Part shown: positions 1 to 47,760 of the stretch, one piece after another
Layout of the letters: each line of letters opens with the position of its first letter
How positions within the stretch are numbered: the first letter of the stretch is position 1
Assembly (NCBI GenBank): GCA_025210965.1
Contig: JAOAQY010000034.1
Span: 96,207 to 143,966, forward strand
DNA: 47,760 nucleotides
Direction of reading: 5' to 3'
Source: Tissierellales bacterium
GTDB lineage: Bacteria > Bacillota > Clostridia > Tissierellales > JAOAQY01
Notes under the pieces: model-generated
The model's database searches: none
What the model saw: the letters and a program-made list of their open reading frames with translations, nothing else
Told to the model about the DNA's origin: nothing
Made by a program: the position numbers and the translations under genes

Positions 1-1
1 A

Positions 2-421
2 GTTGTTCGCGAAAGTGTAGAAATTGCTAAAAAGTATGGTTTAGAAATAGTATTAGTAAGTAACATCAGTCATGAGTGGAAAGAAAATTATGCAACTATA
101 GTACAGGTTGGAAAGGGAAGAGATATGGCTGATTTTGAAATAGTATCTCGGATTAGTCAAGGTGATATATTGATTACACAAGACTATGGATTGGCAGCTA
201 TGGCTCTTGGAAAAACAAAGTATGTTTTACATCAAGATGGCTGGAGATACACAAATGATAATATGGATAAATTACTCATGATGCGTCATGTTTCTGCAAA
301 AGAAAGACGAAAAGGAGCAAGAACTAAAGGCCCTAAAAAGAGAACTAAGATGCAAAATGAGGTATTTTATTCAAATTTGGACGAAATCATCAAGAAACAT
401 TTGAATGAAGCTAATAATTAG
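2..421 (+). CDS. UPF0178 (YaiI/YqxD) family protein, 5' partial
   Basis: The reading frame is open from base 2, so the gene starts before the window; an internal ATG at 125 is not the start. The encoded part (about 139 aa) begins in the conserved PVVRE-like segment and runs through VLVSNISHEW, ADFEIV, GDILITQDYGLA and a basic RTKGPKKRTK tail, the signature pattern of the UPF0178 family. Only about 10 N-terminal residues, including the usual IDADACP motif, should be missing. The molecular function of the family is not established; the conserved acidic residues and overall pattern resemble PIN/NYN-type nucleases, which is inference. It lies 42 bases upstream of pepF on the same strand and may be co-transcribed. 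Confidence 0.92.
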   Translation, partial: VVRESVEIAKKYGLEIVLVSNISHEWKENYATIVQVGKGRDMADFEIVSRISQGDILITQDYGLAAMALGKTKYVLHQDGWRYTNDNMDKLLMMRHVSAKERRKGARTKGPKKRTKMQNEVFYSNLDEIIKKHLNEANN

Positions 422-463
422 AGTAAAATGAGTATAAAAATCTAAGCTATTTAGGAGGATGAA

Positions 464-2263
464 ATGTCAAAACTTAAAAGTAGAGAAGAAATAGAAGAAA
501 TATATAAATGGGATTTGAGTTCTCTTTATGAAAATGATGAACTGTGGGAAAAATCTTATGTAAATGTTCAAAGTGCAATTAAAAATATTCAAGAATATAA
601 GGGTAATTTGTTTGATTCTAGTAATGTTTTTAAACAAGCTATAGAATTAGAGTTAGAACTAAGCAGGAATGTTTCTAGATTATTTACTTACGCGAAAATG
701 AAACAAGATGAAAATACTCAAATAGCAGATTATCAAGCGATGACTGCTAGAGCTGAGAGTTTGTCGTTTGAGGTTGAAGAAGCTACTGCTTTTATGACAA
801 CTGAATTACTAGCTAATGAATACTCAGTGATTGAAGAATATATGAATGAAGACCCTGAGTTAAAATTATATGAGAAGTATTTTAAAGATTTATTTAAGAA
901 AAAAGTTCATATATTGTCTGAATCAGAAGAAAAGCTGTTGGCACAAATGGGAGAAGTTGGATCCGTTGCTCAAAATGCATTTGGAATGCTAAACAATGCT
1001 GATCTTAAATTTCCTATAGTAGAAGATTCAAATGGAGAAAAAATACAATTATCTCATGGAAATTTTGTTCCAACATTAGAATCAAGCGACAGGTTGCTTA
1101 GAAAAAATGCATTTGAGGCATACTACAAGGTTTATGAAGATCACAAAAATGTATATGCAGCTATGTTAAGTGGTAATGTAAAAAAGGATATTTTCTATTC
1201 TAAAGCAAGAAGATTTGATACTGCAAGACAGGCAGCACTTTTTGAAAATGATATACCAGAGAGTGTTTATGACCATTTGATAGAAGCTGTACATAAAAAG
1301 CTTCCTGCAATGCACAAGTACATGGATATTAGGAAAAGGGCACTAAAAGTCGAGGAGTTACATATGTACGATATATATACTCCGATAGTAGAAAACACTA
1401 AAATAGAAGTTTCGTATGAAGACGCAAAAGATTTGGCTCTAAAGGCACTGAAACCCTTAGGTGATAGATATATAGATGTAGTTGAAAAAAGTTTTTCAGA
1501 TAAATGGATAGATGTTTATGAGAACAAGGGAAAAAGAAGTGGTGCTTACTCGTGGGGAAGTTATGATAGCAAGCCGTATATGCTTTTGAATTATCATAAC
1601 ACATTGGATAATGCATTTACTTTAGTGCACGAAATGGGACATTCGTTGCATAGTTATCTTACACGAAAAAATCAGCCATACGTATATGGAAATTATAGTA
1701 TATTTGTTGCAGAAGTTGCATCTACTACAAATGAAGCTTTACTCAATCATTATCTTATCAAGAATGAAGAGAATCCAAAAAAGAAATTATTTATATTAAA
1801 TCATTATTTAGAACAGTTTAGAGGAACAATTTATAGACAAACTATGTTTGCAGAATTTGAAAGAGATATACACACAATGGTTGAAAATGGAGAAGCTTTG
1901 ACAGAAGAGTTATTGAGTAATCACTATATTGAGCTTAATAAAAAATATTATGGAAATGAAATGATAAGTGATGAGTCAATTAGATTGGAATGGGCGAGAA
2001 TACCGCATTTTTATTATAATTTTTATGTTTATCAATATGCTACTGGATTTTCAGCAGCGATTGCATTATCTCAGCGAATAATTGAAGAGGGCGAAGCGGC
2101 AGTTGCTGATTATTTAGAATTTCTAAAGGCTGGAAGTTCTCAAAGTCCAATAGATATTTTGAAAAAAGCAGGAGCAGATATGCTTTCAAGTGAACCAGTA
2201 GAAAATGCATTAAACCTATTTTCTGATTTGGTAGACGAATTCGAAAGGCTACTTTTTCAATAA
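464..2263 (+). CDS. pepF: Oligoendopeptidase F (M3B zinc metallopeptidase)
   Basis: This 599-aa cytoplasmic protein has the length and layout of the PepF family, which cleaves short peptides of about 7-17 residues. The zinc-binding HExxH motif is visible as HEMGH at residues 389-393, inside LVHEMGHSLHSYL. The third ligand Glu is expected in the following helix (VAEVASTTNEAL). The N-terminal half is helical, matching the oligopeptidase F N-terminal domain that precedes the peptidase M3 domain. The start is well fixed by TAGGAGG 8 bases before ATG. No clear terminator follows; the next gene has its own promoter. Likely role: recycling of peptides from protein turnover or import. Confidence 0.95.
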   Translation: MSKLKSREEIEEIYKWDLSSLYENDELWEKSYVNVQSAIKNIQEYKGNLFDSSNVFKQAIELELELSRNVSRLFTYAKMKQDENTQIADYQAMTARAESLSFEVEEATAFMTTELLANEYSVIEEYMNEDPELKLYEKYFKDLFKKKVHILSESEEKLLAQMGEVGSVAQNAFGMLNNADLKFPIVEDSNGEKIQLSHGNFVPTLESSDRLLRKNAFEAYYKVYEDHKNVYAAMLSGNVKKDIFYSKARRFDTARQAALFENDIPESVYDHLIEAVHKKLPAMHKYMDIRKRALKVEELHMYDIYTPIVENTKIEVSYEDAKDLALKALKPLGDRYIDVVEKSFSDKWIDVYENKGKRSGAYSWGSYDSKPYMLLNYHNTLDNAFTLVHEMGHSLHSYLTRKNQPYVYGNYSIFVAEVASTTNEALLNHYLIKNEENPKKKLFILNHYLEQFRGTIYRQTMFAEFERDIHTMVENGEALTEELLSNHYIELNKKYYGNEMISDESIRLEWARIPHFYYNFYVYQYATGFSAAIALSQRIIEEGEAAVADYLEFLKAGSSQSPIDILKKAGADMLSSEPVENALNLFSDLVDEFERLLFQ

Positions 2264-2342
2264 AAAAGCTAAATTAACACAGGTTTTGGTAGGAATGTTT
2301 TAATTTACACCTTCAAGAAAAATAATATTTTTCCTTTAATTA

Positions 2343-2372
2343 TTGTTGGGTATTAATAAAGTGTGATATTAT
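2343..2372 (+). promoter_or_regulatory. Probable sigma-A promoter of the TetR gene
   Basis: TTGTTG (2343-2348), 18-base spacer, TATTAT (2367-2372). Two copies of the 8-bp palindrome TATTAATA (2351-2358 and 2370-2377) lie across the spacer and -10 region, 19 bp apart, and could be an autoregulatory operator. The sequence is AT-rich, so the palindromes may be chance. Confidence 0.5.
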
Positions 2373-2390
2373 TAATATGGAGGGAGAGCT

Positions 2391-3062
2391 ATGGCAGAAA
2401 AAGATCAACACAGAATTAAAATCAAAAGAAAGTTTATTGACATTACTAATGACATAATTATGAGTAACGGTATTGAAGCAGTATCAATTAGGAAGATAGC
2501 GGCACTTGCAAAGTACAATAGCGCAACTATATATTTGTACTTTGACAATCTTAATCACCTATTGTTTCTATCTTCATTGTCGGGAACTCGAGAATATGTT
2601 ACAGCATTAACTGAGATTGGAAATAAAGAAGGAGATTCGCTAGGGAAATTGATTGAGATTTGGAACTGTTTTGTTCACTACTCATTCCAAAAGCCTAAGA
2701 TTTTTTCAACTATATTTTTCAATGATACTGAGGGCAAGGCTGGTCAATATATGCAAGAGTATTATGAGTTATATCCAGAAGAGGTATCAGCTGAGGATAG
2801 TCTAGCATATAAATTGATTTTTGACCATGACTTGAAGAAACGAGTTCATACTCTGACTAGCGAATGTGCGAAAGAAGGCTATTTCAAAGAGGAAGATTTA
2901 AATGATCTTTCTGAATTGCTATTGTTTGCATATAAGGGAATGTTAGAGAAAGTTATAAAGGGTAGTGTTAAAGTAGATGAAGCATTAGAGCAAAAAACAA
3001 TGTATTATATAAAGAAAGTTTTGGAAGTCTATGCAGATGAATCTAAAAAGTTACCATTTTAA
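2391..3062 (+). CDS. TetR/AcrR family transcriptional regulator
   Basis: The protein has 223 aa. Residues about 10-60 form the TetR-type helix-turn-helix: KFIDITNDIIMSNGIEAVSI, then RKIAALAKYNSATIYLYFDN, with the characteristic YxYF-like recognition helix. The remaining 160 residues are helical and diverged, as expected for the ligand-binding and dimerisation domain. The start follows GGAGGGAG by about 6 bases. It ends in a strong terminator, so it is probably monocistronic. The next gene downstream, a FAD-dependent dehydrogenase, has a promoter flanked by an inverted repeat and is a candidate target; this is inference from position. The inducer is unknown. Confidence 0.88.
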   Translation: MAEKDQHRIKIKRKFIDITNDIIMSNGIEAVSIRKIAALAKYNSATIYLYFDNLNHLLFLSSLSGTREYVTALTEIGNKEGDSLGKLIEIWNCFVHYSFQKPKIFSTIFFNDTEGKAGQYMQEYYELYPEEVSAEDSLAYKLIFDHDLKKRVHTLTSECAKEGYFKEEDLNDLSELLLFAYKGMLEKVIKGSVKVDEALEQKTMYYIKKVLEVYADESKKLPF

Positions 3063-3086
3063 AAACGAGCATTAGCTCGTTTTTTA
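3062..3086 (+). terminator. Rho-independent terminator after the TetR gene
   Basis: A perfect 9-bp stem (AAAACGAGC / GCTCGTTTT) with loop ATTA is followed by a T-run. The stem begins inside the stop codon. Confidence 0.9.
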
Positions 3087-3110
3087 TTTGCAATAATTTA
3101 TATTGATGCC

Positions 3111-3157
3111 TTGACAAAACACGAACAATACTGATACAATTTGATTATACGTTCGTG
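3111..3157 (+). promoter_or_regulatory. Sigma-A promoter with flanking inverted repeat
   Basis: TTGACA (3111-3116), 18-base spacer, TACAAT (3135-3140). A 7-bp inverted repeat, CACGAAC (3120-3126) and GTTCGTG (3151-3157), brackets the -10 box, with 24 bases between the arms. This geometry fits an operator that blocks initiation, possibly for the TetR protein encoded just upstream (inference). Confidence 0.7.
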
Positions 3158-3172
3158 ATAGGAGGAGTTCAG

Positions 3173-4543
3173 ATGGAATTGTTTGATGTTATAATAGTTG
3201 GAGCTGGTGCAGGTGGATTGTTCTCTGCATATGAGTTTGCCAATAGTGAAAAAGATTTAAATGTACTAATGCTTGAAAAAGGAAGAGCATTGGAGAAAAG
3301 AGTATGCCCGATAGATGGAGAAAAAATAAAATCATGTATAGGGTGCAAGCCTTGTAATATAATGAACGGATTTGGTGGAGCTGGAAGCTTGTCAGATGGC
3401 AAGTACAATATCACTAATAAATTTGGCGGAGAATTGTACAAATATGTTGGTGAAAAAAAAGCAATAGAATTAATGGAATATGTTGATAGTGTACTATGTA
3501 AAATGGGTGGTGCAGAGGCAAAACTATATTCTACAGCTTCAAGTGACCTCAAAAATAGAGCACTCAAAAATGATTTGCATTTATTAGATGCTAGAGTGCG
3601 CCATTTAGGAACGGACAGAAACCTAGATATACTAGGAAATATATATGAAAATATAAAAAATGAAATAGATATAAGATTTAATACAGATGTAATTAGCATA
3701 GAGAAAGAGAGCGAATTGTTTGTAATAAAAACTGATAAAGGCGATTTTAAGGCTAAAAAAGTAATATTGGCAACAGGAAGATCTGGATCAAAATGGATGT
3801 CTAAGATATCAGAGCAAATGGGAATAGATACTCGAAGTAATAGAGTAGATATTGGAGTTCGTGTAGAACTTCCAGCAGCTGTTTTTGAACATATAACAGA
3901 TGAGGTATATGAAAGTAAAATAGTGTATAGAACTCAGAAATATGGAGATTTAGTTAGAACATTTTGCATGAATCCTAGAGGCGAGGTTGTAAATGAGAAT
4001 ACAAATGGAATCATAACTGTAAATGGTCATAGTTATGCAAATCCAGAACTTCATACAGAAAACACGAACTTTGCACTTCTTGTTTCAAATCATTTTACTG
4101 AGCCTTTTAAAGATAGCAATGGATATGGAGAATCGATAGCTAGACTTAGTAATATGTTAGGCGGAGGGGTATTAGTTCAAAGATTTGGTGATTTGATAAA
4201 AGGACGAAGGACAAATGAGCATAGAATGTCACAGAGTTTTACTAGACCTACATTAAAGGCAACGCCTGGAGATTTGAGTTTGGTAATGCCAAAAAGACAA
4301 TTAGATGATATCATAGAAATGATTTATGCTTTAGATAAGATTGCTCCAGGAACGGCAAATGAAGATACCTTGATTTACGGAGTTGAAGTCAAGTTTTATA
4401 ACTCAAAAATAGTAGTGGATGAGAATTTAGAGACAAAGATAGAAGGACTTTATGCCATAGGTGATGGCTCTGGAGTAACACATTCACTGTCACAAGCATC
4501 AGCGAGTGGAGTGTATGTTGCTAGAAAACTAATTAACAATTAA
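3173..4543 (+). CDS. FAD-dependent dehydrogenase, COG2509 type
   Basis: This 456-aa flavoprotein starts with a Rossmann dinucleotide-binding motif, VGAGAGGLFSAYEF, at about residues 9-22. It then has a cysteine cluster (CPID, CIGCKPC) and GGAGSLSDGKYN, a pattern typical of the uncharacterised COG2509 FAD dehydrogenases. A C-terminal FAD segment, GLYAIGDGSGVTHSLSQAS, completes the fold. The start at 3173 is chosen because AGGAGG at 3160-3165 precedes it; an in-frame GTG at 3155 lies upstream of that site. Electron donor and acceptor are unknown. The four cysteines at about 48-65 are a possible metal or redox site, which is inference. It ends at a shared terminator facing the symporter gene. 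Confidence 0.88.
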   Translation: MELFDVIIVGAGAGGLFSAYEFANSEKDLNVLMLEKGRALEKRVCPIDGEKIKSCIGCKPCNIMNGFGGAGSLSDGKYNITNKFGGELYKYVGEKKAIELMEYVDSVLCKMGGAEAKLYSTASSDLKNRALKNDLHLLDARVRHLGTDRNLDILGNIYENIKNEIDIRFNTDVISIEKESELFVIKTDKGDFKAKKVILATGRSGSKWMSKISEQMGIDTRSNRVDIGVRVELPAAVFEHITDEVYESKIVYRTQKYGDLVRTFCMNPRGEVVNENTNGIITVNGHSYANPELHTENTNFALLVSNHFTEPFKDSNGYGESIARLSNMLGGGVLVQRFGDLIKGRRTNEHRMSQSFTRPTLKATPGDLSLVMPKRQLDDIIEMIYALDKIAPGTANEDTLIYGVEVKFYNSKIVVDENLETKIEGLYAIGDGSGVTHSLSQASASGVYVARKLINN

Positions 4544-4575
4544 AAGAGATCTTATGATTTTATCATTGTAAATAA

Positions 4576-4626
4576 AAAAGCTTAGCTAAAATAGATAATT
4601 AATTCTATTTTAGCTAAGCTTTTCAT
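4576..4626. terminator. Bidirectional terminator between convergent genes
   Basis: A perfect 20-bp stem (4576-4595 pairs with 4604-4623) with an 8-base loop has A-runs and T-runs on both sides. It serves the dehydrogenase on the plus strand and the symporter on the minus strand. Confidence 0.92.
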
Positions 4627-4632
4627 TTTTAT

Positions 4633-5850
4633 TTATTCTTTTGAAAATCTATCAACAATGACAGCACATGAAGCATCACCAGTGATGTTTACAGCTGTAC
4701 GAATCATATCGAAAATTCTATCAACTCCAAAAAGTAGTGGTAATCCTATAATTGGTATATCGGCAGCCATCAAGACAGCAACAACCAAAAGTGAAGGACC
4801 AGGTACTCCAGCTTGTCCGATTGAACCTAAAGTTGCGGTTACAATAATTGCAATATAGCTTGCAGCTGTTAATTCGACATCAAACATTTGGGCAAAAAAT
4901 AAAGCTGCTAATGCGTAATAAATAGCATTTCCATCCATATTTATAGTTGCACCTAGAGGTAAAACGAAAGATGCAGTTTCAGGTGAAACATCTAAATCAT
5001 TCTCACATACATCTAGTGTTACAGGAAGTGTACCCATAGAAGATGCTGTTGAAAATGCAATTAATTGAGCTTTAGCTATAGACTTGATAAATTTAAATGG
5101 ATTTAACTTAGAGAAACATTTTATCATAACAGGATAGAATATAAACGTATGAATGAATACTCCGATCAAATAAACTCCAACTAGGCCTAATAGCTTGGCG
5201 AAAACTGGCCATCCGAAAGTAGCTATTGCATCAGCAACTAGAGCTAATACTCCAATAGGAGCTATATACATTACTTTTTCAACCATCCATATCAATGCTT
5301 CGGTTATTGAGTTAAGACCAAAGATTAAACTATCCTTCTTTTTAGCTTCTAAAGAGGCCACTCCAAATCCAAAAAATAGACAGAAAAACAAGATTTGAAG
5401 TAAAAAGCCCTTCGAAAGAGCATCAAATGGATTTTCAGGGATGAATCCTTGAATAGTAGCCCAAAAACCAGCAGTGCCACCGCGATCTGCGTATTCATTG
5501 GAAAATGAGGAGGTAAGATTTCCCAAGTCGAGTCCAGAGCCGATGTTAAATATAGAACCTAATGCCAGACCAATGGATACTGCAACTACAGTAGTTAGCA
5601 TATAATATGCAAATGTTGAAATACCAATTTTACCAGCTGATTTTGTATTTCCAAGCGATGCTGCTCCTGCAATTATTGAAACAGATACAAGTGGAACTAC
5701 AAGCATTTTGATTAGACTCATAAATAAGCCGCCTAAAGGTGCTACAAGATGAACTTGTTCTGGGAAAAAGTATCCCATAAGAGCTCCGGTAATCATAGCA
5801 AATATGATTATAAAGCCAAGGTGTTTAAAATAAAAATTTTGTTGCTTCAT
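4633..5850 (-). CDS. Dicarboxylate/amino acid:cation symporter (DAACS/GltP type)
   Basis: The 405-aa integral membrane protein has the glutamate transporter fold: hydrophobic N-terminal helices, the serine-rich re-entrant loop FSTASSMGTLPVT, the NMDG motif in TM7 (TINMDGNAIYYALA), the second hairpin GQAGVPGPS, and TM8 DMIRTAVNITGDA. By alignment with GltPh, the TM8 residues that bind substrate (Asp394, Arg397, Thr398, Asn401 and Asp405 equivalents) are all kept. The retained Arg argues for an acidic substrate such as glutamate, aspartate or a C4-dicarboxylate rather than a neutral amino acid. GGAGGAG lies 7-8 bases before the ATG. It is transcribed alone, divergent from the DUF502 gene. Confidence 0.93.
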   Translation of the reverse strand: MKQQNFYFKHLGFIIIFAMITGALMGYFFPEQVHLVAPLGGLFMSLIKMLVVPLVSVSIIAGAASLGNTKSAGKIGISTFAYYMLTTVVAVSIGLALGSIFNIGSGLDLGNLTSSFSNEYADRGGTAGFWATIQGFIPENPFDALSKGFLLQILFFCLFFGFGVASLEAKKKDSLIFGLNSITEALIWMVEKVMYIAPIGVLALVADAIATFGWPVFAKLLGLVGVYLIGVFIHTFIFYPVMIKCFSKLNPFKFIKSIAKAQLIAFSTASSMGTLPVTLDVCENDLDVSPETASFVLPLGATINMDGNAIYYALAALFFAQMFDVELTAASYIAIIVTATLGSIGQAGVPGPSLLVVAVLMAADIPIIGLPLLFGVDRIFDMIRTAVNITGDASCAVIVDRFSKE

Positions 5851-6072
5851 AAAAATTCTCCTCCTAAAATTAAAAATTGATGAAATTAATGAAAACTTAA
5901 TTTTTTCGTGTTAGCATTATCGTATTGTATTCATTTTATTTGTCACTATTAAAGTATAAATTGGGTAATACATAAATAGAAAATGCAAATATGACGAAAC
6001 TGTAAATAAGTTATTACATGAATACTATTAAAACATAAAAAGCTTGAAATTGCAATCTAAAAGGAGGAAAAA

Positions 6073-6645
6073 ATGAAAAAAGTACAAAAAACATTTTTGG
6101 CAGGAGTGTTTACTCTTTTGCCACTAGCACTAACTCTGTATATTATAAAATTGGTGTTTAATTTTTTCGATAATATGTCGAGAAACGTGATACAGAACTT
6201 TGTAGGATTCTATATACCAGGTCTTGGATTTTTGTTGACACTAGGGCTTATATTTATAGTGGGTATTATAGCAAATCACGTAATTGGTAAGAGGTTGTTT
6301 GATTTTTTTGGACATTTATTTGGAAAAATTCCATTTGTTAATTTAGTGTATAAGGCAATAAAAGATGTAAGTACGACTCTTTCGAAAAAATCAACAGAAG
6401 GTTTTTCAAGGGTGGTTTTAGTTGAATTTCCAATGAAGGACACTTTAAGTATTGGATTTATAACTAATGAAGAGATTACAGTAAATAAAGATGGGAAAGT
6501 AGCTGTATTTATTCCCACAACACCAAATCCAACAAATGGATTTTTAATCATGGTCGATCCAGATAAAGTAAAGCCATCTGAATTGACTATAGATGAAGCA
6601 GTTAAAACGGTTATGAGTATGGGAAGTGTGGGCTCTGCACTTTAG
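6073..6645 (+). CDS. DUF502 family membrane protein
   Basis: The 190-aa protein has two N-terminal membrane segments (about residues 10-32 and 48-72). The conserved block that follows, FGKIPFVNLVYKAIKDVS, then VVLVEFP and FIPTTPNPTNGFLIMV, identifies DUF502 (COG2928). The C-terminal half is predicted to be a soluble beta-rich domain. The function of the family is not known. The start follows AAAGGAGG by 5 bases. The 222-base divergent spacer before it (5851-6072) contains no other feature I can support. Confidence 0.9.
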   Translation: MKKVQKTFLAGVFTLLPLALTLYIIKLVFNFFDNMSRNVIQNFVGFYIPGLGFLLTLGLIFIVGIIANHVIGKRLFDFFGHLFGKIPFVNLVYKAIKDVSTTLSKKSTEGFSRVVLVEFPMKDTLSIGFITNEEITVNKDGKVAVFIPTTPNPTNGFLIMVDPDKVKPSELTIDEAVKTVMSMGSVGSAL

Positions 6646-6703
6646 AGTCTATATTATTTTTTTATAAACTTTGGCGATTCTCCTATAAAAATGTATCATA
6701 ATG

Positions 6704-6712
6704 TGGTACAAT
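6704..6712 (+). promoter_or_regulatory. Extended -10 promoter of the PfkB-family kinase
   Basis: TGGTACAAT is an extended -10 element (TG-n-TACAAT) with no good -35. Short inverted arms ATGTAT (6691-6696) and ATACAT (6711-6716) overlap it, a possible but weak operator. Confidence 0.5.
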
Positions 6713-6746
6713 ACATAGGTATTTGTATTAGGAGGGAGACGGGGTA

Positions 6747-7712
6747 ATGAGCGGTAGTGAGCCTTATATTTTAGTTTTTGGAGCATCGGTAGTTGATATT
6801 TTTGGATTTAGTAAAGCTAAATTTAGACAATATAATTCAACACCAGGCAGAGTGAAAATGTCATTTGGTGGGGTTTGTCGTAACATAGCAGAGAATATGG
6901 CAAGAGTTGGTATTAATACACAATTCATCTCGATATTAGGAGATGACGAAAAAGGTAGAAGAATGCTAGATCATGCTGAAGTTATTGGATATGATATGAC
7001 AAATTCATTAGTCCTAAAAGATGGAGGAACGCCTACTTATTTGGCAATACTAGACGAAAAAGGTGTAATGGTATCTGCAATAGCAGATTTGGACAGTATT
7101 CATGAAATGAATACTGAATTCATAGATTCAAAAGCTACAATTTTTGAGAATGCTGAATATGTTGTTGTTGATTCTGATGATCCAGAAATATTGGAATATG
7201 TTTTAACAAAATTTGGTGATAAAACTAAGTTTGTATTGGATCCAGTATCAGCTGAAAAAGCAAAGAGTGTTAAACATCTAGTGAAATATTTTCATACTAT
7301 AAAGCCAAATAGATTTGAGGCAGAAAAATTACTAGGATTTGAAATAAAAGATGATTCTGATTTAGTCAGAGCAGCTAGAGTCTTCCATGAAGAGGGCGTC
7401 GAAAAAGTATTTATAAGTCTTGATGAAGATGGAATATTTTATTCTGATGGTATAGATCAAGGGAAAATTAAAGCCATGGAAGTGACAATTAAAAATGTTA
7501 CGGGTGCTGGAGATGCTTTTGTTGCAGGATTGGGCTATGGATATTATAATGACGTGGACATAGTAGAAACTGTTAAATTTGCAATTGCAATGGCAAATAT
7601 AGCTATAGCACATGAAGAGACGATTAATCCTGATATGAAGGAATCTATGGTTAGGGAATACATGAAAACAACAGAATGGGTATGGGAGTCATTTAAACAT
7701 ATTTCGAATTAA
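6747..7712 (+). CDS. PfkB-family sugar/nucleoside kinase, pseudouridine kinase-like
   Basis: The 321-aa cytoplasmic kinase carries both PfkB signatures: the N-terminal FGGVCRNIAENMARVG and the C-terminal anion-hole motif NVTGAGDAFVAGL with the catalytic Asp. Several stretches (PGRVKMSFGGVCRNIA, LDPVSAEKAK, TIKPNRFEAEKL) follow the pattern of E. coli PsuK, which phosphorylates pseudouridine. No pseudouridine-5'-phosphate glycosidase (PsuG) lies next to it, so the substrate is not certain. Ribokinase, adenosine kinase or sugar kinases are alternatives. AGGAGG is 11 bases before the ATG. It ends at its own terminator. Confidence 0.85.
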   Translation: MSGSEPYILVFGASVVDIFGFSKAKFRQYNSTPGRVKMSFGGVCRNIAENMARVGINTQFISILGDDEKGRRMLDHAEVIGYDMTNSLVLKDGGTPTYLAILDEKGVMVSAIADLDSIHEMNTEFIDSKATIFENAEYVVVDSDDPEILEYVLTKFGDKTKFVLDPVSAEKAKSVKHLVKYFHTIKPNRFEAEKLLGFEIKDDSDLVRAARVFHEEGVEKVFISLDEDGIFYSDGIDQGKIKAMEVTIKNVTGAGDAFVAGLGYGYYNDVDIVETVKFAIAMANIAIAHEETINPDMKESMVREYMKTTEWVWESFKHISN

Positions 7713-7729
7713 ATTATTTTAGTTGATTT

Positions 7730-7764
7730 ATAGCCTTGTGGTAATTACCGCAGGGCTATTTTTT
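7730..7764 (+). terminator. Rho-independent terminator after the PfkB kinase
   Basis: A 13-bp stem with two G-U pairs (7730-7742 with 7747-7759), AATT loop and T-run. Confidence 0.88.
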
Positions 7765-7859
7765 ATGACTAGAGTGATTTACAATCATGACTTTGGTAAC
7801 TAGGTTAAGTTTTTGAGGTTTGATATACTAAATGTGAAATAAAAAGGAGGAATAAATAA

Positions 7860-8222
7860 ATGAGTTTATTAGGGAATTTACTTTGGATAATATTTGGAGG
7901 ACTGTTGTCAGCTATTGGCTGGACATTAGCAGGAATTATTTTGTGTATAACTGTGGTCGGGATACCATTTGGTATGCAGTGTTTCAAGATTGCAGGACTT
8001 ACTTTAGTTCCATTTGGCAGAAACGCTGAAGTTGGTGAATTTGGAGCAGGCGGTCTGCTTTTAAATATTCTTTGGATAATATTCCTTGGATGGGAATTAT
8101 GTTTAGGACATTTGATATTTGGAGCGTTATTATGCGTGACTGTAATAGGGATACCATTTGGATTACAACATTTTAAACTAGCAAAACTTGCATTATTACC
8201 ATTTGGTGCCAAGATTAATTGA
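7860..8222 (+). CDS. YccF domain membrane protein
   Basis: The small 120-aa inner-membrane protein has an internal duplication: the motif GIPFGxQxFKxAxLxLxPFG occurs at about residues 37-57 and again near 97-117, each preceded by hydrophobic helices. This is the hallmark of the YccF family. The function is unknown. AAAGGAGG precedes the ATG at good spacing. A separate strong promoter for smpB starts within its last codons. Confidence 0.9.
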   Translation: MSLLGNLLWIIFGGLLSAIGWTLAGIILCITVVGIPFGMQCFKIAGLTLVPFGRNAEVGEFGAGGLLLNILWIIFLGWELCLGHLIFGALLCVTVIGIPFGLQHFKLAKLALLPFGAKIN

Positions 8223-8247
8223 CTTATTCGTTGAAATTTGCTATAAT
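8219..8247 (+). promoter_or_regulatory. Sigma-A promoter of smpB-ssrA
   Basis: TTGACT (8219-8224), exact 17-base spacer, consensus TATAAT (8242-8247). The -35 overlaps the end of the YccF gene. Because ssrA starts at the smpB stop codon, this may also drive the tmRNA. Confidence 0.85.
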
Positions 8248-8276
8248 AGGGAAGTCTTGTAAGGAGAGTGTTGAGC

Positions 8277-8738
8277 ATGGCAAGTGAAAATTACAGAGTG
8301 ATAGCAAACAACAAAAAAGCTAGGCATGATTTTTTTATAGAAGATACTATTGAAGTTGGAGTTGTTTTGACTGGAACTGAAATAAAGTCTATTAGAAAAG
8401 GAAAAGTTAATTTGAAAGATAGCTATGCTAGCATAAAGGATGCAGAAATATTTGTGTATTCTATGCACATTAGTCCTTATGAGCAAGGTAATATCTACAA
8501 TGTTGATCCTTTGAGAGTTAGAAAGTTATTGCTTCATAAGCGAGAAATTAGAAAACTGATAGGATATGTTCAGCAGAAGGGATATTCCTTGATTCCTCTA
8601 AAGCTTTACTTAAAAGGTGGTAGAGCCAAGATTGAATTGGCAGTAGCAAAGGGTAAGAAGCTTCATGATAAAAGACAGACTCTTGCTAAAAAAGATGCTG
8701 ATCGCCGAATGAGAAAGCATATGAGTGAGAAATATTAG
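8277..8738 (+). CDS. smpB: SsrA-binding protein SmpB
   Basis: The 153-aa protein matches SmpB over its full length: [38 protein letters not shown], then [12 protein letters not shown], and the basic tail [20 protein letters not shown]. SmpB escorts tmRNA to stalled ribosomes for trans-translation. The start at 8277 (ATG-GCA-AGT-GAA) is chosen because AAGGAG sits 10 bases before it; in-frame GTG and TTG codons at 8268 and 8271 are too close to that site. The stop codon TAG shares its last base with the first base of the tmRNA gene, an exceptionally tight smpB-ssrA arrangement. Confidence 0.97.
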
Positions 8739-9095
8739 GGGTCGAAAATGGTTTCGACGGGGATGTGGAACATAGAGTAGCTGGTAGTGTTTACGTTCGG
8801 GTTCACTTCAAAAACTAGAACATAAATATAAACGCAGATAATAATAATTACGCATTAGCTGCCTAAGTTGCAGCTGACTTACTAGATTAGACCTGCCTAG
8901 TCTAGCTTAAGTCTCAAATTAAAGCAGGAAACGGCATCTAGGGTGTCTAGACTAGATGGCTGTATTATAGGCTCGCGGATTTGAAATCTTGTTGCTAAGA
9001 GTTCATTGAAGTTAAATATAAATTAGCAACTGTATCAGGAGAAGCTCTGTGGAAAATGTTTTCGGACGTGGGTTCGACTCCCACCGACTCCACCA
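8738..9095 (+). ncRNA. ssrA: Transfer-messenger RNA (tmRNA)
   Basis: This is a 358-nt one-piece tmRNA. The 5' GGGGUCG pairs with CGACUCC before an encoded terminal ACCA, forming the tRNA-like acceptor stem. The T-arm GGGUUCGACUCCC is present near the 3' end, and the conserved GGTTTCGACGGGG follows the 5' end. The tag reading frame starts at the resume codon GCA (8834) and ends at TAA (8864-8866), giving ADNNNYALAA, with the usual ALAA degradation signal. Three consecutive Asn codons make the tag slightly unusual. It begins on the last base of the smpB stop codon, so it is likely processed from a joint transcript or has a promoter inside smpB. Confidence 0.97.
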
Positions 9096-9098
9096 TAT

Positions 9099-9131
9099 TA
9101 AAAAATCTCAGACATTGTCTGAGATTTTTTT
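9099..9131 (+). terminator. Rho-independent terminator of ssrA
   Basis: A 12-bp stem (9101-9112 with 9118-9129), loop CATTG, and a T7 run, 5 bases after the tmRNA 3' end. Confidence 0.9.
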
Positions 9132-9207
9132 GTTACGTTAAATACGGAATATAGTAAAATGTTTTGATAATAAAAGTAATAAAGAACACATAAATTTAAA
9201 ATAAATA

Positions 9208-9216
9208 TGCTATAAT
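9208..9216 (+). promoter_or_regulatory. Extended -10 promoter of the EAL gene
   Basis: TGCTATAAT is a consensus extended -10 element 34 bases before the EAL gene start; no convincing -35 is seen. Confidence 0.55.
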
Positions 9217-9249
9217 AAAAACTAGTGGTATCGGGGGAAAGGAAATTTA

Positions 9250-11001
9250 ATGAAGATAAAGAAGCGCTATGTTATTTTGATGATATTTATTTTCGTAGAA
9301 ATGATGTTTTTTTTAAGTAGACGAATGAATCAAAATTGTGAAGACTTTATTAGAAGTGCAGAAAAAGAAATACATCACCAAATATCTATAAATACGGAAT
9401 ACTATAACAAATTGGCTTTAGAAAATATAGATGAGGTAAAAAGATTATTTTATCGAAGAGATTGCGATTCTAGAGTGGAATATGGATATAGGTATTTGCA
9501 AGAAGATGATTATGTTTATTTATTTGATAAAAGTGTATTTAGACAGAGTAATTATAGCAAAGGCACTTTTAACAACAAATATATTTGTGAAGGGTATAAC
9601 AGAGAGGTACTAGAAGAAAATGGCAGAACATATCAAGTTATATATGGGGAAATAGTAGATAAATTTGGAATACAGCGAGTTTATTTTTTGAATACAGATA
9701 GTATAATAAATTATGCTAGAAAGAAATTCATGGTAAGCATGCATCCTATACTTATCAATTTACTCATATATTTAATTGTGTTTTTAGTATACATTTATGA
9801 AGGATATTTTATGAATGACGAAAGTGGTATGAAAAACTATTTAGCGTTTGACTTTTTTTACAGAAGAAAGATTAATTCTGAAAAACTTAATAGAAAAGCA
9901 TTGATTGTAAGCATTGTAAATTTCGATGTAATATGTGAAAAAAGATCAATGAAAAAATGCTTTGGAATGATTAAAAGGTTTTTGATAATGAACACAAAAA
10001 TCAAATGTATATATTTGAGAAAGGGAACGTTTTTGTTTTTGTCGAAAAATCAGAATGAATATTGGATAGGGTTCTTCGAAGAATTTTCTGATTTGATTTT
10101 GAATAAAAAAAAGAGTGCAAAAATATTGTATTCTGAAATTAAATTTGATGTGGATATTGATCCGGGAGATATAAAAGAATTAGATGAGTATATCAAATAT
10201 CATGATTTAGGAGTCGTAAGCCAGATTAGTATGAATGCTGTTATTCACTATGGAGAACGAGAGAAAAATATAGGGAGGATATTAGATGAATGCTTAGAAT
10301 ATAGCGAAAAATCTATAATACCTTATTTTCAGCCACTTTATAGTGTAAAAGATGAGAGTATAACAAGATACGAAGTACTTATGCGTTTTAAGTACAAAGA
10401 CGAAGTGTTAGCTCCTTATCCATTTATTTGTTTTGCCGAGAAGCATGGTTTGATTTCTGTACTAGATATGCAATTGTATGAGGCCTTTTTCAAAAAACTT
10501 ACAAGCGATAGTAGTGAATTTTCAAAGTATAAATATTCTATAAATTTGTCAGGTATAGAATTAAATGAAAGGTTTATAGATGAGTTAGTTAAAAAACTAA
10601 AATGTTATGATATACCAGAAAGTCTGATTACACTTGAAATTACAGAGACTAGTGCTTATGATTTCAATGATAATTTTGTAAGATATCTAAAAAAATTACA
10701 AAATAAGGGATTTAAAATAGCGATAGATGATTTTGGTTCTGGTTTTTCAAATTTCAATTTACTTCGTGTGTTGGATGTCGATTTTGTAAAGATTGATGGA
10801 AGTTTAGTTAGACATGTATTAGATGATGAAAAAGCACGTAAGAGGCTTCAGTGCATTATAAATATGTTAAAATTAGAGAGTGTAAAGATTGTTGCCGAAT
10901 TTGTAGAATCAAAAGAATTAAGAGACGAATTGGAGAAAATGGGTGCAAATTATTTGCAGGGCTATTATATTGGTAGACCTGATAAAAAACTAGTTGATTA
11001 G
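9250..11001 (+). CDS. Membrane EAL-domain c-di-GMP phosphodiesterase with degenerate GGDEF
   Basis: The 583-aa protein has a first membrane helix at about residues 7-23, an extracytoplasmic sensor region of about 140 residues, and a second helix at about 163-187. A cytoplasmic region (about 215-340) looks like a GGDEF fold, but the signature is replaced by LRKGTFLFLS. The EAL domain (about 348-583) keeps the catalytic set: E375 (EVLMR), Asn in INLSG, Glu in LEITET, D493-D494 (IDDFGSG), K514 (KIDGS), E553 (AEFVES) and Gln in LQGYYIGRP. It should therefore hydrolyse c-di-GMP in response to an external signal. The degenerate GGDEF may be regulatory. It stands alone between two terminators. Confidence 0.9.
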   Translation: MKIKKRYVILMIFIFVEMMFFLSRRMNQNCEDFIRSAEKEIHHQISINTEYYNKLALENIDEVKRLFYRRDCDSRVEYGYRYLQEDDYVYLFDKSVFRQSNYSKGTFNNKYICEGYNREVLEENGRTYQVIYGEIVDKFGIQRVYFLNTDSIINYARKKFMVSMHPILINLLIYLIVFLVYIYEGYFMNDESGMKNYLAFDFFYRRKINSEKLNRKALIVSIVNFDVICEKRSMKKCFGMIKRFLIMNTKIKCIYLRKGTFLFLSKNQNEYWIGFFEEFSDLILNKKKSAKILYSEIKFDVDIDPGDIKELDEYIKYHDLGVVSQISMNAVIHYGEREKNIGRILDECLEYSEKSIIPYFQPLYSVKDESITRYEVLMRFKYKDEVLAPYPFICFAEKHGLISVLDMQLYEAFFKKLTSDSSEFSKYKYSINLSGIELNERFIDELVKKLKCYDIPESLITLEITETSAYDFNDNFVRYLKKLQNKGFKIAIDDFGSGFSNFNLLRVLDVDFVKIDGSLVRHVLDDEKARKRLQCIINMLKLESVKIVAEFVESKELRDELEKMGANYLQGYYIGRPDKKLVD

Positions 11002-11006
11002 ATGAA

Positions 11007-11047
11007 AGAGAAATCGATGATTATCATTGATTTTTCTTATTTTTTTA
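11007..11047 (+). terminator. Rho-independent terminator after the EAL gene
   Basis: A 14-bp stem with G-U pairs (11007-11020 with 11024-11037), TTA loop, followed by a long T-run. Confidence 0.8.
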
Positions 11048-11151
11048 CAAAATTTAGATACAAAAAATGTTAGACTTTTCCATAAAAGGGGTAAAAGATT
11101 ATAAATGAAGTTATAGAAATAAAATATACGGTATTTATAAGGGTGGTTTTG

Positions 11152-11643
11152 ATGAATAAATTGCTTAAATGGGTGTCCTATTTGTTTTTTTGGATGATAT
11201 TAGAATCTTCTTTTTCCATAGAATCATTGGTAAAAGGGATTATAGTTGCTAGCATAGTTCTTTTGTTTTCAAATAAAATTTTCAAAAATAATGATGTTAA
11301 ATATTTGAAAGGACAAGCTATTTGGAGAACTATTTGGTTTTTAGAAATTGTAATGGTAGAGATGTTTAAAGCTGCATTTCAGCATATAGTAAGAATAATG
11401 ATAGGTGACGACACACCAGTTATATTAGAAGTAGAGCTCGAGTTCAAAGATCCATTTATTACCATGCTAATAGCAAATGCTATAACTCTTACACCAGGAA
11501 CTATTACACTTAAAGTGGAAGGGTCAAAACTTACGGTTCTTGGATTTGCAAAAGATTCATTTGAGGAAGAAGCAATAAGGCACACTATATTGTCAAGGTT
11601 TCAAAAACCATTTGTAAAAAAACAGAGGATTAGGGGAGAGTAA
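11152..11643 (+). CDS. mrpE: Na+/H+ antiporter subunit E (MrpE/MnhE, MbhA-like)
   Basis: This 163-aa protein is the first gene of an eight-subunit antiporter operon. It has N-terminal hydrophobic helices and the conserved MrpE C-terminal domain with the segments LIANAITLTPGTITL and EGSKLTVLGF. MrpE is a membrane subunit of the hetero-oligomeric cation/H+ antiporter, needed for assembly in studied Mrp systems. The start at 11152 (ATG) is preferred over GTG 11143, because AGGGTGG at 11140-11146 is then correctly placed. One base separates its stop from the next start. Confidence 0.9.
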   Translation: MNKLLKWVSYLFFWMILESSFSIESLVKGIIVASIVLLFSNKIFKNNDVKYLKGQAIWRTIWFLEIVMVEMFKAAFQHIVRIMIGDDTPVILEVELEFKDPFITMLIANAITLTPGTITLKVEGSKLTVLGFAKDSFEEEAIRHTILSRFQKPFVKKQRIRGE

Positions 11644-11644
11644 T

Positions 11645-11902
11645 ATGTTAAAGGCTACATGTTATATTTTGATATTTGCGATATTAGTACTGGTCATATA
11701 TTTACTCAGGAGTAAAAACGTTTGGGAAAGAGTCATGGTTATTAATTTACTTAGTATAAAAACCATATTGCTTATAACTGTGTTTGCTGTTTTAATGGAC
11801 TTGCCAGTGATGTTAGATATTACAATAACATATAGCATCATAGGTTTTGTTGCTATAACACTTATATCACGGTTTTTATTGAGTGGGGGTAGGTTGAAAT
11901 GA
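11645..11902 (+). CDS. mrpF: Na+/H+ antiporter subunit F (MrpF, MbhB-like)
   Basis: The 85-aa protein has three predicted transmembrane helices, a typical size and topology for MrpF/MnhF. The conserved RVMVINLLSIKTI segment links the first two helices. It starts right after mrpE, with GGGGAGAG as ribosome-binding site, and its TGA stop overlaps the next ATG (ATGA). In the archaeal Mbh numbering it corresponds to MbhB. Confidence 0.87.
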   Translation: MLKATCYILIFAILVLVIYLLRSKNVWERVMVINLLSIKTILLITVFAVLMDLPVMLDITITYSIIGFVAITLISRFLLSGGRLK

Positions 11903-12186
11903 TAGATGAAATACTTATAGTCTTAGCTTGGTGTTTTCTTTTAATTGGCCTTGCTGGATTATTTAGGTTAAAGGGAATATACGAAAAATTATTAAATAGC
12001 AGCAAAATAGATTCTGTTACATTTCTTACATTGATGCTTGCTTTAATAGTTAGATCAGGATGGAGTGAAATGTCGTTGAAACTTGTTATTATATTGATTT
12101 TTTATCTCATGACTAATCCTATAGCTAGTCAAATTGTTGCAAGTTCGGCATACAAGCATGGAATAGAACCAAAAGATAGGAAGTGA
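11899..12186 (+). CDS. mrpG: Na+/H+ antiporter subunit G (MrpG, MbhC-like)
   Basis: The 95-aa protein has three predicted helices and the MrpG pattern GLAGLFRLKGIYEKLLNSSK, followed by MTNPIASQIVASSAY in the C-terminal part. The start overlaps the mrpF stop by four bases, indicating translational coupling. It corresponds to MbhC in the archaeal module. Confidence 0.88.
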   Translation: MIDEILIVLAWCFLLIGLAGLFRLKGIYEKLLNSSKIDSVTFLTLMLALIVRSGWSEMSLKLVIILIFYLMTNPIASQIVASSAYKHGIEPKDRK

Positions 12187-12190
12187 TAAT

Positions 12191-12742
12191 ATGTATGTAT
12201 ATTTTTTACTCGCTATTTTGATAATACTTATGGTTTGCATGATTAGAGTGGAAAACAATCTTTACCTGATAATGTATTCTTTTTTCTTTTCATTAATTAC
12301 GGCGAGCATATATTTTATATACAATGCTCCAGACTTATCATTAGCTGAAGTATCTATAGGTTGTGGTTTGGTACCACTTATATATATAATTGCTGTTTCA
12401 AAACAGAAGACATTCGTAGTTGTTGTATTTAGAGGTGTTGGTAGAGGCGAGCTAAATGATGATAAAATAGAAAAACAATTTGAAGATCTGATGAATGAGT
12501 TTTCAGAGTATTACAAATTGAAACTAAAAATATATCATTACAAGGCAAATTACAGACCCTCAAGAAGAAAAGCTTTGAGAGAAGGTCATATTGATTTATT
12601 GGTAACATACAATGGAAAGCAAAATTTTCTCGAAATAGAGGGAAATAGTCAAAATCTTATGATTAATAGACTGAAATATCTATTGATGTCTTACGAATCA
12701 ATACAATTGAAAGAGGAGGTAAATGATGAGAAAATATTTTAA
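12191..12742 (+). CDS. MbhD-like antiporter subunit (MrpA C-terminal-type) with soluble extension
   Basis: The first about 80 residues form three hydrophobic helices with NAPDLSLAEVSIGCGLVP. This matches the DUF4040/MbhD segment that in bacterial MrpA is part of the C-terminal region. MbhD alone is about 90-100 aa, but this protein has 183. Residues about 85-183 are a hydrophilic domain (VVVVFRGVGRG; REGHIDLLVTYNG; basic RPSRRK in between) that I do not recognise; it probably faces the cytoplasm. Its position, after MrpG and before the MbhE-like gene, is exactly that of mbhD. It overlaps the next gene by 17 bases. Confidence 0.8.
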   Translation: MYVYFLLAILIILMVCMIRVENNLYLIMYSFFFSLITASIYFIYNAPDLSLAEVSIGCGLVPLIYIIAVSKQKTFVVVVFRGVGRGELNDDKIEKQFEDLMNEFSEYYKLKLKIYHYKANYRPSRRKALREGHIDLLVTYNGKQNFLEIEGNSQNLMINRLKYLLMSYESIQLKEEVNDEKIF

Positions 12743-12989
12743 GATAATGGTTAGTATTTTTTTATTGTTAATTTCCTTTATGATAATAGATATAGTTTTA
12801 AATGAATTTTCAGGATATAATACTAGCGCAGCAAATTATTATAGAGCGAATAGTTTTGCAGAGACTGGAGCTAGAAATTATGTGACAGCTATATACTTAG
12901 ACTATAGATTATTTGATTCGATATTTGAAGCTACTATATTATTCATAGTAGCAGCAGGCGTTTCTTATCTAGGGCATAGTGAAAAATAG
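12726..12989 (+). CDS. MbhE-like antiporter subunit (MrpA C-terminal-type)
   Basis: The 87-aa protein has an N-terminal helix, a short extracytoplasmic segment and a second helix. The conserved block TGARNYVTAIYLDYRLFDS, followed by EATILF, is the signature of MbhE and of the end of bacterial MrpA. The ATG at 12726 is chosen over 12723 because AGAGGAGG at 12712-12719 is 6 bases upstream of it. The start lies inside the previous gene. Together with the MbhD-like gene it supplies the MrpA C-terminal part as two separate chains. Confidence 0.83.
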   Translation: MRKYFKIMVSIFLLLISFMIIDIVLNEFSGYNTSAANYYRANSFAETGARNYVTAIYLDYRLFDSIFEATILFIVAAGVSYLGHSEK

Positions 12990-13000
12990 GGGGAGTTTGC

Positions 13001-13378
13001 GTGAGTGAGTATAATGTATTAAAAGCTATTAGTCGAGTACTTTTTCCATATATACTTATATTTGGATTGTATATAATAATAAATGGCGATTTGTCGCCAG
13101 GTGGAGGATTTCAAGGTGGGGTAGTACTTGCTACTTCATATTTTTTGTTGTATTTCATAAAGGGAGAACAGATACTAGATGTAAAAAAAATATTTATATA
13201 TGAGAAATTCTTATTTTTATTACTGGTAGTACTTTCGACAATGATTCTATTTAATAGATCATATGTTGGAGATCTGAGAAGATGGATGCTCATGATATTA
13301 AATTTAATCATAGGATTTAAAGTTGCGTTAGGTGTAGGTGGAATAATAGGGCTATTCTTGGGAGAGGGGCAAGTTTAA
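13001..13378 (+). CDS. mrpB: Na+/H+ antiporter subunit B (MrpB/MnhB, MbhF-like)
   Basis: This 125-aa protein has about four predicted helices and the MnhB signature GDLSPGGGFQGGVVLA between the first two. The start is GTG (13001), behind AGGGGGAG. The stop TAA overlaps the next ATG by one base (TAATG). It corresponds to MbhF. Confidence 0.92.
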   Translation: MSEYNVLKAISRVLFPYILIFGLYIIINGDLSPGGGFQGGVVLATSYFLLYFIKGEQILDVKKIFIYEKFLFLLLVVLSTMILFNRSYVGDLRRWMLMILNLIIGFKVALGVGGIIGLFLGEGQV

Positions 13379-13710
13379 TGATTAAATATGTATTAGTATT
13401 TTTTATAATAGCACTTGGATTTTATATGATTGTTTTTTCAAAAAACATAATAAAAGCAATTATTGGATTGAGTACAATACAGAGCGCATTGATACTTATG
13501 TTTGTATTTTTTATGGATAAGACAGGAAATACACTTCCTATAGAGGGAATAGGAAAAGGTATTGCAGTTGATCCACTACCACAGGCATTAATGATTACGG
13601 CCATAGTGATTGGAGCATCTATTACAGCTCTTACTCTTATGATATCTATAAAAATTTTTCACTATTATGGGACATTAGAATGGAAGAGAATCTTTGAAAG
13701 GGTTGATTAA
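13378..13710 (+). CDS. mrpC: Na+/H+ antiporter subunit C (MrpC, NuoK-like)
   Basis: The 110-aa protein has three hydrophobic helices and the MrpC/NuoK motif VDPLPQALMITAIVIGASIT in helix 3. Its start overlaps the mrpB stop, and its stop directly abuts the mrpD start. It corresponds to MbhG and is expected to sit between MrpD and MrpA-C in the complex. Confidence 0.92.
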   Translation: MIKYVLVFFIIALGFYMIVFSKNIIKAIIGLSTIQSALILMFVFFMDKTGNTLPIEGIGKGIAVDPLPQALMITAIVIGASITALTLMISIKIFHYYGTLEWKRIFERVD

Positions 13711-15306
13711 ATGAATGTATTGGCACTAGGACTTGTATTTATCCCAATGATTCTTGGTATATTTTTATATCTTCTAGACAGCAAAAAGTCTAATAGATTT
13801 GTTTTTATATTTCAATTAATTTTTAGTTTGGGGATAATTTTGCTTATTTATAAATTGCACTTATACTCCAATTATTCGTGGGTCATAGGTGATTTAGACA
13901 AAATAGCTGGAATTGAGATTAGTTTAGATAATATAAGTCTCACATTTATGGGAATGACTAATATAGGCATATGGATAATATTTTTATACTCTTGGGATGA
14001 AAAAGCTGAAAATACAAAGTTTTGGTTTTTTATAGAATTCATACAAGGAGCATTGTATATGCTTTTTATCGTTAACGATTTGTTTTCTATGTTTGTTGGA
14101 TTCGAGTTAGTTACCATACTTTCTAGTTTGATGATTTTATTAAAGAAGGATTCGAAATCATTGAAAGCGAGTCTGTATTATCTATTATACAATAGTGTGG
14201 GAATGATATTTTATCTATTAGGAATAATACTACTATATGTAAAGATAGGAACTCTTAATATAGACTTAGTTCACGATGCAGTCGAAGTGTTAGGTTATAC
14301 TCCAGAGCTATTATTATGCTATGGATTATTTATAACTGCATTTTGCTTAAAGTCTGCGGTTGTACCGATGAGCAGTTGGTTGCCCCTAGCACATAGTTCT
14401 GCTATGACTCCGATTTCGGCATTTTTATCTGGGTTACTTGTAAAAATTGGAGTATATGGTTTTATTAGAATACAAATGATGATGCCTATTTACGATATGA
14501 ATTCATTCTTGCTTATTGTTGGAATAGTTACAGCTTTGTTTGGTATATTTATGGCTATTATAGATAATGATATGAAACGCATATTAGCTTTTTCAACAAT
14601 ATCTCAAATGGGGCTTATAATAATAAGTTTGACAGGACAAGAGATAGCTAGCAGTGGAACTATGCTTCATTTGATTAATCACTTTTTTTCTAAGAGTTTG
14701 TTATTTTTGATTGTAGGAACTATAATAACACTTACTAAAGAGAGAGATATTAGAAAGATTAAATCGTTATATCAATATAGCCCGATGCTTTCGTTTGCAT
14801 TGATTATAGCCATACTTTCTATGACAGGGGCACCTTTGTCGGCGGGTGCTTTAAGTAAATTCTTGGTTAAAAAGAATTATTATGATACTAATATTTCAGC
14901 ATTTTTTTATTTGATGAATTTAGGTACAATGGCAGTATATTTTAGATTTATAAAAATACTTATGGGAGATACTATCAAGAGAGCTAGTTTGTTATTTAAG
15001 CAAAAATTAGTTTTTGTAATGATGAGCTTAGTTATAATAGTATCGGTAGCAATAGAAGCAATTGTAATAGATACAAAATTACTTCATAAATGGCTTAACT
15101 TTGGAAACATTATTTCTGAATTAGGAATTTATTTTTTATTCTTAATTATAATAGCTATAGGATATAGAAAACTCAAACTTAGTCACAGAGCTATAGTTAG
15201 GTATATTCGTTCAAGAAAATTAACTTTCCCAGAAGCAACGGGTGCAGTGATTTTTTTCTGGTTTATGATTATAGTTCAAGTTTATTATTCGGTTAAATTA
15301 AAATAA
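13711..15306 (+). CDS. mrpD: Na+/H+ antiporter subunit D (MrpD, NuoN/M-like proton channel subunit)
   Basis: The 531-aa protein has about 14 transmembrane helices and the proton-conducting transporter domain. Key charged residues of the family are visible: Glu in TM5 (FVGFELVTIL), Lys in TM7 (FCLKSAVVPMSSWLPLAH), Lys in TM8 (GLLVKIGVYGFIR), and His and Lys in HLINHFFSKSLLFL. It should carry the ion-translocating path of the complex. It is the only large NuoL/M/N-type subunit in the operon, as no MrpA N-terminal (NuoL-like) gene is present. It corresponds to MbhH. Confidence 0.93.
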   Translation: MNVLALGLVFIPMILGIFLYLLDSKKSNRFVFIFQLIFSLGIILLIYKLHLYSNYSWVIGDLDKIAGIEISLDNISLTFMGMTNIGIWIIFLYSWDEKAENTKFWFFIEFIQGALYMLFIVNDLFSMFVGFELVTILSSLMILLKKDSKSLKASLYYLLYNSVGMIFYLLGIILLYVKIGTLNIDLVHDAVEVLGYTPELLLCYGLFITAFCLKSAVVPMSSWLPLAHSSAMTPISAFLSGLLVKIGVYGFIRIQMMMPIYDMNSFLLIVGIVTALFGIFMAIIDNDMKRILAFSTISQMGLIIISLTGQEIASSGTMLHLINHFFSKSLLFLIVGTIITLTKERDIRKIKSLYQYSPMLSFALIIAILSMTGAPLSAGALSKFLVKKNYYDTNISAFFYLMNLGTMAVYFRFIKILMGDTIKRASLLFKQKLVFVMMSLVIIVSVAIEAIVIDTKLLHKWLNFGNIISELGIYFLFLIIIAIGYRKLKLSHRAIVRYIRSRKLTFPEATGAVIFFWFMIIVQVYYSVKLK

Positions 15307-15333
15307 AAAGTAATGTACTTAGGGGGATTTTTA

Positions 15334-16368
15334 ATGAATGATTTAGACGTTGTAATTGCTCTTATGATCGCATTGTTTATACTATCGATGGTGTTTTTTT
15401 TCTTCTTGCAAAGACAGGTCAACAAACAATTAAAAAGGAGTCATTCTATACGCCATTTAGTAAATAAAAATAGTGAATTATACTATTATGCCTATTGGAT
15501 TATAATTGGAGTACTGATTGGCATATTTATGAAGGCGAATGTTAGCAGAAATATACTTAGATTTGAAAGTCAAAATCAAGCATTTTTTGTTTATATATTA
15601 TGCCTTATTCCTTTTTTTTACTCATTTTTTATTCTATGGAGATTAAACAATGCTTCCAAAATATCTTTAAAAAAATACAATAGTCAATTTAGCAGAGTGC
15701 TATTTGTAAATTGTATACAGGTATTAGGCTTTTTTAGCTTTATAGCTAAAGAAAGAATATTGGCTGGTATTGTTGTTATATCAATTAGTATCTACTTACT
15801 GAGAAGAAAAAAACGATTGCATCAACTACACAAGAAAATCAAATATATAATTCTTATAAATATGATATTAGCTAATATAGTTACTGCATCCATGATGCTT
15901 CACTTTACTATAATTGTATTTGATGAATTTAGAGTGAGTCCTATACTTACTATATCTTATGTTGATTCAGAAATTGATTCGAATGACAATATATTGGAAG
16001 TTAGTGATATACAGCCTTACAATTCTATGATCATATTTTATTTAGCTTTGATAGAATTAGTATTTTTGGTACTAAATTATGTAGCTATATTGATAATGAC
16101 ATATTTAGATTATTTATTTGGAATATTTATAGAGGATTTCACGGTTTTATATGATAGTAGCGGAGAAATTATAGATACTGGTATAATAAAAAATATAGAA
16201 GGCGATTTTATAAATTTTATATCGGTGAATGAGCATAAAGCTGACGATTGGTTCTTGTTAAGCAGTGTTGTTTATAATCAAAGATTTGTTTCCAAAATGG
16301 ATAAAAACTATAATTTGATATACAGAATGTATGAAGAGAATAAAGGAGTTACAATAGAATTTAGCTAA
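15334..16368 (+). CDS. Unknown polytopic membrane protein at the end of the antiporter operon
   Basis: The 344-aa protein is not recognised. It has about seven hydrophobic segments (about residues 4-20, 48-68, 82-102, 118-150 as two, 172-195, 232-262). A polar segment of about 40 residues precedes the last helix (SEIDSNDNILEVSDIQ). The C-terminal tail of about 75 residues is hydrophilic and likely cytoplasmic. ATG 15334 is chosen because AGGGGG at 15321-15326 is 7 bases before it; an upstream in-frame ATG at 15313 lacks a site. It follows mrpD by 27 bases, so it is probably co-transcribed and may be an accessory subunit or regulator of the antiporter. That role is inference from position only. 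Confidence 0.7.
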   Translation: MNDLDVVIALMIALFILSMVFFFFLQRQVNKQLKRSHSIRHLVNKNSELYYYAYWIIIGVLIGIFMKANVSRNILRFESQNQAFFVYILCLIPFFYSFFILWRLNNASKISLKKYNSQFSRVLFVNCIQVLGFFSFIAKERILAGIVVISISIYLLRRKKRLHQLHKKIKYIILINMILANIVTASMMLHFTIIVFDEFRVSPILTISYVDSEIDSNDNILEVSDIQPYNSMIIFYLALIELVFLVLNYVAILIMTYLDYLFGIFIEDFTVLYDSSGEIIDTGIIKNIEGDFINFISVNEHKADDWFLLSSVVYNQRFVSKMDKNYNLIYRMYEENKGVTIEFS

Positions 16369-16505
16369 AGTTTAAAAAAATTAACATTTTACACTGTTTT
16401 ATTCATCAAAAATTCATATTTAAATAGTATAATCAGGGTATAAGTTAAAAACATAGAAAATAACTGATTTTTATTATATATAAATTTGAATGGGATGTGA
16501 ATTTT

Positions 16506-16661
16506 ATGGAAAATATTAATAGATTTGAACTAATTAGTAAAGATGAAGAACAAGGCGTTGAGTACGAAAACTGTACTTTAAATTTTAAAATTGGAGATTT
16601 TGAGATAGTGCTTGAATGGAGATCTAAAAAGAAAAATGCATTGGTATTTAATCCAGCTTAG
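16506..16661 (+). CDS. Possible 51-aa small protein
   Basis: In the 469-base gap between the membrane protein and deoB there is one plausible small gene. ATG 16506 to TAG 16659-16661 encodes an acidic start (MENINRFELISKDEEQG), a middle with alternating hydrophobic residues (TLNFKIGDFEIVLEW) and a basic RSKKK tail. GGGATG lies about 8 bases upstream, a weak ribosome-binding site. TATAAT at 16428-16433 could serve as -10. A strong terminator starts 16 bases after the stop, which supports a real short transcription unit. No family is recognised; it could also be a leader RNA rather than a protein gene. Confidence 0.5.
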   Translation: MENINRFELISKDEEQGVEYENCTLNFKIGDFEIVLEWRSKKKNALVFNPA

Positions 16662-16676
16662 GAGCTATAAATATTT

Positions 16677-16730
16677 AGAGCTTTGATTGATTTTGTGTTT
16701 GAAATTAATCGAAGCTCTATTTTTGTTTTT
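16677..16730 (+). terminator. Rho-independent terminator after the 51-aa reading frame
   Basis: A 17-bp stem with G-U pairs (16677-16693 with 16702-16718), loop of 8 bases, followed by ATTTTTGTTTTT. Confidence 0.82.
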
Positions 16731-16760
16731 AGAAGTAAAATATAAATGTAAAAGTGTGAT

Positions 16761-16802
16761 AAGTATCATTGACAGGAAGGCTTTGAGAAAGTATCATATA
16801 AT
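16761..16802 (+). promoter_or_regulatory. deoB promoter with 9-bp direct repeat
   Basis: TTGACA (16769-16774), 17-base spacer, TATCAT (16792-16797). A direct repeat AAGTATCAT occurs at 16761-16769 and 16789-16797, abutting the -35 and covering the -10. TGATAAGTATCA (16757-16768) is also a short inverted repeat. A regulator site is possible. Confidence 0.65.
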
Positions 16803-16837
16803 TAGTTTAGGTATAGGTTATTAGGAGGGAATAAAAT

Positions 16838-18010
16838 ATGATTAAAAGAGTAATATGGATAGTAATGGATAGCGTAGGTATGGGTTACATGCCAGATGCT
16901 GAAAAATATGGAGATGTAGGAGCAAATACAATAGGACATATTTGCGAAGCTATGGGTGGGCTTAATTTACCTAATATGGAAAAGTTAGGTTATGGAAACA
17001 TAGAGTCGATAGTTGGTCCTAAAAAAGTGAATGAACCAATTGGTTGTTATGCAAGATTTGCAGAGCAGAGCAATGGAAAAGATACAACTACTGGTCACTG
17101 GGAGATGGTTGGTATAGTATCTGAAAAACCTTTTCCAACGTATCCAAATGGATTTCCACAAGATGTTATAGATAAATTTAAGGAAGTAACAGGTTTAGAT
17201 ATGCTTGGAAATAAAACTGCTTCAGGAACAGCAATTATAGAAGAACTAGGTGAAGAACATGTAAAAACTGGGACACCTATAGTATATACTTCTGCAGATA
17301 GCGTATTTCAGATAGCTGCACATGAAGAAATTATTCCATTAGAAAAATTATATGATATTTGCCAAAAATCAAGAGATTTCTTACAAGGTGAACATGGGGT
17401 CGCTAGGGTAATTGCAAGACCATTTATAGGTTCAAAGGGAAGCTTTACAAGAACTGCTAACCGTCATGATTTTTCACTTATGCCACCACACAAGATGGTC
17501 TTGGATTCTTTAAAAGATGCAGGATATCCTGTAATGGCAGTGGGTAAAATTGAAGATATATTCTTGGGTCAAGGTGTTACAGATGCTGTTCATACCAAGA
17601 ATAACATGGATGGTATGGACAAAACATTAGAGTATATGGCTCAAAGTGAAAAAGGTTTGATATTTACAAATTTAGTTGACTTTGATATGCAATGGGGTCA
17701 CAGAAATAACGTAGAAGCATATGGTCGTGGTCTAGAAGAGTTTGACGTACGCTTAGGAGAACTTATGGACAAAATGGAAGATACAGATGTGTTGTTTATA
17801 ACGGCAGACCATGGTTGTGATCCAACGCACCCAGGAACAGATCATACTAGAGAATATGTTCCATTTTTGGCATACGGAAAGGAATTAAAGGCAGGATTTG
17901 ATTTAAAAACTCGAAATAGTTTTGCAGATATGGGTCAAACTATAGCTGATATATTCGAGGTAGAATCTATCAAGAATGGAGATAGTTTCTTAAAGGATAT
18001 ATTAAAATAA
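16838..18010 (+). CDS. deoB: Phosphopentomutase
   Basis: The 390-aa cytosolic alkaline-phosphatase-superfamily enzyme interconverts ribose or deoxyribose 1-phosphate and 5-phosphate in nucleoside salvage. Metal and phosphate motifs are visible: IWIVMDSVGMGYMPDA at the N-terminus, the GKDTTTGHWEMVG loop holding the phosphorylated Thr, and the C-terminal FITADHGCDPTHPGTDHTRE with its metal-binding Asp and His residues. Length matches the family. TTAGGAGGG precedes the ATG. It is monocistronic, with its own promoter and terminator; no nucleoside phosphorylase is adjacent. Confidence 0.97.
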   Translation: MIKRVIWIVMDSVGMGYMPDAEKYGDVGANTIGHICEAMGGLNLPNMEKLGYGNIESIVGPKKVNEPIGCYARFAEQSNGKDTTTGHWEMVGIVSEKPFPTYPNGFPQDVIDKFKEVTGLDMLGNKTASGTAIIEELGEEHVKTGTPIVYTSADSVFQIAAHEEIIPLEKLYDICQKSRDFLQGEHGVARVIARPFIGSKGSFTRTANRHDFSLMPPHKMVLDSLKDAGYPVMAVGKIEDIFLGQGVTDAVHTKNNMDGMDKTLEYMAQSEKGLIFTNLVDFDMQWGHRNNVEAYGRGLEEFDVRLGELMDKMEDTDVLFITADHGCDPTHPGTDHTREYVPFLAYGKELKAGFDLKTRNSFADMGQTIADIFEVESIKNGDSFLKDILK

Positions 18011-18039
18011 ATTATATTGTATATAAATATAGTATTTTA

Positions 18040-18066
18040 GAGAGAGGTTAAAAACCTCTCTTTTTT
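18040..18066 (+). terminator. Rho-independent terminator of deoB
   Basis: A 9-bp stem AGAGAGGTT / AACCTCTCT with AAA loop and a T-run. Confidence 0.92.
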
Positions 18067-18153
18067 GATTAATGGACAATTTGCTTGATTAACTTTATAA
18101 TAAAGAATGGACGAAGTTTTATAAAAGAATAATGCAGATGAGGAGATTTTAAT

Positions 18154-19161
18154 ATGGATGATAAGATAAAAATTGATAGAGGGATTTTACATATATTAGA
18201 TATAGAAAATGGTATGCCTATTTTCTCGGATAATTTTCTAGAGGATGATGAAGCGAGTTTAGATTTCGTTTATGCTCACATATTGAATTTAATTGATGAT
18301 TTAAAAGTTAAGAAACTTTTTTTTAGAGAGGAAGACAACAAGGTCAGGATAATAGCTGAAAAATTGAGTGAAGATGGGGAGTATTTTTTAGAAGCTACAA
18401 AAGAAATTGGTCAAATTTTTTATGGATTACTTGATAAATATGTTGATATAAGTGCTGGAGACTATATTTTTGTTAAATTCGATATGAATGGAGATCCATG
18501 TTTTGGAATGTTTAAATTTCCATATAAGGAGAGTTATATTCATTATGTAGAGAGTAGTGAAAATGGTCAACAAAATAAAATTATAAGGCAAATGACTACA
18601 CTTCCTGGATTAAAGCAAAAGATAGGAGAGTGCTTTATAATCAATCTAAATACACTAGAGGTATATCTAAAGGAAAAAAAATGCGAGATTGATGGTGAAA
18701 AAAGATATTATCTTTCAGAACTAGTATTAGAGGTTGAAGAGGGCAAGTCAACATATGAAAAAATGAAACAATGTGAGCAAACAATGAAATCAGTTGTAAA
18801 AAAATATTGTGATGATGAGCAAAAAGCTATGCAAAAATTTAAATCAGAGATGTCTCGAAAAGCATTTGAAGATGAAGAAATTGTATTTGAAGAAATTGTA
18901 GATGCAGTTTTTAAAGAACAGCATGAAATAAAGGAAATATGCAAGGATGAAATGGATAAAAAAGGATTACTTAAAGATAAGATAGAGGTTAGCGAACCAG
19001 TGCAAAAGACACTCACAAAAAAACACAAAATATTGATAGATGAAGGTATTGAAATAAAACTTCCAGTAGAATATCTAGATAGGCAGGATAAGATTGAGAT
19101 AATCAATAACCCAGATGGTAGCTTATCATTCATAATAAAAAATATAAATAAAATAAAGTAG
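18154..19161 (+). CDS. Nucleoid-associated protein, NA37/NdpA (YejK) family
   Basis: The 335-aa protein opens with IDRGILHILDIENGMPIFSD, followed by FVYAHILNLIDD, the N-terminal pattern of the 37-kDa nucleoid-associated protein family (PF04245). The middle contains GDYIFVKFDMNGDPCFGMFK and the C-terminal third is rich in Lys and Glu with likely coiled-coil helices. Members bind the nucleoid in proteobacteria; the role in Firmicutes is unclear. AGGAG precedes the ATG. The next gene starts about 12 bases after its stop, so the two are likely co-transcribed. Confidence 0.8.
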   Translation: MDDKIKIDRGILHILDIENGMPIFSDNFLEDDEASLDFVYAHILNLIDDLKVKKLFFREEDNKVRIIAEKLSEDGEYFLEATKEIGQIFYGLLDKYVDISAGDYIFVKFDMNGDPCFGMFKFPYKESYIHYVESSENGQQNKIIRQMTTLPGLKQKIGECFIINLNTLEVYLKEKKCEIDGEKRYYLSELVLEVEEGKSTYEKMKQCEQTMKSVVKKYCDDEQKAMQKFKSEMSRKAFEDEEIVFEEIVDAVFKEQHEIKEICKDEMDKKGLLKDKIEVSEPVQKTLTKKHKILIDEGIEIKLPVEYLDRQDKIEIINNPDGSLSFIIKNINKIK

Positions 19162-19172
19162 AGGTGTTGTAT

Positions 19173-20306
19173 GTGAAGGATTGGATAAGACAGCGGTTAT
19201 TTATCATACTTGTTTTGGTTAGTATACCTATAATTATTTGGCAGTCACCAGTTATTGGTAATAAACATAATATACCTAAATACTTTAATCAAGATTTTGA
19301 AAAAGCAAAAGTAGTTTCTGTGGATTCAGAAGAGTTAGAGGCCGATGAAGCTATTCCAGGTAGATTCAATGGCAAACAGGAACTAAAAATAGAAATACTG
19401 ACAGGAAAGTATAAAGGAAATATATATGAATCTACAAATTTACTCACCAGAAGTCATAATGTGTTAGCTAAAGAGAATATGAATATTGTTGCAGGAATAC
19501 ATGAGACAGATGAAGGTCCTCAGGCTTGGGTTTACAATTATAGGAGAGAAATAAGTGTTTTTGTTATAATGGGTGTGTTTTTGATGTTGCTCATTTTGCT
19601 AGGAGGAATGAAGGGGTTTAGATCGGCTATTTCATTGATATTTACAGGAACTATAGTGATATTTGTGCTAGTACCAGAACTGTTTAGTGGAAGAAGTGCA
19701 GTAGTTACAACTATAATACTGATGTCTATTACAGTAGTTATATCGTTTATACTGATAAGTGAATTTAATAAAAAAACAATAGCTGCCATATTAGGTACAA
19801 TAGTAGGCATGAGCATTGCAGGATTAATATCGTTTATTGCCGGAATGGTTACTAATTTATCAGGAGTAAATATGCAGCAAGGAGATCAATTAGCTTATAT
19901 GGTTCAGGGCTATGGCATAGATATATCAGGATTGATGTTTGCAGCTATATTGATAGCATCGATAGGTGCAGTCATGGATGTAGCAATGAGCATTGCTTCA
20001 GCTATTTCTGAAATACACGTTCATAGACCTGATTTAAAAAGAAAAGCTTTGTTTTTGTCAGGAATGAATGTTGGCAAGGATATTATGGGAACCATGTCTA
20101 ATACATTGATACTTGCTTTTGCAGGTGGTTCGCTGACGACTATGATGCTAATGTATGGATATCAGCTTCAACCACTTCAGTTTCTAAATTTGCAAGAAGT
20201 TGCTATAGAAATGATACAAGGTTTTTCAGGCAGTATAGGAATAATACTCACAGTTCCAATTACAGCTATAATTAGTGCTCAGCTCATAGCGTGTGATAAA
20301 AAATAA
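19173..20306 (+). CDS. YibE/F-like membrane protein
   Basis: The 377-aa protein has an N-terminal signal-anchor helix (LFIILVLVSIPIIIW), an extracytoplasmic domain of about 100 residues and then about seven transmembrane helices. FVIMGVFLMLLILLGGMKG and DVAMSIASAISEIHVHRPDL, followed by SGMNVGKDIMGTMSNTL, identify the YibE/F family. Its function is not known. The start is taken as GTG 19173, which has AGAGGTG at good distance; GTG 19164 lies inside that site. It ends at a bidirectional terminator. Confidence 0.88.
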   Translation: MKDWIRQRLFIILVLVSIPIIIWQSPVIGNKHNIPKYFNQDFEKAKVVSVDSEELEADEAIPGRFNGKQELKIEILTGKYKGNIYESTNLLTRSHNVLAKENMNIVAGIHETDEGPQAWVYNYRREISVFVIMGVFLMLLILLGGMKGFRSAISLIFTGTIVIFVLVPELFSGRSAVVTTIILMSITVVISFILISEFNKKTIAAILGTIVGMSIAGLISFIAGMVTNLSGVNMQQGDQLAYMVQGYGIDISGLMFAAILIASIGAVMDVAMSIASAISEIHVHRPDLKRKALFLSGMNVGKDIMGTMSNTLILAFAGGSLTTMMLMYGYQLQPLQFLNLQEVAIEMIQGFSGSIGIILTVPITAIISAQLIACDKK

Positions 20307-20319
20307 AAAAGAACATAAG

Positions 20320-20364
20320 AAAAGCTAGTACTTGTAAATGTTTATACAAGTTACTAGCTTTTTT
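20320..20364. terminator. Bidirectional terminator between yibE/F-like and nucleotidase genes
   Basis: Stem 20320-20336 pairs with 20345-20362 (one bulged T), flanked by A-run and T-run; it faces two convergent genes. Confidence 0.88.
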
Positions 20365-20368
20365 AAAT

Positions 20369-22444
20369 CTATTTTGCTGGAATTACAAGCTTTTGTCCAA
20401 CATTTATAACATTAGGGTTTTTAAGATTATTGCTAGATGCAAGATCTTCCCATTTCATGCCGAATTTTTCAGCAATTTTCCAAAGAACATCTCCTGATTT
20501 TACAACGTAAATTTGAGTATCAGTTGCTTTAACTATTTCTTTAGCAGGAACTTTAACTTCCTCTTTTGTAGCAGGGGTATTTTCCTTTTCGCTAACTACA
20601 GGAGCTTTAACTTCTTCTTTTGTAGAAGTAGTGTTTTCACTGATAACGCCCTCTTTTAATAGCTCGTTTACATTTAGAGCTTTAACATTTTTAGTTCTAC
20701 CATCTTCAGATGTTGGTATAGCTAATTTTCCTTCTTTTACGAGATTGAAAATAACTTCTTTGTAAGGTGAATCTAAAGAAACACCAATTATTTTCCAGTT
20801 ATTATCAACAGTAGGGTTTAATGTTCCTTTTTTTACTTCTTTAGTGTATCTAACTATTAATTCTCTGATTCTACCGCCATCTTGGAATTCATCGTAAGCG
20901 TCGTAATATTTATCTTCTGCTTTTATCAATTCAAGACCTTGTAGAGTTCCGTAACGATAGTTGTTTACAGCTAATTTATATACCTTTTTAGGATCTAATT
21001 CTTTTCCAGCTACTTTTACATTTTTGATTCTATTTCCAACTTCTTGGCTTAAATCGATATCATAAGAAACGCCAGAGAACATGTCATAGTTATAGCCTCT
21101 TACTTTAGGATTGAAACTAATAGTTACGTCTCCGTCTTTAGCAGCATTATAATAACTAGCAGACCATTCCATATATTTGATAAGGTTTTCACCAGTGATG
21201 TTTACTCCCATCAAAGTGTTGTCATATTTGTAGATATAAGCAACATCTTTTTTCTTGAAGTCTCCAGCTTTTAGATTTGATCCAAAATTGAAAAGTGCAG
21301 CAGAACTTACATCTGCTTTAGAATAATACATTTGAACTTCATTGATTAAATCAATAACAGAAGTGTCTTCTAATTGTGCAGTTGGCATAGTTGTTATTTT
21401 ATCTTCGCCAGTTATATAGTCTGGACGCTGGATAAAATCAGCTGTTATTTTACCAACTACTTCATTTGCATCAGCGATAGATTTATCATGAACTGATTTG
21501 AATTCTTCTAATATAGTAGCATCTTCATCAACTGGTTTAGTTTCTAAGTTTTCTCCAGTGACTTCCTTTACAGTCCATTTATCATTTTCTTTGTTTAGTT
21601 TAATCTGAACTTTTGCAAGAGCCCAACCGTATTTTTTAGGTTCAACTATGCGAACGCCATTTACTTCCTCATTGATAGCAGAGTGAGCGTGACCAGCTAA
21701 AATAGCGTCAAATTCTGGACAGGCATTAGCAACTTCACGAACGCCCTCATAACCGTGCTCTCCTTCAGGACCAACGTGGTATGCACCAACTAATACATCA
21801 TATTTACCTTCTAATTCTTTGATAACTTTTTTTGTTTCTTCCAATACTGGCTTAAATTCTAAACCTTTGAAGTGTGATGGAGTACTAGCTTCCCATACAG
21901 GAACGTATGGTGGAATCATACCAACCACTGCAACTTTAACGCCATCTACATCAAATATTTTGTATCCATCAACAAAACGTTCTTCAGTTCCTTCTTTATA
22001 TATGTTTGAAGCCAAAACAGTTCCATTGAATCCCTTAATATTTTTTTCAACAATGTCTAATCCAAAATTGAATTCATGGTTTCCAAGAGTCCATACATCA
22101 TATTTCATTTCATTTAATACTTCGATCATTGGATGTACAGGTAAATCGTGGAAAAGCGATGCGCTATTATCTTGAATAGTATCACCACAGTCGATTAAAA
22201 GTGCTTTTGGATCCTTAGCTCTTTCTTGATCTACTAAAGTTTTAATTTTAGCAAGACCAGCATCACTATCTACTGAATCAGTAGCATAGTTGTAAGCGTA
22301 AATTCGACCATGAAGGTCAGATGTTTGTAAAATAGTAACAGTTTTTTCCTCCGAATTAGCTGCAAATACGCTAGCCATTGGTACCATAACAAATAATGTA
22401 CAAACAAGCATTATTGCTATAGCTTTTAAAGATTTTTTTTGCAT
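20369..22444 (-). CDS. Secreted 5'-nucleotidase / 2',3'-cyclic phosphodiesterase family protein with LysM domain
   Basis: The 691-aa precursor has a signal peptide (residues 1-28, cleavage after SVFA). The metallophosphoesterase domain has SDLHGR (D43, H45), DCGDT, GNHEFN and AGHAHS, the dinuclear metal ligands. The 5'-nucleotidase C-terminal domain follows (about 330-530, with FNFGSNLKAGD and substrate-stacking Phe candidates). After a helical segment there is a Lys/Glu/Pro/Val linker with a repeated TKEEVK unit. One LysM domain (about 644-690, YVVKSGDVLWKIAEKFG) should hold it in the peptidoglycan. It probably releases phosphate and nucleosides from external nucleotides; exact substrate is unknown. 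No LPXTG anchor is present. Confidence 0.93.
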   Translation of the reverse strand: MQKKSLKAIAIMLVCTLFVMVPMASVFAANSEEKTVTILQTSDLHGRIYAYNYATDSVDSDAGLAKIKTLVDQERAKDPKALLIDCGDTIQDNSASLFHDLPVHPMIEVLNEMKYDVWTLGNHEFNFGLDIVEKNIKGFNGTVLASNIYKEGTEERFVDGYKIFDVDGVKVAVVGMIPPYVPVWEASTPSHFKGLEFKPVLEETKKVIKELEGKYDVLVGAYHVGPEGEHGYEGVREVANACPEFDAILAGHAHSAINEEVNGVRIVEPKKYGWALAKVQIKLNKENDKWTVKEVTGENLETKPVDEDATILEEFKSVHDKSIADANEVVGKITADFIQRPDYITGEDKITTMPTAQLEDTSVIDLINEVQMYYSKADVSSAALFNFGSNLKAGDFKKKDVAYIYKYDNTLMGVNITGENLIKYMEWSASYYNAAKDGDVTISFNPKVRGYNYDMFSGVSYDIDLSQEVGNRIKNVKVAGKELDPKKVYKLAVNNYRYGTLQGLELIKAEDKYYDAYDEFQDGGRIRELIVRYTKEVKKGTLNPTVDNNWKIIGVSLDSPYKEVIFNLVKEGKLAIPTSEDGRTKNVKALNVNELLKEGVISENTTSTKEEVKAPVVSEKENTPATKEEVKVPAKEIVKATDTQIYVVKSGDVLWKIAEKFGMKWEDLASSNNLKNPNVINVGQKLVIPAK

Positions 22445-22480
22445 AATAAAACCCTCCTCCTAAGTTTGTACTGCCTAATT

Positions 22481-22509
22481 ATTCTATTACAAAAAACCGT
22501 TTTCCGCAA
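22481..22509 (-). promoter_or_regulatory. Probable promoter of the 5'-nucleotidase gene
   Basis: On the minus strand: TTGCGG (22504-22509), 17-base spacer, TAGAAT (22481-22486), about 37 bases before the start codon. Confidence 0.55.
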
Positions 22510-22607
22510 TAGTAAAGCCAATCCAAATATAAGGAAATTTTAATGTTATTATAAGATTCGAATTGTATAATAAATTAGAAAGAAATACGAGATTGGGAGA
22601 TGAGGGT

Positions 22608-23846
22608 ATGAAGAAAAAGAAAAAGGCAATGATGGGAATAATTGGAATGGCTCTGATTGTTTTTGTCATTATAATGGGGTTAAAAAGTTTAAGTAAGACA
22701 GATAATACATTTAAGTTTGTGAAAACGGATCAAATTGAAATTGATAATTTAGAATCAAAAGTATATACAAATGGAAGAATAATGCCTAAAGATACCAGAG
22801 AAGTTGTTGCTGAATTGTCTGGAAAAGTCATGAAAATATTGGTAGAGGAAGGAAATGTAGTTGAGCAAAACGAAGTACTTGCTCAAATGGATGATTTCGA
22901 TTTACAAAATCAGTTGAAAACTGCTGAACTTAAATTGGGAATAGAAAAGGATACATTGAACAAATTGGTACAGGAAAGCGGACAACAATATAATTCAGCG
23001 GCAGAAAATGCAAAAATTAATTATAAGCAGATGCAAAGTAATTACGATGAGCAAAAGAAACTATTTGAAATAGGAGCCATAAGTGAAAAAGATTTAAGCG
23101 ATGCTAAAGATAAACTAGATCAATGTAAAAATGATTATGCGGCGGCACAGAAAAAGAGTAATACAGGGCTTAACTCGGAAATATCAATTCAAAAAAAGCA
23201 AATAGAATCTACCGAACTTAGTATAGCAAAACTTAAAAATGAAATAGAAAAAACTAGGATTAAAGCACCGATAAAAGGTATGGTTTCAGATATATTGACA
23301 AAAGAAATAGACCAAATCCAAGCTGGAGAAGTAGCTTTTATTGTTGAAGACGTAGCGAATTTAGAAGTTGTTACATCTATAAATGAATATGAAGTACAAA
23401 AAATAGGTTTAAACCAACCAGTTGAAATTCAAGTTGAAGGGTTGGATAAAGTTTATGCAGGGAAGATTACAGATATAGCTTCGGCTGCAAAGGTAGTTAA
23501 TCTAGGTCAGAGCAAAGAAACGTCAGTTGAAGTAAAAGTGTCGTTTGATGAAGAAACATCAGATTTGAAGTCAAATTACTCAGCAAGCCTTGAAATATTG
23601 GCAGATCATAGAGATAATGCATTTACTATACCATATGAAGCGCTAAAAAAAGATCCAGATAGTGGTAAATTGTATATGTTTATGATAAATGAAAATGATG
23701 TAATTGCGAAAAAATTCGTAAGAAGAGGTTTAGAAGGTGATTTAAGGGTTGAGGTAATAGCTGAGGAATTAGAGGAAGGAATGAGAGTTGTAGTTAATCC
23801 AGATGCAGCATTAGCCGATGGTGACAGTGTAAGATATGCTAATTAG
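22608..23846 (+). CDS. Efflux periplasmic-adaptor/MFP subunit (MacA/HlyD-like)
   Basis: The 412-aa protein has a basic N-terminus and one membrane anchor (about residues 8-24). A biotinyl-lipoyl-like half (LSGKVMKILVEEGNVVEQNE) is followed by a coiled-coil hairpin of about 100 residues (LKLGIEKDTLNK to SIAKLKNEIEK). The second lipoyl half, IKAPIKGMVSDI, and a beta-barrel domain come next. This is the order of membrane fusion proteins. ATG 22608 is preferred to TTG 22563 because it directly precedes the basic stretch and membrane anchor. It forms an operon with the ATPase and permease that follow and probably links the exporter to extracytoplasmic substrates. The substrate is unknown. Confidence 0.9.
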   Translation: MKKKKKAMMGIIGMALIVFVIIMGLKSLSKTDNTFKFVKTDQIEIDNLESKVYTNGRIMPKDTREVVAELSGKVMKILVEEGNVVEQNEVLAQMDDFDLQNQLKTAELKLGIEKDTLNKLVQESGQQYNSAAENAKINYKQMQSNYDEQKKLFEIGAISEKDLSDAKDKLDQCKNDYAAAQKKSNTGLNSEISIQKKQIESTELSIAKLKNEIEKTRIKAPIKGMVSDILTKEIDQIQAGEVAFIVEDVANLEVVTSINEYEVQKIGLNQPVEIQVEGLDKVYAGKITDIASAAKVVNLGQSKETSVEVKVSFDEETSDLKSNYSASLEILADHRDNAFTIPYEALKKDPDSGKLYMFMINENDVIAKKFVRRGLEGDLRVEVIAEELEEGMRVVVNPDAALADGDSVRYAN

Positions 23847-23855
23847 GAGGGCGAA

Positions 23856-24551
23856 ATGATTCAGATAAAAGATTTATGGAAAGTTTATGATACAGGGAGT
23901 GTAGAAGTAAGAGCACTTCAAGGAATAGATTTGCATATAAAAAAAGGAGAATTTGTTTCCATCATAGGAGCATCTGGTTCTGGAAAATCAACACTTATGA
24001 ATATATTGGGGTGTTTAGACAAACCAAGTGATGGATTATATAGCTTGGATGGAGAGCAGATTGAAAAATTAAAAGCAGAAGATTTGGCTTATATAAGAAA
24101 TCAAAAAATAGGATTTGTATTTCAATCTTTTAATTTGATTCCTAGAGTTTCAGCTCTTCACAATGTAGAGTTGCCGATGATTTATGGAAAGATTGGTAAA
24201 AAAGAACGTCGTGAAAAAGCTAGAAATGCTCTTATAAGAGTTGGGTTAGAAGAGAGAATGGAGCATAATCCAAATGAATTGTCTGGAGGTCAAAAGCAAA
24301 GAGTTGCCATTGCTAGGTCTCTTGTAAATAATCCAGCAATAATTTTAGCAGATGAACCTACTGGAAACTTAGATTCCAAATCTACGGATGAAATAATGGA
24401 TATATTTCAAAAGTTGAATGACGAAGGGGCTACGGTTGTCATAGTTACACATGAAAATGAAATTGCAGAAAAAACTAAGCGCATCATAACATTTAAGGAC
24501 GGACAGATTATTTCAGATGTTATGAATGAGGTGAGGGGGAGTCAGAATTGA
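23856..24551 (+). CDS. ABC transporter ATP-binding protein (MacB/LolD type)
   Basis: The 231-aa ATPase has Walker A GASGSGKST, Q-loop FQSFNLIPR, signature LSGGQKQRVAIARSL, Walker B ILADEPTGNLDSK and the switch His in VTHENEIAEK. The close LSGGQ and DEPTGNLD spacing fits the MacB/FtsE/LolD group. It starts 9 bases after the adaptor gene, and its stop TGA overlaps the permease start (TTGA). The unit is a three-gene type VII (mechanotransmission) ABC exporter. Confidence 0.95.
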   Translation: MIQIKDLWKVYDTGSVEVRALQGIDLHIKKGEFVSIIGASGSGKSTLMNILGCLDKPSDGLYSLDGEQIEKLKAEDLAYIRNQKIGFVFQSFNLIPRVSALHNVELPMIYGKIGKKERREKARNALIRVGLEERMEHNPNELSGGQKQRVAIARSLVNNPAIILADEPTGNLDSKSTDEIMDIFQKLNDEGATVVIVTHENEIAEKTKRIITFKDGQIISDVMNEVRGSQN

Positions 24552-25771
24552 ATTTTAGGGAGAGTATATCCATAGCTATAAAAGCAATTTGGATAAATAA
24601 AATGAGATCATTACTCACTATGCTTGGTATTATAATAGGAATAGCTTCAGTTATAGCGGTTGTTGCACTTGGAAATGGTACAGAGAGTGCCATAAATGGC
24701 GAATTCGAATCTTTTGGAGTAAATAGGGTATACCTATTTCACAACTATCAAGAAGAAATAACTACAAAAGATCAAATGACGAAAGAGGACTATAACTCTA
24801 TAAGACGAGCTATGTATGATAAAATAGAGCATGGTTCTATTACATTTAATAAAAATGGAACCATGGTAAATAAGTTAACCAAAAAAGAAGTAGACTTAAC
24901 GCTTAATGGAGTTAATGAAGAGTATGATTCATTAGGGAAGATAGAAGTTATAGAAGGCAGATTTTTATCAGATTCAGACTTGCAATCAAAAAGACAAGTT
25001 GCAGTAATAGATGATGAACTCGCCATGGAGATTTTTGGCAAAAAGGATGTTGTTGGCTCTAAAATAGTTACTAAAATGAATTCTCAAAATATGACATTTA
25101 TAGTTGTTGGCGTATATGAAAAACCAAAGTCAATGTTTAGCGGAATGGGTGGAATGGAAGAACCAAAAAATATATATGTTCCTTTATCTGTGATTGAACA
25201 AACATTGGGTCTTGGAAACTATGTTTATACCATAGAAATTAGTTTGAAATCAACAGAAAATATTGAATCAGATATGGAACAAATAACTAGTCTGCTCGAG
25301 CGAAAACATGGTAATGTTGGAGAAGAAAAGTATAGGATACTTTCGGCAGAAGGACAGATGGAAGTTGTCAATGGAATTATGGGAATGCTAACTTTAGTAA
25401 TTGGAGCTATAGCAGCTATTTCACTTCTTGTTGGTGGAATAGGAGTTATGAACATAATGTTAGTGTCTGTTACAGAGAGAACAAGAGAAATCGGAATACG
25501 AAAGGCTCTTGGAGCAAAACATAAGGACATAATGATGCAATTCCTAGTGGAATCAATAATAGTATCTGGAGTTGGAGGAATAATAGGTACGCTTTTGGGG
25601 ATGGGTCTAGCACAAATTATTTCGGCATATATACAAATACCACCATCGACTGGTGTTGGGACAATAGCGATTGCATGGATATTTTCTGCAGGTGTTGGTA
25701 TTTTCTTTGGCTTATATCCTGCTAATAAAGCAGCCAAATTAGATCCGATAGAAGCTCTTAGATATGAATAG
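24548..25771 (+). CDS. ABC transporter permease (MacB/FtsX-like)
   Basis: The 407-aa permease has one N-terminal helix (LTMLGIIIGIASVIAVVAL), a large extracytoplasmic MacB-PCD domain (about residues 45-265) and three C-terminal helices. The cytoplasmic-loop motif SVTERTREIGIRKALGAKHKDI marks the FtsX domain. The start is TTG at 24548, overlapping the ATPase stop by 4 bases with GAGGGGGAG upstream. A later ATG at 24601 would cut off the N-terminal amphipathic segment. With the ATPase and adaptor it forms a MacAB-like exporter without an outer-membrane channel, as expected in a monoderm. Confidence 0.94.
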   Translation: MNFRESISIAIKAIWINKMRSLLTMLGIIIGIASVIAVVALGNGTESAINGEFESFGVNRVYLFHNYQEEITTKDQMTKEDYNSIRRAMYDKIEHGSITFNKNGTMVNKLTKKEVDLTLNGVNEEYDSLGKIEVIEGRFLSDSDLQSKRQVAVIDDELAMEIFGKKDVVGSKIVTKMNSQNMTFIVVGVYEKPKSMFSGMGGMEEPKNIYVPLSVIEQTLGLGNYVYTIEISLKSTENIESDMEQITSLLERKHGNVGEEKYRILSAEGQMEVVNGIMGMLTLVIGAIAAISLLVGGIGVMNIMLVSVTERTREIGIRKALGAKHKDIMMQFLVESIIVSGVGGIIGTLLGMGLAQIISAYIQIPPSTGVGTIAIAWIFSAGVGIFFGLYPANKAAKLDPIEALRYE

Positions 25772-25787
25772 GAGATGAATTTTTGAT

Positions 25788-26468
25788 ATGGAAAGCACGA
25801 TTAAGCAAGAAAAAAAAGAAATGAATAAACTTGAGCGCATTGGTAAAATATTCACTAAACCAAAGTTAGCATTTGAATCTATAAGGGAAAATCCAGATAG
25901 TATTATGGTTTTAGGAATATTTACATTGATTGGAGTAATTTGTTTTATCTTTACTAAAGATTATTATAAGTTAGCTACTATGGATAGTTTAATAAACGGC
26001 ACTCAGGTTGAAGGTTTAGAAATCAATGATGCTATGATAAATGCTGTTACTGCAAGTGCTATTATATTTGGAGTGCTGAGCGTTTTTGTAGCACCACTTC
26101 TTAAAGGGCTTTTAACACATTGGATATCATTATTGTTTGGCGGAGATGGAACATTGAAACAAACGATATCTGTTACAGTATACTCATATTGTATAAGTGT
26201 TTTCGGATTCATAGTTAAAAGCGTACTTATGATTATTACAGATAACTATTTAATTACATTTTCACCAGCAGCATTTTTAGATGCAAGTAATACAAGCCAA
26301 ATGGGACTATATTATATACTAAGTACATTTGAAGTATTTAATATTTGGTATTTGATTGTCGCTGGAATAGGATACTCAATAGTACAAAAAATATCACTAA
26401 AAAAAGCTATGCTTATAACATTTATTCCAACTATTTTGATTTTGGCAATACAATTAACTTCGCTATAA
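25788..26468 (+). CDS. Yip1 domain membrane protein
   Basis: The 226-aa protein starts with a charged N-terminus and the segment LERIGKIFTKPKLAFESIRENP, followed by five hydrophobic helices. This is the layout of bacterial Yip1-domain proteins (PF04893). It lies 16 bases after the MacB-like permease and shares its operon and terminator, which suggests an accessory role for the exporter. The ATG at 25788 is 13 bases from AGGAG, a long spacing; the next in-frame ATG at 25821 has no better site. Confidence 0.82.
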   Translation: MESTIKQEKKEMNKLERIGKIFTKPKLAFESIRENPDSIMVLGIFTLIGVICFIFTKDYYKLATMDSLINGTQVEGLEINDAMINAVTASAIIFGVLSVFVAPLLKGLLTHWISLLFGGDGTLKQTISVTVYSYCISVFGFIVKSVLMIITDNYLITFSPAAFLDASNTSQMGLYYILSTFEVFNIWYLIVAGIGYSIVQKISLKKAMLITFIPTILILAIQLTSL

Positions 26469-26483
26469 ATATATAGACTATAG

Positions 26484-26523
26484 ATATAGCTAATTGAAAT
26501 TATTCAATTAGCTATATTTTTTT
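26484..26523 (+). terminator. Rho-independent terminator of the ABC exporter operon
   Basis: A perfect 15-bp stem (26484-26498 with 26503-26517), loop ATTA, T-run. Confidence 0.92.
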
Positions 26524-26525
26524 GT

Positions 26526-26554
26526 TTCACATTAATGCATAAATATGCTATAAT
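26526..26554 (+). promoter_or_regulatory. Sigma-A promoter of pyruvate carboxylase
   Basis: TTCACA (26526-26531), 17-base spacer, TATAAT (26549-26554) with an extended TGC before it. The leader to the start codon is about 136 nt; I see no known riboswitch fold in it. Confidence 0.75.
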
Positions 26555-26690
26555 AGTTTTTATTAAAAGAGTGATGAATTAACAATATAGAACGATTCAC
26601 TTTTCAATGATAAAGCGATTATTTTCTAAAAATATACATTTAAAAATGAAATCGGTTGTCAGCTGTATTTTATAGGATGGAGGCGAAAAA

Positions 26691-29600
26691 ATGAAGAAAT
26701 TTAAAAGAGTATTGATTGCCAATAGAGGCGAGATTGCAATACGTATTATTAGAGCTTGTAGCGAGTTAGGAATTCGTTCAGTAGCTGTTTACGCTGAGGA
26801 GGATAAGTATTCCTTATTTAAAACTAAGGCAGATGAAGCTTATAAAATTGGTAAAGGCAAGGGACCTGTTGAAGCTTATTTGAATATAGATGAAATAATA
26901 AAATTAGCAGTTAAAAAGGGCGTAGATGCAATTCATCCTGGTTATGGATTTTTGTCTGAAAATCCAGAATTTGCTGAGAAGTGTGAGCAGGCAGGTATCG
27001 TATTTATTGGGCCTACACATGATATGATGGATGCACTTGGAGATAAGATTAACTCTAAAATTCTAGCAAAAAAAGTTGATGTACCAACTATTCCAGGTGT
27101 AGAAAAACCTATACAATCAGAATCTGAACTTTTACAATTTGCAGACGTTTGTGGTTATCCATTAATGCTTAAGGCATCAGCTGGTGGTGGCGGTAGAGGT
27201 ATGAGAATAGTGAAAAGTGAGAATGAGCTGGTTTCTGAATATAGAATGGCAAGAAATGAAGCACTTAAAAGTTTTGGTAGTGATGCGATTTTTGTTGAAA
27301 AATATCTTCAATCACCAAAGCATATTGAAGTACAGATATTAGGTGATTATCATGGGAATATAGTTCATTTATATGAAAGAGATTGTTCAGTACAGAGAAG
27401 ACACCAAAAAGTAATAGAAATGGCACCAGCACTTAATTTAGACGAAACAGCTAGAGTGAAACTTTGTGAAGATGCTGTGAAAATAGCGAAAGCTGTTAAT
27501 TATAGAGGTGCTGGAACAGTCGAGTTTTTAGTTGATAGTGACGGCAGACACTACTTTATTGAAATGAATCCTAGAATTCAGGTTGAGCATACAGTTACGG
27601 AAATGGTAACTGGAATAGATTTAGTACAGTCACAAATCCTAGTTGCTCAAGGATATGAACTTTTCTCGGACGAAGTAGGAATAGAAAATCAAGAAAGCAT
27701 AGTAGTTAATGGATATGCTATACAGTGCAGAATAACTACAGAAGACCCTCACAACAATTTTGCTCCAGACACTGGAAAACTAGATGTATATAGAACTGCA
27801 TCGGGATTCGGAATTAGACTTGATGGGGGTAATGGATTCTCAGGGTCTGTTATAACTCCATACTATGATAGTTTGCTATTTAAGATGACGGCTTTTGGCA
27901 GAAGATTTGAAGATGCTAGAAGAAAGGCTGTTAGAGCGTTACGTGAAAATAGAATTGAGGGAATAAAAACAAACGCAGATTTCTTGATAAACGTATTAAA
28001 TCATGAAATATTCAAAAGAGGAAATTGTGATACTAATTTCATAAAAGACCATAGTGAATTGTTTGATATAAGAGAACAAAAAGATCAAGAATATAAATTA
28101 CTTAATTTCTTAGGAGAAAAGATAGTAAATGAAACAGGCGGAGTAAAGCGAGAATTTGATGTACCAGTAATACCTAAAATGCCAAATCCTAATACATTTA
28201 GAGGCACAAAACAAATTCTAGATGAAAGAGGAGCTAAAGGGTTAACTGAGTGGGTTAAGAGTCAAAATAAATTATTGCTAACTGATACTACAATGAGAGA
28301 TGCTCATCAGTCGCTTATGGCAACTAGAATGAGAAGTAGAGATATGATAAAAATAGCTAGAGCTACAGCTGTTGCAGAAAAAGATTTATTCTCACTTGAA
28401 ATGTGGGGAGGAGCTACTTTTGATGTGTCGTATAGATTCCTTAAAGAATCGCCATGGCAGAGGCTTGAAGAACTTAGAAAAAGAGTTCCAAATGTTTTGT
28501 TCCAGATGTTGCTTAGAGGATCTAATGCAGTTGGGTACAAAAACTATCCAGACAATGTAATAAGATCATTTATAAAAGAAAGTGCTGAAGCAGGTATAGA
28601 TGTTTATAGAATATTTGATTCGCTTAACTGGTTAGATGGAATGAAGCTTTCTATTGAAGAAGTTCTAAAACAGGGAAAGGTTGCAGAAGCGTGTCTTTGC
28701 TATACTGGAGACATATTGGACACGAACAAAAATAAATACACGCTTGATTATTATGTTAGAAAAGCAAAAGAGATAGAAGCTACAGGAGCACATATATTGG
28801 GAATAAAGGATATGTCGGCTCTTCTTAAGCCACATGCAGCTTATGAGCTTATAAAGACGTTAAAAGAAGAAGTGGATATGCCAATACACTTGCATACTCA
28901 TGATACGACTGGAAATGGTGTTGCTACTGTACTTATGGCAGCACAAGCTGGAGTTGACATAGTTGATACTGCTATAAATAGTATGTCGGGACTTACTAGT
29001 CAGCCAGCACTTAATTCAATAGTAGCCGCACTTCAGCATACGGATAGAGAAACAGGTTTTGATTTAGGACATCTTCAGCAAGTTTCGGATTACTGGCAAG
29101 CAGTTAGGGGTGTATATGAGTCTTTTGAATCGGGACTTAAATCTGGTAGTGCTGAAATATACAAGTATGAGATACCAGGTGGACAATATTCAAATCTTAA
29201 ACCACAGGTTGAAAGTTTTGGTCTTGGTCATAGATTTGAAGAGGTTAAGCAAATGTATTGTGATGTTAATCAAATGTTTGGTGACATAGTTAAAGTTACT
29301 CCATCTTCAAAAGCTGTTGGAGACATGGCTATATTCATGGTTCAAAATGGTCTTACTCCAGAAAATATATTGGAAAAAGGAAAAGACTTAGCATTCCCAG
29401 ATTCTGTTATCAGTTATTTCCAAGGAATGATGGGACAACCAGAAGGTGGATTTGATCCAAAACTTCAAAAAATTATATTGAAGGGAATAGAGCCTATAAC
29501 TTGCAGACCTGGAGAACTATTAGAAGACTATGATTTTGAAGAAGCAAAACATGATTTAGAAGAATCATATAATAAAAAGTTTGATCAAAAAGATTTGCTT

Positions 29601-30125
29601 AGTTATGCACTTTATCCAAAGGTATTTAAAGAGTATGTAGATCATACCAATAAATATGGAGATTATATGCGAATGGGAAGTGATGTGTTCTTCCACGGAA
29701 TTGCAGAAGGTGAAACTTGCGAAATAGATATAGAGCGAGGAAAAACTCATGTTGTTAAATTAGTTCAAATAGGAAAAGTTAATGATCAGGGAATGAGAGG
29801 CGTTGTATTTGAAGTAAATGGAAACAGACGTGAGGTTCAAATAAAAGATACTAGAAAACCTGTGGCAACATCGGAATCACAAATGAGATATGCGGATGAA
29901 GATAATGAAAGTGAAATTGGTTCTAGTATTCCTGGAAATGTGTATAAAGTAATGGTACAAGTAGGGCAGGAAGTTAAAGAAAATGAGACGATAGCTATAC
30001 TTGAAGCGATGAAAATGGAAACAGTTGTTACTGCACCATTTGCTGGAACAATAAAGAAAGTATGGATTGATGAAGGCGAAAGAGTTGAATCAGGTCAATT
30101 GATATTTGAAATTGATAAAAAATAG
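26691..30125 (+). CDS. pyc: Pyruvate carboxylase
   Basis: The 1144-aa single-chain biotin enzyme carboxylates pyruvate to oxaloacetate. Order of domains: biotin carboxylase/ATP-grasp (about 1-450; VLIANRGEIAIRII, KASAGGGGRGMR), carboxyltransferase (about 530-800; LLTDTTMRDAHQSLMATRMR, and HLHTHDTTGNG with metal-binding His), PYC central domain, and a C-terminal biotinyl domain whose EAMKMET places the biotinylated lysine at K1108. The length and fusion of all parts distinguish it from separate acetyl-CoA carboxylase or oxaloacetate decarboxylase subunits. GGATGGAGG precedes the ATG. It is monocistronic and supplies oxaloacetate for anaplerosis or aspartate synthesis. A biotin ligase is not in the window. 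Confidence 0.97.
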   Translation: MKKFKRVLIANRGEIAIRIIRACSELGIRSVAVYAEEDKYSLFKTKADEAYKIGKGKGPVEAYLNIDEIIKLAVKKGVDAIHPGYGFLSENPEFAEKCEQAGIVFIGPTHDMMDALGDKINSKILAKKVDVPTIPGVEKPIQSESELLQFADVCGYPLMLKASAGGGGRGMRIVKSENELVSEYRMARNEALKSFGSDAIFVEKYLQSPKHIEVQILGDYHGNIVHLYERDCSVQRRHQKVIEMAPALNLDETARVKLCEDAVKIAKAVNYRGAGTVEFLVDSDGRHYFIEMNPRIQVEHTVTEMVTGIDLVQSQILVAQGYELFSDEVGIENQESIVVNGYAIQCRITTEDPHNNFAPDTGKLDVYRTASGFGIRLDGGNGFSGSVITPYYDSLLFKMTAFGRRFEDARRKAVRALRENRIEGIKTNADFLINVLNHEIFKRGNCDTNFIKDHSELFDIREQKDQEYKLLNFLGEKIVNETGGVKREFDVPVIPKMPNPNTFRGTKQILDERGAKGLTEWVKSQNKLLLTDTTMRDAHQSLMATRMRSRDMIKIARATAVAEKDLFSLEMWGGATFDVSYRFLKESPWQRLEELRKRVPNVLFQMLLRGSNAVGYKNYPDNVIRSFIKESAEAGIDVYRIFDSLNWLDGMKLSIEEVLKQGKVAEACLCYTGDILDTNKNKYTLDYYVRKAKEIEATGAHILGIKDMSALLKPHAAYELIKTLKEEVDMPIHLHTHDTTGNGVATVLMAAQAGVDIVDTAINSMSGLTSQPALNSIVAALQHTDRETGFDLGHLQQVSDYWQAVRGVYESFESGLKSGSAEIYKYEIPGGQYSNLKPQVESFGLGHRFEEVKQMYCDVNQMFGDIVKVTPSSKAVGDMAIFMVQNGLTPENILEKGKDLAFPDSVISYFQGMMGQPEGGFDPKLQKIILKGIEPITCRPGELLEDYDFEEAKHDLEESYNKKFDQKDLLSYALYPKVFKEYVDHTNKYGDYMRMGSDVFFHGIAEGETCEIDIERGKTHVVKLVQIGKVNDQGMRGVVFEVNGNRREVQIKDTRKPVATSESQMRYADEDNESEIGSSIPGNVYKVMVQVGQEVKENETIAILEAMKMETVVTAPFAGTIKKVWIDEGERVESGQLIFEIDKK

Positions 30126-30144
30126 AATAATTATTGAATAAGTA

Positions 30145-30187
30145 AGAGCCAGATTGTTTTATTATTTATAAAACAATCTGGCTTTTA
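30145..30187 (+). terminator. Rho-independent terminator of pyc
   Basis: A perfect 15-bp stem (30147-30161 with 30169-30183), 7-base loop and short T-run. Confidence 0.9.
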
Positions 30188-30196
30188 TGATATAAT
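30188..30196 (+). promoter_or_regulatory. Extended -10 promoter of the exonuclease-recJ operon
   Basis: TGATATAAT is an extended -10 with consensus TATAAT, right after the pyc terminator; the -35 is weak. Confidence 0.6.
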
Positions 30197-30230
30197 GAGA
30201 TAGTAAAAAGTATGAATTGAGGAGAACAAA

Positions 30231-31235
30231 ATGGAAAAAATGATATTGATAGATGGGTCGAGTTTATTATCGACATCTTTTTTTGGACTATTACCGAAAG
30301 AATATTTATATGCAAAGACAACTGAGCAAAGAAAAGCAGCATTAAAGAAAGTGATGCAGACATCTGATGGTGTATTTACAAATGGTGTGTATGCGATGAC
30401 TAAATCTTTGATGAATCTTATAAAGCAACAAAAACCAAAATATTTTGCTGTAGCATGGGATGTTACTCGAAATACATTTAGAAAAGCTCTTTATGAAGAA
30501 TATAAGGCACATAGAAAAGAAACGGCGCCAGAGCTTAAAAGTCAATTTCAGTTGATGCAACGTATTTTAGATGAGATGGGAGTTGCGCAATTTAAGTCAG
30601 AACAATACGAGGCAGACGATTTTCTAGGGTCACTTTCAAAGCATTTTAGAGGACAGGCAAATGTTTTTATATTGACTAAAGATCAAGACAGTTTGCAACT
30701 TATAGATGATACGACTAGAGTTTGGCTAACGACAAGTAAAAATAAAGATATGTATGATGAAATTGGTCAATCACGAAATGATTTCAAATTACCTTCAGGT
30801 GTTTTTGAACATACACCTGAAACTATAAAGTATTTTTATGGGCTAGAATATCCAAAACAGATAATAGACATGAAAGCTATAGAGGGGGATAAGTCAGATA
30901 ATATTCCAGGGGTAGCTGGAGTAGGAAGCAAAACGGTTATTCCTTTGTTAAAAATATATGGAACAGTTGAAAATTTATATGAATCAATAGAATCCCTTTC
31001 GGCAAAAGAAGAAAAAGAATTGAAAGCATTACTTAAAGAAATGGGAGTTAATCGATCACCATTAAATAAATTAGCAGAAGGAAAAGCATATGCATTCTTA
31101 AGCAAGCAATTAGCGACTATCAACTGTGATATTTTTGATAATGACGATTTAGAAATAAAGGATTTAGAATTAAAAATAAATGAAAATCGAAAAAAAGAAA
31201 TTTTCGAAGAATTAGAATTCAATAGTTTGTTATAA
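30231..31235 (+). CDS. 5'-3' exonuclease (FEN/Pol I N-terminal type)
   Basis: The 334-aa stand-alone nuclease has the FEN fold seen at the N-terminus of DNA polymerase I. It starts with MILIDGSSLL, where the Asp is a metal ligand. It then has AVAWDVTRNTFRKALYEEYK, the acidic YEADDFLGSLSK, LTKDQDSLQLI and the helix-hairpin-helix region GDKSDNIPGVAGVGSKT. It should remove flaps or 5' ends during lagging-strand processing or repair. It lies 11 bases before recJ, giving a unit of two 5'-3' nucleases. GAGGAG precedes the ATG. Confidence 0.92.
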   Translation: MEKMILIDGSSLLSTSFFGLLPKEYLYAKTTEQRKAALKKVMQTSDGVFTNGVYAMTKSLMNLIKQQKPKYFAVAWDVTRNTFRKALYEEYKAHRKETAPELKSQFQLMQRILDEMGVAQFKSEQYEADDFLGSLSKHFRGQANVFILTKDQDSLQLIDDTTRVWLTTSKNKDMYDEIGQSRNDFKLPSGVFEHTPETIKYFYGLEYPKQIIDMKAIEGDKSDNIPGVAGVGSKTVIPLLKIYGTVENLYESIESLSAKEEKELKALLKEMGVNRSPLNKLAEGKAYAFLSKQLATINCDIFDNDDLEIKDLELKINENRKKEIFEELEFNSLL

Positions 31236-31246
31236 GGAGCTTATAT

Positions 31247-32926
31247 ATGAAGACATTATGGCGATATATAGATCAGCAGAGTGACGATATTTTGAAATCA
31301 TTGATGGCCGACAGAGGAATAACAAAACAAGATGATGTAGATGAATTTCTTAGTGATAGACCTAGGAGAACCTATGACCCTATGGCCATTGATGGAATGA
31401 AGGAATTAGTAGAAAAAATAGCTTCTGCTATAAAACAAAACAAGAATCTTGTAATAGCTGGAGATTATGATATGGATGGTATAGGAGCGGTATCAGTACT
31501 GATTGAGTATCTGAAACCTATTATGCCACAAGTACAATATTATATTCCAAATAGATATACTGATGGATATGGGCTTAGCAATGGAGCGCTCGATTATATA
31601 AAAAATGAAATGAATGGAGAAATAGTACTAACAGTTGACAATGGAATTAGTTGCTATGAGCAAGTTGAGTATGGCAAATCAATAGGTTTGGATATTATAG
31701 TAACTGATCATCATAACCCACCAGAAAAACTTCCAGATTGTTTGCTTGTTGATTTGAAGTTAAATAGAGACAATTATCCATTTAAAGAATTGTGTGGATG
31801 CGGTATAGCATTTAAGATATGTCAGGGATTGAATACGATTTATAAAATACCTAAAAGAAAATTACTAGAACTAACAGATATAGTGGCATTATCTACTATT
31901 GCAGATGTAGTTAGTCTAACTGATGAAAATAGAACTTTGGTTAAATTTGGATTATTACAATTGAAATCAGGAAATAGATTGGGAATAAGAGAATTGTGTG
32001 AAGCTTTGGATATGAAAGTGGACGAGATAAAATCAGGGAGTATAGGGTTTAGATTGGCACCATGCTTTAATGCTAGTGGTAGAATGGAAGATGCAAGGTT
32101 AGGTGTCGAACTTTTAGTTACTAATGACAAAAAACGAGCAAAAGAACTCGCAAATTATTTAAAGCAATTAAATGACGAGAGAAGATCGGTTCAGGAATCG
32201 GGAGAAGAAAAATGCCAAGAACTAGTTGAAAGAAAATATGCTGATGATTTGTTCTTGGTAATTAGAGAAGACAGTGTCTCAGAAGGTGTAATGGGAATTA
32301 TTGCAGGAAGGCTTAGAGATAAATATTATAGACCTACTTTAGTTATGACTCAAACGGAAAAAGGAGTATTAAAAGCTAGTGGTAGAAGTATAGATGGAAT
32401 AGATCTTTATGAAGAAATGAAATCGTGCGAAGATTTGTTTATAGGATATGGAGGTCATGCAAATGCTTGTGGATTGTCGATGGAAGCTGATTATATTGAT
32501 GAACTTCGAAGTCGATTGAATTCTAAAATGCAAAAGCTAAACATGGAAGACAAAGAACTATATAATCCTAAAATTGTATTGGCTGGCGATGTTTTGCCAA
32601 AAGATTTGGATTTCGATTTTTTAGAGTTACTTGAGAAAATGGAGCCATTTGGAATGGGGAATCCTACACCTATATTTTCAATGACTGAGGTGAAATTAGA
32701 GAATTCGTATAAAAAATTCTGCGGAAATAACGAACAACATTTGAGAATACAGGGCTATAAAGATAATCTTAAAATCAATGGCATAGGTTTTTCAATGAGT
32801 GAATATTATAGAAATATTGGAGAGCCATCTGTGGTAGATTTAGCATTTGTACCTAAAATTAATGAATGGCAGGGTAAAAAAAATATACAATTGATGTTAA
32901 AGGATTTGAGAGACAGCAATGAATAG
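31247..32926 (+). CDS. recJ: Single-stranded-DNA-specific exonuclease RecJ
   Basis: The 559-aa enzyme has the DHH phosphoesterase motifs: GDYDMDGIGAVSVL, VLTVDNGISC, VTDHHNPPEKLPDCLLVD and STIADVV. The DHHA1 domain follows with GRSIDGIDLYE and the GGHANACGLSM glycine motif, then an OB-fold (about 450-559). The length matches canonical RecJ. It acts as a 5'-3' ssDNA exonuclease in recombination and mismatch or base-excision repair. It is translationally close to the upstream FEN-type exonuclease; the next gene's ribosome-binding site overlaps its stop codon. Confidence 0.96.
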   Translation: MKTLWRYIDQQSDDILKSLMADRGITKQDDVDEFLSDRPRRTYDPMAIDGMKELVEKIASAIKQNKNLVIAGDYDMDGIGAVSVLIEYLKPIMPQVQYYIPNRYTDGYGLSNGALDYIKNEMNGEIVLTVDNGISCYEQVEYGKSIGLDIIVTDHHNPPEKLPDCLLVDLKLNRDNYPFKELCGCGIAFKICQGLNTIYKIPKRKLLELTDIVALSTIADVVSLTDENRTLVKFGLLQLKSGNRLGIRELCEALDMKVDEIKSGSIGFRLAPCFNASGRMEDARLGVELLVTNDKKRAKELANYLKQLNDERRSVQESGEEKCQELVERKYADDLFLVIREDSVSEGVMGIIAGRLRDKYYRPTLVMTQTEKGVLKASGRSIDGIDLYEEMKSCEDLFIGYGGHANACGLSMEADYIDELRSRLNSKMQKLNMEDKELYNPKIVLAGDVLPKDLDFDFLELLEKMEPFGMGNPTPIFSMTEVKLENSYKKFCGNNEQHLRIQGYKDNLKINGIGFSMSEYYRNIGEPSVVDLAFVPKINEWQGKKNIQLMLKDLRDSNE

Positions 32927-32936
32927 GAGGATTATT

Positions 32937-33188
32937 ATGGCGGTAAGATTTAGTATCTGGGATACGAGTGAAGAAAAAGCGACTTTGACTATTAATAAAA
33001 AAAAGAAAATACTATTGAAAATAGTGGAAAGACAAAAGGAACACACATTGTATAGCGGAGCAAATAAGAGATTTTATGTAACTAGCACATATAGTGGAAT
33101 TCCTCATGTTATTATGGAATTTAATAGTGAAGAAGCAGCGGTAGAAGAATTTACTGCTAGAGTAGAAAAGGTTTATGAAGAGATTTAA
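32937..33188 (+). CDS. Small protein of unknown function downstream of recJ
   Basis: The 83-aa soluble protein is not recognised. It starts MAVRFSIWDTSEEKATL, has a lysine run (NKKKKILLK) and a C-terminal acidic helix (EEAAVEEFTARVEKVYEEI). ATG 32937 is chosen because TAGGAGG at 32924-32930, which begins at the recJ stop codon, lies 6 bases before it; an upstream ATG at 32919 lacks a site. It belongs to the exonuclease-recJ operon and ends at a shared terminator. Confidence 0.82.
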   Translation: MAVRFSIWDTSEEKATLTINKKKKILLKIVERQKEHTLYSGANKRFYVTSTYSGIPHVIMEFNSEEAAVEEFTARVEKVYEEI

Positions 33189-33192
33189 ATAA

Positions 33193-33228
33193 AAAATGCG
33201 CTGATACATTTAAGTATTAGCGCATTTT
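33193..33228. terminator. Bidirectional terminator
   Basis: A 15-bp stem (33193-33207 with 33214-33228, one G-U) with a 6-base loop lies between the small protein gene and the convergent XRE gene. The A and T ends serve both strands. Confidence 0.88.
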
Positions 33229-33230
33229 CT

Positions 33231-33941
33231 TTAATTGCCCAAATAAAATTCAATTTTGAAAAGTCTTCCTAATATATTTACTTCTTTTTGTTGTACCTTA
33301 ATCTGGCGTAAGGTATTAGGATGACTTATCAAATAATAATTTGATTGGTCAGCGTATTTCAGTTTTCGTATCATTCGTTGACCTTTAAATTCTACAAAAT
33401 AGATTCCATTTTTGTTAAATGTTTTTGTTTTTTCAACAAGAGCATAGTCATTTTTATGCAGTCTCAAACCTTTCATTTCTAAATCATTTACTTGTATATA
33501 GAAAAGTCGTTCTTTGTTAAAACCTTCAACTCTATTATCTATAATTGGTAGTCTACGAGTAGATAATAGTGTTTTTAAAGAGTAATCATATACAGGTAAT
33601 TCTGCAAAAGCATTCCCAAATGCAGTTTCCCAAACATGAGATTCTTTAGTTGTGTTTGTATTTTTCTTAGACTTAGGTTTATAATTTGTTTCACCAGCTA
33701 ATAAATCTTCCATAGTTTCATAAATCTCTGTTTCAGATCTTGCTATGGAGAACTGATTGCTTTCGACATCTTGACCCAAAGCTTTTTCGATTTTTCTTAA
33801 AACTTGGTCTTTTATTATTATTTTACTAGATTCAACATCTAATATATATTTTTCAGATACACCTATTTTTTTAGCTAATTGCTTAGCTGTCATGTTTTTT
33901 TGAATTCTAATCTTTTGTATTTCTTGTCCTATTTTGTTCAT
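33231..33941 (-). CDS. XRE-family regulator with degenerate S24 (LexA/CI-like) domain
   Basis: The 236-aa protein has an N-terminal helix-turn-helix (about residues 4-58; IGQEIQKIRIQKNMTAKQLA, KKIGVSEKYILDVE) and a linker rich in Lys, Asn and Thr. The C-terminal domain (about 145-235) has the order of an S24 peptidase: FYIQVNDLEMKGLRLHKNDY, ALVEK, GIYFVEF, and a final ILGRLFKIEF strand. At the place of the catalytic Ser (GDSM in active members) it reads DLEM, and no Lys stands at the usual VKR position (RMIRKL). Self-cleavage is therefore unlikely, which is inference from motif comparison. It starts 25 bases downstream of pfkA and is probably co-transcribed with it. Confidence 0.82.
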   Translation of the reverse strand: MNKIGQEIQKIRIQKNMTAKQLAKKIGVSEKYILDVESSKIIIKDQVLRKIEKALGQDVESNQFSIARSETEIYETMEDLLAGETNYKPKSKKNTNTTKESHVWETAFGNAFAELPVYDYSLKTLLSTRRLPIIDNRVEGFNKERLFYIQVNDLEMKGLRLHKNDYALVEKTKTFNKNGIYFVEFKGQRMIRKLKYADQSNYYLISHPNTLRQIKVQQKEVNILGRLFKIEFYLGN

Positions 33942-33966
33942 ATAAATACCTTCTTTTGTCGTTTAT

Positions 33967-35061
33967 TTAATCTCCGAAAGAAATGCCTAGGGCTTTGGCA
34001 ACAGAAACAAGTTCACCATCAGGATTAACTTGTTTATTTTCACCAATTACATTTTCGAGAGATTCATATGATAATTTACCTTCTTTTATTGCAACCATAT
34101 TTCCAAATTTGCCTTCCATGGCTAATTCAACAGCAGCAGCTCCATAACGAGTAGATAACAGACGATCATATGCCGATGTTATACCTCCACGTTGCAAGTG
34201 ACCTAGAACTGTACAGCGAATCTCATGTTCTGTTATTCTTTCTTCAAGGTCTTTTGCTAGTTTATTTCCAATTCCGCCCAATCTAATTGGATCAGGACTG
34301 TCTTTCACGACTTTATTCACAATTTGTTGTCCACCTAACTCTTTTGCTCCTTCTGCAACTACGATTATACTAAATGGTATGCCAGCATTGCTTCTTTGCA
34401 TTATCTTTTCAGAAACAGCTTCTACAGAGTAGGGAATTTCAGGAATCAATATAACATCTGCAGAACCAGCAATACCTGCATGCAAGGCAATCCAACCAGC
34501 ATGTCTGCCCATTACTTCTAAAAGCATTATTCTATGGTGTGATTCAGCAGTAGTGTGAAGTTTATCTAAAGCATCGACTACAACATCAACAGCAGAGTTG
34601 AAGCCAAAAGTAACATCTGTAGAAGAGAGGTCATTGTCTATAGTTTTTGGCACACCAATTACATTGACTCCTTTTCTAGCAAAATCTCTTGCACTTGTAA
34701 GTGTTCCGTCTCCGCCTAATATTATCAAGACATCAATGTTTTCTTTTTTTAGATTTTCAACAGCTACATCGGAAACATCTTTTTTTATTTCTAGACCGTT
34801 TTCTTCCACCGTATAATCGAATAAGTTGTCCTTATTAGAACTATATAATATAGTTCCACCTTTATGCAATATACCAGATACGGCTTCTAAATCGAGATTT
34901 ACAAAATCATTGTTATAAAGACCACGATAACCAAATTTATAGCCGATAACTTCACATCCATATTTTAGTATAGCGGTTCTAGTCACTGCACGAATTACGG
35001 CATTAAGACCTGGACAATCGCCACCACCTGTTAGTAATGCAATTTTTTTTACTTCATTCAT
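33967..35061 (-). CDS. pfkA: 6-phosphofructokinase, ATP-type with Lys at position 124
   Basis: The 364-aa enzyme phosphorylates fructose 6-phosphate in glycolysis. Motifs: LTGGGDCPGLNAVIRAV, GGDGTLTSA, VPKTIDNDL with the catalytic Asp, and MGRHAGWIA. Gly in GGDGT (E. coli position 104) points to ATP as donor, whereas Lys in PKTIDND (position 124) is typical of PPi-dependent and group III enzymes. This G104/K124 combination is known from ATP-dependent actinobacterial PFKs. The start is the third of three ATGs (35061), 8 bases after GGAG; a reading frame open to 35163 adds 34 residues unlike any PFK. It is upstream of the XRE regulator gene. Confidence 0.94.
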   Translation of the reverse strand: MNEVKKIALLTGGGDCPGLNAVIRAVTRTAILKYGCEVIGYKFGYRGLYNNDFVNLDLEAVSGILHKGGTILYSSNKDNLFDYTVEENGLEIKKDVSDVAVENLKKENIDVLIILGGDGTLTSARDFARKGVNVIGVPKTIDNDLSSTDVTFGFNSAVDVVVDALDKLHTTAESHHRIMLLEVMGRHAGWIALHAGIAGSADVILIPEIPYSVEAVSEKIMQRSNAGIPFSIIVVAEGAKELGGQQIVNKVVKDSPDPIRLGGIGNKLAKDLEERITEHEIRCTVLGHLQRGGITSAYDRLLSTRYGAAAVELAMEGKFGNMVAIKEGKLSYESLENVIGENKQVNPDGELVSVAKALGISFGD

Positions 35062-35245
35062 CATCATCACTCCAATTTTAAAATACGATATCACAAGATT
35101 GAGATATCTAACAATAGCTATGAATATCTTTAAGTTCCCCCCGAAACATACAAGAAAATCCACATAAGTATATTATACATCAATGAGAAATGCTTAGCAC
35201 GAGTAAAATCAAAGAGAATAGATTATATTTGTATAATTTAGAATA

Positions 35246-36493
35246 TTATTGATTCAAATAATCGCTTAATTTATTAGCTGCAATTAAAGCATAGTGAATA
35301 TCTTCATCAGACGGTAAGTGCTTTCGGTGAATCAATTTATTGCGAATGTTTTTTATATAATCTAAATAGTTAAATAGTTCATGCTCTACACTCTGAGATT
35401 CTGGTAAAATATCATCATTATTTCTGGTGAAAATTTTGTGCCTAATCTCTAAATCAATTAGTACGTTTATCAATTCATTGAGATGAATTGAATCAATATG
35501 ACTAGCATTAATCATATAAGAATTCGAATATGGATTGTGGCTTAAAGTTTCTAACTTCACCTGCACATATGCGGCATAAAGTGAAGGATCATCAAATAGT
35601 ATTAAGTCGGTAATTTGCTGTACTACGGTTGAATCTTGAGTGTTTAAATGTAGTTTTACTAAATAAGGAGATAATTGTGCTGGACTATTTAAATTAGTTG
35701 ATTTTAGAAATTTAAATAAGCGATCAGCACGTCCCATTACAAGTGTTTCAGGATTGAAATTATATGAATTAGAGAGTTTATCGTATAAAAATGCTGCTAA
35801 TTCATAATGATTAGAAAAATAAGGCTGATCCCTAGTGATACGATCTTTATATGCAGTTTGAAGCCGACTTAGAGCTATTTCACCAGATAATACTAATCCA
35901 TTTAGTTCATCTAAAATTTCATATTCAGCTTTTGAAACAGTACCATTTAGAGGTTTGTAAACCAAATCATGTTCAACTTCAGCCCATGCATGCATCAAAA
36001 CAGAAGCTACTTGGACTTCTAAAATAATTTGTTTATAATCATTTTTTTTATCAGGAAGCTTTTTGTTATTAAATCGCATTCTGTAGTGGGTAGCTCTATA
36101 TCCGGAAAACATTTTGTGATATGGAACTTGAGGTTTTGATTTTGAACTTGAATCTTTTCGAGGAAATTTTCTTATATCAATTATGTCGAAATTCTTCTTT
36201 AATATTTTTTCAATCTCTACTTGATCTCCAGGAAAGTAGAGCGCAATACGTACACCAGCTAAATCAACGATATCATCTCTAATATCTTCGATACTAGCAT
36301 AAGTTTGAAAACTAGATCTTTTCAATATTTTTTCTCTTAACTTCGAAGGGCTCTTAGCTCGGTAGGATACTATAGCTCTAACACCTGAACGACTCAACTC
36401 CTTTTCACATACCTGAGCACAATATTTAGAAGCCTTCTGATAAAGTTCTATATTACGTGTGTATTTTTGAATAAAAGCGTCAATTAATTTCAT
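35246..36493 (-). CDS. RelA/SpoT-type alarmone synthetase fused to a C-terminal helical, HEPN-like domain
   Basis: The 415-aa protein has a RelA/SpoT synthetase domain (about residues 15-215) with the expected motifs: YRAKSPSKLREKI (44-56), D77-x-x-G-x-R82, GYRATH (131-136), E159 in LEVQV, and WAEVEHDLVYK (170-180). No HD hydrolase, TGS or ACT domain is present. The C-terminal 195 residues are helical and end in IRNKLIH (383-389), an RNxxxH motif as in HEPN ribonucleases and HEPN-like domains. The ATG at 36493 follows GGAGG by 6 bases; a TTG 24 bases upstream is not used. It may make (p)ppGpp or another pyrophosphorylated nucleotide; function as housekeeping synthetase or toxin is undecided. 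No antitoxin gene is adjacent. Confidence 0.83.
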   Translation of the reverse strand: MKLIDAFIQKYTRNIELYQKASKYCAQVCEKELSRSGVRAIVSYRAKSPSKLREKILKRSSFQTYASIEDIRDDIVDLAGVRIALYFPGDQVEIEKILKKNFDIIDIRKFPRKDSSSKSKPQVPYHKMFSGYRATHYRMRFNNKKLPDKKNDYKQIILEVQVASVLMHAWAEVEHDLVYKPLNGTVSKAEYEILDELNGLVLSGEIALSRLQTAYKDRITRDQPYFSNHYELAAFLYDKLSNSYNFNPETLVMGRADRLFKFLKSTNLNSPAQLSPYLVKLHLNTQDSTVVQQITDLILFDDPSLYAAYVQVKLETLSHNPYSNSYMINASHIDSIHLNELINVLIDLEIRHKIFTRNNDDILPESQSVEHELFNYLDYIKNIRNKLIHRKHLPSDEDIHYALIAANKLSDYLNQ

Positions 36494-36594
36494 ATCAGTC
36501 CTCCATACTATATTCAATTAATAATTACCCACAAATGTAAATTTTCAAGCTAAATACGGCAAATTAAAAAATTTATTTGGAGTATTTTTTTGTA

Positions 36595-36603
36595 TGTTAT
36601 AAT
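36595..36603 (+). promoter_or_regulatory. Extended -10 promoter of the OppA-like gene
   Basis: TGTTATAAT is an extended -10 consensus about 27 bases before the start; the -35 is not convincing. Confidence 0.55.
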
Positions 36604-36629
36604 TAATGGTATAGACTGGGGGAATGGGC

Positions 36630-38111
36630 ATGCAAAGATTAAGAAAAATACAGATAATACTTTTGGTAATATTGTTATTAATATTACCTTCGTGTAAAAT
36701 ACAAAAAACAAAAGTTAGCAAAATAGATTCTGAAGATATTTTAGAAATAAAACGAGATTATATGGTTATGAATTTGTCAGGAGAACCACTTGATTTAAAT
36801 CCACAAACTTCTAGTGATTCTAATTCCAAGCAAATCATATCACAAATTTATCAGGGATTATTCTACACTGAAAATGATGAGTTGAAAAAAGGGATAGTAG
36901 ATGAGTATAAGATATCCGATGATGGACTCGTATATAAATTTACGATCAAAAATACTAATTGGTCTGATGGTAAAAAACTAACTGCTTTAGATATAAAAAA
37001 TTCATGGATGAGTGTTTTAAATCCGGAAAATGCTGTTATTCAGAGGGATGAATTGTACAATATAGTAGGAGCTAGAGAATATTCGAAGGGTATGAAGTCA
37101 GAAGAACAGGTGGAAATAAATGTTATAGATGAGCAAAACTTAGAGGTAAAATTAAAAGAATTAGATCAAAATTTTATTTTTAAACTTAGCAAAATGATTT
37201 ACTATCCATATAGAGATGAGGATACATTTTCTGGACCATTTAAACTTGATAATTGGATGCATCATAAAGAAATAGAACTTTCGAAAAATGATTATTATTG
37301 GAATCAGGAAAATGTAAAATTAGATAAAGTTATCGTGAAACTTATGACTGGAAATGTAAAGCCTATAAATGAATTTGCCAAGGGAAACGTAGATTTAACG
37401 ACAATACCTAGACAAGAATTATATAGATATGAGGGAAGCGATGTTTTGAAGCATGTATCTAGTCATAAAACTTTTGCCTTAATGTTTAACTTAGATAATG
37501 ATATTACAAAAAATAAAGAGTTGAGAGCTAAGATAAAACAGGAATTCCCATTTGAGGTGTTTTTAAAAGAAATACTCAATGATTATAGTGGAAGTGTAAA
37601 ATCTTTTTTCAAAGGAGAGATTATTGAAGAATTTCAGAAAAAAGATGATGATGTGATTTTAAAAAATACAAACGGAAAAATTAAAATTCTAACTAAAAAT
37701 GAAGATGTTTCGCTAAAAATATCTGCAATTGTAGATCAAATATTAACGGAAAATGGTATAGAGTCAAATGTTGATACTGCAGTTGGTGGACTTTACTACG
37801 ATAGATTGAATAAATCGGAATTTGATATAGCTGTGGTAGAGCTAAATGCAGATAAATTAAATAGAAATGATTTTTATCAAAATTTTTATTCTGAAGGTTA
37901 TTATAACTACTATAGTATAAAGGATATTGACGATATATTGAGATCAAATGATAATGAACTGATTCAAAAAACAATTGACGACAAAAATTATGCTATTGCA
38001 ATTAGTAACGGTATGAAGCATTATCTATTTAGTAACAAATACAAAAATCTTAGATTTATAAACGAAGGAATTCTTTTCTTAGAGAACGTAGAGCTAGTAA
38101 ATATTGATTAA
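36630..38111 (+). CDS. OppA/SBP_bac_5-like peptide-binding lipoprotein
   Basis: The 493-aa precursor has a lipoprotein signal peptide with lipobox LPSC (Cys about residue 22). The family pattern follows: GEPLDLNPQTSSDSNSKQI, QIYQGLFYTENDELKKGIVD, YKFTIKNTNWSDGKKLTALD. Later parts are diverged and the protein is slightly short for the family (usually 520-550 aa). ATG 36630 is preferred to 36624, since GGGGGA directly abuts the latter. No Opp permease or ATPase is next to it, so it is an orphan binding protein or a sensor. The SsuABC-like importer that follows has its own binding protein. Confidence 0.85.
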   Translation: MQRLRKIQIILLVILLLILPSCKIQKTKVSKIDSEDILEIKRDYMVMNLSGEPLDLNPQTSSDSNSKQIISQIYQGLFYTENDELKKGIVDEYKISDDGLVYKFTIKNTNWSDGKKLTALDIKNSWMSVLNPENAVIQRDELYNIVGAREYSKGMKSEEQVEINVIDEQNLEVKLKELDQNFIFKLSKMIYYPYRDEDTFSGPFKLDNWMHHKEIELSKNDYYWNQENVKLDKVIVKLMTGNVKPINEFAKGNVDLTTIPRQELYRYEGSDVLKHVSSHKTFALMFNLDNDITKNKELRAKIKQEFPFEVFLKEILNDYSGSVKSFFKGEIIEEFQKKDDDVILKNTNGKIKILTKNEDVSLKISAIVDQILTENGIESNVDTAVGGLYYDRLNKSEFDIAVVELNADKLNRNDFYQNFYSEGYYNYYSIKDIDDILRSNDNELIQKTIDDKNYAIAISNGMKHYLFSNKYKNLRFINEGILFLENVELVNID

Positions 38112-38176
38112 TTTGTGCAAAAGCTCTACAATAATAAGAGGAAAAACAATTTTATAGACGATAGGGGAGGATCATG

Positions 38177-39475
38177 ATGAGAAGAAAATTAGGAGTTATC
38201 TTATTAGTTTTACTTATGCTAGGGGCAAGTAAAAGCGTATTTGCATTAGAAACTCAAAGTATCAAAATTGATGAATTGGGTGAGGGGTATAAATTAATAG
38301 ACAACAATTTGATGATTTCAGATAGCGAATTTCAGGAAAAATTTGGATACGAGATTAAAAGAGTAGCAGATGTTTTGGAATTTAAAAGCGATAATGCATC
38401 AATCAAATTTGACACAAAAGAGAATGTATTTGAAATAAATGGTAAAAAATTAAGGTCAAATATTCAATCAAAAGATATAGAAGGACAGATATATTTGCCA
38501 TATAGACCGCTGATGTATGCTATAGGATACGAAATTCAGTGGGATGGAGAGTCGAGAAGTGTTGTTTCAAATAGTGATGTGAAGAGTGAAAAGTTTGAGT
38601 ACAACATAAAAGTTCTATCAGGTCCGACAGCAGTTAGTTTTGGAAAAGCAGTGTTGAATGAAAATTATTTGGGATTTAATGCAGACTACAAGGTAGAGGT
38701 TTTAAATCAGCCTAAATTAGCGAGTGCAAGTATTTTATCTAAAGAGGCAGATGTTATCACTGTACCAAGTAATATGGCGGCAATATTGTACAACAAAGGA
38801 GCTGAATATGAAGTAGCTGGGACTATGATTTGGGGAAATTTATATTTAGCATCTAGCGAAGAGATAAGTTCTATTGAGAATTTGAGAGGAAAAGATATAT
38901 ATTTAACTGGTAAGAATGCAACTCCAGATATATTATTACAAAAAATACTTAAGGATAATGGTTTAGATCCACAAGTAGATGTGAATCTAGTTTATCTTCC
39001 AGGTCCACAGGATTTAGCGTCATATGCTATATCTGGAAAAGCTACTATAGCTGTTTTGCCAGAACCAATTATGACTAAAGCTAGTATGAAAAATAAAGAT
39101 ATAAAAGAAGTATATGATTTCCAAAAATATTGGAAAGAAGCTTATAATACTGAATTTGGATATCCACAAACAGTTGTATTTGTAAAAAAAGAATTCAAAA
39201 ATCAGCACCCAAATGCATATCAGACGATGCTATATGCATTAGCTAACGATATAGATTGGATGAATACAGATTTGGAAGCAGCTGCTGTTATGGGTGAACA
39301 GTTAGAAATAGGATTAACTGCTCCTATACTAAAAAAAGCTTTGCCTCGTAGTAATTTTCATTTCAAATCAGCACAAAATTCAAGAAAAGCTTTGGAGACA
39401 TATTTGAAAGCACTTTATGAGTTTAATCCTAAAACTATTGGAGAGAAAATACCAGATAGTTCATTTTGGAAGTAG
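38177..39475 (+). CDS. SsuA/NMT1-type ABC substrate-binding protein with N-terminal copper amine oxidase-like domain
   Basis: The 432-aa secreted protein has a signal peptide (cleavage near VFA-LE). A small beta domain (about residues 30-140) ends in KDIEGQIYLPYRPLMYAIGY, the pattern of the copper-amine-oxidase N-terminal-like (stalk) domain common in clostridial surface proteins. It is followed by an NMT1/SsuA-type binding domain (about 145-425) with VITVPSNMAAILYNKG, ENLRGKDIYLTG and IAVLPEP. GGGGAGG fits ATG 38177 better than 38174. It is the first gene of a binding protein-permease-ATPase operon. Substrates of this class include sulfonates, nitrate, and thiamine precursors; none can be chosen from sequence alone. 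Confidence 0.85.
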   Translation: MRRKLGVILLVLLMLGASKSVFALETQSIKIDELGEGYKLIDNNLMISDSEFQEKFGYEIKRVADVLEFKSDNASIKFDTKENVFEINGKKLRSNIQSKDIEGQIYLPYRPLMYAIGYEIQWDGESRSVVSNSDVKSEKFEYNIKVLSGPTAVSFGKAVLNENYLGFNADYKVEVLNQPKLASASILSKEADVITVPSNMAAILYNKGAEYEVAGTMIWGNLYLASSEEISSIENLRGKDIYLTGKNATPDILLQKILKDNGLDPQVDVNLVYLPGPQDLASYAISGKATIAVLPEPIMTKASMKNKDIKEVYDFQKYWKEAYNTEFGYPQTVVFVKKEFKNQHPNAYQTMLYALANDIDWMNTDLEAAAVMGEQLEIGLTAPILKKALPRSNFHFKSAQNSRKALETYLKALYEFNPKTIGEKIPDSSFWK

Positions 39476-39483
39476 GTAATAAA

Positions 39484-40224
39484 ATGTATAAGCGTTTGAT
39501 ATACGGAGGTAGTTCTCTAATATTGATAATAGTTATATGGAAAATACTGGCGATGAAATTAGCTTCGCCAGTATTATTGCCTACACCAGAATATACTTTA
39601 TCAAAATTAGTGGATATAGTCAGACAAAAAGAATTTATAAATATTGTTATGGCAACATTAAAAAGAGTATTAATAAGTTTTTCTATATCACTTGTACTTG
39701 GAGCTGTTCTGGCATATTTGTCGCATATATTTGAAATAATTAAATATATGATTTGGCCATTAGTTAGCTTTATGAAAGCAACACCAGTAATGGCTTTTAT
39801 TTTACTTTTGATGATATGGACTAGAGCGTATGCACCAGTTATTGTTGGAACAATGATGGCATTTCCAATTATTTATGGAAATATTTTGACTGGGCTTGGA
39901 GAGGTTGATGAACAATTGCTTGAAATGGCTAAGAGTTTTGAGGTAGATAGAGGGCAGATTGTAAAAAATATCTATATACCTTCCATTACGCCATATGCTG
40001 TAGCAGGTATGACATCTGCATTTTCTATCAGCTTCAAGGCGCTTATTGCAGCAGAAGTATTAGTTCAACCAAAGCTTGGGATAGGAACCGTATTACAAAA
40101 TGGCAGCATGTATTTTGAAACAGAAACAGTATTTGCGTGGGTAGGAATAATACTTGCTATAGCTATGGGTTTTGATATTTTGCTAAAGCGAATAAATCTT
40201 AAGTTTCGAAAGTGGAGTTTATAG
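39484..40224 (+). CDS. ABC transporter permease (SsuC type)
   Basis: The 246-aa inner-membrane permease has about six helices and the EAA loop EMAKSFEVDRGQIVKNIYIP, which docks the ATPase. It belongs to the BPD_transp_1 SsuC/TauC/ThiX group. The ATG at 39484, eight bases after the stop of the binding-protein gene, is preferred to a TTG at 39466 inside that gene, although its ribosome-binding site is weak. The stop TAG is 2 bases before the ATPase start. Confidence 0.92.
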   Translation: MYKRLIYGGSSLILIIVIWKILAMKLASPVLLPTPEYTLSKLVDIVRQKEFINIVMATLKRVLISFSISLVLGAVLAYLSHIFEIIKYMIWPLVSFMKATPVMAFILLLMIWTRAYAPVIVGTMMAFPIIYGNILTGLGEVDEQLLEMAKSFEVDRGQIVKNIYIPSITPYAVAGMTSAFSISFKALIAAEVLVQPKLGIGTVLQNGSMYFETETVFAWVGIILAIAMGFDILLKRINLKFRKWSL

Positions 40225-40226
40225 TT

Positions 40227-40925
40227 ATGATAGATATTAAGAATTTGAGTAAATCATTTGTTAAAAATGAAAATATAATACATGAATTCAACCTTAAATT
40301 GGAACGAAATGGTATTACTTGTTTACTTGGGCCTTCTGGGTGTGGAAAGACTACACTTTTGAGGTTAATTGCAGGTCTCGCAAAAAGTGATGGTGGTTCA
40401 ATAGATGGTGTTCAAAACATTAGTTTTGGATATGTATTTCAAGAGGATCGTTTGTTACCATGGCTTAGTGTGAGAGAAAATATAGAATGGATACTCAAGA
40501 AAGATAGTGATGTAGATATTGATTTTTATTTAAAAATGTTAGAGATTGAGAATGCTAAAAATTTGTATCCTAAAGCACTTAGTGGTGGAATGAAACAGCG
40601 TGTTTCAATAGCTAGGGCATTTGCATTTGATGCGGATATCATATTGATGGATGAACCTTTCAAATCATTAGATTATGAACTTAAAATGACATTGATGAAT
40701 TCTATAATTAAGCTGAATCAATATGAAAAAAAGACTATTATAATAGTTACTCACGATGTTCAAGTAGCAGCGTTTTTAGGTGATAATATAATTTTGTTAA
40801 AAGGTAATCCGCTTAGAGTAAAAACAAAGATAAATAGTTTATTAAGTGATGACGAAAGAGTTGTAAATAATCCTATGCTCAGCGAATTAGAAAAAAAGAT
40901 ATACAGTCAAATGAAATTAGATTAG
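40227..40925 (+). CDS. ABC transporter ATP-binding protein (SsuB type)
   Basis: The 232-aa ATPase has Walker A GPSGCGKTT, Q-loop VFQEDRLLPW (typical of SsuB/TauB/ThiZ), signature LSGGMKQRVSIARAF, Walker B ILMDEPFKSLD and switch VTHDVQVA. ATG 40227 follows GTGGAG by 9 bases. It pairs with the preceding permease and binding protein as a complete importer. Confidence 0.94.
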   Translation: MIDIKNLSKSFVKNENIIHEFNLKLERNGITCLLGPSGCGKTTLLRLIAGLAKSDGGSIDGVQNISFGYVFQEDRLLPWLSVRENIEWILKKDSDVDIDFYLKMLEIENAKNLYPKALSGGMKQRVSIARAFAFDADIILMDEPFKSLDYELKMTLMNSIIKLNQYEKKTIIIVTHDVQVAAFLGDNIILLKGNPLRVKTKINSLLSDDERVVNNPMLSELEKKIYSQMKLD

Positions 40926-40952
40926 AAAGTAAGCTTTTGCTTGCTTTCTTTT
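40925..40952 (+). terminator. Weak terminator or attenuator hairpin
   Basis: A 10-bp stem with one G-U (40925-40934 with 40939-40948), TTTT loop and a short T-run (CTTTTG). It overlaps the end of the ATPase gene and may only partly stop transcription into the adenosyltransferase gene. Confidence 0.5.
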
Positions 40953-40969
40953 GAGAAAGGAAGAATAAA

Positions 40970-41485
40970 ATGGAAAGAGGATACATACATATTTATACTG
41001 GAGATGGCAAAGGAAAAACTACAGCTGCTTTTGGTGTAGCACTTAGAACTTTGCTTTGCGATAAGAGAGTTTTTGTAGGTCAATTCGTAAAAAGTATGGC
41101 ATATAGTGAAACTAACATTACTAGATGGACTGAGAATATTGAAATAGAACAATTTGGTTGTGGATGTATGTTGGATAGAGAAAAAGATGAAGAGGATATC
41201 AAACATGCTAAGCAGGGGTTGGTCAGATGTCGTGAGATATTTGAAAAGAATGAATATGATTTGATTATACTAGATGAAATATTTATAGCTATAGATCTTG
41301 GATTAGTTACACAAGAGGAAGTTGAGAAACTAATGAGCTACAAGCCAGAATATGCAGAGTTAATATTAACTGGCAGAAATGCTCCAGAAGCATTGATAGC
41401 TAAGGCAGATTTAGTTACAGAAATGAAGTGCAAAAAGCACTATTATGAGAAAGGTGTATTATCTAGAGCTGGCATAGATTGTTAA
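40970..41485 (+). CDS. ATP:corrinoid adenosyltransferase (CobA/CobO/BtuR type)
   Basis: This 171-aa P-loop protein transfers the adenosyl group of ATP to Co(I) corrinoids in B12 synthesis or salvage. The nucleotide-binding loop YTGDGKGKTTAAFG is at residues 9-22. FVGQFVKSM, IILDEIFIAIDLGLV and LILTGRNAP are further family motifs. Length fits CobA (170-200 aa). The start follows AAAGGAAG. No other cobalamin genes and no B12 riboswitch are seen nearby. Its place behind the SsuABC-like importer may be chance or may hint at a corrinoid-related substrate. Confidence 0.92.
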   Translation: MERGYIHIYTGDGKGKTTAAFGVALRTLLCDKRVFVGQFVKSMAYSETNITRWTENIEIEQFGCGCMLDREKDEEDIKHAKQGLVRCREIFEKNEYDLIILDEIFIAIDLGLVTQEEVEKLMSYKPEYAELILTGRNAPEALIAKADLVTEMKCKKHYYEKGVLSRAGIDC

Positions 41486-41522
41486 AACTGTATGAAATCT
41501 GTGAAATCAGTGGTAGAAGACA

Positions 41523-41551
41523 TTGAATATTTATTGCGTAAATTGTATAAT
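41523..41551 (+). promoter_or_regulatory. Sigma-A promoter of relQ-like gene
   Basis: TTGAAT (41523-41528), 17-base spacer, TATAAT (41546-41551), about 32 bases before the start codon. Confidence 0.78.
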
Positions 41552-41583
41552 ATAGCTAGCACAATGTGAAATGAGGGATGGAC

Positions 41584-42396
41584 ATGATTCAAGATTGGAA
41601 AATTGCTTTGATAGCCTACGAGCAAGCCGTAGAAGAATTAAAAGTTAAGTTTAAGAGTATACGCAAAGAATTTAGAAAAATTGATGAGTATTCACCGATA
41701 GAATTTGTTACAGGTAGAGTTAAGAAGATTTCAAGTATAATAGATAAGGCTAAATTAAGAGATATTCCACTTGATATCAATCGAATAGAGGCTGAGATAG
41801 AAGATATCGCAGGTATTAGGATTATGTGTCAATTTGAAGAGGATATACAGACTGTAGTTGAGTTGATTAAGCAAAGAGACGGAAAAGATCTTAGAATAGT
41901 TGAAGTTAGAGACTACATTACAAATATGAAACAAAGCGGATATAGAAGCTATCATGTTATAATTAAGTATCCGGTACAGACTGCACTCGGAGAGAAGGAG
42001 ATATTAGCCGAAATACAGATAAGAACGTTGGCAATGAATTTTTGGGCAACGATTGAGCATTCTTTGAATTATAAATATCAGCACAATATACCAGAGCCTA
42101 TAAAAGATAAACTAAAAAATGCAGCGGATGCAGCCTATAAATTAGATGAAGAGATGTCTCTGATAAGAGAAGAGATTATGGAAGCGCAGGAAGAATTTCA
42201 AGCAAAATCAACACTTGTTGCTACTTCACTCAATTTGCTTCAAGCTATGCATTTTTCAGGAAGAGTACCAGAAATCGAAGAATTACAAGCAAAATTCTAC
42301 GAACTTCAAGAAGAAGGGAATTACCATAAATTAAAGGAGTTCAAAAAGCATATTGATAAGGTTGCTAAATCATATGGTATAGCACTTGCTTATTAA
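41584..42396 (+). CDS. Small alarmone synthetase, RelQ/YjbM type
   Basis: The 270-aa protein is a single-domain GTP pyrophosphokinase making (p)ppGpp. Motifs: FVTGRVKKISSIIDK (41-55), D74-x-x-G-x-R79, GYRSYH (119-124), EIQIRT with E143, and FWATIEHSLNYKY (153-165). The C-terminal helices match the RelQ tetramerisation region, with a tail longer than the 211-aa B. subtilis YjbM. ATG 41584 is preferred to 41578, because GAGGG abuts the latter. It has its own promoter and terminator. It is the second alarmone synthetase in this window. Confidence 0.92.
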   Translation: MIQDWKIALIAYEQAVEELKVKFKSIRKEFRKIDEYSPIEFVTGRVKKISSIIDKAKLRDIPLDINRIEAEIEDIAGIRIMCQFEEDIQTVVELIKQRDGKDLRIVEVRDYITNMKQSGYRSYHVIIKYPVQTALGEKEILAEIQIRTLAMNFWATIEHSLNYKYQHNIPEPIKDKLKNAADAAYKLDEEMSLIREEIMEAQEEFQAKSTLVATSLNLLQAMHFSGRVPEIEELQAKFYELQEEGNYHKLKEFKKHIDKVAKSYGIALAY

Positions 42397-42429
42397 AAAT
42401 TTGTTATTTAAAAATTATTGCTAAAATAA

Positions 42430-42498
42430 AAGTCCTATAATAAGAGTCCTATAATATTTAAATTTTATTACAGATTTAAATATTATAGGACTTTTTTG
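42430..42498. terminator. Bidirectional terminator with duplicated arm
   Basis: A perfect 19-bp stem (42445-42463 with 42474-42492), 10-base loop and T-run. The arm start AGTCCTATAATA also occurs as an upstream direct copy at 42431-42442. It separates the relQ-like gene from the convergent reductase gene. Confidence 0.88.
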
Positions 42499-42511
42499 TT
42501 TAAGAATTTTA

Positions 42512-43567
42512 CTAAAATGTGTAATTTCTAAAATTGGTTTCAATATGTTTGGCAAATTTCTTTGATTTTAGAGCTATATCTGGAACGTCAAATATAGCTT
42601 TGTAATCGTTTGCTGTAGCCATAGTAGCGAAATAAGGTGGAAGAGTAAATGATTTATTCATATTTAAAGCGCTTATTAATTGCTTAGCAAGAGCATCACT
42701 TCCAGAATTGCCAGAAACTATTACACTATAAAAAATTTTGTTATAAAATTTAGTGGTCCTATAGAGCGCTGTTAGGCGGTTTATAACAGCAGACATATTT
42801 GCAGTAAGAGCATCATTGTAGTTAGGACAGAGTAGTATAACTATGTCTGCATTCAATAAAGCTGGGTAAACCTCATCAACCATAACACCCCCATAAAAGC
42901 ATGATCGCTGTTTTCCATAATGAAGACACATAGTAAAAGGACAGCCATGACAATCTCTTACAGTGCCATTTTCAATGTGGATTTCATGTACTAAATCGAA
43001 TGGGATATAACTTTTTATCATATTCCAATAACGAAGGGTGTTAGAATGATTTTCATTACTAGAATGAAGAACTACTATATTGGGATTGCTAAAACTAGGA
43101 GATTCAAAATTAACTAATCGTTCTCCTAAATTTTTGCAACAATCAAGACAAACTTCAGACAATTCTTTTTTTATAACTTTTTGCATAGTTAAAAAGTTTC
43201 TTAAATTTCCAATAGCTTCAACTAGGGGATGGCCTACAAAGGCACATCCCATTTGATTCATGTGAAAAATTATATTTTGAGCTATTGTTTTAGTGTATAA
43301 ATCACCCGTTCCCCGGATTAAGAGAGCCGCAACGGAACCCCCAAGCGAATCAGAACCGATTTTATGCATTCGAATAATCCAATCATGAATTTCATTTGAA
43401 AATCCAAAATCATCTAAATCTATTGCGAGTAATAGTTTTTTGTTCTTAAGATTTGGCATGATATCAGAATAATATATAGATTCAAAGTCATAACTACTAA
43501 CTGATGCAGAAATCATTTTTATCAAAAATTCAGATGGATTCTTAGATGACAAAAGGTAAGAATCCAT
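42512..43567 (-). CDS. Tandem flavodoxin-like reductase with four-cysteine motif
   Basis: The 351-aa protein is the last gene of the three-gene operon. Residues about 160-340 resemble NADPH-dependent FMN reductases: NIVVLHSSNENHSNTLRYW, then DCHGCPFTMCLHYGKQRSC (C206, C209, C214, C223), and ADIVILLCPNYNDALTANMS. The Cys spacing (CxxC, x4, C, x8, C) is like that of iron-sulfur flavoproteins. Residues about 40-125 (GGSVAALLIRGTGD, MGCAFVGHPLVEA) look like part of a second, degenerate flavodoxin fold. It starts by a TAATG overlap with the gene before it, with AAGGAG upstream, so the two are translationally coupled. Substrate is unknown; electron transfer to or from flavin is the likely chemistry. 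Confidence 0.75.
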   Translation of the reverse strand: MDSYLLSSKNPSEFLIKMISASVSSYDFESIYYSDIMPNLKNKKLLLAIDLDDFGFSNEIHDWIIRMHKIGSDSLGGSVAALLIRGTGDLYTKTIAQNIIFHMNQMGCAFVGHPLVEAIGNLRNFLTMQKVIKKELSEVCLDCCKNLGERLVNFESPSFSNPNIVVLHSSNENHSNTLRYWNMIKSYIPFDLVHEIHIENGTVRDCHGCPFTMCLHYGKQRSCFYGGVMVDEVYPALLNADIVILLCPNYNDALTANMSAVINRLTALYRTTKFYNKIFYSVIVSGNSGSDALAKQLISALNMNKSFTLPPYFATMATANDYKAIFDVPDIALKSKKFAKHIETNFRNYTF

Positions 43568-44814
43568 TATAAAATCTCCTTCAAATAAGAATGTGTTTCT
43601 TCTAATCTTTTATAAAGCTTTTCTGGAAAATCGTAGCGTTCCCAATCGCATCCACTTTCTAAAAGCCTGTTTTTAGTTCCTATAAAAGCGCCGTCAAAAT
43701 AGAGAGCACTATAATGCCAATTGCCAGAGATTGTATTTATAAGAGATATGGCTCCTGAAGAAAGAGCTGGTGCTATATATGGTTTAAAGCCTAATTTTCT
43801 AACTTCTAAGTTGGCATTTTGAGTAAGCTCAGTTAATTTTAGACTCAGGTCATGATCATAATTTTTAATACTATTTGCAATAATAAGTCCATTTCCATGT
43901 GGACCAAATGCTCTACCTACCGAATCGTAGTCATCTAAATTGAATTCATTTTTTGCATAGAAATTTGCGCGAGCATTCATAACGCCTAAACCATAACCAC
44001 GTATTTGACAGGCACTTAGACCTTTGCAATCAAGATTTCCAGATTCATCAGTATTTGAAGAGATATAAGCACTTTTACAGAGTAAGTCAACTGGGTCAGA
44101 CACTACTGCGAATAGACCGTTGTAGTTACAATCACGAGCTTTTTTAGCGTATATATTTACTATTTTCGAATTTTGCTCAAATTGAACCATGCGAACATCG
44201 CCTTCAACTATGTCAAGTGAAGGTATGGCTTTAGTTGCACAGAAAACAAATAAATCACAATCAAAAACTTGATCTTCGTTTAGTTTGAAAATTTCAGGAT
44301 ATGTTCTATTATCGAAATTTGAAAAAATTTGATTTCCTTCGAAAATTAAACGATCCATTTTAGTTTGATCAAAATCAAATATGCCAATTTGGCTTATTGA
44401 ATCACCACCTAATAATCGTAAACCTACAACTAAAGTTCTGCCAACATCACCGAGAGCAACTACATTAACTTTCCATTTCTTAGGAAGCTTTTTCCCAAGA
44501 AGAGATAGAATATTTGGAGCATTTTCATTTATAAAGCTGACCTTAGATTCACTAATTTTTGATGTGAACCATGCAGGAAAATATATAGATACATTTTCAG
44601 CTGAGTTATTTCTTAAATCTTTTAGAGAATCATTTGTTTTTAGACAATCATGTATAGAATTTACACAAAATTGATCTTTTCCATAGTTCGAAAGCGCCCC
44701 TATGAAATAAATTAAGTTAGATTTTGCAGCAGTAGTTTCATCAATTTCTTGGAAATTGAAAGATAGTTTTTTTTGAGACATAATAGTAGAATCGTTATAA
44801 GTGTAGTAATACAT
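43567..44814 (-). CDS. Lactate/malate dehydrogenase-fold protein of unknown function
   Basis: The 415-aa protein has about 110 residues of unrecognised N-terminus and then an LDH/MDH-like Rossmann domain. Visible parallels are VVALGDVGRTLVVGLRLLGG (NAD loop), the acidic strand end IFDFD (D147), VVSDPVDLL (237-245, like VSNPVDVL), GYGLGVMNARANFY (like GSGTxLDSARFR) and FGPHGNG (303-309, like GEHGDS). The Arg171 and His195 equivalents (R282, H306) are kept, but the Asp168 position reads Met or Asn. A classical lactate or malate dehydrogenase is therefore unlikely. GGGAG is 8 bases before the ATG. It lies 14 bases after the multidomain gene and overlaps the reductase gene. Confidence 0.72.
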   Translation of the reverse strand: MYYYTYNDSTIMSQKKLSFNFQEIDETTAAKSNLIYFIGALSNYGKDQFCVNSIHDCLKTNDSLKDLRNNSAENVSIYFPAWFTSKISESKVSFINENAPNILSLLGKKLPKKWKVNVVALGDVGRTLVVGLRLLGGDSISQIGIFDFDQTKMDRLIFEGNQIFSNFDNRTYPEIFKLNEDQVFDCDLFVFCATKAIPSLDIVEGDVRMVQFEQNSKIVNIYAKKARDCNYNGLFAVVSDPVDLLCKSAYISSNTDESGNLDCKGLSACQIRGYGLGVMNARANFYAKNEFNLDDYDSVGRAFGPHGNGLIIANSIKNYDHDLSLKLTELTQNANLEVRKLGFKPYIAPALSSGAISLINTISGNWHYSALYFDGAFIGTKNRLLESGCDWERYDFPEKLYKRLEETHSYLKEIL

Positions 44815-44828
44815 TAAAACATCTCCCT

Positions 44829-47759
44829 TTATATGAAATTTTTAATTCTGTTTAAATGTTCTAAATCATTTTCTAAGTATCGAGAAGGGGATAAATTCAA
44901 GTCATAATCTACGAATTTACCGCGATCAGGATATCTTGGAGAAATGAATACTTCGCCTAAGTGTCTTAAAGTAAGATTGCGTTCTGTTAATTTTAAATAT
45001 TCTTTTTCTAAAACTTTTAGAATGTCTCTTGAATTTTCAATTGCTACTTTAGAAAGTTCAAAAATAGATAGTTCGTCTGCGCCTTTTATAAAATTTGGAG
45101 TGGCATAAGGTAAAATGAAATTTAGTGATGGAATTAAATTTATTTTAGGACTTTGACCTCGCCAAACAGTTTCACCACCTATAAATGGGTAAAATGTGTT
45201 TTCATTAAACCATACTCTAAGTTTTGGCAGAAAATAGGCAGAATCGACTGAACGCTCCTGTAAATCCATTAGTTCTTTTCCTCGACCGGATAAAATGCCT
45301 ACTAATATTTGTTTTACATCTACATGTTTTTCTTTAAGTAATGGATCAAGAACTTTTATTCTGTATCCTTTATTTAAAAGATCATCAACTAAAATGATGG
45401 GTTTGTTGAATGCATTTATCATTTCAATCTGATGGTTAAGGCTCATATAGTGTGGATAGGGTTCTATTGTAAAAGATTCTATATCAGGAGCAAACATTTT
45501 TTCTGAATGAATAGATTTTGTAATTGTGTTTGGAACTATATATCCTTTTAATATAGAGCCGAATGGTGCACAAACATTCGTTCCCAAAACTCGAGGTTCT
45601 GTTTGAATTGGGCTTACATCATTGATTTGACAAATTTTTTGTATTAATTTTTGGTAGAGCATATCTCTATCAAATGATAGTATTAAATTACCTGGGTACA
45701 ATTTTGTAAGCGTTCTTTGTAACCTTTTTCTTGTTTTTAAAATAATTCTCTTTACATTGTCATTCGACCTAAAGGGCTCTTTTATAATAGTATCTAAATC
45801 CAAGGTTAATGTACAAGGATTTGACATATTAACATGATAAACTGGATATTGTTTCCCGCCAATGTTTATAGGTGAAAATCCCTGATCTTGTAAAACATTT
45901 GTCATGTGTTTGTTTCTGATTTTACAGATACCCTCATGATATATACCGTATGTATAATCACGAGCTAGACAAAATGAAAGAGTTTCAGTCAATAGTATTT
46001 GATTCAATTGCTTGTAATTAACTTTTTTGGAGCTAAATATACCGTCTATTACTATGATTCTACCTATAGCTTTTTCTCTTATGAATTCTGAGATTTTATT
46101 ATCTTTGAATTCGTGAAATAACATACTTGATCGAGTCCAATGGAAGAACGAAAAGCCAATTATTGTATTGCTAATCATATCTTTTATCATCAAAATTCTA
46201 GGGTTTTTAGCTTGAGCTAATTTTTGCATGTTTTTCAGAGAATCTTCTCGACCTTCAAAAAATTGTTTATTAAGGCATGACAAAATTTCCATATTCAAAT
46301 CTTCTACAACTTCAACCTTTATAAGACTAGTTTGTAATAAGCTTTTGTATTGAGGTTCTCTTCGGTATATTCCAGTTTCATATATAAATTTTTGAGCTAA
46401 AGGATCAATTAAAGCAGAAATATCGCGATTTTGATCTATATAGTTTCGTATCTGAGTTGAGCTTATATCTTCGTATTGTGGCGGAAGTTTAAGTCTTATA
46501 GTATCACCTTTTATAGACTTTAATTTTTCATCTAAAATAGGAGTATTATCCTCATTAGCATTTGTATTTCTTCGCTCAAATATGATATGAGAAAAAGAAT
46601 GAATAGAACCTAGAGTAGGCCCTATTTTATAACTAGATGCGTTTAAAATAACATCGCTACCAACTACTACGTATACCTCAACATCTGTGTCAAAGGAATG
46701 TCTAAGATGCATAAGGCTTGCGGGATTTGATATATTTACCTGAAAGTCTGGAGGCAAAATTTGAATATTAAATTCGTCAGCTATACTCATTGCTATAATC
46801 TCGCGTCTTAGCATATGTGGTTGTGTTCTTTTTGACCAAGAAAATTCATCAACAGCTAAAAATACTTCGAATCCCAAATCTCTGATATTTTTGGCTATTT
46901 CTTTATGACCTAGAGTGAAGGGGTCGAAAGTACCAGGGAAAAATGCAATTTTACGTTTTTTCTCTAGTTCTAATTCACCAATAAAGAAGTTGTAGTCTGA
47001 AATAAATCTGTATATATGATTTAGTGAAGCCGAACTGTTTAAAAATAGCAATTCATCATCCTCATATTTTGCAGATAAAATTAATATTCTCTTGGCAATA
47101 ATTTTGAAAATACGATATTTTTGATTGATAGTAAGTTTTTTTGTTCCAAATATATAAGTACCAATTATCAGAAAAGCTTCTTGCCTAACTTGTATATCAT
47201 AATTTACTAGACCAGTAATCAATATGCCGAGTAATTTTTTAAATCTAGCATCAAATACATCTTTAGATTCTTCGAAATTTTGAGAGTAATTTTGATACAC
47301 CTGAAGACAATTTCCAACAGTACTTAGAATCAAAAGGCTTATTTGCCTGTTTGCTTTTCGTATTTTTTCACAAAAATCATCAAGGATTTCATCAAATTCT
47401 TGAGGTTGTAAAAAAAGTAACATTCGACCTAGATAATAAGGAATATACTTTGTAAAGTGGTAATTTTCCATTTCTAGAGCTCTAATTAGCTCTATACAAA
47501 CATCATTTCTTTGATCTACAGTTAGATAAGGAGCTATCAATAATAATGACATTCCAGCGTGATTTCTAACATTTTCGACAGCGCTTACTTTTAACAAATT
47601 GCAATAGTGCATTGCGGTGTGTAATGCATGTCTTGATGGTTCGTGTTCAACACTTTTTAGAAGTATTTCTATATTGATTTTTTTATCTATCCAATTTGTT
47701 GCTGTTTTCAAATTTCTAAGAAAAATATCGCTAATCATAGTCTCACTTTGAGCAGTAAA
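44829..47759 (-). CDS. Multidomain protein: HEAT-like repeats + NadD-like nucleotidylyltransferase + GNAT-like + phosphoribosyltransferase (5' end open)
   Basis: The frame is open to the window edge. ATG 47738 gives 969 aa, but it lacks a good ribosome-binding site and begins within repeat-like helices, so the true start is probably outside. Counting from that ATG: residues 1-255 are helical HEAT-like repeats. Residues 262-465 are a nucleotidylyltransferase with GTFDPFTLGH (269-278) and ISSTQIR (425-431), the two signatures of NadD/NMNAT enzymes. Residues about 470-640 resemble a GNAT acetyltransferase (GRIIVIDGIFSS; VLQDQGFSPI). Residues about 655-870 carry a type I PRPP-binding motif IILVDDLLNKGYR (781-793). 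Repeats may form a scaffold. The combination suggests synthesis of a dinucleotide or nucleotide cofactor, but the substrate is unknown. It is first of three coupled genes. Confidence 0.8.
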   Translation of the reverse strand, partial: FTAQSETMISDIFLRNLKTATNWIDKKINIEILLKSVEHEPSRHALHTAMHYCNLLKVSAVENVRNHAGMSLLLIAPYLTVDQRNDVCIELIRALEMENYHFTKYIPYYLGRMLLFLQPQEFDEILDDFCEKIRKANRQISLLILSTVGNCLQVYQNYSQNFEESKDVFDARFKKLLGILITGLVNYDIQVRQEAFLIIGTYIFGTKKLTINQKYRIFKIIAKRILILSAKYEDDELLFLNSSASLNHIYRFISDYNFFIGELELEKKRKIAFFPGTFDPFTLGHKEIAKNIRDLGFEVFLAVDEFSWSKRTQPHMLRREIIAMSIADEFNIQILPPDFQVNISNPASLMHLRHSFDTDVEVYVVVGSDVILNASSYKIGPTLGSIHSFSHIIFERRNTNANEDNTPILDEKLKSIKGDTIRLKLPPQYEDISSTQIRNYIDQNRDISALIDPLAQKFIYETGIYRREPQYKSLLQTSLIKVEVVEDLNMEILSCLNKQFFEGREDSLKNMQKLAQAKNPRILMIKDMISNTIIGFSFFHWTRSSMLFHEFKDNKISEFIREKAIGRIIVIDGIFSSKKVNYKQLNQILLTETLSFCLARDYTYGIYHEGICKIRNKHMTNVLQDQGFSPINIGGKQYPVYHVNMSNPCTLTLDLDTIIKEPFRSNDNVKRIILKTRKRLQRTLTKLYPGNLILSFDRDMLYQKLIQKICQINDVSPIQTEPRVLGTNVCAPFGSILKGYIVPNTITKSIHSEKMFAPDIESFTIEPYPHYMSLNHQIEMINAFNKPIILVDDLLNKGYRIKVLDPLLKEKHVDVKQILVGILSGRGKELMDLQERSVDSAYFLPKLRVWFNENTFYPFIGGETVWRGQSPKINLIPSLNFILPYATPNFIKGADELSIFELSKVAIENSRDILKVLEKEYLKLTERNLTLRHLGEVFISPRYPDRGKFVDYDLNLSPSRYLENDLEHLNRIKNFI

Positions 47760-47760
47760 C

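Follow-up and report, generated by a model that had tools for sequence, protein, structure and literature searches.

A conserved three-gene unit at a contig end

The window analyzed here is a 47,760-nucleotide stretch of DNA (genome G000, contig C34, positions 96,207–143,966) whose last base, position 47,760, coincides with the end of its contig. Three minus-strand open reading frames lie next to that end, at 44,829–47,738 (a frame open up to the window end), 43,567–44,814 and 42,512–43,567. Hereafter called genes A, B and C, they are as tightly arranged as an earlier note on this DNA had described, with a 14-base gap between A and B and a TAATG overlap joining B and C. The features of the locus are as follows:

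42,445–42,492, either strand: hairpin of 20 bp in the gap separating C from the convergent RelA-like gene (z −6.4; T-run on the plus strand)
42,512–43,567, minus strand: gene C, 351 amino acids, tandem flavodoxin-fold protein with a C-terminal FMN_red domain (PF03358, E 3e-17; structure model)
42,899–42,952, minus strand: four-cysteine motif C206-x2-C209-x4-C214-x8-C223 of C, candidate Fe-S site (all four cysteines invariant in 27 sequences)
43,567–44,814, minus strand: gene B, 415 amino acids, LDH/MDH-like (open reading frame; PDB match)
44,829–47,760, minus strand: gene A, C-terminal 976 of 1624 codons (codons 1–648 on contig C102 of the same genome, from position 14,608 of locus L003 onward)
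45,120–45,782, minus strand: PRTase-like domain of A, residues 1308–1528 (PF00156 in 15 of 29 members; model topology)
45,360–45,401, minus strand: PRPP-type motif of A, PIILVDDLLNKGYR (D141, D142, G147, Y148 and R149 invariant in 29 sequences)
45,795–46,328, minus strand: GNAT-fold domain of A, residues 1126–1303 (Z 14.9 to 4fd6; alignment)
46,359–46,958, minus strand: NadD/NMNAT-like nucleotidyltransferase domain of A, residues 916–1115 (PF01467, E 3e-10; Z 16.9 to NadD 9fyb; motif)
46,983–47,735, minus strand: HEAT-repeat region of A, residues 657–907 (model; Z 17.4 to 8y9r; HEAT matches in homologues)

The contig ends inside gene A, and contig C102 closes with 141 bases identical to the reverse-strand start of C34. 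The two contigs belong together: joined, they encode a protein A of 1624 amino acids, so that the 969-residue version is a truncation artifact of the contig end. Homologues of A on single contigs, including complete chromosomes, span 1568–1661 amino acids, and this similar length of uninterrupted genes supports the join. Shortly upstream of the A start lies a promoter-like TTATCA-17-TATAAT (a consensus match only). At the other end of the unit, a bounding terminator had been proposed; the hairpin there is strong, but since its direct T-run is on the plus strand it suits the convergent RelA-like GTP pyrophosphokinase gene (41,578–42,396) better, or may act bidirectionally.

A multidomain protein with both kept and altered motifs

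Protein A comprises, in order, an HD phosphohydrolase-like region, HEAT repeats, a NadD-like nucleotidyltransferase, a GNAT fold, a PRTase-like domain and a helical tail. It had earlier been read as a HEAT/NadD-like/GNAT-like/PRTase chain, whose folds are borne out by structure matches and by a predicted structure of residues 649–1624 (pLDDT 85.3), less firmly for the PRTase; that reading was nonetheless incomplete, missing the HD domain and the 1624-residue extent.

Catalytic motifs are kept in two of these domains, HD and nucleotidyltransferase, and altered in two, GNAT and PRTase. For the HD region, both the family match (PF01966 in 20 of the 28 members, best E 2.3e-7) and the H..HD..D residues of HD phosphohydrolases are present, with H33, H67, D68 and D130 (numbering of the aligned region) invariant; a profile comparison of this region with the YqeK of the host genome was weak (probability 1.9). 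The nucleotidyltransferase domain scores 40.8 bits against a PF01467 cut-off of 21, has a NadD-type fold and keeps the NMNAT motif as PGTFDPF[ST]x[SG]H, while the NadD motif ISSTxIR is found at 75 of 120 loci and is not universal. A resembles the NadD and YqeK pair in its NadD fold and its FDPF..H motif and in having an HD domain alongside them, but its HD domain sits far N-terminal. It also differs from NadD itself: scores reach only 43.9 against 112.45 and 44.3 against 150 (curated equivalog cut-offs of TIGR00482 and NF000840), HxGH is replaced by [ST]x[SG]H, with Ser or Thr for the first His in the 13 aligned rows shown, and the Trp of GxDxxxxxxxW aligns with a Tyr.

In the alignment of the GNAT domain, the CoA loop Q/R-x-x-G-x-G/A is not seen. 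The PRTase-like domain matches PF00156 weakly in those 15 of 29 members (best E 6.8e-4), and no PRTase fold is among the structure matches listed for the A model, where other domains may simply have filled the list; this assignment is therefore more weakly supported than those of the NadD, GNAT and HEAT folds. Its consensus VILVDDLLxKGYR has the hydrophobic strand, the DD and the Gly of the PRPP motif of type I phosphoribosyltransferases, but with KGYR for TGGT (DDLLxKGYR versus DDxxxTGGT). Given these altered motifs, the GNAT and PRTase domains may bind their ligands and not catalyze.

A dehydrogenase-like protein and a tandem flavodoxin

That B is an LDH/MDH-fold protein, as previously claimed, was supported by a match to LDH/MDH in a PDB sequence search (E 3e-7) and by residues R208, R282 and H306, invariant in 28 sequences, which are the equivalents of Arg109, Arg171 and His195 in LDH numbering. 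Like members of the L-lactate/malate dehydrogenase superfamily, B has a Rossmann domain, but it departs from them at the catalytic Asp168 (M279) and at Asn140 (D240), both changes invariant in the 28 sequences. The Asp168–His195 pair that accompanies Arg109 and Arg171 in LDH/MDH is thereby broken, its Asp position being an invariant Met. Scores fall below the cut-offs of Ldh_1_N (25.2 against 27) and L-LDH-NAD (23.9 against 303.55), far below in the case of NCBIfam, and B carries an extra 105-residue N-terminal region. One homologue (locus L174, genome G198) has a single in-frame TGA near position 4600, in the N-terminal part of B, for which the start site or a sequence error are candidate causes.

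For C, the earlier idea of a flavodoxin-like reductase held as to fold and FMN_red membership, with a PF03358 score of 62.9 against a cut-off of 24 in its C-terminal half, but not as to number: the predicted structure (pLDDT 86.6) has two flavodoxin folds in tandem. Residues 1–156 match WrbA (Z 14.9) and residues 160–350 match SP1951 (2oys, Z 17.1); a PDB sequence search with C returned no relative. The second, N-terminal fold and the 2-4-8 cysteine spacing distinguish C from FMN_red/WrbA/SP1951 reductases and iron-sulfur flavoproteins, although it shares their FMN_red domain. The spacing C-x2-C-x4-C-x8-C had been noted before and is exact. Its cysteines, which recall Isf, are candidate ligands of an Fe-S cluster, and the loop at 207–213 within the motif has low pLDDT in the model.

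Linkage, co-occurrence and evolution of the unit

All three genes hold up as real, and together they make up a conserved unit. In the order sample (60 genomes, namely that of the window plus 59 others from its order), all three were detected in 39 genomes and none in 20 (40 genomes have A, and 39 each have B and C), the sole exception, G018, having A on a 6934-base contig that breaks off inside the gene. Across the phylum sample (299 genomes), searches with A, B, C or the PRT region all returned one identical set of four genomes, and the PRT region was found only in genomes with the operon. The proposed coupling, which would have been undermined had the genes rarely occurred together, is thus supported by the reverse pattern. 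At nearly all sampled loci with enough contig, A, B and C lie side by side in an unchanged order. Scanning 84,980 species yielded at least 575 A relatives, most of them from Clostridia; the 80 that we fetched belong to Clostridia, Atribacterota and one genome labelled Calditrichales, and nearly all of those with downstream sequence carry A-B-C. The system also occurs in Acetoanaerobium noterae, one 2.6-Mb record of which (NZ_CP154629.1) is filed as a plasmid, although its size suggests a chromosome. Overall, the unit is single-copy, with roughly 40–55% identity across hundreds of anaerobe species, and this wide retention suggests that it is probably useful.

Departures from this layout are few. 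In four genomes (L117, L121, L127 and L149), some of them incomplete bins, A and B are present with no match to C anywhere; as A persists with B in this way, A-B is the core and C probably a replaceable electron partner. A Clostridium thermobutyricum bin (L114) has four genes between A and B; ammonium-transporter-like and glutamate-synthase-like genes, named by eye, lie in this interval (7918–13,236). The uncultured Clostridia bin N1_Bin_25_1 (L136/L115) has two A copies, one of them without adjoining B and C, possibly owing to a second strain.

Pairwise distances are correlated among A, B and C (r 0.78–0.84), to which shared ancestry contributes. In a midpoint-rooted tree of B and C (84 rows), Atribacterota group as a single clade (support 100) next to Tepidibacteraceae and Peptostreptococcaceae, a placement that suggests transfer from Clostridia to Atribacterota. 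The window's own B and C (42,512–44,814) stand out among these rows by their unusually long branch (1.1), so both seem to be fast-evolving in this genome.

Genomic context

Whether the host genome has a separate nadD had been left as a question, and it does: a canonical nadD-yqeK pair lies apart from the operon, beside obgE, and the genome also has a NadM-like gene and coaD with a tmcAL-like gene. Replacement of the canonical NadD by A was therefore rejected, and with NadD and YqeK encoded elsewhere, the operon is likely to have a role distinct from the ordinary NAD route.

Neighboring genes differ between lineages, and among 118 loci no conserved neighbor named a product. A RelA-like relative was near the operon at 20 of these 118 loci, downstream of it at 19; CobO and amine-oxidase genes recur as well, though not at most loci. 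Given the absence of these genes near most loci, we dropped any inference of function from neighbors.

Possible function in nucleotide cofactor metabolism

No family in the libraries searched covers the unit, and no description of the operon was found in open-licence literature, so that one may exist elsewhere. To this extent the composition is undescribed, as the earlier note had it: each recognized fold is already known, and what is new is how they are combined, together with their departure from the membership tests of named families.

Our tentative proposal is that A, B and C work together as a single metabolic unit and that in anaerobes they make, remodel or recycle a redox cofactor containing a nucleotide, either NAD-like or some other dinucleotide; to this reading we give somewhat less than an even chance. 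It is the most economical one in light of the kept HD and nucleotidyltransferase motifs, the NAD(P)-binding dehydrogenase fold and the flavoprotein. The substrates, step order and cofactor content of B and C in the following scheme are those we infer from folds and motifs. The PRTase-like domain of A would take a ribose-5-phosphate or PRPP-type substrate, and the NadD-like domain would couple the resulting product to adenylate, or work in reverse; the HD domain would hydrolyze a phospho bond, and the HEAT repeats would keep the domains together. B would then act as an NAD(P)-binding oxidoreductase of LDH fold whose active site has changed, and C probably as an electron carrier with FMN and Fe-S; between them they would perform a redox step on the base or the sugar. 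The more specific chemistry suggested earlier, in which a nicotinamide-like cofactor is built or salvaged, is plausible, though unproven.

Cofactor building or remodeling ranks ahead of two related explanations, each of which we consider improbable. The unit could act in damage control, clearing or repairing a nucleotide, NAD(P)-like or other, that has been damaged, with A splitting and rejoining the molecule and B and C reducing it. The pairing of HD and NadD-like domains, which echoes the canonical nadD-yqeK pair, the two oxidoreductases, and the single-copy, widely kept pattern with absence from some relatives would all suit such a role, but we recognized no known repair enzyme family, a chain of 1624 amino acids is large for repair, and the PRTase-like domain is left unexplained. 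It is similarly doubtful that A is a nucleotide-sensing scaffold controlling the redox pair B/C, with several enzyme-like domains serving only as binding modules: the HEAT scaffold, the GNAT fold without a CoA loop and the altered PRPP loop point that way, against the strongly kept HD and nucleotidyltransferase motifs and the persistence of A with B in four genomes without C.

Nucleotidyltransferase, PRTase and redox folds serve in RNA modification too, so that a role in modifying RNA or tRNA, or in making an unknown nucleoside, has some appeal; Pfam scans without a convincing RNA-binding domain, and the failure to find an RNA-modification gene consistently linked to the operon, make it a slim prospect. 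A function in sporulation, defense or phage biology is highly improbable: the unit does occur mostly in Clostridia, many of them spore-forming, but the sporulation marker SpoIVA shows no association, exceeding its cut-off in 27 of 40 carriers and 13 of 20 non-carriers but failing to do so in the genome of the window, and we rejected this link. Searches for defense and phage functions were equally without match, for PADLOC at E 0.01, for PHROG, and for relatives of C in viral contigs.

In its boldest form, the favored cofactor reading would have the operon make an undescribed nucleotide cofactor, or a modified pyridine-type dinucleotide, of many anaerobes through a 1624-residue five-part enzyme with a dedicated dehydrogenase and flavoprotein, which we regard as unlikely. 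If the unit does make or mend a cofactor, it would mark a metabolic gap in Clostridia and Atribacterota. Not every step of the proposed pathway would need C, since four genomes keep A and B without it.
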